Shown here: positions 1 through 35,565 of the stretch, piece by piece
Layout: the number at the start of each line of letters is the position of its first letter
Position numbering within the stretch: the stretch's first letter is position 1
Origin: a virus
IMG/VR virus record: IMGVR_UViG_3300027138_000013
Coordinates: 1 to 35,565 of that record
Length of the DNA stretch: 35,565 nucleotides
Reading direction: 5' to 3' (one strand)
Translations under genes and position numbers: made by a program
The notes under the pieces: model-generated
What the model was told of the DNA's origin: nothing
Database searches by the model: none
The model's input: only the letters and a program-made list of their open reading frames with translations

Positions 1-73
1 CTATTGTTGAATGAGTTTATCATAGGAATCTGTCTAATTCCAGTAACGGGTGCGAGTCCCGTATAGACCGCCA
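1..73 (+). tRNA. tRNA-Asp(GTC), 5' end cut by window edge
   Basis: Only four bases of the 5' acceptor strand (CTAT) are present; the 3' strand ATAGACC predicts GGT just outside the window. Anticodon arm GGAAT-CTGTCTA-ATTCC gives GTC. Discriminator G and encoded CCA. The T-loop is TGCGAGT and the D-loop has AG where GG is usual, so it belongs to the variant class described in the findings. Confidence 0.88.
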
Positions 74-80
74 TTTTAAT

Positions 81-154
81 TCCCGAGTAGTGTCAAAGTA
101 GCACGGAACGCTGTTAACGTTCTTGTGAAGGTGCGAGTCCTTCCTTGGGAGCCA
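81..154 (+). tRNA. tRNA-Asn(GTT), variant D/T loops
   Basis: Acceptor TCCCGAG/CTTGGGA, discriminator G, encoded CCA. Anticodon arm GAACG-CTGTTAA-CGTTC. D-loop TCAAAGTAG lacks GG and has AG; T-loop TGCGAGT has G55. Followed by a T-rich spacer like most members of the array. Confidence 0.92.
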
Positions 155-194
155 TTTTCTAATAAAATTATAATTGTTTTGTTAACCTGTTACC

Positions 195-201
195 TATTTA
201 T
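195..201 (+). promoter_or_regulatory. TATTTAT box (putative late promoter)
   Basis: Copy of the box that precedes many genes here. This one lies 20 nt before the HNH start rather than the usual 4-8 nt, so its use is less certain. Confidence 0.4.
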
Positions 202-221
202 TAACATAGAAAGTTAATTAT

Positions 222-698
222 ATGGTAACATCTGATATTATAAAACAAAAAAGAATTTTAGCGGGGATTAAAACAATCACTGATTCTGAACTTAAAGAAA
301 TTCAAGCATTTTATGACGATGGAAATTCTTTAAGAGATTGTCAAAAAAAATATGGACATTGTAGAGGAACTCTGATAAAGTATCTAAATACTAGACCGGT
401 AGGCAAAAATAAATTAACGGATGAAGAAAGAAAAACCAGAAGAGTAAAATCCGTTGTTGATTGGAGAGTAAGAACTAAACAAAAATTAGTTGAATATAAA
501 GGCGGTAAGTGTATAAAGTGTGGATACAAAAATTATTTTGGTAATCTTACATTTCATCATAAAGATCCTTTACAAAAAGATTTTCAAATTAGTGGACAAT
601 CTGTTAGTTTTGATAAGTTAAAATTAGAAGTTGACAAGTGTGAGTTATTATGTCATAATTGTCACGGAGAAGTTCACGCAGGTTTATTGACAATTTAA
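222..698 (+). CDS. HNH endonuclease, homing type, inside tRNA array
   Basis: A 158-aa protein. The C-terminal half carries an HNH/zinc-ribbon signature: CIKC (Cys97, Cys100), paired histidines at 112-113 (FHHKDP), then LCHNCH with Cys144 and Cys147 and a histidine at 152 (EVH). The N-terminal region (about 20-55) looks helix-turn-helix-like and may bind DNA. Such enzymes cut or nick double-stranded DNA and are usually selfish free-standing homing genes in phages. Its stop codon ends one base before the next tRNA (starting at 700), so it is inserted tightly between tRNA-Asn and the interrupted tRNA-His. That neighbour makes it a candidate for having spread the insertion at 735-785, though the insertion does not contain the gene. 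Family assignment is firm; target site is unknown. Confidence 0.88.
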   Translation: MVTSDIIKQKRILAGIKTITDSELKEIQAFYDDGNSLRDCQKKYGHCRGTLIKYLNTRPVGKNKLTDEERKTRRVKSVVDWRVRTKQKLVEYKGGKCIKCGYKNYFGNLTFHHKDPLQKDFQISGQSVSFDKLKLEVDKCELLCHNCHGEVHAGLLTI

Positions 699-699
699 T

Positions 700-825
700 T
701 CCAGAGTAGCTCAATGGTAGAGCATGCGGCTGTGGGCCATAAAGTATTATTTAATAGAGAGTGCAAATCTCACAAGGCCAAAGTTAACCGCAGGGTTGGG
801 GGTTCGAAACCCTCCTCTGGAGCCA
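700..825 (+). tRNA. tRNA-His(GTG)-like, interrupted in the anticodon loop
   Basis: Acceptor TCCAGAG/CTCTGGA, discriminator G, CCA. The D-loop has GG and the T-arm is canonical (GGGGG-TTCGAAA-CCCTC). Anticodon stem TGCGG (725-729) pairs with CCGCA (788-792), but the loop is 58 nt instead of 7. It begins CTGTG, giving GTG, and about 51 nt are inserted after it. The insert is closed by GGCC/GGCC and contains a hairpin with loop TGCAAAT that resembles a T-arm. Too short for a group I intron. Normal bacterial His tRNA has an extra G-1 facing C73; here the discriminator is G, so His identity rests on the anticodon only. Confidence 0.7.
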
Positions 826-831
826 TTTTCA

Positions 832-935
832 AGTGGGACTAGTAATTGATAAAAAACGAATCAGAGAGATAAGCAAGTTCGAAATTGCTTGACCAATGTG
901 AAATCCTGATGTAAGTTTAGATGAAAGTCCCTACT
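832..935 (+). ncRNA. structured RNA in tRNA array, no CCA
   Basis: Outer helix AGTGGGACT (832-840) with AGTCCCTACT (926-935), middle helix ATCAG (860-864) with CTGAT (906-910), and hairpin AAGCAA/TTGCTT (871-890) with loop GTTCGAAA. The outline is tRNA-like (long-range closing stem, inner arm), but there is no recognisable anticodon arm or T-arm, and the 3' end is CTACT followed by AAT rather than CCA. It occupies a normal tRNA slot between two tRNAs, so it is probably co-transcribed and processed with them. Function unknown. Confidence 0.45.
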
Positions 936-944
936 AATTTTTTT

Positions 945-1034
945 GGTGAGTGTTCCCTATGGCTGTCTGTAAAACAGTTGCCGTTATTTAATAGGGTGGC
1001 TCGGCAAGTGGTTCAACTCCTCCACTCACCACCA
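945..1034 (+). tRNA. tRNA-Tyr(GTA), apparently lacking a D-arm
   Basis: Acceptor GGTGAGT/ACTCACC, discriminator A, CCA. Anticodon arm GCTGT-CTGTAAA-ACAGT gives GTA. Only ten bases (952-961) separate acceptor and anticodon stem, too few for a D-arm. CCCTAT at 955-960 could instead pair with ATAGGG (991-996) in the long variable region. The T-loop is TTCAACT, but the T-stem pairs poorly. A second complete tRNA-Tyr follows six bases later. Confidence 0.7.
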
Positions 1035-1039
1035 TTTTT

Positions 1040-1127
1040 GGAGTATTATACTACTAAAGACGTAGCTCTGACTGTAAATCAGAAGGCTTAACGGCCTGGG
1101 TAGGAGCATTACCTACATACCCCACCA
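1040..1127 (+). tRNA. tRNA-Tyr(GTA), variant D/T loops
   Basis: Acceptor GGAGTAT/ATACCCC with one A-C mismatch, discriminator A, CCA. Anticodon arm TCTGA-CTGTAAA-TCAGA. Long variable arm AGGC/GCCT as expected for a class II Tyr tRNA. D-arm CTAC-TAAAGAC-GTAG with AG, T-loop AGCATTA (A54, G55, U58). Confidence 0.88.
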
Positions 1128-1134
1128 TTTTTAT

Positions 1135-1280
1135 TCGGTGTCAGCAGACTCACGATGCTGAAGAAAGAGTTGATAATTGCAAGTATCAATGTCGTGGAGA
1201 GTGAGTGGGTTGATCTACGCAAGATATCATGTTGTAGGTCGTAATGATGTTCTGTAAACATTCCCGTAAACCAACATCGA
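1135..1280 (+). ncRNA. structured RNA, multi-helix junction, no CCA
   Basis: Closed by TCGGTGT (1135-1141) with ACATCGA (1274-1280), all seven pairs formed with one G-U. Inside are ACTCAC/GTGAGT, hairpin TTGATA/TATCAA, hairpin GATCTAC/GTAGGTC with a CGCAAG segment, and GATGTT/AACATT. This is a compact multi-way junction of about 146 nt. No anticodon or CCA. It lies between tRNA-Tyr and the promoter of the next gene. Not a family I recognise. Confidence 0.45.
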
Positions 1281-1297
1281 ATTGTTTTAGTCTGTCA

Positions 1298-1304
1298 TAT
1301 TTAT
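1298..1304 (+). promoter_or_regulatory. TATTTAT late-promoter box
   Basis: Box ends four bases before the ATG at 1309, with no Shine-Dalgarno between. If it acts as a -10 element, transcription starts at the initiation codon. Confidence 0.6.
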
Positions 1305-1308
1305 TAAT

Positions 1309-1740
1309 ATGATTAGATCCATAAGTCTTGTAGATATTTTGTTGGAAGTTAAAAGTCCAACCGTGTCAACTTTAATATCAAAAATTAAAAGTTGTCTTGA
1401 ACCAGAGTTATTGGAACCAAAGTATCGTAAGGAAAATGAGTCTAATCCAATGTTTGGTCATTGTTATGTTGCCACTGAAGCTTTGTATCATTTATTAAAG
1501 TCTACAAAGTTGAAGGGAACATTCAAACCACATCAAGGAGAAGATGACCGAGGAATTTCCCACTGGTGGTTACAAAATGAAGACGGTAAGATTTTAGACG
1601 TAACTTCTGCTCAATATACGTCAAAAGGAAAAACACCTCCGTATAAAAAAGGAAGCGGAAGAGCATTTATGACACAAAAGGCTTCAAAGAGAGCCAGAAA
1701 AGTTATACGTTGTGTCAGACTGAAAATGTCGGGTGAATAG
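1309..1740 (+). CDS. putative Cys-His-Asp hydrolase (papain/transglutaminase-like) family protein
   Basis: A 143-aa protein whose core reads GHCYVATEALYHLL (Cys52), GISHWWL (His85) and GKILDVT (Asp97). This order and spacing of Cys, His and Asp, each in a conserved-looking block, fits papain-like or transglutaminase-like thiol hydrolases. The pattern of GHCYVA, HWWL, LDVT and a closing SKRA segment matches a family of phage hypothetical proteins I recognise without a firm name. No signal peptide or membrane segment. Expression is probably late, from the box at 1298 just before the start. Catalysis is inferred; the substrate is unknown. It could also be an inactive structural relative. Confidence 0.55.
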   Translation: MIRSISLVDILLEVKSPTVSTLISKIKSCLEPELLEPKYRKENESNPMFGHCYVATEALYHLLKSTKLKGTFKPHQGEDDRGISHWWLQNEDGKILDVTSAQYTSKGKTPPYKKGSGRAFMTQKASKRARKVIRCVRLKMSGE

Positions 1741-1744
1741 TTTT

Positions 1745-1851
1745 TGATTACATATAGTTCAGAGGTAGATCAGTGCTCACTATGATGGTAAATGACACCG
1801 TAAAAGTGTGAATAAGCACGGGCCGTTGGTTCAATTCCAACTATGTAATCA
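1745..1851 (+). tRNA. tRNA-like element with enlarged anticodon loop and no CCA
   Basis: A ten-base closing helix TGATTACATA/TATGTAATCA, a D-arm with GG, and a canonical T-arm GTTGG-TTCAATT-CCAAC. Anticodon stem GTGCT/AGCAC encloses 37 nt instead of 7, including CACT/AGTG and the hairpin ATGGT-AAATGAC-ACCGT. No U33, no assignable anticodon, no CCA. Either an interrupted or decaying tRNA, or a tRNA-shaped RNA with another role. Confidence 0.5.
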
Positions 1852-1863
1852 AGTTTTCAAAAT

Positions 1864-1938
1864 CCGGTAGTAGCTGAAATAGATTAGCGTGTCCCTGAAG
1901 AGGACGAGATGTTGGAGCGTTACCAACCTGCCGGGCCA
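1864..1938 (+). tRNA. tRNA-Phe(GAA), variant D/T loops
   Basis: Acceptor CCGGTAG/CTGCCGG, discriminator G, CCA. Anticodon arm TGTCC-CTGAAGA-GGACG. D-loop contains ATAG; T-arm GTTGG-AGCGTTA-CCAAC (A54, G55, U58). Confidence 0.92.
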
Positions 1939-1943
1939 ATTTT

Positions 1944-2075
1944 TTGATCAGTGGTCAAAGCACAAACTGAGATAGACACAACTCTGGGGTTCGATTCCCT
2001 CTGGTGAAAAGAGTTTAAATTGTGGAACGGAAGACAATATTGTCGTTGGGTCTAATTAACCCGCCGTGAAGTCCT
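1944..2075 (+). ncRNA. degenerate tRNA-like segment plus structured tail
   Basis: 1944-2012 looks like a decayed tRNA: TTGATCA pairs imperfectly with TGGTGAA, and there is a T-arm-like GGGG-TTCGATT-CCCT, but no regular anticodon arm and no CCA. It runs into 2020-2075, where GGAACGG, the palindrome GACAATATTGTC and GGGTCTAATTAACCC suggest further helices. Boundaries are approximate. Confidence 0.3.
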
Positions 2076-2090
2076 CAGATATTTTATACT

Positions 2091-2276
2091 ATGAAACCAA
2101 AATGGCCAACAATAGAAGGAAGGTTAAACCAATCATTAACGAGTGAAATACAAGCACTTAAACAGTTAAAACAAAGTGGAGTGCCACTCAGTGAGTATGG
2201 TGAAAAACTCTTAAAGAAGTTAGAAAAAGATGTTGACGAAACCAAAAAGTCTGATAGGATGTATACAGTTCGTTGA
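2091..2276 (+). CDS. small hypothetical protein
   Basis: A 61-aa charged protein, mostly helical by composition (LTSEIQALKQLKQSG, then EYGEKLLKKLEKDVDETKK). No family recognised. It starts right after ATATTTTATACT, a one-base-longer form of the TATTTAT box, with no Shine-Dalgarno. It ends 20 nt before the next tRNA. Composition is protein-like, so I keep it, but the evidence is modest. Confidence 0.5.
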   Translation: MKPKWPTIEGRLNQSLTSEIQALKQLKQSGVPLSEYGEKLLKKLEKDVDETKKSDRMYTVR

Positions 2277-2295
2277 CATATTAAACAAGATTTTC

Positions 2296-2374
2296 GGAAG
2301 TGAAGCTACAATAGACGGGCATCTGACTCTTAATCAGAATATTCGTGTGGAGGCAGTATCCACCACTTCCACCA
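2296..2374 (+). tRNA. tRNA-Lys(CTT), variant D/T loops
   Basis: Acceptor GGAAGTG/CACTTCC, discriminator A, CCA. Anticodon arm TCTGA-CTCTTAA-TCAGA. D-loop ACAATAGAC with AG; T-arm GTGGA-GGCAGTA-TCCAC (G54, G55, G58). A canonical Lys(CTT) lies about 100 bases downstream. Confidence 0.9.
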
Positions 2375-2379
2375 ATTTT

Positions 2380-2466
2380 GAGTGGCGTATGAAAGATTCA
2401 ATCGGTCAGTCGTTATAGGCTTGTAAAAACTCCGTAATGGTCTCATAACTACGAGATATCCCGCTC
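2380..2466 (+). ncRNA. tRNA-sized structured RNA, no CCA
   Basis: Closed by GAGTGG (2380-2385) with CCGCTC (2461-2466). A 3' hairpin TCTC/GAGA has loop ATAACTAC. The element has tRNA length and sits exactly between two tRNAs, but lacks CCA, a canonical T-loop and a clear anticodon arm. Probably a processed RNA or tRNA remnant. Confidence 0.35.
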
Positions 2467-2478
2467 AAATTAATTTAT

Positions 2479-2556
2479 GGATCGGTAACTCAACTGGATT
2501 AGAGTATTCGGCTCTTACCCGAAAGGTTGTGGGTTCAAATCCCACCCGATCCACCA
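2479..2556 (+). tRNA. tRNA-Lys(CTT), canonical loops
   Basis: Acceptor GGATCGG/CCGATCC, discriminator A, CCA. Anticodon arm TTCGG-CTCTTAC-CCGAA. D-loop has GG; T-arm GTGGG-TTCAAAT-CCCAC. Same anticodon as the variant-loop tRNA at 2296. Confidence 0.92.
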
Positions 2557-2565
2557 ATTTAAAAT

Positions 2566-2638
2566 GGTCCTATGATGTAATGTAGCATCTGTGCCTGATT
2601 AGCGCAGCGTTATGGTTCAAATCCATATAGGACTACCA
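2566..2638 (+). tRNA. tRNA-Ile(GAT)
   Basis: Acceptor GGTCCTA/TAGGACT, discriminator A, CCA. Anticodon arm TGTGC-CTGATTA-GCGCA. T-loop TTCAAAT is canonical, but the D-loop TAATGTAG has GT where GG is expected, making this one of the two tRNAs that break the D/T-loop rule seen elsewhere. Confidence 0.88.
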
Positions 2639-2644
2639 ATTTAC

Positions 2645-2723
2645 GGAGTCGAAGCCACAATAGACGGGCACCCGGCTTTTAACCGGAATATTCGTGTGGG
2701 AGCATTACCCACCGGCTCCACCA
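2645..2723 (+). tRNA. tRNA-Lys(TTT), variant D/T loops
   Basis: Acceptor GGAGTCG/CGGCTCC, discriminator A, CCA. Anticodon arm CCCGG-CTTTTAA-CCGGA. D-loop ACAATAGAC with AG; T-arm GTGGG-AGCATTA-CCCAC. Its D-arm is nearly identical to that of tRNA-Lys at 2296, so the two are duplicates that diverged in the T-loop. Confidence 0.92.
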
Positions 2724-2728
2724 ATTTT

Positions 2729-2802
2729 GGCCATATAAAGTAATAGTAACCTAACCCTCTGTCTAAGGGAAGTCCGGGGAGCGTAACCCCGTATGGCCGC
2801 CA
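2729..2802 (+). tRNA. tRNA-Asp(GTC), variant D/T loops
   Basis: Acceptor GGCCATA/TATGGCC, discriminator G, CCA. Anticodon loop CTGTCTA on a four-pair stem CCCT/AGGG. Small D-arm with AATAGTA; T-arm CGGGG-AGCGTAA-CCCCG. Second Asp tRNA of the array. Confidence 0.88.
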
Positions 2803-2809
2803 TTTCAAT

Positions 2810-2883
2810 AGGCAATTAGCTCAATAGTAGAGCACTCGACTGATAATCGAAAGACCACGGGGCGGAACCGTGATTGCCTACCA
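2810..2883 (+). tRNA. tRNA-Ile(GAT), variant D/T loops
   Basis: Acceptor AGGCAAT/ATTGCCT, discriminator A, CCA. Anticodon loop CTGATAA. The D-arm is the standard sequence except that GG has become AG (CAATAGTAGAG). T-arm CACGG-GGCGGAA-CCGTG (G54, G55, G58). Confidence 0.9.
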
Positions 2884-2887
2884 TTTT

Positions 2888-3014
2888 CACCAACTCTATG
2901 AAGCAGGTCGTGTAGTAAAAGAGATAGCGGGATTTGTGTTGACGACGAACATAAACCGAATACGCCTAGGAGGCATCTATCGTGTTGGTGCCATCATTGT
3001 TCGAACAGTGGTGG
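2888..3014 (+). ncRNA. structured RNA with CACCAAC/GTTGGTG closing stem
   Basis: CACCAAC (2888-2894) pairs fully with GTTGGTG (2984-2990). Inside, GATAG/CTATC encloses an eight-pair hairpin TTTGTGTT-GACGACG-AACATAAA. A second hairpin follows directly (CCATCATTG then CAGTGGTGG, 2991-3014). No tRNA anatomy. It fills the gap between tRNA-Ile and tRNA-Val. Confidence 0.42.
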
Positions 3015-3027
3015 GTAATTTTATAAC

Positions 3028-3104
3028 GGGGTGGTAGCTCAATTCGGGAGAGCGTCTGTTTTACACACAGAAGGTCAGGAGTTCGAATCTCCTCTACCCT
3101 ACCA
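3028..3104 (+). tRNA. tRNA-Val(TAC)
   Basis: Acceptor GGGGTGG/CTACCCT with G-U pairs, discriminator A, CCA. Anticodon arm TCTGT-TTTACAC-ACAGA. Canonical D-loop with GG and T-arm AGGAG-TTCGAAT-CTCCT. Confidence 0.92.
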
Positions 3105-3111
3105 ATTTAAT

Positions 3112-3185
3112 TGCCCGTTAGTATAAAAGTAGAATATCTCACTGACACTGAGAAGAAGTTGGAGCGTTACCAACACGGGCAACCA
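3112..3185 (+). tRNA. tRNA-Val(GAC), variant D/T loops
   Basis: Acceptor TGCCCGT/ACGGGCA, discriminator A, CCA. Anticodon arm TCTCA-CTGACAC-TGAGA. D-loop with AAAAG; T-arm GTTGG-AGCGTTA-CCAAC. A reading frame runs through this tRNA into the next gene; the tRNA shows that the upstream part of that frame is not coding. Confidence 0.93.
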
Positions 3186-3192
3186 TATTTAT
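3186..3192 (+). promoter_or_regulatory. TATTTAT late-promoter box
   Basis: Starts on the base after the CCA of tRNA-Val and ends five bases before the ATG at 3198. No Shine-Dalgarno between. Confidence 0.6.
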
Positions 3193-3197
3193 TTCAT

Positions 3198-3818
3198 ATG
3201 GGATTAATCGAATTTTGCCAACAAGATAACTGGAAGTATCCAAGTCACAGTGCTAACATGCAACATAACTTTTTTCAAGTTTATGATGAACTGTTCGCAA
3301 TAAAACGAAGATATGATCCTATGGTTATATTGGAACTTGGAACTCACATTGGTGAATCTACAAGAGCATACCACGATTATTTTGAAAACTCAAAGATTCT
3401 AACTATAGAACGAGTTAAACTACACATTGATGCTTTTGCTAATAAAGATAAATTTCCAAGAATTGAATTTTTTAATTTGGAATTGAAGACTCAAGGTGGT
3501 TGGTCAGATATTCCAAAGTTCGATTTTGAAACGTTTCCTTACAAAAAATTCGACATCATTATAGATGATTGTGTAGCACTACCAGCTGATTTTAACAATC
3601 CTGTATATGAAGAACATATTCAGACACAAACATTCAATAGATTCTATGATAGATTGAATCCAGGTGGAATGATTATTATCGATTGTATTCAACATGATAG
3701 TTATGTTGATATCATTAAGAATTGTTTTGTTGGGGATAAATCTAAGATCAAATTTTACGATTTAAGACATATGATAAATCATTATGATAATACCATGCTG
3801 GTTTATACAAATGACTAA
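3198..3818 (+). CDS. class I SAM-dependent methyltransferase-like protein
   Basis: A 206-aa protein. Motif I is ILELGTHIGES (about residues 44-54), the glycine-rich SAM-binding loop of Rossmann-fold methyltransferases. Later blocks FDIIIDD (118-124) and LNPGGMIIID (153-162) match the acidic and post-motif III strands of the same fold. This most resembles small-molecule or sugar O-methyltransferases rather than DNA methylases, as there is no DPPY-type motif. I place the start at 3198 because the open frame upstream overlaps a complete tRNA-Val and because a TATTTAT box immediately precedes this ATG. With the glycosyltransferase at 6436 it could modify a surface glycan, but the substrate is not visible from sequence. 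Confidence 0.75.
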   Translation: MGLIEFCQQDNWKYPSHSANMQHNFFQVYDELFAIKRRYDPMVILELGTHIGESTRAYHDYFENSKILTIERVKLHIDAFANKDKFPRIEFFNLELKTQGGWSDIPKFDFETFPYKKFDIIIDDCVALPADFNNPVYEEHIQTQTFNRFYDRLNPGGMIIIDCIQHDSYVDIIKNCFVGDKSKIKFYDLRHMINHYDNTMLVYTND

Positions 3819-3825
3819 TAATAAC

Positions 3826-3903
3826 GCACTCGTAGCTAAACTGGACTAAAGCAACTCGGTTCTAACGAGAAGATTGCAGGTTCGAATCCTGCCGGGTGTG
3901 CCA
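3826..3903 (+). tRNA. tRNA-Arg(TCT)
   Basis: Acceptor GCACTCG/CGGGTGT, discriminator G, CCA. Anticodon loop GTTCTAA on CTCG/CGAG. Canonical D-loop with GG; T-arm GCAGG-TTCGAAT-CCTGC. Confidence 0.9.
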
Positions 3904-3907
3904 TTTT

Positions 3908-4091
3908 GACGGAGTAGTGTAATGAAAAGCACACTGCAGAAGTTAGCTGTGGCTGGGATGATCCAATTAATTTTGGGTAAATGTAAACGACGACCAAGGC
4001 AAGCCGTATTAGCCCCATGATTGTCATGTCGATAAGCTCCAGTAAGTTAATAAAACTTGAGGTTTGGGTTTGATTCCCAACTCTGTCACCA
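3908..4091 (+). tRNA. tRNA-like gene with about 100-nt internal insertion
   Basis: Acceptor GACGGAG/CTCTGTC, discriminator A, CCA. D-arm GTGT/ACAC with loop AATGAAAAGC; T-arm TTGGG-TTTGATT-CCCAA. The T-loop has U56 where C is nearly universal, and the D-loop has G18-A19 rather than GG, a compensatory A19-U56. Between D- and T-arms lie about 130 nt instead of about 25. AAGTT (3940-3944) may pair with AACTT (4054-4058) around a 109-nt loop; alternatively TGCAG-AAGTTAG-CTGTG is the anticodon arm and the insert sits in the variable region. Anticodon not assigned. The insert contains its own hairpins (for example CATGA-TTG-TCATG). Confidence 0.6.
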
Positions 4092-4092
4092 T

Positions 4093-4170
4093 GCTCACAT
4101 AGCTAAATTGGAATAAAGCACTTCGGTCCTAACGAAACGATTGAAGGTTCAAATCCTTCTGTGAGCACCA
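4093..4170 (+). tRNA. tRNA-Arg(CCT)
   Basis: Acceptor GCTCACA/TGTGAGC, discriminator A, CCA. Anticodon loop GTCCTAA on TTCG/CGAA. D-loop has GG; T-arm GAAGG-TTCAAAT-CCTTC. Similar overall to tRNA-Arg at 3826. Confidence 0.9.
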
Positions 4171-4176
4171 ATTTTT

Positions 4177-4250
4177 GCCTCCATAGTATAAAAGCATTAC
4201 ACATCATTGGTAATGATGAAACGTAGGAGCGTTACCTACTGGAGGCTCCA
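4177..4250 (+). tRNA. tRNA-Thr(GGT), variant D/T loops
   Basis: Acceptor GCCTCCA/TGGAGGC, discriminator U, CCA. Anticodon arm CATCA-TTGGTAA-TGATG. D-loop with AAAAGC; T-arm GTAGG-AGCGTTA-CCTAC. Confidence 0.92.
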
Positions 4251-4256
4251 TTTTAT

Positions 4257-4331
4257 GCCTGTTTAGTGGTAGTGGCAGCACATCTCATTCGTAACGAGAA
4301 GGCACAGGCTCGATTCCTGTAACAGGCTCCA
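4257..4331 (+). tRNA. tRNA-Thr(CGT)
   Basis: Acceptor GCCTGTT/AACAGGC, discriminator U, CCA. Anticodon loop TTCGTAA, with an A-C mismatch at the top of the TCTC/GAGA stem. D-loop has GG; T-arm ACAGG-CTCGATT-CCTGT with C54 but normal U55-C56. Confidence 0.88.
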
Positions 4332-4333
4332 AT

Positions 4334-4408
4334 TGTCACGTAGCGTAATAGAATCGCAGCTGGTTCTGACCCAGAAGATTGTAGGTGCAAGTCCTACCGT
4401 GACAACCA
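4334..4408 (+). tRNA. tRNA-Gln(CTG), variant D/T loops
   Basis: Acceptor TGTCACG/CGTGACA, discriminator A, CCA. Anticodon loop TTCTGAC on CTGG/CCAG. D-loop TAATAGAAT with AG; T-arm GTAGG-TGCAAGT-CCTAC (G55). Confidence 0.9.
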
Positions 4409-4415
4409 ATTTTAT

Positions 4416-4490
4416 GTCTCGTTGGTCGAGTAGTTAGGCAGTTGTCTGCAAAACAACATTAGGTTGGTGCAAATCCAACACGGGACTCCA
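4416..4490 (+). tRNA. tRNA-Cys(GCA), variant D/T loops
   Basis: Acceptor GTCTCGT/ACGGGAC, discriminator U as usual for Cys, CCA. Anticodon arm GTTGT-CTGCAAA-ACAAC. D-loop GAGTAGTTA with AG; T-arm GTTGG-TGCAAAT-CCAAC. Last tRNA of the first array. Confidence 0.92.
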
Positions 4491-4499
4491 ATTTATAAA

Positions 4500-4527
4500 A
4501 CCCCAGACTAAAAACTGGGGTTTTTTT
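4500..4527 (+). terminator. rho-independent terminator of first tRNA array
   Basis: CCCCAG (4501-4506) pairs with CTGGGG (4515-4520) and is followed by seven T. Confidence 0.92.
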
Positions 4528-4558
4528 ATTTACATCTTATGATACTTATTCATATACC

Positions 4559-6241
4559 ATGAGAATTGTAGGACGAAATAAAAAGGGGCAAAAAATACTG
4601 ATAACGGTTCCAGATTTAGATGATCCTGCGGTTATCATGGAGGCAGCAAGGGCAGCACAATCAGCAGCAAGAATGGCAGCCTTATCTACGGTAAACCAAG
4701 CATCTGCAGACGGATCTGGAGATGGTGAAGGAAGTAGCCCTGGGTCAACACCTACTCCTACTCCAACGCCTACAATAACCCCTACACCAACCGCTACTTC
4801 GACACCTACTCCAACTCCTACTCCAACTCTACCACCTGTAGATTTTGGGTTAATGATTGAGTTGGATGCATATAATATAACAAGCTATCCAGGCTCCGGG
4901 TCGTCTGTTAATAATTTAGTAAACGTTGGACAATACACTCATACATTAACAGGCGCAACTTACACCGAATTAAATTGTGTAAAATGCTTTGATTGCACAA
5001 CGGGAACTAATAGAGTCGTTGTAAATGGAACGGGTCCAACATTACCAACAACGGGATATACGTATATTACTTGGGCTAAATTAGAACCAACATCGTCATT
5101 TAGAACATTACTTTATGTAAATTCGCCTAAATACACACCGATAACAATCCCTAACGGAACCGACACATTAGGATATTGGGACACAGCATTTAGAAGTTCG
5201 GGATACAACGTTTCATCTTCGGTGGGTGTCTGGGCCCAGTATGCTGTAGTCGGCGATAATTCATCTCAAACATTTTACATAAATGGTTCACAAGTTGGAA
5301 GTTCAATAGCTTATGGTTCGGGTGGCAGAACACATTGGGGTTGGGGTAATAATGATCTTGCTGGACAACCATGGGGATATGTTGCCAATTTGTATTTGTA
5401 TAACAGAAAGTTATCACTCTCTGAAATAACGCAAAAATACAACTATTTATCAAATAGATTTGTAGGATGTCCACCAACAGCAACACCAACTCCGACACCA
5501 ACTCCGACACCAACAGCAACACCAACAGCAACACCAACAGCAACACCAACTCCGACACCAACGCCTGAACCAGTCGCTGCTAATCTTGTGTTACACTATG
5601 ATCCAAGCGATGCAACAAGTTATCCTGGATCTGGGACCACGATAAATGATATATCAGGTAATGGGTTACATGGAACAATGTCTAATATTACGTTTACATC
5701 ACCTTATTTTTCATATAATGGTTCATCATCTCAAATTAGTGTTGCTGACAACCCATTGTTAGAGCCAGGTAGTGGTGATTGGTCTATTGAGTTTTGGGTA
5801 AACCATACGGTTATTGCAGGCTCAAGTCGAGTTTTAATTGGAAAAACAAACGGTGGTATGTCTGCGGATTGGGGATATGGGTTAAGAACTTTCTCAAATG
5901 GTAATACGTATATGGAAGTAGGTGATGGATCGACATCAACGGCATCACCAGCTGCAGTTTTAAATATTAATACTTGGTATCAAGTTGTAGGTGTATGGAC
6001 TAACGTTGCAAGTAATTCATTAGCTCTTTATATAAATGGTAGTTTAATTGGAAGTAACTCTCATTCATTTACAAGTATTAAAAACACGACAGCCGCTTTA
6101 TATATGGGTTCATTTAATGGGGGACAATTTTCTCAATGGTTGAATGGTAAAATGGGCATTGTTAGAATGTATAATAAATCCTTAACAGGATCGGAAGTAT
6201 TACAGAACTTTAATGCTGATAAATCAAAGTATGGATTGTAA
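4559..6241 (+). CDS. two-domain LamG-like adhesin with PT-repeat linkers
   Basis: A 560-aa protein with a modular plan. A short helical N-terminus rich in Ala (1-50) probably anchors it to the virion. A Thr-Pro linker (about 63-96) leads to a concanavalin/LamG-like jelly-roll (about 97-300: SYPGSGSSVNNL, WGYVANLYLYNRKLSLSEI). A second Thr-Pro linker (about 303-335) leads to a second jelly-roll (about 338-560: SYPGSGTTINDISGNGLHG, WLNGKMGIVRMYNKSLTGSE). The two domains share the same opening and closing signatures, so one arose by duplication. Such domains bind carbohydrate; an exposed decoration or fibre protein for host or surface glycans is likely. It follows the array terminator and has no Shine-Dalgarno; TACTTAT upstream may be a variant late box. 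Confidence 0.78.
   Translation: MRIVGRNKKGQKILITVPDLDDPAVIMEAARAAQSAARMAALSTVNQASADGSGDGEGSSPGSTPTPTPTPTITPTPTATSTPTPTPTPTLPPVDFGLMIELDAYNITSYPGSGSSVNNLVNVGQYTHTLTGATYTELNCVKCFDCTTGTNRVVVNGTGPTLPTTGYTYITWAKLEPTSSFRTLLYVNSPKYTPITIPNGTDTLGYWDTAFRSSGYNVSSSVGVWAQYAVVGDNSSQTFYINGSQVGSSIAYGSGGRTHWGWGNNDLAGQPWGYVANLYLYNRKLSLSEITQKYNYLSNRFVGCPPTATPTPTPTPTPTATPTATPTATPTPTPTPEPVAANLVLHYDPSDATSYPGSGTTINDISGNGLHGTMSNITFTSPYFSYNGSSSQISVADNPLLEPGSGDWSIEFWVNHTVIAGSSRVLIGKTNGGMSADWGYGLRTFSNGNTYMEVGDGSTSTASPAAVLNINTWYQVVGVWTNVASNSLALYINGSLIGSNSHSFTSIKNTTAALYMGSFNGGQFSQWLNGKMGIVRMYNKSLTGSEVLQNFNADKSKYGL
4748..4836 (+). repeat. Thr-Pro (PT) codon repeat, first linker
   Basis: Tandem ACN-CCN codons encode an extended Thr-Pro linker. 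A second, longer tract lies at 5475-5566. Simple repeats like these change length by slippage, which would alter the reach of the adhesin domains. Confidence 0.75.
5475..5566 (+). repeat. Thr-Pro/Ala-Thr-Pro repeat, second linker
   Basis: Twelve-base and six-base units alternate between ACACCAACTCCG-like and ACACCAACAGCA-like forms, encoding TPTPTPTATPTATP. A long open frame on the other strand here is only a by-product of this repeat. Confidence 0.75.
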
Positions 6242-6248
6242 AATCATT

Positions 6249-6452
6249 ATGATGAATCACGGAATGAAAAATATGTCTTTATATAACACGTTTCTTCAGA
6301 TGAAAACTGAGATAGACCGCCATAAATGGATTGAAAGTGAAAAAAATCACCACGATATTGGTTTTGAAAAAGCATTGGTAGATTGGATTGGTAAACACAG
6401 AGTTGGCTGGGTTAATAGTTACAATACAACGCACGATGAAAAACAAAGATAG
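6249..6452 (+). CDS. small conserved-looking phage protein
   Basis: A 67-aa protein; the core EIDRHKWIESEKNHHDIGFEKALVDWIGKHR is strongly patterned and typical of a small helical domain that recurs in phage and bacterial hypothetical proteins. No function known to me. I prefer the start at 6249 rather than 6213, because the latter would overlap the end of the adhesin gene. Its 3' end overlaps the glycosyltransferase start by 17 bp, so the two are probably translationally coupled. Confidence 0.65.
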   Translation: MMNHGMKNMSLYNTFLQMKTEIDRHKWIESEKNHHDIGFEKALVDWIGKHRVGWVNSYNTTHDEKQR

Positions 6453-7656
6453 AGTAGTAATTGTATCAAGTTATGGCAATCCATTAGCTATTAATGTTTG
6501 GATCAAGTATTATGAGAAGTATTGGATGGATATTGTTGATAAGGTATACATTGTTGCTGGAGGAGAATTACTAGATCTTCAAGATAAATTGATCGAAGCA
6601 AACACCAAACTGTGTGACCATTATAACAAAAAAACCAACAGCAACAAGCTACATTTTATCTACGCAAACGACTCGAGCGACCGACATACTTTGTCAACAC
6701 ACGCACATTTGTTGTTTAACGGAACCAAATATGCTTGTATGCATCACAAAGATGCCACGTTATTTTATGTAGACGATGATCTTTTCATTTTGGACAAAAA
6801 TTATATTGACGATTGTTTCAAGAAGATAGAGTCTGGAGAATATTTGTATGGCGGTCAAGTTACACCCAGACCATCATTTGGAGAAAAATCTCATACACTT
6901 GGTTGGTTTTCTTTTTGTGATTTGAATGTCACACGTTATTTAATTGAACAATATGAATCATCAATGAATGAATACTTTTCAAATATTGATATATCATATC
7001 TACAAGCAAGTTTAATTTCTGGAGAATATGACTCAGATCCAAAACTAAAAAATAATATGGATTGGGTATATCTTAACATTAATATGTTCAAGGCATATAT
7101 TCATCAATATGGAAACATATTTGGCAGCATACAATATGTTCCAGGCATAAATTTTAACTTCATAAATTATGTAACTGATTATCTTGCTACAGATGAAGTC
7201 TATTGGTTATTTTCAAAAATGACCCGTGAATATTGTGGTAGAGACAAAGAGTTTGTGTTGTCAACAAAACCCGAAATGATGTCGCAACTTTACATACATC
7301 AACATATGAATATTGATGAACAAGTTGATGCGTTGATAAAAACTAATCCAGTATGTTATCACATTTCTGGAAACTATCGTCAGTTCAATTTTTGTTACAA
7401 AATACCTTTTGAGCAAATATGTGAGGAATTGGATAGACTAGACATGCTTCAAAAAGATTACGAGAATTACAAACTGTTGGTATTGATCAAGTTATCTTTG
7501 GATTGTTGGGATCATGACCACATTGATACAGGTGAAATACGTTCGACTATGCAACGATACTATGATCACGTTTATACGTTGCCAAATTTGTCTGACTTTA
7601 TGTCCAAGGAAAACATAGCAAAGATTCAAAATGTGGTGATGCGAAACATTCAGTAA
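6436..7656 (+). CDS. glycosyltransferase-like protein (GT-A type)
   Basis: A 406-aa protein. The N-terminus RVVIVSSYGNP with VYIVAGG (about residues 6-43) looks like the nucleotide-binding strand of GT-A enzymes, and FYVDDDLFIL (110-119) contains the acidic DxD-type motif that holds the metal and nucleotide-sugar. No signal peptide or membrane helix. Phages use such enzymes to glycosylate DNA, virion proteins or host envelope; none of these can be singled out here. Start at 6436 (MKNKD) rather than an upstream TTG in frame, since the ATG overlaps the end of the preceding gene in the usual coupled way. Confidence 0.7.
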   Translation: MKNKDRVVIVSSYGNPLAINVWIKYYEKYWMDIVDKVYIVAGGELLDLQDKLIEANTKLCDHYNKKTNSNKLHFIYANDSSDRHTLSTHAHLLFNGTKYACMHHKDATLFYVDDDLFILDKNYIDDCFKKIESGEYLYGGQVTPRPSFGEKSHTLGWFSFCDLNVTRYLIEQYESSMNEYFSNIDISYLQASLISGEYDSDPKLKNNMDWVYLNINMFKAYIHQYGNIFGSIQYVPGINFNFINYVTDYLATDEVYWLFSKMTREYCGRDKEFVLSTKPEMMSQLYIHQHMNIDEQVDALIKTNPVCYHISGNYRQFNFCYKIPFEQICEELDRLDMLQKDYENYKLLVLIKLSLDCWDHDHIDTGEIRSTMQRYYDHVYTLPNLSDFMSKENIAKIQNVVMRNIQ

Positions 7657-7675
7657 AAAAGTTTTGTTTTGGGGC

Positions 7676-7703
7676 TTGACGAATCGGATTTGTAGTGTAT
7701 AGT
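7676..7703 (+). promoter_or_regulatory. sigma70-type promoter P1 of giant RNA
   Basis: TTGACG, 16-base spacer, TATAGT. It lies just after the glycosyltransferase stop and faces a 1-kb region without genes. Confidence 0.7.
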
Positions 7704-7771
7704 GAATACATACTTAAGTTCGTCATTCAACAACGAACTGAAACAATCGAAAAGAAAGTTTCGAAAAGTTG

Positions 7772-7799
7772 TTGACAAACCGAAAAACGGTGATAAGAT
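7772..7799 (+). promoter_or_regulatory. sigma70-type promoter P2 of giant RNA
   Basis: TTGACA, 16-base spacer, TAAGAT. In tandem with P1 about 96 bp upstream. The spacer contains CCGAAAAACGG, which could also form a hairpin in a P1 transcript. Confidence 0.65.
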
Positions 7800-8269
7800 G
7801 ATTGGACAGTAAGTTCTTTGAAGTAAAAAGATTTTGGGGGGTTTGACCTCCATATAAGATAGTGAGTAGTAATACTCATGAAAGAGGTAGTCCCCTAACG
7901 GACCCTCGCCTGGGCAACTAGGACACTCAAACAAATGGCAAAGTCTGTGACTTTCATCCAAAAGGTGGAAGTATATCCGACGATGGTGAGAAAAAGAACA
8001 TGTGTGGGTAACACTGGCATATGTTCGGTAACGGTGCCGCCGACCACTGCTCACAGCAAAACATCCAAGAGTAAGATTTAAGCCAAAGATACGGGTGTGA
8101 GACCGCAATCAAATGCTCGTATGTAGATTGATAGAAAGAGGACCAAAGGCCAACCAAGGGACTTGATCTTGAAAATCGGTGAAGTATCCGCAAGAGAAAC
8201 ACAAATGGCGTGTCGCATATTGTATCCCAAAAGGATATGAAACGACAAACAACGCACGTCATTGTTAGG

Positions 8270-8334
8270 TGCATGATAACTCAATGGTAGAGTAATAGCT
8301 ATGTAAAGCTATGTGTTGCTGGTTCAAATCCAGT
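8270..8334 (+). tRNA. tRNA-like domain embedded in giant RNA
   Basis: D-arm with GG (ACTCAATGGTAGAGT), anticodon-like hairpin ATAGC/GCTAT with eight-base loop TATGTAAA, T-arm GCTGG-TTCAAAT-CCAGT, acceptor TGCATGA/TCATATA with one mismatch. There is no CCA (T then ACA). The oversized loop and missing CCA argue against a working tRNA; its place on a ten-pair helix argues for a structural or mimicry role. Confidence 0.6.
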
Positions 8335-8774
8335 TCATATATACAAAAACGCAAAGTCGTTGTTTGTCTAGGATGAAAGTGACTTAACTCTGTGGTCGAA
8401 AGATAACACAGACAACGAAATGTCCGCAAGACACTAGTTGTTAATCGGAGTCTGAACGGTGTCCGCAAGACTTAACTGCTGTCGAAGGCAGACGGATGGA
8501 TGAAGGTTGAATAGTTCTAGGTTAAGGTTGATAAGCCACAACCCTAAAAAGGCAGTCATGTTGGATACGATTATAGGCGCAAGTCGTGATCGTGGATAAG
8601 TTAGGAAGCCTGTCCGCAAGATGGGTATAATCTAACCGAAGGTCAACAGTGAAGGCGGTAATCTCACGCCAAACACTTAATAAGATATTTGTTGATAGAC
8701 TTTATACGGAACATTATGTGAAATCCAACAATACTCTTATAAAAAATTGGTCGATATAATCACAATCTCATTTA

Positions 8775-8781
8775 TATTTAT
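8775..8781 (+). promoter_or_regulatory. TATTTAT late-promoter box
   Basis: Ends eight bases before the ATG at 8790; no Shine-Dalgarno is present. Confidence 0.55.
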
Positions 8782-8789
8782 ATGAGATT

Positions 8790-11700
8790 ATGGCCAAATT
8801 CAAAAACATCGCACGAGAGCAATTTTATCATAAACTCATCACTGAGTTTGTAAATTCCCAACACAAATCACAATTTACCGTCTTGAATGAAGGATTGGAC
8901 ACAAAGTCCAATCTTTATTATGCAATTCAACTGGGTGAACAAACTGCCAAGCAGATTGAAGCAGACATTTTGAGTGAATATCTCAATGAACACCCAGTTC
9001 TAAAGGAAGATATTTTTCAACGTGGTTTGGCCAAGACAAAAGCATGGTTGACTACACCACTTGGTAAAGGGTTCACCCAAGGTAAAGACACACAAGTAAT
9101 TCAGAACTTGTTTGCAGCTCTCAAGAAGAACACAGACAAAATCATCAATGCGGGTCCAAGTCCATTTGCTCCATCCGCTGAAGATGTCAAAAACAGTCCT
9201 ACACAGATTGGCCAAATTGGTGCATTGATTGGTAAAAGATTTGCTGCTCTTCAAAACAATCCAAAGTTAAATGTTCCAGCTACACCAGCAGAACAACAAG
9301 CTGGTATGGGTCGTATTCAACAATTGATTGATAAATTGCGTTCGACTGGTTTGGTCAAGGGTGCAGATAATGTATTGGATGAAATTGGTATTTTTGCTCG
9401 TCAACATCCTACATTGACCAACATGATTGTCGGAGGTTTGGTCGCCGTATTGACACTTTCTACAGGCGGAGGTTTGTTTGGTATTCCACTTCTAGGTAAG
9501 TTTTTGGTCGGCACAGCATTAAGAACTTTGCTTGGTATGTTGAAGGGTGAAAAAGCAACCCAAGCAGCAACAAAAGCAGCCGCAGTATCTGGTGCTGGTA
9601 TCGCAATTGGTAAGTTGTTGGGATTGTTTTATGATAAGTTGGCAGGTTGGTTGAGTGGTCCAGACGATGGATCTGCTCTTCCAGTTCCAACAAAACCGGT
9701 TCCTACTCCTCAAGCAATGGATGTTGATACTAGCGCATTGGGTAAAGAAGAATATCTATCTAGTTACAGAGGAATGTTGTTTAATAAGGCTGAGAATGCA
9801 GCTAGTGCTGAAGAGTTTCAAACATATCTTCAACAAATTCAAAACAGCGATGCTCAATATGGGTTTAATGGAGAACTTCCTCAATGGAATCCAGCAAATG
9901 CGAGTGGCCAGTTACCTATTGGAACTCCAAACGTAACTCCTCCACCAGTTCCAACACCAACCACAGTTCCGCCTGGAATACCACAACCAGGCTTTGATCA
10001 ACAACCTCCTGTAACTGGTGTTGATATTCAACCAACACTTACTACTCTACGTCCTAAGTTGGATGCATTGGCTAGATTGGCAAGCACAACGGATGTGAGA
10101 GGTGCTACTGCTCCAGCTGCAAGACAAGCACTTCAAAACTGGGTAGCTGGTATTAGTCAACCAGAAGCTCAAACAATGTTGGCAGATCCTAATGTGACCA
10201 ATCAACTGATGCGTAAGGGTGCTTTGGGATTATTGAAGAAGAAATTTGGTCTACAAGAAAGTGAAATTGATTTGTTGAAAGCTGAGTTATTGGGAAGTGC
10301 AATTGCATTGACCGAAGCAAATCCACTTACAGCTGCTAAGAACTTTATGTTTGGTGGTCCAGAAGTCGGTGGTAAAAATTCTCGTTTGGATTACAAACAA
10401 GTCGAAAGCGACTATTTGAAGTTCTTGAATAACATGGAAAGTTCTTTGGGTCTCAAGAGTGAAAAAGATATTCTTGATACATTGAAGAAGTATGATAAGA
10501 CATTCCCAGGCGTTTATGATTATGTGAAGAAAGTCCGTGACTGGTTGTATGGTGCTACACCAGAGTCTAATGCTGCAACTCCTGATCCAGTAGTTGTTCC
10601 ACCAGGCGAAGTTCCAACACCAACAAATCCAAATCCCGGCCCAGCAAATCCTACTGATCCTAAAACTATTCCAAAAGATCCACCAAAACAAGGTGATACT
10701 CCAACCCCAACTGTTGGTGGAGTATATTCAAATAAAAACTTGTCAAAGTATTTGGCTGCTTTGAAAGCAAGTCCGTTGTTTACTGGAAATCTACAACAAC
10801 GTGTGGTCAATATGTTGAAGGCTTCTGACAATCCAAATAGTCCAGAAGCAAAAGCAGCTATGGCTACACTCAAGACATTCTTGATCAATTTCAGCAAAGC
10901 AATTAGTGATGCTTCTGCTCAATATCGTCAAAAGATTGGAGATCCAAACGCAGTTCGTGCTGAAATAACAAAAGATCCTCAATTTACATCATTGGCTGAA
11001 GCAGCTGCTGATCTATTGGCACGAAACAAAGATAGACAAACATTTTTGGGTGAGTTCAATGCTTCTATACCAAACTTGGTTGGAGCTGCTTTTGAACTTC
11101 GTCAAGCATTTAATAGAAAGAATCCAAACAATGTATACGGTATGCAAAGAGCAGCTGCCGGTGCAGTTCCTCCAGTAATTGGATCTACAGTGTCAGAAGA
11201 TTTGGAAACCCGTGGTAAGGCTGTTGTTCCAAACTCTGGTGCTACCGGTAACTTGACTGGTCCAGACATTGCAAATGCTAGAGCAATGTTTGCTAAGTTG
11301 ATTGACTTGGGATCAATTCTTCAAAGAATTAACCCAGACAGTCTTGATAAGGCATCTTTGAAACAATTGATTATCTCGTTCTTGGATATTGGCGATGTGT
11401 TAGTATACAAGAAGGGTAGTAAGAAGACCAATAAAGCTGTTGATGCAGCACTTCAAGGTTTGGATCTTCTTGGACCAGGTGGTGCAGCTGTTCCACAACC
11501 ACAACAAGGTGGATTCAAACCTAAAGAAAAGACTTTGGTTATAGCTGGACCAGAAGAAAAACCATTGACACCAAAAGCTGTTTATCAATATTTTGGTGAT
11601 AAATGGAATCTTGTGACAAAGAGTGGATTACAACCACTTGATGTTAAAGGTGCGGCTAATAAGATTGCTAAGTTGAATGCAATTGCTAAGGATGGTAGAA

Positions 11701-11834
11701 ATGACTATGACAAAGCAATTCAATTGATCAAGACTAACAAAAATGATAAGAGCAAAGGTATTAGTTATGATCTAGGTAATCAAATTAAGGAAGGACTATA
11801 TGATCTAAACGATTATAGGAAGTTCTTTATCTAA
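8790..11834 (+). CDS. large putative virion or internal protein with hydrophobic and Pro-rich segments
   Basis: A 1014-aa protein of no family I recognise. The first 200 residues are helical and charged. About 211-290 is a hydrophobic Gly/Ala-rich stretch (MIVGGLVAVLTLSTGGGLFG onward) that could insert in or cross a membrane. Three Pro-rich linkers (about 293-308, 372-400 and 580-640; PTPTNPNPGPANPTDP in the last) separate helical Ala/Gln-rich domains. The modular plan, late-type promoter and lack of enzyme motifs suggest a structural or ejected internal protein. The ATG at 8782 is out of frame and is ignored. Confidence 0.6.
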   Translation: MAKFKNIAREQFYHKLITEFVNSQHKSQFTVLNEGLDTKSNLYYAIQLGEQTAKQIEADILSEYLNEHPVLKEDIFQRGLAKTKAWLTTPLGKGFTQGKDTQVIQNLFAALKKNTDKIINAGPSPFAPSAEDVKNSPTQIGQIGALIGKRFAALQNNPKLNVPATPAEQQAGMGRIQQLIDKLRSTGLVKGADNVLDEIGIFARQHPTLTNMIVGGLVAVLTLSTGGGLFGIPLLGKFLVGTALRTLLGMLKGEKATQAATKAAAVSGAGIAIGKLLGLFYDKLAGWLSGPDDGSALPVPTKPVPTPQAMDVDTSALGKEEYLSSYRGMLFNKAENAASAEEFQTYLQQIQNSDAQYGFNGELPQWNPANASGQLPIGTPNVTPPPVPTPTTVPPGIPQPGFDQQPPVTGVDIQPTLTTLRPKLDALARLASTTDVRGATAPAARQALQNWVAGISQPEAQTMLADPNVTNQLMRKGALGLLKKKFGLQESEIDLLKAELLGSAIALTEANPLTAAKNFMFGGPEVGGKNSRLDYKQVESDYLKFLNNMESSLGLKSEKDILDTLKKYDKTFPGVYDYVKKVRDWLYGATPESNAATPDPVVVPPGEVPTPTNPNPGPANPTDPKTIPKDPPKQGDTPTPTVGGVYSNKNLSKYLAALKASPLFTGNLQQRVVNMLKASDNPNSPEAKAAMATLKTFLINFSKAISDASAQYRQKIGDPNAVRAEITKDPQFTSLAEAAADLLARNKDRQTFLGEFNASIPNLVGAAFELRQAFNRKNPNNVYGMQRAAAGAVPPVIGSTVSEDLETRGKAVVPNSGATGNLTGPDIANARAMFAKLIDLGSILQRINPDSLDKASLKQLIISFLDIGDVLVYKKGSKKTNKAVDAALQGLDLLGPGGAAVPQPQQGGFKPKEKTLVIAGPEEKPLTPKAVYQYFGDKWNLVTKSGLQPLDVKGAANKIAKLNAIAKDGRNDYDKAIQLIKTNKNDKSKGISYDLGNQIKEGLYDLNDYRKFFI

Positions 11835-11858
11835 CAAATTAACAATATAATTAACGAA

Positions 11859-11890
11859 AATACATCTGCTTTCGGGCGGATGTATTTTTT
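11859..11890 (+). terminator. rho-independent terminator
   Basis: AATACATC (11859-11866) pairs with GATGTATT (11879-11886), followed by T residues, just after the 1014-aa gene. Confidence 0.88.
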
Positions 11891-11895
11891 GTTTC

Positions 11896-11923
11896 TTGAC
11901 ATTGTTAGCAAAAGTGGTAAACT
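11896..11923 (+). promoter_or_regulatory. sigma70-type promoter
   Basis: TTGACA, 16-base spacer, TAAACT, then AAAGGAG and ATG at 11935. A start seven bases after the -10 would fall at the end of the Shine-Dalgarno, so the true start may be slightly upstream. Confidence 0.7.
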
Positions 11924-11934
11924 AAAGGAGTATT

Positions 11935-12258
11935 ATGAATAACAGTAATATAAATAAACAAGAATTAGCAACGTTGGTCTTTAACGAGGAGTTGAAGTCT
12001 AATGTTGAAAATACATTGAAGAACCATTATGGAGTCAAAACGGTAAACTATCGTTTGATGACCTATGGTATGGGAATCGAAATATCTGGAAGTGATAGTT
12101 TTGATTTCATCCGTGGTGCAATGGTCAAGGTCAGTGGATTGCCAACCGAAACGTTTAGTATAATTTCAGAAGACAAAAAGTCACAGTCTGCATTTTATGT
12201 TTATATGCCTGAAAAAGATAAGGCACTAAACCGTAGAATTCGTAGAGACAAAAATTAA
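11935..12258 (+). CDS. hypothetical protein
   Basis: A 107-aa soluble, mixed alpha/beta protein (VNYRLMTYGMGIEISG, then AFYVYMPEKDKALNRRIRRD). No family recognised. It has a strong Shine-Dalgarno (AAAGGAG, five bases before the start) and its own sigma70-type promoter, unlike the TATTTAT-driven late genes, so it is probably expressed early or throughout infection. Confidence 0.72.
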   Translation: MNNSNINKQELATLVFNEELKSNVENTLKNHYGVKTVNYRLMTYGMGIEISGSDSFDFIRGAMVKVSGLPTETFSIISEDKKSQSAFYVYMPEKDKALNRRIRRDKN

Positions 12259-12282
12259 TCGATTTTTAGACATATTCTACGA

Positions 12283-12289
12283 TATTTAT
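12283..12289 (+). promoter_or_regulatory. TATTTAT late-promoter box
   Basis: Here the box is 30 bases before the next ATG (12320), which has its own Shine-Dalgarno (GAAAGGA); this would give an ordinary leader rather than a leaderless mRNA. Confidence 0.5.
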
Positions 12290-12319
12290 TCTAACCAAGA
12301 TAATGTGAAAGGATATTAT

Positions 12320-12463
12320 ATGATTGGAATTATTCGTAGAATTTTTAGTAAAATTTTTGGAACAAACAGTGGGTGCTGTAAGCTTCCAAATAAAGGCGAA
12401 CTGACTAATGAGTTACAAAAGTCATATGTTACTTCTCAGAAGTCATATGCCAGTTCGAAGTAA
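12320..12463 (+). CDS. small hypothetical protein (47 aa)
   Basis: Begins MIGIIRRIFSKIFGTNSGCC and ends KSYVTSQKSYASSK. The first 14 residues form an amphipathic, basic-hydrophobic helix, and a Cys-Cys pair follows; the tail contains a short duplicated KSY(V/A) motif. Good Shine-Dalgarno GAAAGGA eight bases upstream. It lies just upstream of the outer-membrane protein gene, probably in the same transcript. A membrane-associated role is possible, but nothing more can be said. Confidence 0.6.
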   Translation: MIGIIRRIFSKIFGTNSGCCKLPNKGELTNELQKSYVTSQKSYASSK

Positions 12464-12495
12464 ACAAAACACAAATAAAAGGAAAATAGATAAAT

Positions 12496-13200
12496 ATGAA
12501 GAAACTAGTATTGATGGTATTGTCAGTGTTTGCTGCTTTGTCAGTCGCTCGTGCCGCTGATATCGCAAACTTTAATGTTGACGCTGGTTACAACAACTAT
12601 TATGTTGTTAACGGCGTTGCTTACGCAAAGGACACTCCATACGCAGGTATTGGTGTTGTTAAGTCCCTCAAGTATGCTGATGTATACGCTGGCGGTCTTT
12701 TCACTGCTGATAGTAACAATGAGCAGTCTCACTGGTTTGTTGGTGCAGGTAAGAGCTTGAGTCTTAATAAGGATTTTGCTCTCCGTTTGGACGGCACTGC
12801 ACTTCGTCACCAAACTTCAACTGTTGGAATTGACAATTCTACGGAACTTGGAGCCAAGCTCGCTCTACAAAATCCATGGGTGACTCCATATGTTCGTGGT
12901 TCATTCAACTTTGAGTTGCATCAGAATGCATACTTTGTTGGTGCTGAACGTGCTCAGAAGCTCCCTCTTGGTTTCGTCTTGACTCCATCCGTTGAGTGGG
13001 GTAAGTCAACCTCTTATGAGGCAGTTAATGCCAAGGCTTCGTTGACTCGTCCAGTCACTTTTGCTTGGGGAACTGTTTCTCCTTATGCTGAAGTTGGTTG
13101 GTATCACAACAATGTTTTTGACACTACTGCTAGGGCATTTGCTTTGGGACGTTTTGACAACGACGTTGTTTATACTGCCGGTGTCAAGTTGAGCTTCTAA
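12496..13200 (+). CDS. phage-encoded outer-membrane beta-barrel protein
   Basis: A 234-aa protein. Residues 1-20 are a textbook signal peptide (MKKLVLMVLSVFAALSVARA) with an ARA cleavage site before ADIANFN. The mature part alternates aromatic and small residues in beta-strands (WFVGAGKSLSLNKDFALRLDG, YAEVGWYHNN) and ends in VKLSF, the terminal Phe signature read by the BAM machinery. Strand count suggests an 8-10 strand barrel. Shine-Dalgarno AAAGGAAA upstream and a terminator at 13229 bound the unit. Codon choice (GCT, CTC, CGT, GGC) is richer in G/C-ending codons than its neighbours, hinting at acquisition from a host or adaptation for high expression. Possible roles are superinfection exclusion or envelope remodelling. 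The protein class is firm; the role is inference. Confidence 0.82.
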   Translation: MKKLVLMVLSVFAALSVARAADIANFNVDAGYNNYYVVNGVAYAKDTPYAGIGVVKSLKYADVYAGGLFTADSNNEQSHWFVGAGKSLSLNKDFALRLDGTALRHQTSTVGIDNSTELGAKLALQNPWVTPYVRGSFNFELHQNAYFVGAERAQKLPLGFVLTPSVEWGKSTSYEAVNAKASLTRPVTFAWGTVSPYAEVGWYHNNVFDTTARAFALGRFDNDVVYTAGVKLSF

Positions 13201-13228
13201 TCCAAATAAGCCAAACTAATAAATCAAA

Positions 13229-13257
13229 AACCAATGGCAACCCCATTGGTTTTTTTA
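13229..13257 (+). terminator. rho-independent terminator
   Basis: AACCAATGG (13229-13237) pairs with CCATTGGTT (13243-13251), followed by a run of T. It ends the outer-membrane protein unit. Confidence 0.92.
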
Positions 13258-13369
13258 TGCGTTGATATGCAATTTTCACTTTGATTGAAAAAAAAATAAT
13301 TTTTCACTTTTTCTGAAAATGTGATCGCTTTTTCAAATTTCGATGATATATATTGTTGTATGCGTAACA

Positions 13370-13500
13370 GTCTACAACCATCATTGTCCGTAGCGGGTCA
13401 ACCTAGTTTGACCTGAGACCGATGGTTGCTATTTGCGAAAACTCAAGTAACCGTTGGTCTGAAAAGATCAACGGTTTTTTGTTTTAAAAGATTTCGCAAA
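13370..13500 (+). ncRNA. small structured RNA ending in a terminator
   Basis: CAACCATC (13375-13382) pairs with GATGGTTG (13421-13428) and encloses GGTCAA/TTGACC (13396-13413). A terminator (13449-13482) follows. In addition, TTTGCGAAA (13432-13440) is the exact complement of TTTCGCAAA (13492-13500), a nine-pair helix that would wrap the terminator and may compete with it. No convincing promoter was found, only a TATATATTG-rich stretch upstream. Candidate small RNA or attenuator ahead of the second tRNA array; 13258-13369 otherwise holds only AT-rich sequence. Confidence 0.45.
13449..13482 (+). terminator. rho-independent terminator or attenuator
   Basis: AACCGTTG (13449-13456) pairs with CAACGGTT (13469-13476), followed by six T. 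Confidence 0.88.
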
Positions 13501-13507
13501 AAGCCCA

Positions 13508-13535
13508 TTGACAATTTCAAGGATGGTGGTAAAGT
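13508..13535 (+). promoter_or_regulatory. sigma70-type promoter of second tRNA array
   Basis: TTGACA, 16-base spacer, TAAAGT. Transcription would start about 130 bases before the first tRNA. The leader (about 13542-13660) contains GGGG/CCCC and CCGGT/ACCGG pairings. Confidence 0.72.
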
Positions 13536-13663
13536 AGTTACATGTTCGGGGTTGAAACTCTATCTGGTGTCCCCAACGAAAGTTAAAACACTTGATCGGT
13601 CAGCCGGTGTTATCCTAGTAGAGAACCGGTATGGCGATAATTGGATAAAAGAAAACAATTTAT

Positions 13664-13738
13664 GGACGATTAGCTCAGTGGAAGAGCACCTCCTTTACAC
13701 GGAGAATGTCGGGGGTTCAAATCCCTCATCGTCCACCA
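13664..13738 (+). tRNA. tRNA-Val(TAC)
   Basis: Acceptor GGACGAT/ATCGTCC, discriminator A, CCA. Anticodon loop TTTACAC on CTCC/GGAG. Canonical D-loop with GG and T-arm GGGGG-TTCAAAT-CCCTC. Second Val(TAC) in the window. Confidence 0.93.
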
Positions 13739-13745
13739 CTTTTAT

Positions 13746-13823
13746 CGGAATGTAGCTCAACTTGGCTAGAGCGCTTGCTTTGGGAGCAAGAAGTTGCAGG
13801 TTCAAATCCTGTCATTCCGACCA
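13746..13823 (+). tRNA. tRNA-Pro(TGG), canonical loops
   Basis: Acceptor CGGAATG/CATTCCG, discriminator A, CCA. Anticodon arm CTTGC-TTTGGGA-GCAAG. D-loop with GG, T-arm GCAGG-TTCAAAT-CCTGT. Partner of the variant-loop Pro(TGG) at 14848. Confidence 0.93.
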
Positions 13824-13829
13824 TTTTAC

Positions 13830-13907
13830 GGTGATATAGACCAACTGGAAGGAGTCGTTACTTTGAGATAGTAAATAGTGCAGGTTCGAATCCTGTTATC
13901 ACCACCA
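13830..13907 (+). tRNA. tRNA-Leu(GAG) with short variable loop
   Basis: Acceptor GGTGATA/TATCACC, discriminator A, CCA. Anticodon arm TTACT-TTGAGAT-AGTAA. Canonical D- and T-loops. Bacterial Leu tRNAs normally have a long variable arm; this one does not, so Leu identity rests on the anticodon and A73. Confidence 0.85.
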
Positions 13908-13910
13908 ATT

Positions 13911-13994
13911 CGGCATGTGATGTAACAGAAGCCATGCGAGTCTTAGAAGCTCGTCCCGAAAGGGGTGTAGGTGCAAGTCCTATCATGCCGACCA
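13911..13994 (+). tRNA. tRNA-Leu(TAG), variant D/T loops
   Basis: Acceptor CGGCATG/CATGCCG, discriminator A, CCA. Anticodon loop CTTAGAA on GCGAGT/GCTCGT. A true long variable arm CCC-GAAA-GGG is present. D-loop with ACAG; T-arm GTAGG-TGCAAGT-CCTAT (G55). Confidence 0.9.
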
Positions 13995-14004
13995 AATTTA
14001 TAAT

Positions 14005-14082
14005 GGCTACGTAGACCAACTGGAAGGAGTCGTCTATCTCAAAAATAGAATAGTGCTGGTTCGAATCCAGTCGTAGCTACCA
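14005..14082 (+). tRNA. tRNA-Leu(CAA) with short variable loop
   Basis: Acceptor GGCTACG/CGTAGCT, discriminator A, CCA. Anticodon arm TCTAT-CTCAAAA-ATAGA. D-arm and linker are almost identical to tRNA-Leu at 13830, so the two are recent duplicates with changed anticodons. T-arm GCTGG-TTCGAAT-CCAGT. Confidence 0.87.
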
Positions 14083-14089
14083 ATTTAAC

Positions 14090-14174
14090 GGGTGTGTGGA
14101 TGAGGGAAACTGGAACAACCGTGATACTTAAAATATCATATCCTTTGTAGGTTCGAATCCTACTACACCTACCA
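14090..14174 (+). tRNA. tRNA-Leu(TAA)
   Basis: Acceptor GGGTGTG/TACACCT with G-U pairs, discriminator A, CCA. Anticodon arm TGATA-CTTAAAA-TATCA. Large D-region with GG; variable region of about 8 bases; T-arm GTAGG-TTCGAAT-CCTAC. Confidence 0.9.
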
Positions 14175-14181
14175 ATTTTAT

Positions 14182-14259
14182 GGGCTGGCATGTTCTAAGG
14201 CTAAGCGAGACTGATTTGCAATCAATCTGATGTGAGTTCGATTCTCACCTGGTCCACCA
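14182..14259 (+). tRNA. tRNA-Ala(TGC)
   Basis: Acceptor GGGCTGG/CTGGTCC keeps the G3-U70 pair that marks Ala tRNAs; discriminator A, CCA. Anticodon loop TTTGCAA. D-loop with GG; T-arm GTGAG-TTCGATT-CTCAC. Confidence 0.9.
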
Positions 14260-14266
14260 ATTTTAC

Positions 14267-14354
14267 GGAAGTAGTCCGGCAGGTCGAGGAAAGCGTCTTG
14301 AAAACGCCTGGGGCCTAAAAACCCTCGTAGGTTCGATTCCTACTGCTTCCGCCA
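14267..14354 (+). tRNA. tRNA-Ser(TGA)
   Basis: Acceptor GGAAGTA/TGCTTCC, discriminator G, CCA. Anticodon loop CTTGAAA on GCGT/ACGC. Long variable arm (GGGG...CCC). Canonical D-loop with GG; T-arm GTAGG-TTCGATT-CCTAC. Confidence 0.92.
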
Positions 14355-14361
14355 TTTTTAT

Positions 14362-14455
14362 GGAAGGTAGACGAATAGTTAGTTAGTCGTAGCAGTTTGC
14401 TAAACTGCCGTGGCCTAAAAAACCACTGAGGGGGCAGCACCCTCACCTTCCGCCA
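14362..14455 (+). tRNA. tRNA-Ser(GCT), variant D/T loops
   Basis: Acceptor GGAAGGT/ACCTTCC, discriminator G, CCA. Anticodon arm GCAGT-TTGCTAA-ACTGC. Long variable arm GTGG/CCAC. D-loop with AATAGTTAG; T-arm GAGGG-GGCAGCA-CCCTC (G54, G55, G58). Confidence 0.92.
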
Positions 14456-14461
14456 CTTTAC

Positions 14462-14537
<76 letters not shown>

Positions 14538-14546
14538 ATTTATAAC

Positions 14547-14620
14547 GCGGGTGTGATGTAACGGTAGCCTACATCCTTGCCAAGGACGATGAGAGGGTTC
14601 GATTCCCTCCACCCGCTCCA
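14547..14620 (+). tRNA. tRNA-Gly(GCC)
   Basis: Acceptor GCGGGTG/CACCCGC, discriminator U, CCA. Anticodon loop TTGCCAA. D-loop AACGGTAGCC with GG; T-arm GAGGG-TTCGATT-CCCTC. Confidence 0.92.
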
Positions 14621-14640
14621 ATTTAAAAAAAATAAAAACT

Positions 14641-14757
14641 ATGGCGAAATCATATAAAACGTCTCACTATAGAAAGACGCATATTAGGAAAACCAAGAGT
14701 GGTAAAACTGTTAGAGTTAATTCTACTCATGTAAAAGGTTCCAAACGTAAGAAATAA
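14641..14757 (+). CDS. very small, highly basic protein (38 aa)
   Basis: Begins MAKSYKTSHYRKTHIRKTKS and ends HVKGSKRKK; about 40% Lys+Arg with evenly spaced His. The pattern HYRKTHIRKTKSGKTVRV is like short basic Tyr/His-Arg-Lys modules seen in large DNA viruses, probably nucleic-acid binding. It sits between tRNA genes inside the array, with an A-rich leader and no clear Shine-Dalgarno. The clean start, the in-frame stop and the strong composition make it likely to be real despite its length. Binding to tRNA, tmRNA or the giant RNA nearby would be an attractive guess, but it is only that. Confidence 0.65.
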   Translation: MAKSYKTSHYRKTHIRKTKSGKTVRVNSTHVKGSKRKK

Positions 14758-14766
14758 TTTCAGAAC

Positions 14767-14840
14767 TGGGGATTTGCATAATGGTAGTGCGGAAGACTTT
14801 GAATCTTCTTGTAGGGGTTCGATTCCCTTATCCCCTGCCA
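14767..14840 (+). tRNA. tRNA-Gln(TTG), canonical loops
   Basis: Acceptor TGGGGAT/ATCCCCT with an open first pair (T-T), discriminator G, CCA. Anticodon arm GAAGA-CTTTGAA-TCTTC. D-loop AATGGTAG with GG; T-arm AGGGG-TTCGATT-CCCTT. The tRNA at 14933 has the same acceptor and anticodon but variant loops. Confidence 0.92.
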
Positions 14841-14847
14841 ATTTTAT

Positions 14848-14923
14848 CGGGATGTAATGTCAAAAGTAGACGGCCTGTTTTGGAGACAGGAGGTTGAGAT
14901 TGCAAAATTCTCCATCCCGACCA
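14848..14923 (+). tRNA. tRNA-Pro(TGG), variant D/T loops
   Basis: Acceptor CGGGATG/CATCCCG, discriminator A, CCA. Anticodon arm CCTGT-TTTGGAG-ACAGG. D-arm GTC-AAAAGTA-GAC with AG; T-loop TGCAAAA on GAGA/TCTC with a T-T mismatch at the loop. Confidence 0.88.
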
Positions 14924-14932
14924 TTTTATAAC

Positions 14933-15007
14933 TGGGGATTGATTGTAATAGTAGCAAATCAGACTTTGAATCTGAGAGAATCGGAGCGTAACCGGTATCC
15001 CCTGCCA
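14933..15007 (+). tRNA. tRNA-Gln(TTG), variant D/T loops
   Basis: Acceptor TGGGGAT/ATCCCCT identical to tRNA-Gln at 14767, discriminator G, CCA. Anticodon arm TCAGA-CTTTGAA-TCTGA. D-loop AATAGTAG with AG; T-arm ATCGG-AGCGTAA-CCGGT (A54, G55, U58). Confidence 0.92.
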
Positions 15008-15013
15008 CTTTTT

Positions 15014-15043
15014 TTGACACAAGCGATCCTACGCTGAGATAAT
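15014..15043 (+). promoter_or_regulatory. sigma70-type promoter of second large RNA
   Basis: TTGACA, 18-base spacer, GATAAT. It begins seven bases after the CCA of tRNA-Gln. Confidence 0.7.
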
Positions 15044-15049
15044 ATCTTA

Positions 15050-15650
15050 GAGGAAGTTCGATGCTGCACAGCAGATGATTGGGAGAATGTAAGTTAACTT
15101 CATATTGCCCACAATGATTAAAAGATTGCGATTCCGTGGAAGCAAGGAGCAGTCCGGTTAACCTTAATTTGATAACACCACATATTAGCAGTAATCCTAA
15201 ATAACCCGAGTGTAGTGCTGCACGTTTGAAAGGATAGGTTGGAGCAGTTGTTTTTAACGAACAACCAGACAATGGTAGAGGTTTGAGCTTGGCTAGGTCC
15301 GAAACAATAACCAACGGCTGTGTTCGGCTAATAATCTGTGGGTTAAATATGCCCATAAAACCGCCAAGATGTCTGAGATAAATGTAGGAATAGAACAGAA
15401 CATCGGCTACGGCTGTGTCAAAGATCTTGTGGTGGTTTAGCCATGGCGTGAGGGACACGATACACCCCTGTATGTCTGACCCGGACGAATCTGTTCCAGA
15501 TAGGATAGGGTTGAATTTAAATTTGATCGTTAGTGTATAGAATTATAGCACGATACCCATAGGAGGGTATAGGAGACTGAAGTTGACGAGATAGACATTT
15601 GGAACGCCCAGTGAAATCCTCGTATATTCGCAAGTCACGGTCATCCAATT
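15050..15650 (+). ncRNA. large structured noncoding RNA (ROOL/GOLLD-like candidate)
   Basis: About 600 nt without a credible gene, flanked by its own promoter upstream and a gene promoter (15658) downstream. Many strong local helices are visible: CTGC/GCAG (15064-15074), a long hairpin at 15081-15110, GTTGTT/AACAAC near 15246, GACA..TACA/TGTA..TGTC near 15455-15477, and ATACCC/GGGTAT (15553-15570). A GTGAAATCC segment (15611) recurs in the 832-935 RNA and near the 3' end of the giant RNA (8718). Size and position beside tRNAs and tmRNA in a phage suggest the ROOL/GOLLD type of ornate RNA. Open frames on the minus strand are interrupted by tRNAs and look like chance. Ends are approximate. Confidence 0.55.
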
Positions 15651-15657
15651 TTAACAG

Positions 15658-15685
15658 TTGACACAACAACAATCTGTGGTAGACT
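15658..15685 (+). promoter_or_regulatory. sigma70-type promoter, leaderless
   Basis: TTGACA, 16-base spacer, TAGACT. Seven bases after the -10 is the A of the ATG at 15692, so the mRNA is predicted to start at the initiation codon. Confidence 0.65.
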
Positions 15686-15691
15686 TTAGAT

Positions 15692-15919
15692 ATGAAGAAA
15701 CTATTGATATCGTTGATTTTGATTGGCAACATTTTGGTTGCAAGTGAAATTATCAAGGAAGAAAAGATCTTGCCAATTACGGTATATGTTGTCCGTAATG
15801 GTGACAGTGAACGATCAATTCATAAGGTTTTTTTGACCGAGAAGTCAGCAAAAAAGTATTGTGATATGTTTAAGGAAAATCACAATTACGAATATGAAGT
15901 TCTTGTGTTGACCGAATAA
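15692..15919 (+). CDS. small exported protein
   Basis: A 75-aa protein. MKKLLISLILIGNILVASE is a signal peptide or N-terminal membrane anchor (cleavage probably after VAS). The mature part (TVYVVRNGDSERSIHKVFLT then EYEVLVLTE) looks like a small beta-alpha-beta domain with one Cys. No family known to me. Expressed from its own sigma70-type promoter, apparently without a leader. Probably periplasmic or inner-membrane; a role in host takeover or superinfection control is possible but not shown. Confidence 0.68.
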   Translation: MKKLLISLILIGNILVASEIIKEEKILPITVYVVRNGDSERSIHKVFLTEKSAKKYCDMFKENHNYEYEVLVLTE

Positions 15920-15926
15920 TATTTAT
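15920..15926 (+). promoter_or_regulatory. TATTTAT late-promoter box before tRNA-Gly
   Basis: Six bases separate the box from base 1 of tRNA-Gly (15933), so transcription would start at or next to the mature tRNA 5' end. It would serve tRNA-Gly, the CAT tRNA and the tmRNA. Confidence 0.55.
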
Positions 15927-15932
15927 TAGAAT

Positions 15933-16006
15933 GCGGGTATAGCTCAATGGTAGAGTGTCAGTCTTCCAAACTGATTATGCGGGTTCGATTCCCGCTACCC
16001 GCTCCA
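15933..16006 (+). tRNA. tRNA-Gly(TCC)
   Basis: Acceptor GCGGGTA/TACCCGC, discriminator U, CCA. Anticodon arm TCAGT-CTTCCAA-ACTGA. Canonical D-loop with GG and T-arm GCGGG-TTCGATT-CCCGC. Confidence 0.94.
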
Positions 16007-16016
16007 ATTTTAGAAT

Positions 16017-16088
16017 GGCTGGGGTTTCAGCAAACGACGAATCCTCATAAGGTTTGTTAAGTGGGGGCAGCACCCATACCAGCTACCA
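16017..16088 (+). tRNA. tRNA with CAT anticodon (Met or Ile2), variant and minimal D-arm
   Basis: Acceptor GGCTGG with CCAGCT, the seventh pair not formed; discriminator A, CCA. Anticodon arm GAATC-CTCATAA-GGTTT. The D-arm is GTTT-CAGC-AAAC, with only four loop bases, yet it still contains AG. T-arm GTGGG-GGCAGCA-CCCAT (G54, G55, G58). Whether C34 is lysidylated (Ile) or not (Met) cannot be told from sequence. Confidence 0.82.
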
Positions 16089-16110
16089 TTTTTGTTCTTT
16101 AAAATTTAAT

Positions 16111-16495
16111 GGGCGCGTTCAGGTTTCGATTTAAGGATGCGTTCATGCTAGGCACGTAGAGGATGATAGTTGGCCTCTTTAAACGTCTATCAAAACATAA
16201 CTGCTGAAGAAAACGTGGTTAGCTATGACTTCTCTTATGGAGAAGTTGCAGCACTCGCAGCCTAATTAAAGGTTGCACACTTGACTAATGACTGTTCGAT
16301 AGTTGGTTGGGTGTTATCATCGAACTATAATTGGAATGATTGATTTGCTCATCCAATCTACCATTCTGTAAATCTTAAGAAACGGATTTTTGATGATTTA
16401 GATTCTGTTTCCTATCAAATTCAAATCATACAAGCGTGTAGTCTGGTATGGATCACTTCTTAAAGACGCGAGTTCGATTCTCGCCGCGTCCACCA
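16111..16495 (+). ncRNA. ssrA: transfer-messenger RNA (tmRNA)
   Basis: One-piece tmRNA of 385 nt. The tRNA-like end is GGGCGCG/CGCGTCC with the G3-U70 pair required for alanylation, T-arm GCGAG-TTCGATT-CTCGC and encoded ACCA. The tag frame runs 16203-16265 from a GCT resume codon and encodes AEENVVSYDFSYGEVAALAA followed by TAA; the ALAA end is the classical protease-recognition tail. tmRNA frees stalled ribosomes and marks the unfinished protein for degradation, with SmpB (not seen here, so presumably host-supplied). A terminator follows. Confidence 0.97.
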
Positions 16496-16506
16496 TTTTA
16501 ACTTAT

Positions 16507-16534
16507 AACCCCGGGCTATGCTCGGGGTTTTTTT
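16507..16534. terminator. rho-independent terminator, probably bidirectional
   Basis: CCCCG (16509-16513) pairs with CGGGG (16523-16527), with T run on the plus strand. It ends the tmRNA unit and lies directly against the 3' end of the minus-strand gene at 16533-16751. Confidence 0.88.
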
Positions 16535-16751
16535 ATGGTTCGAAGTCAATGTAACTATCAAATATTAGACAGTTTTTGTTGGTAGGATCTATATAACCTT
16601 CATCTGTTAGATACTTCACCATGTGTTCTCTACAATGTTCATCTTCATACAAATCACATTTTTCTGGATGTCTTAATACAACAAAACGGTCATCCCATAT
16701 GGTTATTTTGTGATTGTTGATTTCGATGTCATGAAAATTAACAGAGTCCAT
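16533..16751 (-). CDS. small hypothetical protein, only minus-strand gene in the window
   Basis: A 72-aa protein from the ATG at 16751 (80 aa if the ATG at 16775 is used). Begins MDSVNFHDIEINNHKITIWD, then FVVLRHPEKCDLYEDEHC and a C-terminal FDSYIDFEP. Balanced, acidic, His/Cys-containing composition unlike the shadow frames elsewhere. I prefer the inner start because TATAAATA, matching the T4 late-promoter sequence on this strand, lies between the two ATGs. It is divergent from the gene at 16775 and shares a 24-bp control region with it. No family recognised. Confidence 0.5.
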   Translation of the reverse strand: MDSVNFHDIEINNHKITIWDDRFVVLRHPEKCDLYEDEHCREHMVKYLTDEGYIDPTNKNCLIFDSYIDFEP

Positions 16752-16762
16752 AACTATAAGTA

Positions 16763-16769
16763 TATTTAT
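16763..16769. promoter_or_regulatory. TATTTAT box in a divergent control region
   Basis: On the plus strand TATTTAT ends five bases before the ATG at 16775. Read on the minus strand it is ATAAATA, within TATAAATATAC upstream of the ATG at 16751. One AT element could serve both directions. Confidence 0.55.
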
Positions 16770-16774
16770 ATTCA

Positions 16775-17188
16775 ATGAAATCCTACAGTTTGCTATACGA
16801 AGCTAGCATATATGATTATTTGATTTGGGAGCCTCAAGGCGAACTCAAGCATATTGCTGACACACTTGATACATACAATAACTTTTCGTCAGACGATTTG
16901 TTCAGAGGCATGTCCAAGAAGGAGTTGGATCTATTACAAAAGCATGGCAGAGTAACTTCGAAGGGTAAAGGTAACACACGTAACATCTATGGTAGTTATC
17001 TAGCTAGCGATTTCAAATTGAGTGCTAGATTTGCTTTGGTAAACTATCGTGATAAGAAAGAGGGAGTCATAATCGTCGTAGATAAAAATAAGTTACCCGA
17101 TTTAAAAAGTGTTGATCCAGGCAACTTTGTTACTAGTTATATACCGTTAGAAGCAGTAAAACAAATTATAGATTTATCAAAGTTATGA
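16775..17188 (+). CDS. hypothetical protein, possible ADP-ribosyltransferase-like fold
   Basis: A 137-aa protein. The sequence LFRGMSKKEL (about 42-51), then YGSYLASDFKLSARFALVNY (about 72-91) and GVIIVVDKNKLP (about 97-108) follows the order of a small ART-like fold: an Arg-Gly strand, an S/T-x-S-like turn followed by an A-x-x-FA helix, and a hydrophobic V-strand. The last catalytic residue is not certain (Glu130 in PLEAV is a candidate). No signal peptide. Late-type box just upstream. It overlaps the next gene by an ATGA junction. ART activity is a hypothesis only; phage ARTs usually modify host RNA polymerase or translation factors. Confidence 0.5.
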   Translation: MKSYSLLYEASIYDYLIWEPQGELKHIADTLDTYNNFSSDDLFRGMSKKELDLLQKHGRVTSKGKGNTRNIYGSYLASDFKLSARFALVNYRDKKEGVIIVVDKNKLPDLKSVDPGNFVTSYIPLEAVKQIIDLSKL

Positions 17189-17364
17189 GCCAACTCAAAT
17201 TAAACAAAGCAGACGCACAAAAGAAAGTATACGAACTAACCGAGAAGCTTCTCTTCGTAAAGAAGGACTTTAAGGATGTAGCAGCCGGATACAAGGAAAA
17301 GATCAAGGAAATTGAAAACGAAATCAAGGCTGTTGTAGAAGAATCCACTGCTACGACTCCGTAA
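17185..17364 (+). CDS. small coiled-coil protein (59 aa)
   Basis: Starts MSQLKLNKADAQKKVYELTE and continues as one long charged helix (KEKIKEIENEIKAVVEES). The ATG overlaps the stop of the preceding gene (ATGA), which points to coupled translation. No family recognised beyond a general likeness to small helical phage proteins. The coupled start, good length for a coiled coil and clean stop support it. Confidence 0.6.
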   Translation: MSQLKLNKADAQKKVYELTEKLLFVKKDFKDVAAGYKEKIKEIENEIKAVVEESTATTP

Positions 17365-17451
17365 TATCATTTTTGTTTTTTAACACGTTTCTTTTTGGGT
17401 TTACGATTCTTATCAGTTGTCAATCGGATGCTATTTATAAACTCTTCCGTC

Positions 17452-17479
17452 TTGACATTTAATTTTTTCTTCATATAAT
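17452..17479 (+). promoter_or_regulatory. near-perfect sigma70 promoter, leaderless
   Basis: TTGACA, 16-base spacer, TATAAT: both hexamers match the consensus exactly. The ATG at 17488 begins nine bases after the -10, so the leader is at most about two bases. Strong early-type promoter. Confidence 0.85.
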
Positions 17480-17487
17480 TAAGTATC

Positions 17488-17880
17488 ATGGCAAAGATCA
17501 AAGAAAAAGTCAAACGTAAGAAACGTATAAAGAAAGATATTGTTGTTGACCGTGAGATATCTAAGTTGACAAAAGGTTTGGAAGTTGTTAACAAGACATA
17601 TAATGTTAACGGCAATCCATTCAAAATCTACAAGAATATTCCAACCGAATTGGCGGTAGATCATATGACTGAAAAGGGCCGTAAGATATTGTCGTCCATA
17701 TATCCAGACAGTCATGAAATTTATTTGGTTCAGTATCATCGACCAGGTGAACCAACATATCCGCATGGCGGAGTAAAGATTTACAATAAAACATTGGGTG
17801 AACAAAGGTGTGTTTATCCAGATGCTGTGGTTAAACACAAAGACGTTGAGTATTACAATAAATCAATGGAAATCGATTGA
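17488..17880 (+). CDS. hypothetical protein with basic N-terminus, probably early
   Basis: A 130-aa protein. Residues 1-17 are strongly basic (MAKIKEKVKRKKRIKK). The rest is mixed alpha/beta with NPFKIYKNIPTELAVDHMTE and HRPGEPTYPHGGVKIYNKTL. No family recognised. Served by a consensus sigma70 promoter with almost no leader, so it is likely expressed immediately after infection and may act on the host. The basic head would suit nucleic-acid or ribosome contact. Confidence 0.68.
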   Translation: MAKIKEKVKRKKRIKKDIVVDREISKLTKGLEVVNKTYNVNGNPFKIYKNIPTELAVDHMTEKGRKILSSIYPDSHEIYLVQYHRPGEPTYPHGGVKIYNKTLGEQRCVYPDAVVKHKDVEYYNKSMEID

Positions 17881-17905
17881 CACACATTCATCTAAGTGAT
17901 ATTGT
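17877..17905 (+). promoter_or_regulatory. sigma70-type promoter with leader hairpin
   Basis: TTGACA (overlapping the previous stop codon), 17-base spacer, TATTGT. The transcript would carry a leader hairpin CTGT-GGG/CCC-ACAG at 17913-17937 before the gene at 17985. Confidence 0.6.
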
Positions 17906-17984
17906 AACGACCCTGTAGGGACTGATAATCCCCACAGTAACTAATTATATCAATGCTATAACATAATAACACATATAAGAATAC

Positions 17985-18191
17985 ATGCAAACTAAGATTA
18001 AGAAAAACGAAAATATTAATGAGTCAGTTGATCGTTTTGTTGTGTTGCGAAATGGCGCTCGTGTTTCTGATGAGGAATATACGAACCGTAGTGAGGCACA
18101 ACCAGAATTTGATCACTGGAACAAAGTTATTACTCGTTGGCCAGATGGTAGTAAGTTGGAAATCGTTAACCTCTCAAAGAAAGGTAGGTAA
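17985..18191 (+). CDS. small hypothetical protein
   Basis: A 68-aa hydrophilic protein (VDRFVVLRNGARVSDEEYTN, then RWPDGSKLEIVNLSKK). The RWPDGSKLEIV segment resembles a beta-hairpin. No family known. ATG at 17985 has no Shine-Dalgarno, but TATAAG lies nearby and may be a -10 element. It is followed two bases later by the next gene, so they form a pair. Confidence 0.55.
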   Translation: MQTKIKKNENINESVDRFVVLRNGARVSDEEYTNRSEAQPEFDHWNKVITRWPDGSKLEIVNLSKKGR

Positions 18192-18193
18192 TT

Positions 18194-18415
18194 ATGGGAC
18201 TACGTGAACAAATTAAGACCGCAAATTCTGAATCAGAAGTTTCGACCTTGTTGTCAAAGGGCAGAAATTTTGAGTTTGCATCAGAACGAACCAAACAGTC
18301 TTGGAGATCCACGGCAAAGTTTAGACTTGCTCAATTGACTAGCGGAGATACAGCACAAACACCAGAGAAGTCTAGTGAGACGAAGAAGGTCAAAGGCAAG
18401 AAGAAAGCTGTCTAA
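18194..18415 (+). CDS. small hypothetical protein with basic tail
   Basis: A 73-aa protein: helical N-terminus MGLREQIKTANSESEVSTLL and a Lys-rich C-terminus KKVKGKKKAV. Starts two bases after the preceding stop with an AAAGGTAGG Shine-Dalgarno inside that gene's end. Followed by a terminator at 18448. Function unknown; nucleic-acid binding is possible. Confidence 0.6.
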   Translation: MGLREQIKTANSESEVSTLLSKGRNFEFASERTKQSWRSTAKFRLAQLTSGDTAQTPEKSSETKKVKGKKKAV

Positions 18416-18447
18416 TAAATAGTAGATACAACTTGGTTAAATGATGA

Positions 18448-18480
18448 GGGCGCCAAAATTATGGCGCCCTTATTATTTTT
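18448..18480 (+). terminator. rho-independent terminator
   Basis: GGGCGCC (18448-18454) pairs with GGCGCCC (18463-18469), followed by a T-rich tail. Confidence 0.92.
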
Positions 18481-18488
18481 GCGGTAGA

Positions 18489-18495
18489 TATTTAT
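18489..18495 (+). promoter_or_regulatory. TATTTAT late-promoter box
   Basis: Ends four bases before the ATG at 18500; no Shine-Dalgarno. It lies immediately after a strong terminator, so it must be the promoter for the following pair. Confidence 0.68.
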
Positions 18496-18499
18496 TAAC

Positions 18500-18874
18500 A
18501 TGGCAAAGAGGTTTCAACCAAAAATGATACCATCGGAGTTTAAGTCGATGGAGGAGTTTGTTATAAAGCATAAATCGGAGTTGACAGAACAAGTTGTCAC
18601 CGCCATAGAATTTGCATTAAAAAACAATTTATCAAATGTTGAGGTTTTCAATTTCAGTAAAACTGATTTTATAGTGGTTTTGAATATATCTACGTTCAAA
18701 GAGAACTTGGACAACATTTACAACTACTATATTAACACGGAACAATATGAATTCTGTGAACGTGTTTTGAACCTTCAAAAGATAATTAACCAAGAAAAAC
18801 CTAATGAGCAAGAAAAAAGACACAAGTCCAAAAGTTCCCCAAAATCCAAAAATAAGGGACTCAATCCAAATTAA
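18500..18874 (+). CDS. hypothetical protein upstream of phoH
   Basis: A 124-aa protein with mixed N-terminal part (MAKRFQPKMIPSEFKSMEEF, FNFSKTDFIVVLNIS) and a Lys/Ser-rich disordered tail (KRHKSKSSPKSKNKG). No family recognised. It overlaps phoH by 71 bp in a different frame, so the two are tightly coupled. A late-type box just after a terminator supplies the promoter. Confidence 0.65.
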   Translation: MAKRFQPKMIPSEFKSMEEFVIKHKSELTEQVVTAIEFALKNNLSNVEVFNFSKTDFIVVLNISTFKENLDNIYNYYINTEQYEFCERVLNLQKIINQEKPNEQEKRHKSKSSPKSKNKGLNPN

Positions 18875-19514
18875 AAGTGTAGACTTAACTGAAAAACAAA
18901 AACAGCTCATAGAAGTATTACGAGACAAAAACACAAAACTAGTATTTGTAGCCGGTCCAGCCGGAACATCAAAAACATACACTGCAATTCTTGCCGGTTT
19001 ACATCTTATTAATGATAAACGTGTAAGCGAACTGATTTATATCAGAACAGCTGTCGAAAGCAGTGACAGCAAGTTGGGATTTTTGCCTGGTGAAATGGAC
19101 GACAAGATGAGTCCATATATACAACCACTCGTTGATAAGCTTGAAGAAATGTTGCCTAAACATGACATCGAAAAGCTTAAAAAGGAAGAACGTATCCATG
19201 GAGCACCAGTTAACTTTCTTCGTGGTCTAAACTGGAATGCTAAATGTATAGTTGCCGACGAAGCACAAAACATGACCAAGAAGGAACTAATCACTTTGGT
19301 CACAAGAGTAGGTGAATTCAGTAAGTTGTATGTTTGTGGTGACCCAGATCAAAGTGATATCAACGGTAAGAGTGGTTTGACTGCCATTATGAATGTGTTC
19401 GACGACGCAGAAAGTCGTGAGAATGGCATCCATATATTCAGGTTTGACGAAGATGATGTAGTGAGAAGTGGTCTTGTCAAATTTATATTAAAAAAACTCA
19501 AAAAGTTTACCTGA
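18804..19514 (+). CDS. phoH: PhoH-like P-loop ATPase
   Basis: A 236-aa protein. Walker A is GPAGTSKT (51-58) in the setting VFVAGPAGTSKTYTAI; Walker B is CIVADEAQN (148-156). The middle segment (LGFLPGEMDDKMSPYIQPLVD, 91-111) is typical of the PhoH family, and length matches. PhoH-like proteins are ATPases linked to RNA metabolism and are common in marine and other large myoviruses. The phosphate-starvation label comes from the bacterial homologue, and no pho box is seen here. The N-terminal 20 residues are basic and poorly ordered. Confidence 0.93.
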   Translation: MSKKKDTSPKVPQNPKIRDSIQIKSVDLTEKQKQLIEVLRDKNTKLVFVAGPAGTSKTYTAILAGLHLINDKRVSELIYIRTAVESSDSKLGFLPGEMDDKMSPYIQPLVDKLEEMLPKHDIEKLKKEERIHGAPVNFLRGLNWNAKCIVADEAQNMTKKELITLVTRVGEFSKLYVCGDPDQSDINGKSGLTAIMNVFDDAESRENGIHIFRFDEDDVVRSGLVKFILKKLKKFT

Positions 19515-19524
19515 TTGATAATTA

Positions 19525-19531
19525 TATTTAT
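19525..19531 (+). promoter_or_regulatory. TATTTAT late-promoter box
   Basis: Ends five bases before the ATG at 19537; no Shine-Dalgarno. Confidence 0.68.
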
Positions 19532-19536
19532 AACAT

Positions 19537-22041
19537 ATGGCAGTATTAACAAATAAAGCGAGACCAATCCCAGCCCTACCAGAAACAACAGGTAGTAGGG
19601 CTGGTGATTTCCTGATAATTCAGGACGTAACTAGTGATGTGACCAAAAAGATAACGTTCAGTAATTTGGTCAACTCTATATTTTCGGCACCACCAAGCAC
19701 AGTTGAATTTACTGGGTCTTTTTACGTTTCATCTTCACATACTTTAACTTCTTATGGTTTGACAAAATTGGGTGTGGGACCAAGTGGTTTACCTTCAATA
19801 AACACATACTATGACGGAGCTCTCGGCAATCAAGTCTATATAAGAACCAACATATTTGATGCAGTCAGTAATGAAGGTAGTATTACTGTGACCAACACAC
19901 TTTTCTTGGAAGGTAGTTCGGTGTTGATTAATGGTAATACTGAGTTCAACAGTCCTATCACGGCATCATACGGAAGAATTACCAACTTAGTAGCTACAGT
20001 TACAGGCAACTTTTTTGGTGGGTTGTATGGAGATGTATATTCTGCAACTGGTAATAAAGTATTGGAGAATGGTGCCGGTCCAGCAAAAGATGCTCAATTT
20101 ACTGGAACTTCTAGTTATGCATCAAGGGCAAAATCTGCATCATATGCACATGTTGCTACAAATGCATTTACATGTTCTACAAATGTTGTTTTTGCTGATA
20201 CCGCTACGTCCGCTTCATATGCTCTTAGTGCTAGTCAAACACAAGTGGCGAAAACCGCATCATATTTAGAATACAGTATAAATAATGGTTCGGCATCATA
20301 TGCGGTTTTTGCTGGAAGTGCATTAAACGTAATCAATACTCCTACAACAGCTGTCAGTGCAAGTTATGCTTTAAAATCAGCTGCTACAGATGAAGTTGAC
20401 GGAGTTGGTCTTGGAAATGGTAGTGGCAGTTTCAATATTGCATTTTTCTCACAGTCTGTGGTTGCGTCAAATGTGGGAATGAAACGAATTACAAATGGCA
20501 CAGGCCTTGGTAATTATCAATTGTTGGAGATATCTTCATCAAGATATTTGAACGGATTGAGAGTAGCATCCAGAGGATATAATGGACAAAATCAATCATT
20601 GATCTCGTTCTATAATTTAAATAATGCAAAGAATCTAATCAACTATCCAAACATTTCTGGATATACGATTGGATCGATCAATAGTGGAAGTTTGACATTT
20701 ATTGCTCCACTTGGTAGTGCAGAATTTTCTTCTTCAACCAGAACAGCTGTAGGTAGTGCTACCGAAACTTACGGTCTTGTAAGTAGAAGATCTGGATATT
20801 ATTTCTGGCCATATCTAGCATCAAACACTCCATCAAGAGAAGGATCTATTGGTATTGGTTTCCAACCACCTACATCAGCTGATACCAATCCTACGTTGCT
20901 TGGTAAGTTTAGTATCAGATGTTTTAGTTCAAGCAAAGCACACGTTGGTAAAGTCACGGGACAAGCTTTGACTGGAACTGTGAAGTTGCCTGAGTATGCA
21001 ATTTATGTAGACTATGGTTCTAGTAGTTACGCTCCAATTTTCAGTGTGGGTGCTTCTGGTTCAAATGCTGGAGATACATACATTGCTGGTGATCTTACTG
21101 TTGACGGCAATATCAACGGAACGTTTGGTTATGGACCACAAACTCCAAATGCATTTGCAGTCAGATATCCAATTGGAGCTATAACTTATCAAGATTACAT
21201 TTTCTATAATCAAGTTAACTTCACCAACAACGGATATTTGTTCAGACTAAATCAAAACACAAATGCTGTAACAAAAATATTGGACGGTGGCACTTTGGGT
21301 AGATCGTTTCAAGGCGGTCACATGGCACTACACAACTTTAACAATCAAGGTGTCACAGAAGATTGTATCGTATTCACAGACACAAACAATTACATTAACG
21401 TGATTGGTGGATTGACCACGGGATCACCAACACATCAACAATATTCATCTGGAACTAACTTTTTTAGATATAGATGTGTATTTGTGGATGCATCCGATAA
21501 CTTACATCCTACGTTCTATTTGTTGCCAGATTCGTATCAAGCTGGATCTGTCAATAATGCCAATAATCTTACCATGTATAAGGTATATTGGAATGGATCG
21601 GCATACACTTATGCCGCGGTTGGAAGTGCGTTGAATTTGTTAAACAATAACAACATAATTAACTATTCGACACTTCAAGGTATTAATGGTTTGACAAACT
21701 ACAACACCATAACCAACATATATAATCCAATTAAACGTAGATTATACTGCATAAATAATAATAGTGGTATGTGTGATGTATACAACTTGAATTTGTATAG
21801 CAGTAACGACATTGGTGCATGGTGGGCAACAGCTGAAACTGGTAGATCAGCTCAATTAACCTACGAAAAGACAATTACAATCCCACAACAAGGTTCTAAT
21901 TACTGGACTGATTCTAATTGGGAAACATACAGTTTGGAATATGATACTACAACTGGTCAAGAATTGTTCTGGTCGTGGAATCGTGTTAATAACTCTTCGT
22001 TGACGGGTATTGTTGGTAAATCGCCATACTACGGTAGCTAA
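19537..22041 (+). CDS. tail fibre or virion structural protein with TASYA repeats
   Basis: An 834-aa protein. The first 60 residues (PIPALPETTGSRAGDFLIIQ, KKITFSNLVNSIF) match the virion-attachment head shared with the next gene (ALASPSRA..YLLLIQN, TTIGDLVSYI), so both fibres dock alike. Residues 180-290 carry repeats of the form (T/S)ASYA (SSYASRAKSASYAHV, SASYALSASQ, TASYLEY), common in phage fibres and compatible with beta-helix stacking. The C-terminal half is a Tyr/Asn-rich beta domain (INVIGGLTTGSPTHQQYSSG) that probably forms the receptor-binding tip. No S74 chaperone is present. Exact place in the tail is unknown. Confidence 0.72.
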   Translation: MAVLTNKARPIPALPETTGSRAGDFLIIQDVTSDVTKKITFSNLVNSIFSAPPSTVEFTGSFYVSSSHTLTSYGLTKLGVGPSGLPSINTYYDGALGNQVYIRTNIFDAVSNEGSITVTNTLFLEGSSVLINGNTEFNSPITASYGRITNLVATVTGNFFGGLYGDVYSATGNKVLENGAGPAKDAQFTGTSSYASRAKSASYAHVATNAFTCSTNVVFADTATSASYALSASQTQVAKTASYLEYSINNGSASYAVFAGSALNVINTPTTAVSASYALKSAATDEVDGVGLGNGSGSFNIAFFSQSVVASNVGMKRITNGTGLGNYQLLEISSSRYLNGLRVASRGYNGQNQSLISFYNLNNAKNLINYPNISGYTIGSINSGSLTFIAPLGSAEFSSSTRTAVGSATETYGLVSRRSGYYFWPYLASNTPSREGSIGIGFQPPTSADTNPTLLGKFSIRCFSSSKAHVGKVTGQALTGTVKLPEYAIYVDYGSSSYAPIFSVGASGSNAGDTYIAGDLTVDGNINGTFGYGPQTPNAFAVRYPIGAITYQDYIFYNQVNFTNNGYLFRLNQNTNAVTKILDGGTLGRSFQGGHMALHNFNNQGVTEDCIVFTDTNNYINVIGGLTTGSPTHQQYSSGTNFFRYRCVFVDASDNLHPTFYLLPDSYQAGSVNNANNLTMYKVYWNGSAYTYAAVGSALNLLNNNNIINYSTLQGINGLTNYNTITNIYNPIKRRLYCINNNSGMCDVYNLNLYSSNDIGAWWATAETGRSAQLTYEKTITIPQQGSNYWTDSNWETYSLEYDTTTGQELFWSWNRVNNSSLTGIVGKSPYYGS

Positions 22042-22068
22042 ATTTAAAGTATAAAAGAAACAATACGA

Positions 22069-22075
22069 TATTTAT
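22069..22075 (+). promoter_or_regulatory. TATTTAT late-promoter box
   Basis: Ends six bases before the ATG at 22082; no Shine-Dalgarno. Confidence 0.68.
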
Positions 22076-22081
22076 TAACAT

Positions 22082-23374
22082 ATGTCAAGTCCATGTAACA
22101 GTTTAAACGTCCAGACAATCAAGATAAGCTCTTTAGCATCTCCATCCAGAGCAATTCAATCAAATGATTATCTGTTGTTGATTCAGAATGATTCACCAAA
22201 CTACTATTCTCGAAAAACAACAATTGGTGATTTGGTGTCATATATAAGTGACCTCGACGGTAGTTACACCGGTAGTTTTACCGGTAGTTTTATAGGAAGA
22301 CACACTGGTAGTTTTACTGGTAGTTTTGTAGGCGACCACACTGGAGATCTTGTTGGAACATCAAGTTGGGCTACAAATGCCGTAACTACCGAGACTGCTT
22401 CATATGTTGAGGGTTACGCATCTGGTTCAGGCACTACAGATTACTACGCATATTGGAAAAATTCAGCTGAAGTAGCCGGTTCTGATTGGTTACGTCGTAA
22501 TACCACGGGAACCGTCGCTGGGTTTGGATTGTCAGGAGCATACCCAGCCGCAACTGGTAGAGTTACGTTGTATAGACCATTGGCAGTAAATAACTACATT
22601 GGTCAACAGTTTATTCAGTTCTCAGCATCTGCTGCTGGAATTAATTACATGTATGATATTGGGTTGCAACCTGGTTCTAGCTACATAAGAACCGGTGCAA
22701 ATTTTGCAATATATTATTCTGGTTCGTATGATGGAAACACCAGTTTTGTGTCTCCAAGTGAAAAAGACGGATACTGGAATCCAAATACCGCCGCTAAGAA
22801 GGGTATATATGGATGGACAACATTTGGTGTTCGCGGTCGCCTTGTAGGTATTGGACACTTCCCACAAACCAACAATGTTCAGGCTCAATTACACGTTCAT
22901 TTGAGTAGTTCATTTGGTTGGCCTCAATACTATGCTGATAATCTAAGTCAAACTAACACTTACATTCCTCATCGTAACGTATTCTTGGTCACATCTGGTA
23001 GCTCTTACACAAAGTTAATGAGAGTTAGCGGCAGTGGTCAACTTGATGTTCGTGGTGACATCGTGGCATATTCAACATTTGCTTCATCAGATGCACGATT
23101 GAAGGATGATATTGAACCAATCGAAGACGCAATTGGAAAATTGTCATCTTTGAATCCAGTTTCATTTGTTTGGAACAACACTGAACAATCAGATTTTGGT
23201 TTGATTGCTCAAGAAGTTGAAGATGTGTTCCCAGAGTTTGTCAAAGAAGACATGAACGGATTTAAAGCAGTTAAATACAATTCGTTTGTATCATTGTTGA
23301 TCAAAACTGTCCAAGAACAACAATCATTGATAGAAGATCTACAAGAGCGTGTATCTGCCTTGGAAGACAAATAA
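22082..23374 (+). CDS. tail fibre with C-terminal S74 intramolecular chaperone
   Basis: A 430-aa protein. The N-terminal dock resembles the previous fibre. About residues 60-96 is a short tandem repeat (GSFTGSFIGRHTGSFTGSFV) of triple-helix or beta-roll type. The middle is a beta-rich shaft and tip. The last 100 residues are a Peptidase_S74 / endosialidase chaperone: SSDARLKDDIEPIEDAIGKL, then FGLIAQEVEDVFPEFV and a final coiled coil (SLIEDLQERVSALEDK). This domain trimerises the fibre and usually cleaves itself off at the Ser-Asp junction (SSDAR), which is present. The next gene starts three bases after the stop. Confidence 0.9.
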   Translation: MSSPCNSLNVQTIKISSLASPSRAIQSNDYLLLIQNDSPNYYSRKTTIGDLVSYISDLDGSYTGSFTGSFIGRHTGSFTGSFVGDHTGDLVGTSSWATNAVTTETASYVEGYASGSGTTDYYAYWKNSAEVAGSDWLRRNTTGTVAGFGLSGAYPAATGRVTLYRPLAVNNYIGQQFIQFSASAAGINYMYDIGLQPGSSYIRTGANFAIYYSGSYDGNTSFVSPSEKDGYWNPNTAAKKGIYGWTTFGVRGRLVGIGHFPQTNNVQAQLHVHLSSSFGWPQYYADNLSQTNTYIPHRNVFLVTSGSSYTKLMRVSGSGQLDVRGDIVAYSTFASSDARLKDDIEPIEDAIGKLSSLNPVSFVWNNTEQSDFGLIAQEVEDVFPEFVKEDMNGFKAVKYNSFVSLLIKTVQEQQSLIEDLQERVSALEDK

Positions 23375-23377
23375 TTT

Positions 23378-25282
23378 ATGTCTGCTATAACAAGACTAAA
23401 TAGATCAGGTCCAATTGCATTTTCCCAACTCACAACGGGAACACCATATGGTTCTATTAACAATTTGATAGACAATGTTGTTGGAACACCTCCGACTCAA
23501 AATATTTCTTTGTCTTCGTCGTTGGGGTTGTTGATGAGAAACACGGGTGATCCAGTAACAGACACTCAAAATGCTTTGGGAATTGGTATAGGATTGGTGA
23601 CCCTCAATGATTTGGCTGATGCCAGAATGAGTGAGTTTTATGGAGGCAATTTTTTAAGTGCATCTATACAAGAATATGGAGTTAATCAAGGAGTTTGGTA
23701 TACAAATTTTTATCCAGACAGTGTGGTGCCAAACGCAAATTTCTTAACTAGAGAAACGTCTAGTAGAGTATACAGATATGCTGTTTATTCAAAACCAACA
23801 GCTTCTCCAGGGTCAGATTTTAGACTACAATATTCATATGTAAGACCAAATGATTCGGATGAATATATTACAAATCTCACCAGTAACAACATCTATAAAA
23901 TTGTATTGAAAGATGTGGTTTCTAACGCATTTACATCTAGTATATTCACTGGAACTTGTGCATCAACATCTACAACAAGTCCAACAACATTGTTTCAATC
24001 CAACAATACAACAAACTTTCAAACAGCAATTGATTCGACCAAAGCATCAATCAATGCTAGTAGTGCTATATCAAGTCTTCAACGTCAAGATTTGAATTTT
24101 GTATGTAATTTTTTATCAACATTGATCAACACTCCTGAGACATATACACTCAGTGGATTTTCAAGAATAATATCTACATCGTGGCCATCTGGTGGCACCA
24201 GAACTTTTACAGTAGAAGGATTTATAGCAAATGTTGTAAATGGAGGAAGATATTTTGCCGGATATGTTTCTGCTTCTGGAGGAACGGCAACACTACCATA
24301 TTCATATGCTATTTCTGATGCTACGACAACCACTGGAAATGCTAGTCTTGCGGTTTCTACTATTTCAGATCCAAGTGCGTCTTCTTGTGGATCAGCTCCA
24401 TCAATTACTATTTCAAATACATCAGTTACTCAAAGATGTGGCACACCAGCACAAGTGACAAACAATCCGACTACCCCATCACAAGTGAGGTTCAGTGGTA
24501 GTGCGATTTTCACAAATCCTTCTACAAATGCTTATAACGCTACATACACACTAAATGCTGATTGGATAAATTTGGCAAACAATCAATCTTTGTATGCCGC
24601 ACCAGCTGGTATTGCACAATTGTTGCCAACATTCAGTCCATCTACGTTTACTTTAGCACCTGGTGCGACACAAATTGTTCAATATGGATTTGGTTTACCA
24701 TATTACAATCAATCATATCAAAGTTCAAGTTTTTCAGCAAAGGCATCATTTACCGCATCATTTGCAACTACTCCAAGTGCTACACTCAAACGAGGCGAAA
24801 TTACAGCTACTTTGGACAAATCAGTATGTTATGTAGCTGCTCCTCCTCCAAGTGGTGGCGGTGGTGGATGTCCAGCTGCTTGGCAATTGATGGAAACTCT
24901 TGAACGTGGATTTATACCTGCTAGAGAAATCCAAGTTGGTATGCATCTACGTGACATACAAGATGGTTTGTGGAACAAGGTCACAGTAGCTTACATCGCC
25001 AAGGCACCAATCTACAGAACCACGATCAATGGTAATGATTTTGATGTAGACGACAGTCATCAATGGTATGTTGGTAACGATGTATGGAAGGTTGTGACTG
25101 AAGTTAAGAAGGGTGACAAACTTGAAGGCACCGAGGGTGAAGTATTAACTGTAGATGACAATATCTTGTTGTTTGGAGAAGAAGAATACATGCACTTGAA
25201 TTGTGAAAACCAGAGATTTGTCATGGGAACTAATGTCATAGGTCACAATTTCCCACTCAAGGTTCCTATCGTAAAAAATTGA
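23378..25282 (+). CDS. virion protein ending in an intein-like Hint domain
   Basis: A 634-aa protein. Residues 1-480 are Ser/Thr/Asn-rich, beta-type virion sequence with no recognised domain. A linker PPPSGGGGG leads to Cys498 (GCPAAWQLMETLERGFIPAR), the start of a Hint fold: block A with the nucleophilic Cys, EIQVGMHLRD, then DVDDSHQWYV (block B-type His), TEVKKGDKLEG, and a final VIGHN (His623-Asn624) like intein block G. After HN come Phe and only ten residues (FPLKVPIVKN), with no Cys/Ser/Thr at +1, so ordinary protein splicing is not expected. N-terminal cleavage at Cys498 or C-terminal cleavage at Asn624, as in bacterial intein-like or hedgehog-type domains, would fit. The close spacing to the S74 fibre gene suggests one virion module. 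Confidence 0.75.
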   Translation: MSAITRLNRSGPIAFSQLTTGTPYGSINNLIDNVVGTPPTQNISLSSSLGLLMRNTGDPVTDTQNALGIGIGLVTLNDLADARMSEFYGGNFLSASIQEYGVNQGVWYTNFYPDSVVPNANFLTRETSSRVYRYAVYSKPTASPGSDFRLQYSYVRPNDSDEYITNLTSNNIYKIVLKDVVSNAFTSSIFTGTCASTSTTSPTTLFQSNNTTNFQTAIDSTKASINASSAISSLQRQDLNFVCNFLSTLINTPETYTLSGFSRIISTSWPSGGTRTFTVEGFIANVVNGGRYFAGYVSASGGTATLPYSYAISDATTTTGNASLAVSTISDPSASSCGSAPSITISNTSVTQRCGTPAQVTNNPTTPSQVRFSGSAIFTNPSTNAYNATYTLNADWINLANNQSLYAAPAGIAQLLPTFSPSTFTLAPGATQIVQYGFGLPYYNQSYQSSSFSAKASFTASFATTPSATLKRGEITATLDKSVCYVAAPPPSGGGGGCPAAWQLMETLERGFIPAREIQVGMHLRDIQDGLWNKVTVAYIAKAPIYRTTINGNDFDVDDSHQWYVGNDVWKVVTEVKKGDKLEGTEGEVLTVDDNILLFGEEEYMHLNCENQRFVMGTNVIGHNFPLKVPIVKN

Positions 25283-25293
25283 TTTTTCGTATC

Positions 25294-25323
25294 TTGACAA
25301 ATATATATTCTTGATGGTAAATT
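25294..25323 (+). promoter_or_regulatory. sigma70-type promoter of hsp20 with structured leader
   Basis: TTGACA, 18-base spacer, TAAATT. The leader of about 70 nt carries hairpin GCAAC/GTTGC (25333-25353) and an AT-rich stem AATAA/TTATT just before the Shine-Dalgarno AAAGGAA. Confidence 0.6.
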
Positions 25324-25400
25324 ACCGTCACGGCAACGCTCGAGTGAGGTTGCTATGATAATAAGTTCAATAGAATTATTATAACAAAGAAAGGAAATAT

Positions 25401-25883
25401 ATGAGTATTGTTAGATATAAAGTGCCTGCATTGCGTCCTACTTCTAAGGACGATTTCGTAACCCCATTCGACAAGTTGTTCGATGAGGTTTTTGCAAATA
25501 CCTTCCCAGAACTTACAAAGGATTTTGGTGTGGGTTTCTTCGAAAAGCAAAGTTATCCCCGTGTAGACGTAATTGATTATTCAGACCGAATTGAGGTTGT
25601 AGCTGAGATTCCTGGTCTTGATCGTGACGAGGTTGGTGTTGAAATTGAGGAGAATCTGTTGATTATCAGTGGTCAGAAGACTAAGACTATTGATGACAGT
25701 GACACCAAACGCACCTACATTCGTAAAGAATTGAAGCACAGTAGTTTCAAGCGTGCTTTTGTGTTGAGTGATGTGTTTGATAAAGACACACCGTCTGCTA
25801 AGTTTGAAAATGGATTGTTGACGGTCACTGTAAAGAAGGTTAAACCTACACCTCCTACCAGTAAAAAGGTCAAAATCACATAA
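25401..25883 (+). CDS. hsp20: small heat-shock protein (Hsp20, alpha-crystallin domain)
   Basis: A 160-aa protein. The alpha-crystallin core runs about 53-145: YPRVDVIDYSDRIEVVAEIPG at its start, VGVEIEENLLIISG in the middle, and AKFENGLLTVTVKK, the conserved G-x-L motif strand, near the end. The N-terminal arm (1-50) has the usual variable Phe-rich sequence and the C-terminus is a short Pro/Lys tail. It acts as an ATP-independent holdase in the host cytoplasm, and homologues are frequent in T4-like cyanophages. It has a strong Shine-Dalgarno, its own sigma70-type promoter and a structured leader, and a terminator follows (25910). Confidence 0.94.
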   Translation: MSIVRYKVPALRPTSKDDFVTPFDKLFDEVFANTFPELTKDFGVGFFEKQSYPRVDVIDYSDRIEVVAEIPGLDRDEVGVEIEENLLIISGQKTKTIDDSDTKRTYIRKELKHSSFKRAFVLSDVFDKDTPSAKFENGLLTVTVKKVKPTPPTSKKVKIT

Positions 25884-25909
25884 TTATACAGTAAATTGGT
25901 TATGTTCCG

Positions 25910-25936
25910 CCCTCCATTTAAAGTGGAGGGTTTTTT
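25910..25936 (+). terminator. rho-independent terminator
   Basis: CCCTCCA (25910-25916) pairs with TGGAGGG (25924-25930) plus six T. It separates hsp20 from the next gene and shows that gene must start after it. Confidence 0.93.
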
Positions 25937-25947
25937 ATTTGTATTGA

Positions 25948-25954
25948 TATTTAT
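25948..25954 (+). promoter_or_regulatory. TATTTAT late-promoter box
   Basis: Ends four bases before the ATG at 25959; no Shine-Dalgarno. Confidence 0.68.
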
Positions 25955-25958
25955 ATAT

Positions 25959-27086
25959 ATGATAAAATTTAAACATCTAGTAATGTTCACATCCATGTTG
26001 ATCGCAGGTTGTGCTGCGTTCTTCAGTGTGTATGGTATCGGACTATTATTTTCTGGTGCAGTTGTTGCTGCTATGATCATGGCTAGTTCATTGGAGTTAG
26101 GTAAGCTTGTAACTACATCATGGTTATTTAGATATTGGAATATTGCCAACAAGTTGATGAAGGTTTATATGGTTATTGCCGTTGTGGTATTGATGTGTAT
26201 TACTTCGTTGGGTATCTTTGGATATTTGACCGCTGCTTATCAAAAGTCTTCGTTGGAGACCGAATTGGCAAACACAAAAATTACAACTTTGGAAGCTCAA
26301 AAATTAGAGGAGACCAAAAAGTTAGACAACGTAAGATCAACCATTGACAAATTGTTGGCACTAAGAAGTAGTCAAGAGTCAAGATTGGGTGAAAGTATGA
26401 CCAATGCTCTTATTGCTAGAAACCCAGTTCAACTACAAATGCTTCAAAACCAAATCAACGAACAAATTGAGGGGTTAAATAAGCAGATTGAAAATGAGAA
26501 TGAAAAGTTGAAGACTGCTGCCGCAAAATCTACTAAGATTGATGATGAAATTTTTAAGTTGAAGATTGACAATAGTCAGAAGAAGGATATTACTACATTC
26601 AAGTTTGTTGCGAAGGAGTTTAATTCTGATATTAACACCGTTGTGAAGTGGTTTATCATAGTATTGATTACTGTATTCGATCCTCTTGCTGTGGTTTTAT
26701 TGTTGGCATACAACATGTCTGAGAATTATCGTGAAGTAGAGTCTGACAAGGAATACGAACTTTACAAGAAGAAAGATAAGGAAGAAAAGAAAAAATCAGT
26801 GTATGACCAACCAGAACCAGTTCAAGAACCGGTTCAAGAAGTCAAGCCAACAGTGATTGAAAAAATTGTTGAGGTTGAAAAGCCTGTTGAAACAATTGTT
26901 GAGAAAATTGTTGAGGTTGAAAAACCAGTGGAAGTTATTAAAGAGGTTGAAAAACAAGTTGAGGTGGAAAAAATTGTTGAAAAACCAACGGAAGTAATTA
27001 GAGAAGTCGAAAAGCCAGTTGAAAAAGTGGTAGAGAAAGTTAAGAGAATAAATACTGGCGGATTGAGAAGAATGTTTAGCTTCTAA
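25959..27086 (+). CDS. membrane protein with coiled coil and Glu-Lys-Pro-Val repeat tail
   Basis: A 375-aa protein. Hydrophobic helices lie at about 8-28, 27-47, 69-91 and 229-251 (KWFIIVLITVFDPLAVVLLLA). Between the third and fourth is a long coiled coil (about 95-200, LETELANTKITTLEAQKLEE). The C-terminal tail (286-361) is a repeat of VEKPVE/IVEKIVEVE units. It probably sits in the host inner membrane with both charged regions on the same side. The start at 25959, not the longer frame from 25896, is required by the terminator at 25910 and supported by the TATTTAT box. Function unknown; similar multi-helix plus coiled-coil proteins occur in other large phages. Confidence 0.75.
   Translation: MIKFKHLVMFTSMLIAGCAAFFSVYGIGLLFSGAVVAAMIMASSLELGKLVTTSWLFRYWNIANKLMKVYMVIAVVVLMCITSLGIFGYLTAAYQKSSLETELANTKITTLEAQKLEETKKLDNVRSTIDKLLALRSSQESRLGESMTNALIARNPVQLQMLQNQINEQIEGLNKQIENENEKLKTAAAKSTKIDDEIFKLKIDNSQKKDITTFKFVAKEFNSDINTVVKWFIIVLITVFDPLAVVLLLAYNMSENYREVESDKEYELYKKKDKEEKKKSVYDQPEPVQEPVQEVKPTVIEKIVEVEKPVETIVEKIVEVEKPVEVIKEVEKQVEVEKIVEKPTEVIREVEKPVEKVVEKVKRINTGGLRRMFSF
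26812..27042 (+). repeat. imperfect tandem repeat coding for VEKPVE-type units
   Basis: Repeats built on GTTGAAAAACC-like and GTTGAGGTTGAA-like units give a Val-Glu-Lys-Pro tail. Units differ in length and sequence, so it is coding repeat, not CRISPR. Confidence 0.75.
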
Positions 27087-27133
27087 AATAAAAATTCGTT
27101 TTTCATACGTCTAACTATATATTACTGTTAACT

Positions 27134-27271
27134 ATGAATAACGAAGAGCTTTTAGAACTGCGTCGAATTCTTCTTGATGCAAACGAAAATAATGATTGGT
27201 CTGTTGTAGAAGAAGCAATTGACTTTATTAATGAGTTTGTAGATTTCGATGATGATACCGACGAACTATGA
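27134..27271 (+). CDS. small acidic protein (45 aa)
   Basis: Begins MNNEELLELRRILLDANENN and ends FVDFDDDTDEL; strongly acidic and helical. Its stop overlaps the ATG of the next gene (ATGA). No family recognised. The coupled junction and clean frame support it. TATATATTACTG upstream could be a weak promoter. Confidence 0.6.
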   Translation: MNNEELLELRRILLDANENNDWSVVEEAIDFINEFVDFDDDTDEL

Positions 27272-27612
27272 TCACAACTATATTAGTTACACTCCTTATA
27301 TTGTCCATCGGCGTTGCCGTCTTTTTTTACATTTCTCTCAAAAAGGCATTGGAACGAATTGATGTATTAGAATCTGAGTTGGATACCATTGAAAAGCTGA
27401 ATACAGAACTTGGCCAATGGGTCGTTGATTTTAGAAAACTTGTATCTAATGTATACAAAAAGTTGAAAAGTGTTGATGAACGTGGTATCTTTGAAAAAGA
27501 CGACGATGTTGGCTTTCTTTTCCAAGAAATGGTAACTATTGTCGAAGAATGTAATAAAAGGATAACAGATAATGACGACAATCTCAGTAATGAAGAACAA
27601 AACAAAAAGTAA
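27268..27612 (+). CDS. membrane-anchored helical protein
   Basis: A 114-aa protein with an N-terminal transmembrane helix (TTILVTLLILSIGVAVFFYI, about 3-24) followed by a charged helical domain (ERIDVLESELDTIEKLNTEL) and an acidic, Asn-rich tail. No catalytic motif. It overlaps the gene before by four bases and the gene after by 41 bp in another frame, forming a compressed operon that leads into the sigma-factor gene. Function unknown. Confidence 0.65.
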   Translation: MITTILVTLLILSIGVAVFFYISLKKALERIDVLESELDTIEKLNTELGQWVVDFRKLVSNVYKKLKSVDERGIFEKDDDVGFLFQEMVTIVEECNKRITDNDDNLSNEEQNKK

Positions 27613-28585
27613 AACCTTATCTTCTAAGAAGAAAAGCAATTCTGTTCTTTCCAAAAAAACGAAGAAACAGAAACTCAAGGTTATTTATGATGTAAAAATC
27701 AAGAAGCCAAAGTCTGTTGCCAAGAAAAAAACCAAAATCAAATCGGATGATAAACCAATTGAAAAGTTAATAGAGACACGTTTAAACATTGAGGTCAGAC
27801 GAGATGTTGGTGTTGATGTTGTATCAAAAGACACATCAGATGTGGATGTGGAAGATGATACTGTCACACTTGATGATGAACCAAAGAAGGTCAGACGCCG
27901 TGGTAGAAACAAGAAAGAGAAGATCTATTTTAGCAAGGCTACAGAAGAAGCCATTATTGAGTATAATGCAGAGGAAAACTTTGATATTAGAAATACCATC
28001 TATAATGAACGTATCAAGTTTAGTTTTGAAAAGTTGGTAGAAAACATTTATAATACATTCAAGTTTACTTATTTTGACAATGGTCCACTTGAGGTTCAAA
28101 AAGAAACGGTCGCACATCTTGTAGCCAACATACATAAGTTCCAAGCTGGTAAAGGAAAAGCATTCAGTTATTTCAGTATTGTTGCTAAGAACTATTTGAT
28201 TTTCCACAACAATAACAACTACAAGCGTTTTAACCAACACGTTGATATCAGTGAAACTCCGTCAGAAGATACTGTGTGTCTACAAACAGAGGATGCTCAT
28301 CATAAAGATGTTCAGACTCAAGAGTTGATGCACTTGTTGATTGATTACTGGGAAAAGAACATTACCAAGATCTTTAGTAAATCTAAGGATCTAAACATTG
28401 CTTATGCGGTGATTGAATTGTTCCGTAACTGTGATCGAATTGAAAGTTTCAACAAGAAGACATTGTATTTGTATATTCGTGAAATTAGCAATTGTAAGAC
28501 TCAACAAATTACCAAGGTATTGAATAAGATGAAGAGTTATCAAACTGCGGTCATGAAGAATTATATGAATCGTGGAACAGTCTGA
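27572..28585 (+). CDS. gp55: late-transcription sigma factor, T4 gp55-like
   Basis: A 337-aa protein. The first 120 residues are a Lys-rich, low-complexity extension (KKKSNSVLSKKTKKQKLK, VRRRGRNKKEK). About 125-215 holds the recognisable part: EEAIIEYNAEENFDIRNTIY, then a helical block and AFSYFSIVAKNYLIFHNNN (about 205-223), the sigma region 2-like sequence of gp55-type factors, with aromatic residues in the position used for promoter melting. The C-terminus is helical. T4 gp55 is about 185 aa, so this one is extended, mainly at the N-terminus. It would direct host RNA polymerase to late promoters; the TATTTAT boxes in this window are the obvious candidates. No gp33 or sliding clamp is in the window. 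A terminator follows at 28614. Confidence 0.75.
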   Translation: MTTISVMKNKTKSKTLSSKKKSNSVLSKKTKKQKLKVIYDVKIKKPKSVAKKKTKIKSDDKPIEKLIETRLNIEVRRDVGVDVVSKDTSDVDVEDDTVTLDDEPKKVRRRGRNKKEKIYFSKATEEAIIEYNAEENFDIRNTIYNERIKFSFEKLVENIYNTFKFTYFDNGPLEVQKETVAHLVANIHKFQAGKGKAFSYFSIVAKNYLIFHNNNNYKRFNQHVDISETPSEDTVCLQTEDAHHKDVQTQELMHLLIDYWEKNITKIFSKSKDLNIAYAVIELFRNCDRIESFNKKTLYLYIREISNCKTQQITKVLNKMKSYQTAVMKNYMNRGTV

Positions 28586-28613
28586 TTCGATAGAATAAAT
28601 AGTATAAAAACAA

Positions 28614-28641
28614 AACCAATCGACAAAACGATTGGTTTTTT
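28614..28641 (+). terminator. rho-independent terminator
   Basis: AACCAATCG (28614-28622) pairs with CGATTGGTT (28629-28637), followed by T residues that run into the next TATTTAT box. Confidence 0.92.
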
Positions 28642-28642
28642 C

Positions 28643-28649
28643 TATTTAT
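28643..28649 (+). promoter_or_regulatory. TATTTAT late-promoter box of baseplate operon
   Basis: Ends five bases before the ATG at 28655, right after a terminator. It probably drives the whole baseplate operon that follows. Confidence 0.72.
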
Positions 28650-28654
28650 TGAGT

Positions 28655-29005
28655 ATGGATACTAACTTTGAGATATACAAGGGAAAGAACTTCTCTGGTC
28701 TATGTAAGGACATAGTGAAAAACTCAGAAAGTAAGAAGGATCAAATTGACATTCTTATTTCTGAACTACGTTCTTTGATTAAGACTGTAAATGATGCGGT
28801 TATTATCGTTCCTCTAATCAAAGACTATTATGACGTTGGAGTCAAGAACGATGAACAATTGGTTAAATTGGCTTCTATCGTTCAGAAGTTGGTTGCTAAA
28901 GGTGAAGCTAGTGGTGAAGGAAATTCAATGATACTATCCGACGATGAAAGAAGACAGTTGATGGAGGATGTGGTGTCAATTGCCAAGGTCACAAAACAAG
29001 ATTAA
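28655..29005 (+). CDS. hypothetical protein at head of baseplate operon
   Basis: A 116-aa helical protein (MDTNFEIYKGKNFSGLCKDI, KKDQIDILISELRSLIK) with an acidic C-terminus. I use the ATG at 28655, because the in-frame TTG at 28649 overlaps the promoter box. Two bases separate it from the hub gene. No family recognised; its place suggests a structural or assembly role in the tail tip. Confidence 0.65.
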   Translation: MDTNFEIYKGKNFSGLCKDIVKNSESKKDQIDILISELRSLIKTVNDAVIIVPLIKDYYDVGVKNDEQLVKLASIVQKLVAKGEASGEGNSMILSDDERRQLMEDVVSIAKVTKQD

Positions 29006-29007
29006 TT

Positions 29008-30723
29008 ATGGCAGACTCATCAACAGATATTTCCAGATACGTGACCAATCAGAATCCGTCTGGTAGAAACACAGACCCTTCAAATAGAATTGGCGACAAT
29101 CCAAATTTTCAATTGGCTGTGGTGGTCGATGTTATTCTTAACGACCAACATCCATTCTTTAGTAAGAGTCCAGACGATCCAAGTTCAAGACCAGCAATCA
29201 CGATAAATCCACAACAGATACCTGTAAACTATAAGAATGATGTTCCAAACAGTAATGATGTGGACTATAGTTTTATTGGTCGTGCTAAGGTAAGAATTTT
29301 AGAATTGGAAAAGAAAACACCAATTGAAAAATTACCATGGGCTATACCATTGGATAATACCATAACACAGTTTCCGTTATTGAACGAACAAGTTATGGTC
29401 ATAAAAGTTGGTGGTAATTTCTACTACACAAAGCCTTTTAATCGTTTCAATTTTGTAGGAACAAATGTAGACTTTGTTACTGAGTCTGGTTTGAGTAATG
29501 ATAATACCAGTGCTACTCCAGCAAATGCTGATACTCTCAGAAAGAGTTATATTTCACACCCATTCTTCAAAGCAATAACAAAGGTGGGATATTTGGGTGA
29601 CTATTTTATATTGAACCCATTTATTCGTAGTGTAAGAAAGTTTGAGGGTGATACTGTTGTTGAAAGTAGATTCGGACAATCAATAAGATTCACAGCCTAT
29701 GACGACATTAGAAGCAATGATAAGTCAAAATATCCATCGTATGCAATTAATTCTAATCTATTCAGAGAATCTGTTGCCGGTGGTTACGGTAATCCTCGCA
29801 TAATTCTAAGAAACCGTCAGAGAAATATTGCGTTGGATAAACCACAACAACTACATCCAAAGTTGCCTCCAATTCCACCCATAACAGAACGTGAGAAAAA
29901 CTATGGTGGACAAATTGAAGAGGATATCAACAACGATGGAACTACAATTGAGATAAACAGTGGATCGCCAATAAGTGATTGGAAAACTACTGTTTATAAA
30001 AGCATGTTTGGAGTTACCAGAAACGATAGAAAACCAACTGAAGAACAAGTTAAGTTTAATCCGCCAGGCTCTTCAAACTTTGAGTTTCCAACATTAAATG
30101 GCGATCAACTAATATTGAACACTGACAGAATTGTTCTTAGTAGTCGATTTGCTGAAACACTACATTTTAGTAAAAAGCGTTATGGCATTGCTACAGATTC
30201 GGATTATACCGTTGATGCAAATGATCAAATTGTTTTGACCACAAACAGAGTAGCTTGTGTAAACGCTCCACAGATCTTTTTAGGACAATATGGAGAAACA
30301 AACGAACCTGCACTACTCGGACAAACTACTGTTGATTGGCTTTATGATCTTTGTAATTGGTTACTTGATCACGTTCATTGGTATCATCACGTTCATCCTC
30401 ATCCTCACGGTCATGATGACGCTGGTCAGATTACTCAAGAAAATACCAACGATGCTAATCCCGACCAAACACAAATCCCCGTTCAACAGATAACACTAAA
30501 ATTGTTGCGTGATAATCTACACAAGACTTTAAGTCGTCGTGTTTATTTGACTGGTGGTGGATATGCACCTGGATCAAACGGTGTGAAACCAGTGGGAAGC
30601 GGTGCAGAATGTGCTCCTCCAGTAGTAATCAATACTGTGACTGGTGAGGGTGCTATAGGAGACTTTAAGGGTAGAAATCGTAGAGAAGGTCCAGTTCAGA
30701 TTGAGTTTGAATTCACAAATTAA
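29008..30723 (+). CDS. baseplate hub/spike protein, gp5 or gpV OB-fold type
   Basis: A 571-aa protein. The N-terminal third has an OB-fold-like pattern of central spike proteins: LAVVVDVILND, FIGRAKVRILELEKK, KLPWAIPLD (the LPW motif seen in T4 gp5) and LNEQVMVIKVGG. Near residues 450-470 is a His-rich segment (HVHWYHHVHPHPHGHDDAG), like the HxH iron-binding tip motif of membrane-piercing spikes. No lysozyme domain is present. The tail ends in VQIEFEFTN. Position just before the gp25-gp6 pair supports a hub or spike role. The His cluster not being at the extreme C-terminus is unusual for a spike tip. Confidence 0.7.
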   Translation: MADSSTDISRYVTNQNPSGRNTDPSNRIGDNPNFQLAVVVDVILNDQHPFFSKSPDDPSSRPAITINPQQIPVNYKNDVPNSNDVDYSFIGRAKVRILELEKKTPIEKLPWAIPLDNTITQFPLLNEQVMVIKVGGNFYYTKPFNRFNFVGTNVDFVTESGLSNDNTSATPANADTLRKSYISHPFFKAITKVGYLGDYFILNPFIRSVRKFEGDTVVESRFGQSIRFTAYDDIRSNDKSKYPSYAINSNLFRESVAGGYGNPRIILRNRQRNIALDKPQQLHPKLPPIPPITEREKNYGGQIEEDINNDGTTIEINSGSPISDWKTTVYKSMFGVTRNDRKPTEEQVKFNPPGSSNFEFPTLNGDQLILNTDRIVLSSRFAETLHFSKKRYGIATDSDYTVDANDQIVLTTNRVACVNAPQIFLGQYGETNEPALLGQTTVDWLYDLCNWLLDHVHWYHHVHPHPHGHDDAGQITQENTNDANPDQTQIPVQQITLKLLRDNLHKTLSRRVYLTGGGYAPGSNGVKPVGSGAECAPPVVINTVTGEGAIGDFKGRNRREGPVQIEFEFTN

Positions 30724-30729
30724 GATATT

Positions 30730-32619
30730 ATGGAAGAGAAACTAGTAGACATTTTAGGATTCTTACAACCCGACTCTGGTAACAACTGGAGTGCTGGTAT
30801 TTTCTTGGATGGTAATGCAAGAATCATGTATGCTTTTGAAGACACCACCGCACCTCTTCAATCTTTTTCATACTTCGACGCATCCACTGGAACAGCAAAC
30901 ATTCAAAACACGGGTCCAAAAACATATGCTGAATTATACAAGTATTTGAATGACCGTAAACTTTTGCCAGATGTTCCAAATAAAGACAATCTACCTCCAG
31001 TAATCGTTGGTTATGCTGGACCAAATTCAAATAAACAAAACATCATCGTTAACATAAACCAACGTCCAGTCTTTAGAAAAGTATACTATTCAAAGTGGCC
31101 ATGTTTGAAAGACTTACAGACATCAAAACTATTGGAGTATGTATTTGATGTTTCTGAAAATGTTCGTAGATATGAAACTAGTTTGTTGCAAGGAAAGATT
31201 GATGCCGCAAAGTCTAGTGAAAAACAATATATTGAAGATTTGAATTCTCTCAATCAAGAGGTTCAAGACAATACTAAAGATGGAACGTGGTCAAAAAATA
31301 AAATACCAGCATGTTTCCTTCCAGATCCAGATCCAGCCTTGGTTGGTCCTCCATCTCAAACCATCTACGGAACAATAAATAAAGCACCTAGTGTTGATAA
31401 TCCCAACATAAAGTTGCCGTCATCCACACCAAAACAATTGGACCCATCAAAAGCTTTGACCGAGGTGGATAAAAAAGAGGATGACATAGACAAAATGTTG
31501 GACAAGAACAGTGCCGACCTTGACAAAATGATGTCGGATTCTGCCAATGAAACTCCAACATCTTCAATATCAGATCCTAATGCTGTAACTACCAGCACTG
31601 TTACTTCTACCAACACAGTTACATCCAAGGAAACTGTGACTGGTGGTGGTGTGACTGTAAGAACAAGTTTCGCATCAGACGATCCTAGATCAAGGATGAC
31701 ATCGGCTGAGTTGGATGCTCTTCCAAATGGTGCCGGACAAAGTGAGTTTAAGATACCAGGCAAAGATTCTGTAACTACCACCACAGATTCAATATCATCT
31801 ACAGTTAGTCAAGTCAAGACTCCAACTGGAACTGATGTCGTATCTAAGTTGGAAGTTGATAGTAAGATAAAAGTCGAGACTCCAAAAGTTCCAACTGTAG
31901 AAAAACCAAAGTTTGTCAAAGATGGTCTCGGAGAGAATTGGAGTCCAGATAAATACAGACCTGAAACTATCGCTGGTAACACTAAGTTTGTTGATCCAGC
32001 TACGGGTAATATTGGTTCAACTGAGAAGATTGCTGCTGTAGATAAACTAAAGAGTGCAATACCAGATGTTCCTAAACCAAACCTACCAGATTTACCAGCT
32101 AATCCAGTTCCTACAAACATAACCAATGCTGATGCGGCACTTACCAACTTATCAAATGGTAATGTTGGATCTTTGAGTCCAAACAACGCCATAACTCCTC
32201 CAAACACACTGGTTAAAGCGGCAACTGGAGGATTGGTTGGTGGTGGTCTTGGTGCTGGAGTTGGTGCATTGGCTGGTGGAGGTCAAGGTGCGTTGATTGG
32301 AGGACTATCTGGGGCTGCTTTAGGTGGTGGTATAGCTTTGGGTGGTGTGGGTGGCGGAACACTCGCAGGAGCTGGTTTAGGAGGCGGAATAGGTGCTTTG
32401 GCTGGAGGTGGTAAGGGTGCTTTGATTGGAGCTGCTGCAGGTGGAGCACTTGGTGCTGCGGCTGCTAAACTAGCTTTAGTCAAAAAAGGTATGCCTAAGC
32501 CAAAAATACCAAAACCACCGTCTGCACCACGTATCAAAAAGGTCAAAATAAAGGCTCCTTCCAATACAAAGGGAGCAGAAGACCTATTAAATTTACAAAA
32601 ATCTAAACTTGGACAATAA
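30730..32619 (+). CDS. baseplate-associated protein with Gly-zipper membrane segments
   Basis: A 629-aa protein. An N-terminal folded domain (about 1-190: ILGFLQPDSGNNWSAGIFLD, VFRKVYYSKWPCLKDL) is followed by a long Ser/Thr/Lys-rich disordered stretch (about 200-490). Residues about 500-580 are almost only Gly, Ala, Leu and Ile (GGLVGGGLGAGVGALAGGGQ and repeats), a glycine-zipper pattern able to form membrane helices or pores. A basic Pro-rich tail closes it (KKGMPKPKIPKPPSAPRI). In the hub-gp25-gp6 operon, a membrane-inserting or ejected protein is the best guess; a tape-measure role is less likely, given its length and composition. Confidence 0.62.
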   Translation: MEEKLVDILGFLQPDSGNNWSAGIFLDGNARIMYAFEDTTAPLQSFSYFDASTGTANIQNTGPKTYAELYKYLNDRKLLPDVPNKDNLPPVIVGYAGPNSNKQNIIVNINQRPVFRKVYYSKWPCLKDLQTSKLLEYVFDVSENVRRYETSLLQGKIDAAKSSEKQYIEDLNSLNQEVQDNTKDGTWSKNKIPACFLPDPDPALVGPPSQTIYGTINKAPSVDNPNIKLPSSTPKQLDPSKALTEVDKKEDDIDKMLDKNSADLDKMMSDSANETPTSSISDPNAVTTSTVTSTNTVTSKETVTGGGVTVRTSFASDDPRSRMTSAELDALPNGAGQSEFKIPGKDSVTTTTDSISSTVSQVKTPTGTDVVSKLEVDSKIKVETPKVPTVEKPKFVKDGLGENWSPDKYRPETIAGNTKFVDPATGNIGSTEKIAAVDKLKSAIPDVPKPNLPDLPANPVPTNITNADAALTNLSNGNVGSLSPNNAITPPNTLVKAATGGLVGGGLGAGVGALAGGGQGALIGGLSGAALGGGIALGGVGGGTLAGAGLGGGIGALAGGGKGALIGAAAGGALGAAAAKLALVKKGMPKPKIPKPPSAPRIKKVKIKAPSNTKGAEDLLNLQKSKLGQ

Positions 32620-32628
32620 TTATATAAT

Positions 32629-33066
32629 ATGAAACTAGATACTCTTAAAGAATACATTCGTCAAGAAGTAAGAAATGCTGTCAGAGAAGAAGTAAAAAAC
32701 TGCTTGTTGGAAGCATTTTCTAAAGAATCAATTTCAAGATCAGATTCGTCACCGTCATTTTCATCTTTGGTGAGTGAATCGGTTACAGAACAACATGTGG
32801 ATCAACCACAAAACAAAAAGAAGTTTGTCAAATACACTAGCAATCCAGTATTGAATCAAATATTGAATGAAACAACTGGTGGTGTGCCTCAAGAAGGTGG
32901 GTTGGCAAGTATCATGGGTAGTGGCGAACCAAGTGTTGTTGACAAGTTGACTGAATCTGTGACTGAACATGCTCCAGAACCAGTAAAAGCGGTTGCTCAA
33001 GCAGTTACCAGAGATTATAGATCACTACTGAAAGCTGTTGATAAAAAGCGTGGAGAAAAGAAATAA
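32629..33066 (+). CDS. small baseplate-operon protein
   Basis: A 145-aa protein. The N-terminus (LKEYIRQEVRNAVREEVKNC) is a charged helix, likely a coiled coil; the middle is Ser-rich and the C-terminus helical (PEPVKAVAQAVTRDYRSLLK). Six bases from the next gene, in the same operon. No family recognised. Helical adapters of this size near gp25 often belong to the baseplate. Confidence 0.62.
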   Translation: MKLDTLKEYIRQEVRNAVREEVKNCLLEAFSKESISRSDSSPSFSSLVSESVTEQHVDQPQNKKKFVKYTSNPVLNQILNETTGGVPQEGGLASIMGSGEPSVVDKLTESVTEHAPEPVKAVAQAVTRDYRSLLKAVDKKRGEKK

Positions 33067-33072
33067 CAACAT

Positions 33073-33474
33073 ATGGCTAAACAGATACTTGGGCTTAAGT
33101 TACCGTTGAGATTGGGTCAAGATGGATATTTTGAAACCAATACTGCTACTATTGATCAAGTATCTTCAAACATAAGAAACTTGTTGTTGACCAAACCAGG
33201 CGAAAGACGATTCAACAATGAGTTTGGATCTGGATTGTATTACCTATTATTTCAACAAAATGAATTGGAAGTCAATCCAGGCATTATTGTCGATGTAGTC
33301 CAACGTGATATCAACAAATTTTTGAATGGTGTGATCGTTAATGATGTGAAGGTAAAAATAGCATCCACTCAAAACGAAAATACTGATGCAAATACGATAT
33401 TTATAAGTGTGGTGTTCACTTATAACAAGATTACCTCTACTACTGAGGTGGAACTTACTAATAACAGAATCTAA
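33073..33474 (+). CDS. gp25: baseplate wedge protein gp25 (GPW/gp25 family)
   Basis: A 133-aa protein, matching T4 gp25 (about 132 aa). Signature strands: GLKLPLRLGQDGYFETNT, then the diagnostic NIRNLLLTKPGERRFNNEFGSG (about 35-56), in which the E-R-R-F-N pattern and the preceding LLL-T-K-P-G turn define the family. It forms part of the contractile-tail baseplate inner wedge and is homologous to TssE of type VI secretion. Its stop overlaps the gp6 start (TAATG). Confidence 0.94.
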   Translation: MAKQILGLKLPLRLGQDGYFETNTATIDQVSSNIRNLLLTKPGERRFNNEFGSGLYYLLFQQNELEVNPGIIVDVVQRDINKFLNGVIVNDVKVKIASTQNENTDANTIFISVVFTYNKITSTTEVELTNNRI

Positions 33475-35471
33475 TGGCACAAATAATTAACAAGACTTTT
33501 AGAGCAAATACTAAAGACGTAAATTACGTTAATAGAGATTTTGCATCTTTGAAGCAACAATTGATCGATTTCACTAAACAATACTACCCACAAAGTTATA
33601 GAGATTTTAGTGAGAGTTCGCCTGGTCAAATTTTCATTGAACAAGCCGCATATGTTGGTGACATATTGTCATATTATACCGATCAACAGTTCAAGGAAAG
33701 TTTTATTCAGTTTGCCACGGATAGAAGAAATTTGATCAACCAAGCTAGATATTTGGGATACAAACCAAAGGTCACATCAGCAGCTGCAACTGATCTTGAA
33801 CTGTTTCAACTAGTTCCAGCCAAAAGAGTGGGCGAGATAGACGGTGAATATGTTCCAGATGACACCTATTGTTTGATATTGAAACCATTCACAGAATTGT
33901 CCAGTGTTTCTGGAGTTCCATTCTTGATTGAAGAAAGTGTAGACTTTAGTCAAGACACGGTATTTTCACCAAGAGAAGTGTCTGTGTATAACCGTGATGA
34001 AACTGGAGCACCACTATTTTACTTGATCAAAAAGACTGCAAAAGCATATGCAGGTAAACTTGTAGTCAAACAAGTAAGTATAGGAACCGCAACACCATTT
34101 TTAGAAATTAAATTGGACGCTACTGATGTATTGAAAGTAGCAAGTATAGTTGATAGTAACAATAACAATTACTATGAAGTTCAATATCTAGCACAAGAAA
34201 CAATACCAATTTCTGTTGACAACGTTCCATTAACAAATCAAACCTTGTCGAAGTATAGAGGTGAAACGCCTAAGTTGTTGAAGTATTTGAGAACCGAGAA
34301 TCGTTTTATCACCACGATTGATGAAAACAATTCAACATACATTCAGTTTGGTGCAAACACTGAAAACTTCGATAACACTGTGATCATACCAAATCCTTCA
34401 AACGTGGGTGTGGGTTTGTCTAATTTAGATAATCTTAACATCAGTTTGGACGGAACAAACGTGTTGAAGAGCAATTCATATGGTGTATCTCCATCGAACA
34501 CAATATTGACCATCACTTATATTGTTGGTGGCGGCGTAAATTCTAACGTCAACTCTGGAGAAATCAATACAATTAGTGCGGTCGGATTGATGAACGATAT
34601 TACTGGATTAACAGATAGTCAAGTTACATTGTTCAATAATATCAAGAACTCTTTGAGAGTAAACAACCCACTTGCAGCAACTGGTGGAGATGGTCCAGAA
34701 ACCGACGAAGAAATACGTCAAAATGCGATTGCAAATTTTTCATCTCAAAATCGTATCGTAACTGAGGAGGACATACTTCTTCGTGTATACGCAATGAGTC
34801 CACAATTTGGTAGTATAGCTAAAGCGTTCGTTCAATCAAATGCTACTAGACAAATTGCATATACTGGATTGATCAGTGGTGTTATCACAGGTTCAGCTGC
34901 TCAAAATGAGTTGTTGAATTTGAACCCATTGAATCCACTTGATCGTAGAAAGTTTTTGGAGTCAAACAATCCATTCACAAACAACTTGTATATTCTAGGA
35001 TACAACAGTGATAAGAAACTCACTCCATGTAACGAAGCAACACTTTTGAATTTGAAGAACTACTTGAGTCAATACAAGATTTTGACTGATAGATTCAATG
35101 TGATTGACGGATACATTATCAATATCGGCGTTGAATTCAAGATCACAGTCTTTGCTGGTTTCAACAAACGTGATGTGTTGAATGAATGTATTGCATCTGT
35201 TCAAGCATTTTTCAATATTGACAACTGGGGGTTCAATCAACCAATCAATTTAAGTCAATTAACCTTTGAAATAATGAAAAATGAAGGTGTTCAATCTGTG
35301 ACCGAAGTTACAATCAAAAATTTGACTTATGATACTGATGGAGTTCAATATTCGCCTATAGCTTATAATATTGATATTGCTACACAGAACAATATCGTAT
35401 ATCCATCAAAAGACCCTTCAATATTTGAAGTCAAGTTCCCAGATACCGACATTAAAGGATTAGTGGTATAA
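33474..35471 (+). CDS. gp6: baseplate wedge protein gp6 (baseplate J-like)
   Basis: A 665-aa protein, near the T4 gp6 length. The N-terminus has the family opening (VNYVNRDFASLKQQLIDFTKQ, then YRDFSESSPGQIFIEQAAYVGDILSYYTDQQF, whose G-x-x-F-I-E-x-x-A-x-x-x-D core is typical), and residues about 430-460 include ATGGDGPETDEEIRQNAIAN, the E-E-I-R block common to baseplate J proteins. It builds the wedge ring that contacts sheath and gp25. It starts one base into the gp25 stop codon. Confidence 0.93.
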   Translation: MAQIINKTFRANTKDVNYVNRDFASLKQQLIDFTKQYYPQSYRDFSESSPGQIFIEQAAYVGDILSYYTDQQFKESFIQFATDRRNLINQARYLGYKPKVTSAAATDLELFQLVPAKRVGEIDGEYVPDDTYCLILKPFTELSSVSGVPFLIEESVDFSQDTVFSPREVSVYNRDETGAPLFYLIKKTAKAYAGKLVVKQVSIGTATPFLEIKLDATDVLKVASIVDSNNNNYYEVQYLAQETIPISVDNVPLTNQTLSKYRGETPKLLKYLRTENRFITTIDENNSTYIQFGANTENFDNTVIIPNPSNVGVGLSNLDNLNISLDGTNVLKSNSYGVSPSNTILTITYIVGGGVNSNVNSGEINTISAVGLMNDITGLTDSQVTLFNNIKNSLRVNNPLAATGGDGPETDEEIRQNAIANFSSQNRIVTEEDILLRVYAMSPQFGSIAKAFVQSNATRQIAYTGLISGVITGSAAQNELLNLNPLNPLDRRKFLESNNPFTNNLYILGYNSDKKLTPCNEATLLNLKNYLSQYKILTDRFNVIDGYIINIGVEFKITVFAGFNKRDVLNECIASVQAFFNIDNWGFNQPINLSQLTFEIMKNEGVQSVTEVTIKNLTYDTDGVQYSPIAYNIDIATQNNIVYPSKDPSIFEVKFPDTDIKGLVV

Positions 35472-35472
35472 T

Positions 35473-35565
35473 ATGCACACATTTATTTATCCATCTCAAG
35501 ACACCTACATCAATAACGCCAAAGTTTACAAAAACAAAAACTTTGGTATAGACGAAATTTTGGAG
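35473..35565 (+). CDS. DNRLRE/LamG-like virion protein, 3' end outside window
   Basis: 31 codons are visible: MHTFIYPSQDTYINNAKVYK, then NFGIDEILE. The pattern FIYPSQDTYI with NFG.DEIL is the opening of DNRLRE-type domains found in baseplate or fibre proteins of large phages. It starts one base after the gp6 stop, so it belongs to the same operon. The rest lies beyond the edge. Confidence 0.6.
   Translation, partial: MHTFIYPSQDTYINNAKVYKNKNFGIDEILE

Follow-up and report, generated by a model that had tools for sequence, protein, structure and literature searches.

What is the 51-nucleotide sequence that interrupts a tRNA gene of this virus, how did it come to lie there, and is it removed? 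The window, by which we mean the whole stretch of 35,565 nucleotides analysed here, is a virus contig of 35.6 kb on which a large array of tRNA genes is accompanied by a tmRNA and a GOLLD RNA, and the virus that bears the interrupted gene is a bacterial virus (phage). Positions 700-825 form a cloverleaf whose anticodon loop is interrupted by 51 nt. Rfam scores it as a tRNA across the whole interval (52.5 bits), and ARAGORN, with introns allowed, reports it as tRNA-Asn(gtt) i(34,51). With the 51 nt taken out, the loop reads CUGUUAA and the anticodon GUU, and the uninterrupted allele of a close relative, contig L001, reads GCGGCTGTTAACCGC, with the loop CTGTTAA. Residue 73 is G and the G-1:C73 pair is absent. 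Therefore, the restored loop, as in the L001 allele, together with G73 and the lack of G-1:C73, identifies the gene as tRNA-Asn(GUU). The preliminary description had rightly seen a tRNA with a 51-nt insert, as Rfam and ARAGORN confirm, but had taken it for a tRNA-His interrupted right after a GTG anticodon. The empty L001 allele and G73 rule out tRNA-His, and the insert actually lies between U33 and U36; the misreading arose because the GU of the exon and the first G of the insert mimic GTG. The locus comprises the following features.

81-154, plus strand: second tRNA-Asn(GUU), uninterrupted (ARAGORN).
222-698, plus strand: free-standing HNH endonuclease gene of 158 aa, candidate mobility partner (PHROG 2255, E 2.4e-23).
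700-731, plus strand: 5' exon of tRNA-Asn(GUU), with the acceptor, D arm, 5' anticodon stem, C32 and U33 (ARAGORN with introns; identical to the uninterrupted L001 allele).
732-782, plus strand: 51-nt intervening sequence in phase 1, absent from L001, L039 and L035 with the same exons and near-identical in 14 other contigs.
735-738, plus strand: 5' strand of the GGCC closing helix, partner 776-779 (RNAfold).
757-773, plus strand: T-arm-like hairpin GAGAG-UGCAAAU-CUCAC (motif scan with a random-sequence control).
776-779, plus strand: 3' strand of the GGCC closing helix (RNAfold).
783-825, plus strand: 3' exon of tRNA-Asn, with GUUAA, the 3' anticodon stem, variable loop, T arm, acceptor, G73 and CCA (ARAGORN; identical to L001).

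Pattern scans recovered the insert in 15 contigs including the window, always in this tRNA-Asn and never outside it, in three sequence variants that differ at no more than 5 of the 51 positions. The preliminary description had advised looking for an uninterrupted tRNA in relatives, and three contigs of the same phage group indeed carry the empty gene: L001 (G001), L039 (G008) and L035 (G007). In L001 and L039, a counterpart of the uninterrupted tRNA-Asn at 81-154 sits directly 5' of the empty allele. The exons fall into two haplotypes. Those of haplotype G are letter-identical between the window and ten other carriers on the one hand and the empty L001 and L039 on the other, and those of haplotype T are letter-identical between the carrier L026 and the empty L035; all four combinations of haplotype and insert presence are thus seen. 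The insert is therefore a self-contained 51-bp unit: at a single precise position, identical exons occur both with it and without it. As the haplotype-informative sites, 28 and 42, lie only 5 bp and 8 bp from the insert, the four combinations would be explained more simply by repeated precise gain or loss than by double crossovers within 14 bp. When every tRNA of these contigs was scanned by split alignment, such present/absent pairs came up for tRNA-Asn only. Among bacterial genomes (one per GTDB species), the insert pattern gave two chance matches, coding-like and outside tRNA genes, and no DNA match to the interrupted gene was found in INPHARED.

The cloverleaf and the insert are conserved together: all 205 of the 205 scored pair cells are paired and three pairs have changed on both sides, which is modest evidence as the count rests on seven distinct rows. 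Compared with the window's copy, the interrupted gene of other phages shows 89-100% identity, against medians of 59-85% for the remaining tRNAs of these phages; the medians are taken over best hits weighted by coverage, so that low values partly reflect missing genes. This difference and the retention of all pairings indicate that the gene has not decayed into a pseudogene and has not been inherited in parallel with its neighbours. Recent spread probably fits the high identity best, with constraint inseparable from recency, and the letter-identical exons could likewise stem from recent spread instead of selection. A pseudogene decayed after an ordinary insertion is thus a very improbable explanation, already largely refuted, even if redundant Asn tRNAs and the absence of CCA from some copies would suit it: the exons show zero decay in 15 contigs, 100% of the cells are paired, and a near-identical insert occupies one site in otherwise diverged phages. 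The preliminary description would have settled on a pseudogene had there been neither a spliced product nor an intact relative, and the existence of intact relatives answers half of that proposition.

Its opinion that the insert is neither a group I or II intron nor of archaeal bulge-helix-bulge form is borne out by the sequence rules that were checked (Rfam, end rules and fold). A degenerate or miniature intron of one of these three kinds is extremely unlikely, although a group I origin, as a remnant, has been proposed for the 50-nt insert of T4 (PMC5009743). At 51 nt, the insert is far below the size of a group I core, no Rfam intron match occurs in the window, and in no phase does a U before the 5' site, as in group I, go together with a G at the 3' end of the insert. 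For group II, the ends GUGYG...AY appear in no phase, since the insert starts with GUGGG (phase 1) and ends with AA, AG or GU depending on the phase. The archaeal motif of two 3-nt bulges around a 4-bp central helix is also missing, the fold offering only a 2-bp CU/AG helix.

The boundaries of the insert can be placed in three equivalent phases (732-782, 733-783 and 734-784), since both junctions carry a GU. The GGCC/GGCC closure previously noted is seen in the RNAfold structure and is retained in L026 as G.U/U.G pairing. The resemblance of the internal hairpin to a T arm is real, such a hairpin occurring in about 0.9% of composition-matched random sequences, but it is imperfect: GAGAG and CUCAC form 4 of 5 pairs, and in this second hairpin RNAfold favours a shifted 4-bp register over their pairing. 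Folding of the insert by itself is unexceptional (z -1.3).

The genomic context suggests how such a unit could move. Between 74 and 1135, the only large differences between the window and L001, its closest empty relative, are the insert at 732-782 and an HNH block at 160-696 that is missing in L001; the remainder shows 13 substitutions in 474 aligned bases. Block and insert are 35 bp apart in the window, and both may have come in together. The HNH gene that the preliminary description proposed as a mobility partner is indeed present upstream, at 222-698. An endonuclease partner as such is supported, but the HNH gene alone is a weaker candidate than the GIY-YIG genes found beside the same tRNA in relatives. 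As a constant partner it was rejected: its relatives are few and unlinked to the insert, and a close copy stands beside the gene only in the window. A weak HNH match lies just downstream of the interrupted gene in G003 and G006. A Seg-like GIY-YIG gene (PHROG 314) is located within 1 kb upstream of the interrupted gene in G002, G003, G006, G010, G013, G014 and L022, and none is found upstream in the carriers G004, G005, G009, G011 and G015, where enough upstream sequence is available. Near the three empty alleles, neither a GIY-YIG nor another homing-endonuclease gene was found. The interruptible Asn tRNA is absent from L152, in which the GIY-YIG gene stands beside two Asn tRNAs that are intact and belong to a different type. 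Altogether, an endonuclease gene is adjacent in 8 of 13 testable interrupted contigs vs 0 of 3 empty ones (one-sided Fisher test, about 0.10, on related and hence non-independent contigs), and the association is not statistically secure. Seg-like genes are generally common in phage tRNA arrays (PMC13096335).

We infer, with good support, that the 51-bp unit moves among related phages by recombination, being gained or lost at one site with the exon background unchanged. The most likely route would be homing. A free-standing endonuclease gene next to the tRNA, of the Seg-like GIY-YIG or the HNH type, would supply the enzyme that starts it, and the insert would protect its carrier by disrupting the cutting site. 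The retention of haplotype markers 5-8 bp from the insert, unusual for long-tract homing, argues against this route. The same neighbourhood could also be explained by a mobile DNA cassette without splicing, which would only shield its carrier from the neighbouring endonuclease while an inactivated tRNA is tolerated next to an intact Asn tRNA. We regard this as possible but rather doubtful. An endonuclease gene is adjacent, an intact Asn tRNA adjoins the interrupted copy in most carriers, and CCA is not encoded in 7 of the 15 interrupted copies vs 15 of 303 other tRNAs, all of which the cassette would accommodate; it would not account for the retention of every exon pair across haplotypes, for G004 and G005, which lack another recognised Asn tRNA, or for the conservation of the insert itself, which a passive shield does not need.

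The reading that we prefer, to which we would give an even chance of being correct, is that of a small mobile intervening sequence in tRNA-Asn(GUU), spread by homing and probably excised from the RNA. The insert, closed by GGCC/GGCC and bearing its T-arm-like hairpin, would be cut from the transcript and the halves joined to give CUGUUAA, possibly through cleavage at the GU that both junctions share and subsequent sealing by a host or phage RNA ligase. Splicing is suggested by the exons, which have been kept, and by G004 and G005, in which the interrupted gene is the sole Asn tRNA recognised by ARAGORN; G004 also contains an element that resembles a tRNA, though divergent, and has a GUU loop. 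Against splicing speak the intact Asn tRNAs also encoded in most carriers, owing to which the interrupted copy may be dispensable, and the CCA missing from seven copies. On these fragmentary contigs, an Rnl2-type RNA ligase (PF09414) was found only in G001, a phage with an empty allele (L092, 2020-3039, upstream of the array), no RtcB was found in 15 records, and T4 Rnl1 had no match in a search run without a positive control. Alternatively, the unspliced RNA might have a role of its own; it could, for instance, divert host anticodon nucleases as a decoy or yield a small RNA. Insert and exons are conserved together, and phage tRNAs that evade nucleases through altered anticodon loops are documented (PMC10264068); nevertheless, no sign of such a role appears here and the present/absent alleles imply a dispensable element, making this improbable.

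The closest known systems share parts of this arrangement. In T4, a 50-nt insert in gene 60 lies beside the free-standing MobA gene and has been proposed to guard against cleavage by MobA (PMC5009743). An insert of about 50 nt with an adjacent free-standing homing endonuclease gene is common to both cases; unlike in gene 60, the insert studied here is in a tRNA, so that translational bypass is inapplicable, its neighbours are GIY-YIG or different HNH genes, and any shielding by it is putative. The GIY-YIG homing endonuclease SegB of T-even phages is also encoded in a tRNA array and promotes inheritance or amplification of the region (PMC2988022, PMC13096335), whereas the accessible parts of these two papers mention no tRNA insert accompanying it. 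The report on Lak megaphages describes small inserts in tRNA genes of these phages that only some relatives have, near-identical where present and in some cases holding tRNA-like sequence, to which the T-arm-like hairpin may be compared (Devoto et al. 2019, PMC6784885). It leaves their mechanism unexplained, its intron section reports no excision from RNA, and a later explanation may exist beyond open-licence papers. In Lak-A1 (MK250016, our L174), we found a tRNA-Ser and a tRNA-Ala on the minus strand (14984-15148 and 7332-7518), each of which appears to enclose another tRNA within its anticodon loop. These inserts measure 93-114 nt and hold a whole nested tRNA, in contrast to the 51 nt without one described here, which lie in tRNA-Asn of other phages and have a homing endonuclease gene nearby. 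Group I introns of bacterial tRNA genes occupy the anticodon loop. They likewise target a small-RNA gene and are mobile with endonucleases (PMC3984707), whereas the present insert has no catalytic core and departs from their end rules.

Other RNAs of these contigs deserve mention. In L029 (4219-4339), a tRNA-Thr(UGU) is interrupted by 44 nt that include a perfect T-arm hairpin, and a GIY-YIG gene lies upstream at 3317-3940, which suggests a wider class of such inserts; a search with one exact pattern found no empty allele. In L160 (1892-2011), a tRNA-Leu(UAA)-like gene has an insert of about 35 nt and a GIY-YIG gene nearby. In the window, a tRNA-Phe-like RNA without CCA (1748-1850) has a covarying acceptor stem, a long anticodon arm with the invariant TATGATGGTAAATGACA and two paralogues in L001; a 30-nt insert in it was considered and set aside, there being no empty allele and the segment resembling an extended anticodon arm. 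Another tRNA-like RNA (3909-4091) has a GUU loop, acceptor and anticodon stems that covary with L024, and about 110 nt in its variable region. The conserved RNA at 1132-1290 has a hairpin, TTGATA/TATCAA, swapped for a different paired sequence in L026, and a conserved non-coding unit with the ends CACCAAC/GTTGGTG (2886-3010) recurs in several related phages. The GOLLD RNA (8203-8670) contains a tRNA-like sequence at 8269-8344, several tRNAs (e.g., 1864-1938 and 4177-4250) have the unusual T-loop AGCGUUA in place of UUCRANN, and about 640 nt at 15007-15650 hold no convincing gene and are partly conserved in L023 and L035. Finally, L001 encodes a prepilin-like protein (6571-7234) of a style that we take to be associated with Verrucomicrobiota, a possible hint of the host.

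To our knowledge, wherever the mechanism of a bacterial or phage tRNA intron has been established, the intron is a self-splicing ribozyme hundreds of nucleotides long. Tentatively, and with less confidence than in the preferred reading above, we suggest that this insert represents a new class of very small phage tRNA intron, disseminated in cassette form by the homing endonucleases encoded nearby and excised by means other than group I or group II splicing or the tRNA-splicing endonuclease, for example by cleavage at the repeated GU and ligation or as a tiny self-splicing RNA. With its 51 nt and with empty alleles that match exactly, the tRNA insert is a small, defined substrate for asking what removes phage tRNA introns, the question left open by the 2019 Lak report, and its link to endonucleases offers a reason for the persistence of such inserts.

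Follow-up and report, generated by a model that had tools for sequence, protein, structure and literature searches.

Does a tRNA-like gene with U at position 56 of its T-loop keep the tertiary contact between D-loop and T-loop through a matching change at position 19, although G19-C56 is 'found in all canonical tRNAs' (PMC10412605)? The question is raised by a gene at positions 3908-4091 (+) of the window, by which is meant the whole stretch of 35,565 nt that was analyzed, part of the genome of an environmental, T4-like phage. Genes for tRNAs are concentrated in two parts of the window (about 0-4.5 and 13.6-16.5 kb), which also holds a GOLLD RNA and a tmRNA, and the protein encoded by its baseplate ORF (33474-35471) is at most 41% identical to those of cultured phages (INPHARED). 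The 19-56 pair caps the stack of bases at the tRNA elbow, and the RNAs that bind the elbow, as well as the ribosome, largely stack on it (PMC4810234). G19-C56 is treated as nearly invariant, so small alignments carry no covariation signal for this pair. In all likelihood, the locus is a tRNA-like gene with a compensated A19-U56 elbow pair in place of G19-C56.

Structure of the interrupted gene

The target gene lies within the phage tRNA array, following tRNA-Arg(TCT), which ends at 3903, after a gap of 4 nt and preceding tRNA-Arg(CCT), which starts at 4093, by a gap of 1 nt. An initial annotation of the window had described an interrupted tRNA here with U56 in the T-loop TTTGATT. Its coordinates are exact, its arms pair, and the gene, at 184 nt, exceeds tRNA length by about 108 nt. 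The parts are as follows.

3908..3914, +, 5' strand of the acceptor stem (1-7), GACGGAG; pairs 7/7 with 4081-4087
3915..3916, +, U8 and A9; U8 is pairable with A14 (3921)
3917..3932, +, D-arm GTGT-AATGAAAA-GCAC; 13-22 is U-G; A14 at 3921, A15 at 3922, G18 at 3924, A19 at 3925
3933..4063, +, anticodon arm, variable region and interruption of about 108 nt; the 3'-most base, U48 (4063), is pairable with A15
3934..3952, +, candidate anticodon arm A, CUGCAG-AAGUUAG-CUGUGG; the loop would read GUU and lacks U33
4043..4059, +, candidate anticodon arm B, UAAGU-UAAUAAA-ACUUG; lacks U33
4064..4080, +, T-arm TTGGG-TTTGATT-CCCAA; 5/5 stem; U54 at 4069, U55 at 4070, U56 at 4071, G57 at 4072, A58 at 4073
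4081..4091, +, 3' strand of the acceptor stem, CTCTGTC, discriminator A73 and encoded CCA; 7/7 pairing

The D-loop had been quoted as ATGAAAAG, which is shifted by one base relative to the loop given above, and the assignment of G18-A19 holds nonetheless. It is unchanged in an alternative D-stem, GTGT/ACAC with a 10-nt loop; the GTGT/GCAC stem is also used by the tRNA-Asn at 81-154. The core contacts U8-A14, A15-U48, G18-U55 and U54-A58 are intact, and the combination of A19 (3925) with U56 (4071) is the sole departure from the standard tRNA core. The molecule is presumed to fold accordingly, with the D-loop entering the T-loop and G18 placed between G57 and A58, where it would contact U55. 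A19 would then pair with U56 and cap the stack A58/G18/G57/A19-U56, so that the flat face of the elbow would be kept, and the insert of about 108 nt would leave both loops untouched.

Chance was evaluated for units with a 7/7 acceptor stem, a 5/5 T-stem, a 4-bp D-stem and an insert, using dinucleotide-shuffled sequence of 17 kb as the control. Such insert-bearing units are expected 0.07 times per shuffled 17 kb and occur twice in the real sequence (700-825 and 3908-4091); the array position and structure of the target gene exceed chance. ARAGORN does not call the gene with introns allowed or not, and it has no match to the Rfam tRNA family (RF00005).

Covariation of positions 19 and 56

Transfer RNAs with U or A at position 56 were collected, with the D-loop left free, from IMG/VR and from one genome per GTDB species. 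Among the matches listed, 153/164 U56 tRNAs have GA at 18-19 (84/93 in IMG/VR and 69/71 in GTDB genomes), and GU is found in 37 of the 43 with A56 (21/23 and 16/20, respectively). The core 2x2 table of position 19 against position 56 from these listed matches gives a Fisher p of about 1e-37, and when each 75%-identity cluster of them has one vote, the 71 clusters divide into 47 GA/U, 15 GU/A and 9 others. The blind rule for reading 18-19 has some freedom in loops that lack GG, a freedom absent from the test with a fixed D-arm. In that reverse scan, with G18-A19 fixed and position 56 free, U is found in 92 and C in 5 of the 97 matches listed. The GG and GU comparison sets are rough controls, since their loci were originally retrieved for different purposes, in part by selecting for U or A at position 56: G18-G19 D-arms in the fetched loci have C56 in 31/34 (U in 2, A in 1), and G18-U19 D-arms have A56 in 4/4.

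These counts bear out the Watson-Crick exchange of G19-C56 for A19-U56 that the initial annotation had proposed. The free mixing of A19-C56 and G19-U56 that it had named as counter-evidence is not seen, such mismatches amounting to about 5-6% among the matches listed, and nearly identical Trp(CCA) tRNAs of a single group account for several of the viral G19-U56 cases. Rare mismatched intermediates are what a stepwise path predicts; A19-U56 would have arisen from G19-C56 by paired substitution, probably with G19-U56 or A19-C56 as the intermediate.

Bacterial chromosomes carry the swap as well, and the genome scans rule out that it is specific to phages. Among 198 evenly drawn Bacteroidota genomes, 17 have a tRNA of this kind, and all matches (23/23) combine U56 with GA. 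Cultured bacteria with chromosomal A19-U56 include Chitinophaga filiformis (two Arg(ACG) genes), Puteibacter caeruleilacunae (three Gly(TCC) genes) and Helicobacter (Arg(GCG)). Since binding partners largely stack on the pair (PMC4810234), an A-U pair plausibly serves as well, which would explain its tolerance in chromosomal tRNAs. On these sequence comparisons, A19-U56 in the target gene is read as a further case of repeated natural compensation and not as a phage invention. The predicted pair is a widespread compensated variant and so does not exclude the gene from the tRNAs. No description of a natural 19-56 swap as a general pattern was found in the open-access literature.

Paired changes among related phages

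Clade relatives were found via the baseplate protein and their tRNA regions were fetched, from which about 120 tRNAs were extracted with a structure-based finder. U56 with GA is present in this clade at L066 4161-4236 (-), L069 14281-14356 and L073 2814-2889 (-), and the best clade matches of all three carry GG and C56 at the homologous positions.

Arg(ACG): A19-U56 in L066, G19-C56 in L004 at 5906
Ala(TGC): A19-U56 in L069, G19-C56 in the window at 14462
Val(TAC): A19-U56 in L073, G19-C56 in L072 at 10670

The opposite orientation, U19-A56, is found at L066 5467-5542 (-), whose nearest relative is the tRNA-Phe of the window (78%) with G19-C56. Two further homologues, L004 5824-5899 and L066 (-) 3995-4071, are 82% identical and carry U19-A56 and A19-U56, respectively. 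Both are odd tRNAs, with enlarged anticodon loops and G18 together with G55.

For the target gene, the only true homologue among the 40 + 4 related records searched is on a metagenome contig, 3300021961_000114 (G002), and differs by one substitution, at position 4003 inside the insert; INPHARED phages contain no DNA relative of the region. Because this sole homologue is nearly identical, the gene's own lineage offers no covariation, and the test is drawn from other tRNAs. The comparison of homologues in related phages, suggested by the initial annotation, therefore yields the paired changes in Ala, Arg and Val tRNAs, and for the target gene itself a near-identical copy. Its own double change from G19-C56 is presumed, no G19-C56 homologue being known here. 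Reading 19-56 as a tertiary pair is correct for tRNAs in general and, very probably, for the target gene as well.

A decaying tRNA gene, killed by the insertion and with U56 and A19 complementary only by the coincidence of independent point changes, is an unlikely alternative. Neither candidate anticodon loop has U33, the insert is unstructured by energy (z 0.29), and ARAGORN and Rfam do not call the gene, all of which decay would account for. Decay should break pairs, however, and pairing is still possible throughout the acceptor stem (7/7), the T-stem (5/5) and the five core contacts, while the single difference in the independent contig falls in the insert.

The companion pair 18-55

When the D-arm is fixed as A18-G19 in IMG/VR, position 55 is G in 38/41; with G18-G19, it is U in 22/22. 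The initial annotation had offered A19-U56 as independent support for a tertiary reading of 18-55, which is fair, and this direct test succeeds too. The tRNAs of the window with G55 (loops TGC, AGC and GGC) are all readable as A18-G19. Nearly all of those with U55 have G18-G19, the tRNA-Ile at 2566 being ambiguous with a D-loop of six bases. The G55 tRNAs with A18-G19 are located at the following positions.

81-154, 1864-1938, 2296-2374, 2645-2723, 2810-2883 and 3112-3185, G55 with A18-G19
4177-4250, 4334-4408, 4416-4490, 13911-13994 and 14362-14455, further G55 with A18-G19

Their sequences support a swap from G18-U55 to A18-G55 in these tRNAs, and L066 5551 may represent C18-G55. The array has about a dozen A18-G55 tRNAs beside the A19-U56 target, as would be expected if selection had re-coded the elbow pairs, for instance by favoring evasion of a host enzyme that recognizes G18, G19, U55 or C56. 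Such selection is very unlikely, given that A19-U56 is present in ordinary bacterial chromosomes (Chitinophaga, Puteibacter, Helicobacter and 17/198 Bacteroidota genomes) and that drift via wobble intermediates is enough.

The interruption

The compensated elbow belongs to an interrupted tRNA-like gene, and the place of its insert depends on which of the two candidates is the anticodon arm. With arm A (3934-3952), the variable region would contain the insert; with arm B (4043-4059), the insert would separate the D-arm from the anticodon arm. The label 'tRNA-like gene' was chosen because U33 is absent from both candidate loops, ARAGORN and Rfam give no match, and the folding energy of the insert is no better than that of shuffles (z 0.29).

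Several leads on the place and nature of the insert were assessed. Exhaustive deletion followed by ARAGORN gave 196 'tRNAs' from 1085 deletions and is unusable for locating the insert. The two hits of the insert pattern ACGACGACCAAGGCAAGCC lie in unrelated coding sequence (L002 and L003) and are attributed to chance. The motif ATGAT..GGTAAATG, common to this insert and that of the tRNA-Phe at 1748, was considered as an intron core and matches unrelated coding sequence equally often. Group I introns have a conserved catalytic core and usually exceed 200 nt; the insert, at about 108 nt, matches no family of this kind in Rfam at E values up to 10. No bulge-helix-bulge, as expected at the junctions of an archaeal-type (BHB) intron, is evident in the folds of the gene, for which there are two candidate placements of the insert. 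A tmRNA identity was rejected on C3-G70 instead of G3-U70 and on the lack of a tmRNA match in Rfam, and the real tmRNA of the window is at 16111-16495.

It is possible, though tentative, that the target gene encodes a stable tRNA-shaped non-coding RNA that is not an adaptor, its elbow and ends acting as a scaffold and processing signal for an inserted domain. The elbow and the acceptor with CCA are complete beside no decodable anticodon loop, and the array also holds units with tRNA-like ends (2884-2992 and 1134-1310) and the GOLLD RNA. Against this, no conserved structure is demonstrable in the insert from one homologue and a fold z of 0.29, and there is no Rfam match. An RNA of this type is compatible with a real A19-U56 pair. 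A broader proposal is highly doubtful: membership of the target gene in a class of 'scaffolded' phage RNAs whose complete tRNA elbow and acceptor bear a non-tRNA domain instead of a decoding arm, together with lineage-wide re-coding of 18-55 and 19-56 that would preserve normal docking and alter reading by host enzymes that recognize the elbow.

Other elements in the window and its relatives

The tRNA-Asn(GTT) at 700-825 of the window has a 51-nt insert in its anticodon loop (ARAGORN) and an insert-free relative at L004 6536-6610. In a diverged tRNA-Asn, L072 3731-3856, 1 of the 51 insert positions differs, against 9 of the 75 exon positions; near-identity of the insert alongside exon divergence points to a tiny intron that is either mobile or constrained. 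The tRNA-Phe(GAA) genes at 1748-1850 of the window and L004 7834-7937 share a 30-nt anticodon-loop insert, CTATGATGGTAAATGACACCGTAAAAGTGT, and a paralogue at L004 7268-7356 has a variant insert. A tRNA-Lys at L066 (-) 7810-7936 carries a 16-nt anticodon-arm segment, GGGCAACTGGCTTTTC, in tandem repeat.

Between tRNA genes, at about 1134-1310 of the window and about 4286-4465 of L072, lies a conserved RNA that has no annotation and is about 180 nt long; read by eye, its two copies show apparently compensatory differences (CTAC/GTAG versus CTAT/ATAG). In the second tRNA array, about 640 nt at about 15018-15655 are apparently non-coding, match nothing in Rfam at E up to 1 and are perhaps another large phage RNA. 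The tRNA-like unit at about 2884-2992 (CACCAAC...GTTGGTG-CCA), also present in L004, has no recognizable T-loop. Finally, a tRNA-Tyr(GTA)-like gene at 944-1031 has a D-region, CCCTAT, complementary to ATAGGG in its long variable arm, and a weak match to tRNA-Sec under the gathering score.

Significance and comparison with known systems

The natural double changes (A19-U56, U19-A56, A18-G55 and possibly C18-G55) are evolutionary evidence for the contacts between D-loop and T-loop. They also provide a test set for distinguishing the enzymes and ribosomal sites that read base identity from those that read shape. Tools for tRNA detection that expect canonical D- and T-loops will miss or mis-score such genes.

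Compared with the canonical elbow (G19-C56 and G18-Psi55; PMC4810234), the target gene has the same predicted docking, with U54-A58, G18-U55, A15-U48 and U8-A14. It differs in the A-U at 19-56, the insert of about 108 nt and the candidate anticodon loops that lack U33. In human mt-tRNA-Ser(UGA), an engineered A19:U56 rescues the aminoacylation (serylation) lost on breaking the pair (PMC10412605). The same A19-U56 is there a functional replacement for G19-C56, engineered in one tRNA with one synthetase, whereas the phage case is natural. The Arg(ACG) of many Bacteroidota, with D-loop AACTGAATA and T-loop TTTGAAT, has A19-U56 like the target gene, but these are uninterrupted chromosomal tRNAs. 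Within the window, the tRNA-Asn at 700-825 is likewise an array tRNA with extra sequence and, unlike the target gene, has a canonical GG/TTC elbow, a clear insertion point, an ARAGORN call and an intron-free allele.

Follow-up and report, generated by a model that had tools for sequence, protein, structure and literature searches.

The window analysed here (a 35.6-kb virus record carrying baseplate and tail genes, about 24 tRNAs and one tmRNA) encodes a giant noncoding RNA that is, by its full-length Rfam match, a member of the known family GOLLD, and whose linker holds a tRNA-shaped domain that we read as a mimic. That is, the ends of this tRNA appear to be merged into the GOLLD backbone, and would therefore not undergo the usual maturation or charging, and the parts read by nucleases, modification enzymes and the ribosome are kept. 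Family membership and the mimic reading, taken jointly, are in our judgement quite probable. Conserved intermolecular kissing loops (bridges B7-B9) and expression during lysis are traits of GOLLD RNAs. We count the locus as a member of a known family because linker tRNAs in GOLLD were mentioned before. A boxA-like leader at the 5' edge of the RNA further suggests that the phage borrows rRNA antitermination to make a long untranslated RNA. The cage structure of GOLLD has been solved ahead of its function. In this context, the slot for a tRNA mimic offers a concrete bait hypothesis, and the leader offers a second one, in which the rRNA antitermination machinery would serve a giant phage RNA. Both can be addressed by small mutations, which makes GOLLD function testable.

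The original prediction, made by reading the sequence, proposed a giant RNA of the GOLLD/ROOL class, which occurs in phages and prophages near tRNAs, and named a new family as the alternative. The search with the Rfam GOLLD and ROOL models that it called for returned a match to GOLLD (RF02032) on the plus strand at 8203-8670, which defines the 3' domain; the match scores 206.0 bits against a gathering score of 150 and spans model positions 1-416, the full model. Of the two types named, GOLLD was therefore the correct one, and ROOL (RF03087) has no Rfam match in the window at its gathering score, nor even at E <= 10, which rules this identity out. The new family is likewise excluded for the 3' domain by the full-length match. 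The setting agrees as well: the contig belongs to a phage, with baseplate and tail genes, and the RNA lies among its many tRNAs and tmRNA. These features resemble the described GOLLD RF02032/env-38 (PMC12286853) in the full-length model match, the two-domain layout, the length of more than 800 nt, the phage setting near tRNAs and the tRNA in the linker. ROOL is likewise a giant phage RNA cage found near tRNAs, with a lumenal linker (PMC12286853), but the window RNA does not match its model, and the L. salivarius pMP118 copy of ROOL shows no boxA-like element.

The Rfam GOLLD model spans the 3' domain only, whereas the window also has a covarying 5' domain that lies outside the model. Homology with a relative (L002/L291) starts exactly at 7813 and ends at 8731, and the whole conserved unit (about 7813-8731, plus strand) aligns by blastn to L291/L292 at 84.6% identity over 929 columns. 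It thus comprises a separate, less conserved 5' domain (7822-8202, plus strand) and exceeds 800 nt in total, as expected of a GOLLD. The 5' domain is homologous to that of GOLLDs from Opitutae contigs, and in an alignment of six sequences 42 of its 83 predicted pairs show compensatory change on both sides. Folding of 7810-8680 gives -250.2 kcal/mol (z = -5.4 against 20 shuffles). By both the 3'-domain tree and the 5' domain, the window GOLLD sits beside those of the Opitutae contigs. An Opitutae bacterium BS10 contig, BGOM01000002.1 (L025, L033), has two different GOLLDs. A 98.6% identical copy of the window locus is present in another IMG/VR contig (L005/L293), and no DNA relatives of the locus were found among annotated phage records. 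Nor did we find a GOLLD in Microcystis phage Mel-JY01, Flavobacterium phage immuto or LR756508, which are the closest annotated relatives by baseplate.

Several finer elements had been predicted as well. Two sigma70-type promoters were expected, and a consensus scan places both on the plus strand: TTGACG-16-TATAGT at 7676-7703 (10/12 matches, alone not above chance) and TTGACA-16-TAAGAT at 7772-7799, with TG before its second hexamer. Bare promoter-consensus matches are not enriched in the region (6 seen against 4.0 +/- 1.8 in shuffles). The second site is, from its consensus and position, the likeliest promoter of the RNA. A similar sequence occurs at the corresponding place in L002, where a 66-nt insertion puts more distance between it and the RNA downstream. 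The four identical GCAA tetraloop hairpins are borne out by CCGCAAG, which occurs exactly four times in the region, once in the 5' domain (8188) and three times in the part of the 3' domain at 8424-8620, plus strand (8424, 8463 and 8614). Elsewhere in the 35.6 kb there is one copy, on the minus strand; the expectation for the window is 1.2, and a count of 5 was reached in 0/100 shuffles. The perfect helix around the linker exists, although its coordinates were one base off and its length is 11 pairs and not ten (8244-8254 with 8358-8368, plus strand). At this bracketing place the helix covaries strongly, with 35 different sequence pairs in 64 GOLLD loci.

The view that the region holds no credible gene stands, as 7657-8789 contains no plus-strand ORF of 50 aa or more. 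The longest ORF is a 152-aa minus-strand TTG frame (7650-8108), and its presence is what could be said for a protein-coding region, or for an untranscribed spacer. However, the frame has no PHROG match, the relative L002 has no ORF of this size overlapping its GOLLD region, and the RNA covariation and the Rfam match also speak against this reading, to which we assign a negligible probability; as far as sequence allows, protein coding on either strand is refuted. The original prediction had named a lack of covariation, or a conserved protein frame in relatives, as grounds for giving it up. Covariation is present both in the 5' domain and in the linker helix, and no such frame was found.

Within the 11-pair helix, the predicted tRNA-like cloverleaf gives an Rfam tRNA match of 50.5 bits at 8270-8342, and a cloverleaf parse and comparison with L002 delimit the linker tRNA mimic to 8270-8341 (plus strand). 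A functional tRNA would have a complete acceptor stem, CCA and a 7-nt anticodon loop. In the window copy, the acceptor stem (8270-8276/8335-8341) has one C x A mismatch, which is common to L002, no CCA follows, and the anticodon stem (8295-8299/8308-8312) carries an 8-nt loop, UAUGUAAA. ARAGORN calls it 'tRNA-???' because the anticodon loop is non-standard. The anticodon stems of the window copy and L002 differ by compensatory pair changes. Six of the seven acceptor pairs are nonetheless formed, so the window copy's own case for a mimic is weaker than the family statistic.

To obtain this statistic we used 185 GOLLD loci, 163 of them complete, collected by pattern scans of viral and genome contigs and extended by profile searches seeded with Rfam-confirmed GOLLD copies; part of the loci (those of one later scan) were confirmed by our own sequence profile and not by Rfam. 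Pattern matches L024, L026, L027, L029, L031, L032, L034, L036 and L037 had no GOLLD match and were taken as chance. Searches that started from other GOLLDs did recover copies, in one Sinorhizobium, one Mesorhizobium and one Xanthomonas phage and in an uncultured 634-kb phage. A cloverleaf is found at the same place, shortly upstream of the conserved AAACGCAAAG, in 64 loci (57 unique); tRNA-bearing loci were gathered partly by a T-loop pattern, so their share among GOLLDs is not a population estimate. As a reference for the unique copies we used 963 free tRNAs of these loci, to which identical parsing rules were applied. In the embedded copies, the four innermost acceptor pairs are normal, whereas pairs 1:72, 2:71 and 3:70 are formed in 49, 40 and 63%, compared with 92, 98 and 97% in free tRNAs. 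Pairs 1:72 and 2:71 occur together in 10/57 embedded copies, compared with 874/963 free tRNAs (p = 4e-35, a value which, like the one given below, is inflated by kinship among loci). CCA follows 4/57 embedded and 607/963 free tRNAs, and anticodon loops of 8-9 nt occur in 6/57 and 9/963, respectively. On the other hand, the D, anticodon and T arms are intact in the 57 copies, which is partly by construction since the parser demands good stems in these arms. U33 (98% of 7-nt loops) and A37 (41/51 embedded copies) were not required by the parser, and the D-loop GG, found in 57/57, gave only a small score bonus. Leu or Ser anticodons occur in embedded bodies with a short variable loop. In the GOLLD at 2888-3335 of L062, the linker retains the D arm and the anticodon arm alone (loop CUCUUAA), which gives the impression of a lost T arm.

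The slot is inherited, and the anticodon identity within it is without phylogenetic signal. We built a maximum-likelihood tree from 112 3' domains after removing sparsely filled columns (the linker); on it, tRNA presence requires 3 changes against a shuffled mean of 37.6; anticodon identity requires 33 changes among 46 rows, against a shuffled mean of 31.6 and a minimum of 28. Roughly half of the GOLLDs on this tree have no tRNA domain, and their linker is short. The anticodons themselves are biased: U35U36 anticodons (Lys, Asn type) make up 26/51 embedded against 85/948 free copies (p = 2e-13), still 21/46 once rows of 95% identity or more were thinned out, and CAT is absent among the embedded copies. 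In the solved env-38 GOLLD, a 14-mer cage determined by cryo-EM, linker nucleotides 497-538 of 833 are disordered and face the cage interior, or lumen, and tRNAs are described as sometimes present in GOLLD linkers (PMC12286853). When positions are numbered from where the 3' region starts, the env-38 linker coincides with the tRNA slot described here. What goes beyond the described GOLLD is that the linker tRNA of the window and 56 other unique copies look unchargeable, sit in a clade-inherited slot and change identity, together with the boxA-like leader; these comparative results on mimic and leader appear to exceed the descriptions found in the literature. The literature searched, outside which lie most subscription papers and the original GOLLD report, yielded no description of acceptor breakage, an inherited slot or changing identity in linker tRNAs, and no paper linking GOLLD or ROOL with boxA.

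What might such a domain do? We favour a role of the mimic as bait, directed at a factor that recognises the tRNA body and the anticodon arm; a host anticodon nuclease would be an example. Rapid identity change in a stable slot, together with the excess of Lys and Asn anticodons, would fit bait for tRNA-targeting defences, among whose documented targets is tRNA-Lys (PMC12409363, PMC2610378). We also see an analogy, which is our own inference, to phage tRNAs that evade tRNA-targeting immunity (PMC11555353; AriB/PARIS, PMC12409363; PrrC and RloC, PMC2610378), as both would be phage-encoded tRNA bodies of attacked identities. The two differ in that those are replacement tRNAs, whereas the GOLLD copies seem unable to be charged and form a fixed part of a larger RNA. 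None of the GOLLD loci was linked to a defence system, and the bait function, taken by itself, is put forward tentatively and at low confidence.

Other explanations of the linker tRNA have to be set against this. The embedded copy could be an ordinary phage tRNA gene, cut from the GOLLD transcript, given its CCA and used in translation, with GOLLD as its carrier or precursor. Phage tRNA clusters around the locus, the retained U33, A37 and D-loop GG, and one annotated phage record that gives such a domain as tRNA-Leu would agree with this, but, in contrast to the free tRNAs at these loci, most copies have broken outer acceptor pairs and few have CCA, Leu and Ser anticodons sit in bodies without the long variable arm, and L062 retains two arms only; we regard this reading as improbable. 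A docking element for the ribosome or for a tRNA-modifying enzyme, and not nuclease bait, would explain the retention of elbow and anticodon arm, and pull-down data cited in the Nature paper have ribosomes binding GOLLD (PMC12286853). Yet general ribosome binding would not need fast change of anticodon identity, and the domain is missing from the tRNA-less half of the tree, which leaves docking rather doubtful. The tRNA may also be a passive, stable insert, in a lumen that tolerates any compact fold and into which neighbouring tRNA genes recombine; acceptor ends would then decay because nothing selects for charging, and both the identity without phylogenetic signal and the GOLLDs that make do with a short linker would be natural. 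Against such an insert, it is a tRNA and no other fold that is kept through a large clade with so few changes, U33, A37 and anticodon pairing are retained, and the anticodons differ strongly from a random sample of phage tRNAs. We consider the passive insert, too, to be rather unlikely. Phage tRNA counts include domains that are probably not usable as tRNAs. In Mesorhizobium phage Cp1R7A-A1, an annotated 'tRNA-Leu' (L296 1612-1683 = MT188704.1 38276-38347) is the tRNA-like domain of a GOLLD that has no annotation itself; GOLLDs without annotation are also present in Sinorhizobium phage Phosso and Xanthomonas phage X1.

The second hypothesis concerns the boxA-like element GTTCTTTGA at 7813-7821 (plus strand), the 5' edge of the conserved unit, where homology with L002/L291 starts. 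GTTCTTTGA was first spotted by eye in the window and its relatives, and a motif-free count was done afterwards. In this count, which covered the stretch 800-950 nt before the GOLLD 3' end, GTTCTTT ranks first among 7-mers (28/40 representatives) and GTTCTTTGA first among 9-mers; the latter is also the most frequent 9-mer of Bacteroidota 16S leaders (12/23). As a fixed pattern, GTTCTTT(G/A)A is found at the GOLLD 5' end in 35/43 tRNA-less and 13/51 tRNA-bearing representatives (window copy included), the two sets having been scanned over different upstream ranges. Shuffles give means of 0.8 and 0.5, respectively, with a maximum of 3 in both, and the downstream control gives 0/42 and 1/48. Most tRNA-bearing representatives are thus without the element under the pattern used; at several tRNA-bearing loci a TTGACA promoter is followed after about 50 nt by GTTCTTTAAAAATTGT or by CGCTCTTTAACATTG, which we take to resemble the E. 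coli boxA. The element is absent from the GOLLDs of two rhizobial phages and is therefore not universal. It was not seen in the one ROOL inspected (L. salivarius pMP118), so generality beyond GOLLD is not supported, and no ROOL was found in 29 Pseudobutyrivibrio genomes (the genus of G002).

An rRNA-type boxA has its consensus shortly after the promoter, and here the second promoter-like site lies 14 nt upstream, GTTCTTTGA following 14 nt past the -10 hexamer; several relatives likewise have a promoter and then the boxA-like element. Both the 9-mer and the order of promoter, boxA and long structured RNA are those of the rRNA-operon boxA, which binds NusB-NusE and protects from Rho; the GOLLD element differs in that it would serve a phage noncoding RNA and not rRNA. 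It could instead be a structural strand of the GOLLD 5' end, with no antitermination signal. Its fixed place at the RNA edge would suit such a strand, and in the alignment fold of six sequences its first four bases are paired to a remote strand, a pairing that hardly varies and therefore says little. The variants GTTCTTTGA, GTTCTTTAA and GCTCTTTAA, however, look like boxA variants, the element tops the 9-mers of Bacteroidota rRNA leaders, and an internal 7-nt complement occurs in 5/49, against 6 when shuffled, with no excess over chance. The element as an internal pairing strand was rejected on this last count, and a structural role without antitermination seems unlikely to us. Antitermination, taken alone, we consider somewhat probable.

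Put together, a GOLLD RNA of about 0.86 kb would probably be transcribed from the promoter at 7772-7799, and the boxA-like signal at its 5' end would bring in the NusB-NusE (S10) antitermination machinery of the host in the manner of an rRNA operon. This would let the long untranslated RNA escape Rho and fold properly. The 5' and 3' domains would then, if the RNA behaves like its solved homologue env-38, assemble into an RNA-only cage, and the linker would put the tRNA-shaped domain into the cage lumen as a permanent mimic and no usable tRNA. The widest form of the proposal is that one large GOLLD clade is a display system for unchargeable tRNA mimics with rapidly changing anticodon arms, acting as bait against host tRNA-targeting factors, and that GOLLDs are made with host rRNA antitermination via the boxA leader; as a whole, this combination is speculative, and we would not expect all of it to hold.

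The window phage also encodes a tmRNA (16111-16495, tag AEENVVSYDFSYGEVAALAA); tmRNA genes lie near GOLLD in L013, L017, L019 and L020 as well, and L062 has a permuted tmRNA. A Hsp20-like protein is encoded at 25401-25883. At 700-825, a tRNA-Asn(GUU) carries a 51-nt insert (about 734-784) in its anticodon loop between positions 33 and 34, and in the 98.6% identical phage contig G103 this tRNA-Asn is uninterrupted. The insert, identical or one base different, occurs at the same site in 13 other IMG/VR contigs (L303-L311, L313, L316, L320, L321), where the insert-bearing tRNA-Asn often adjoins an intact copy. Far shorter than a group I intron, it is possibly a mini-intron or a parasitic insert. 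An HNH endonuclease gene (222-698) lies directly upstream of the interrupted tRNA-Asn, which is in line with a homing-type mobile element.
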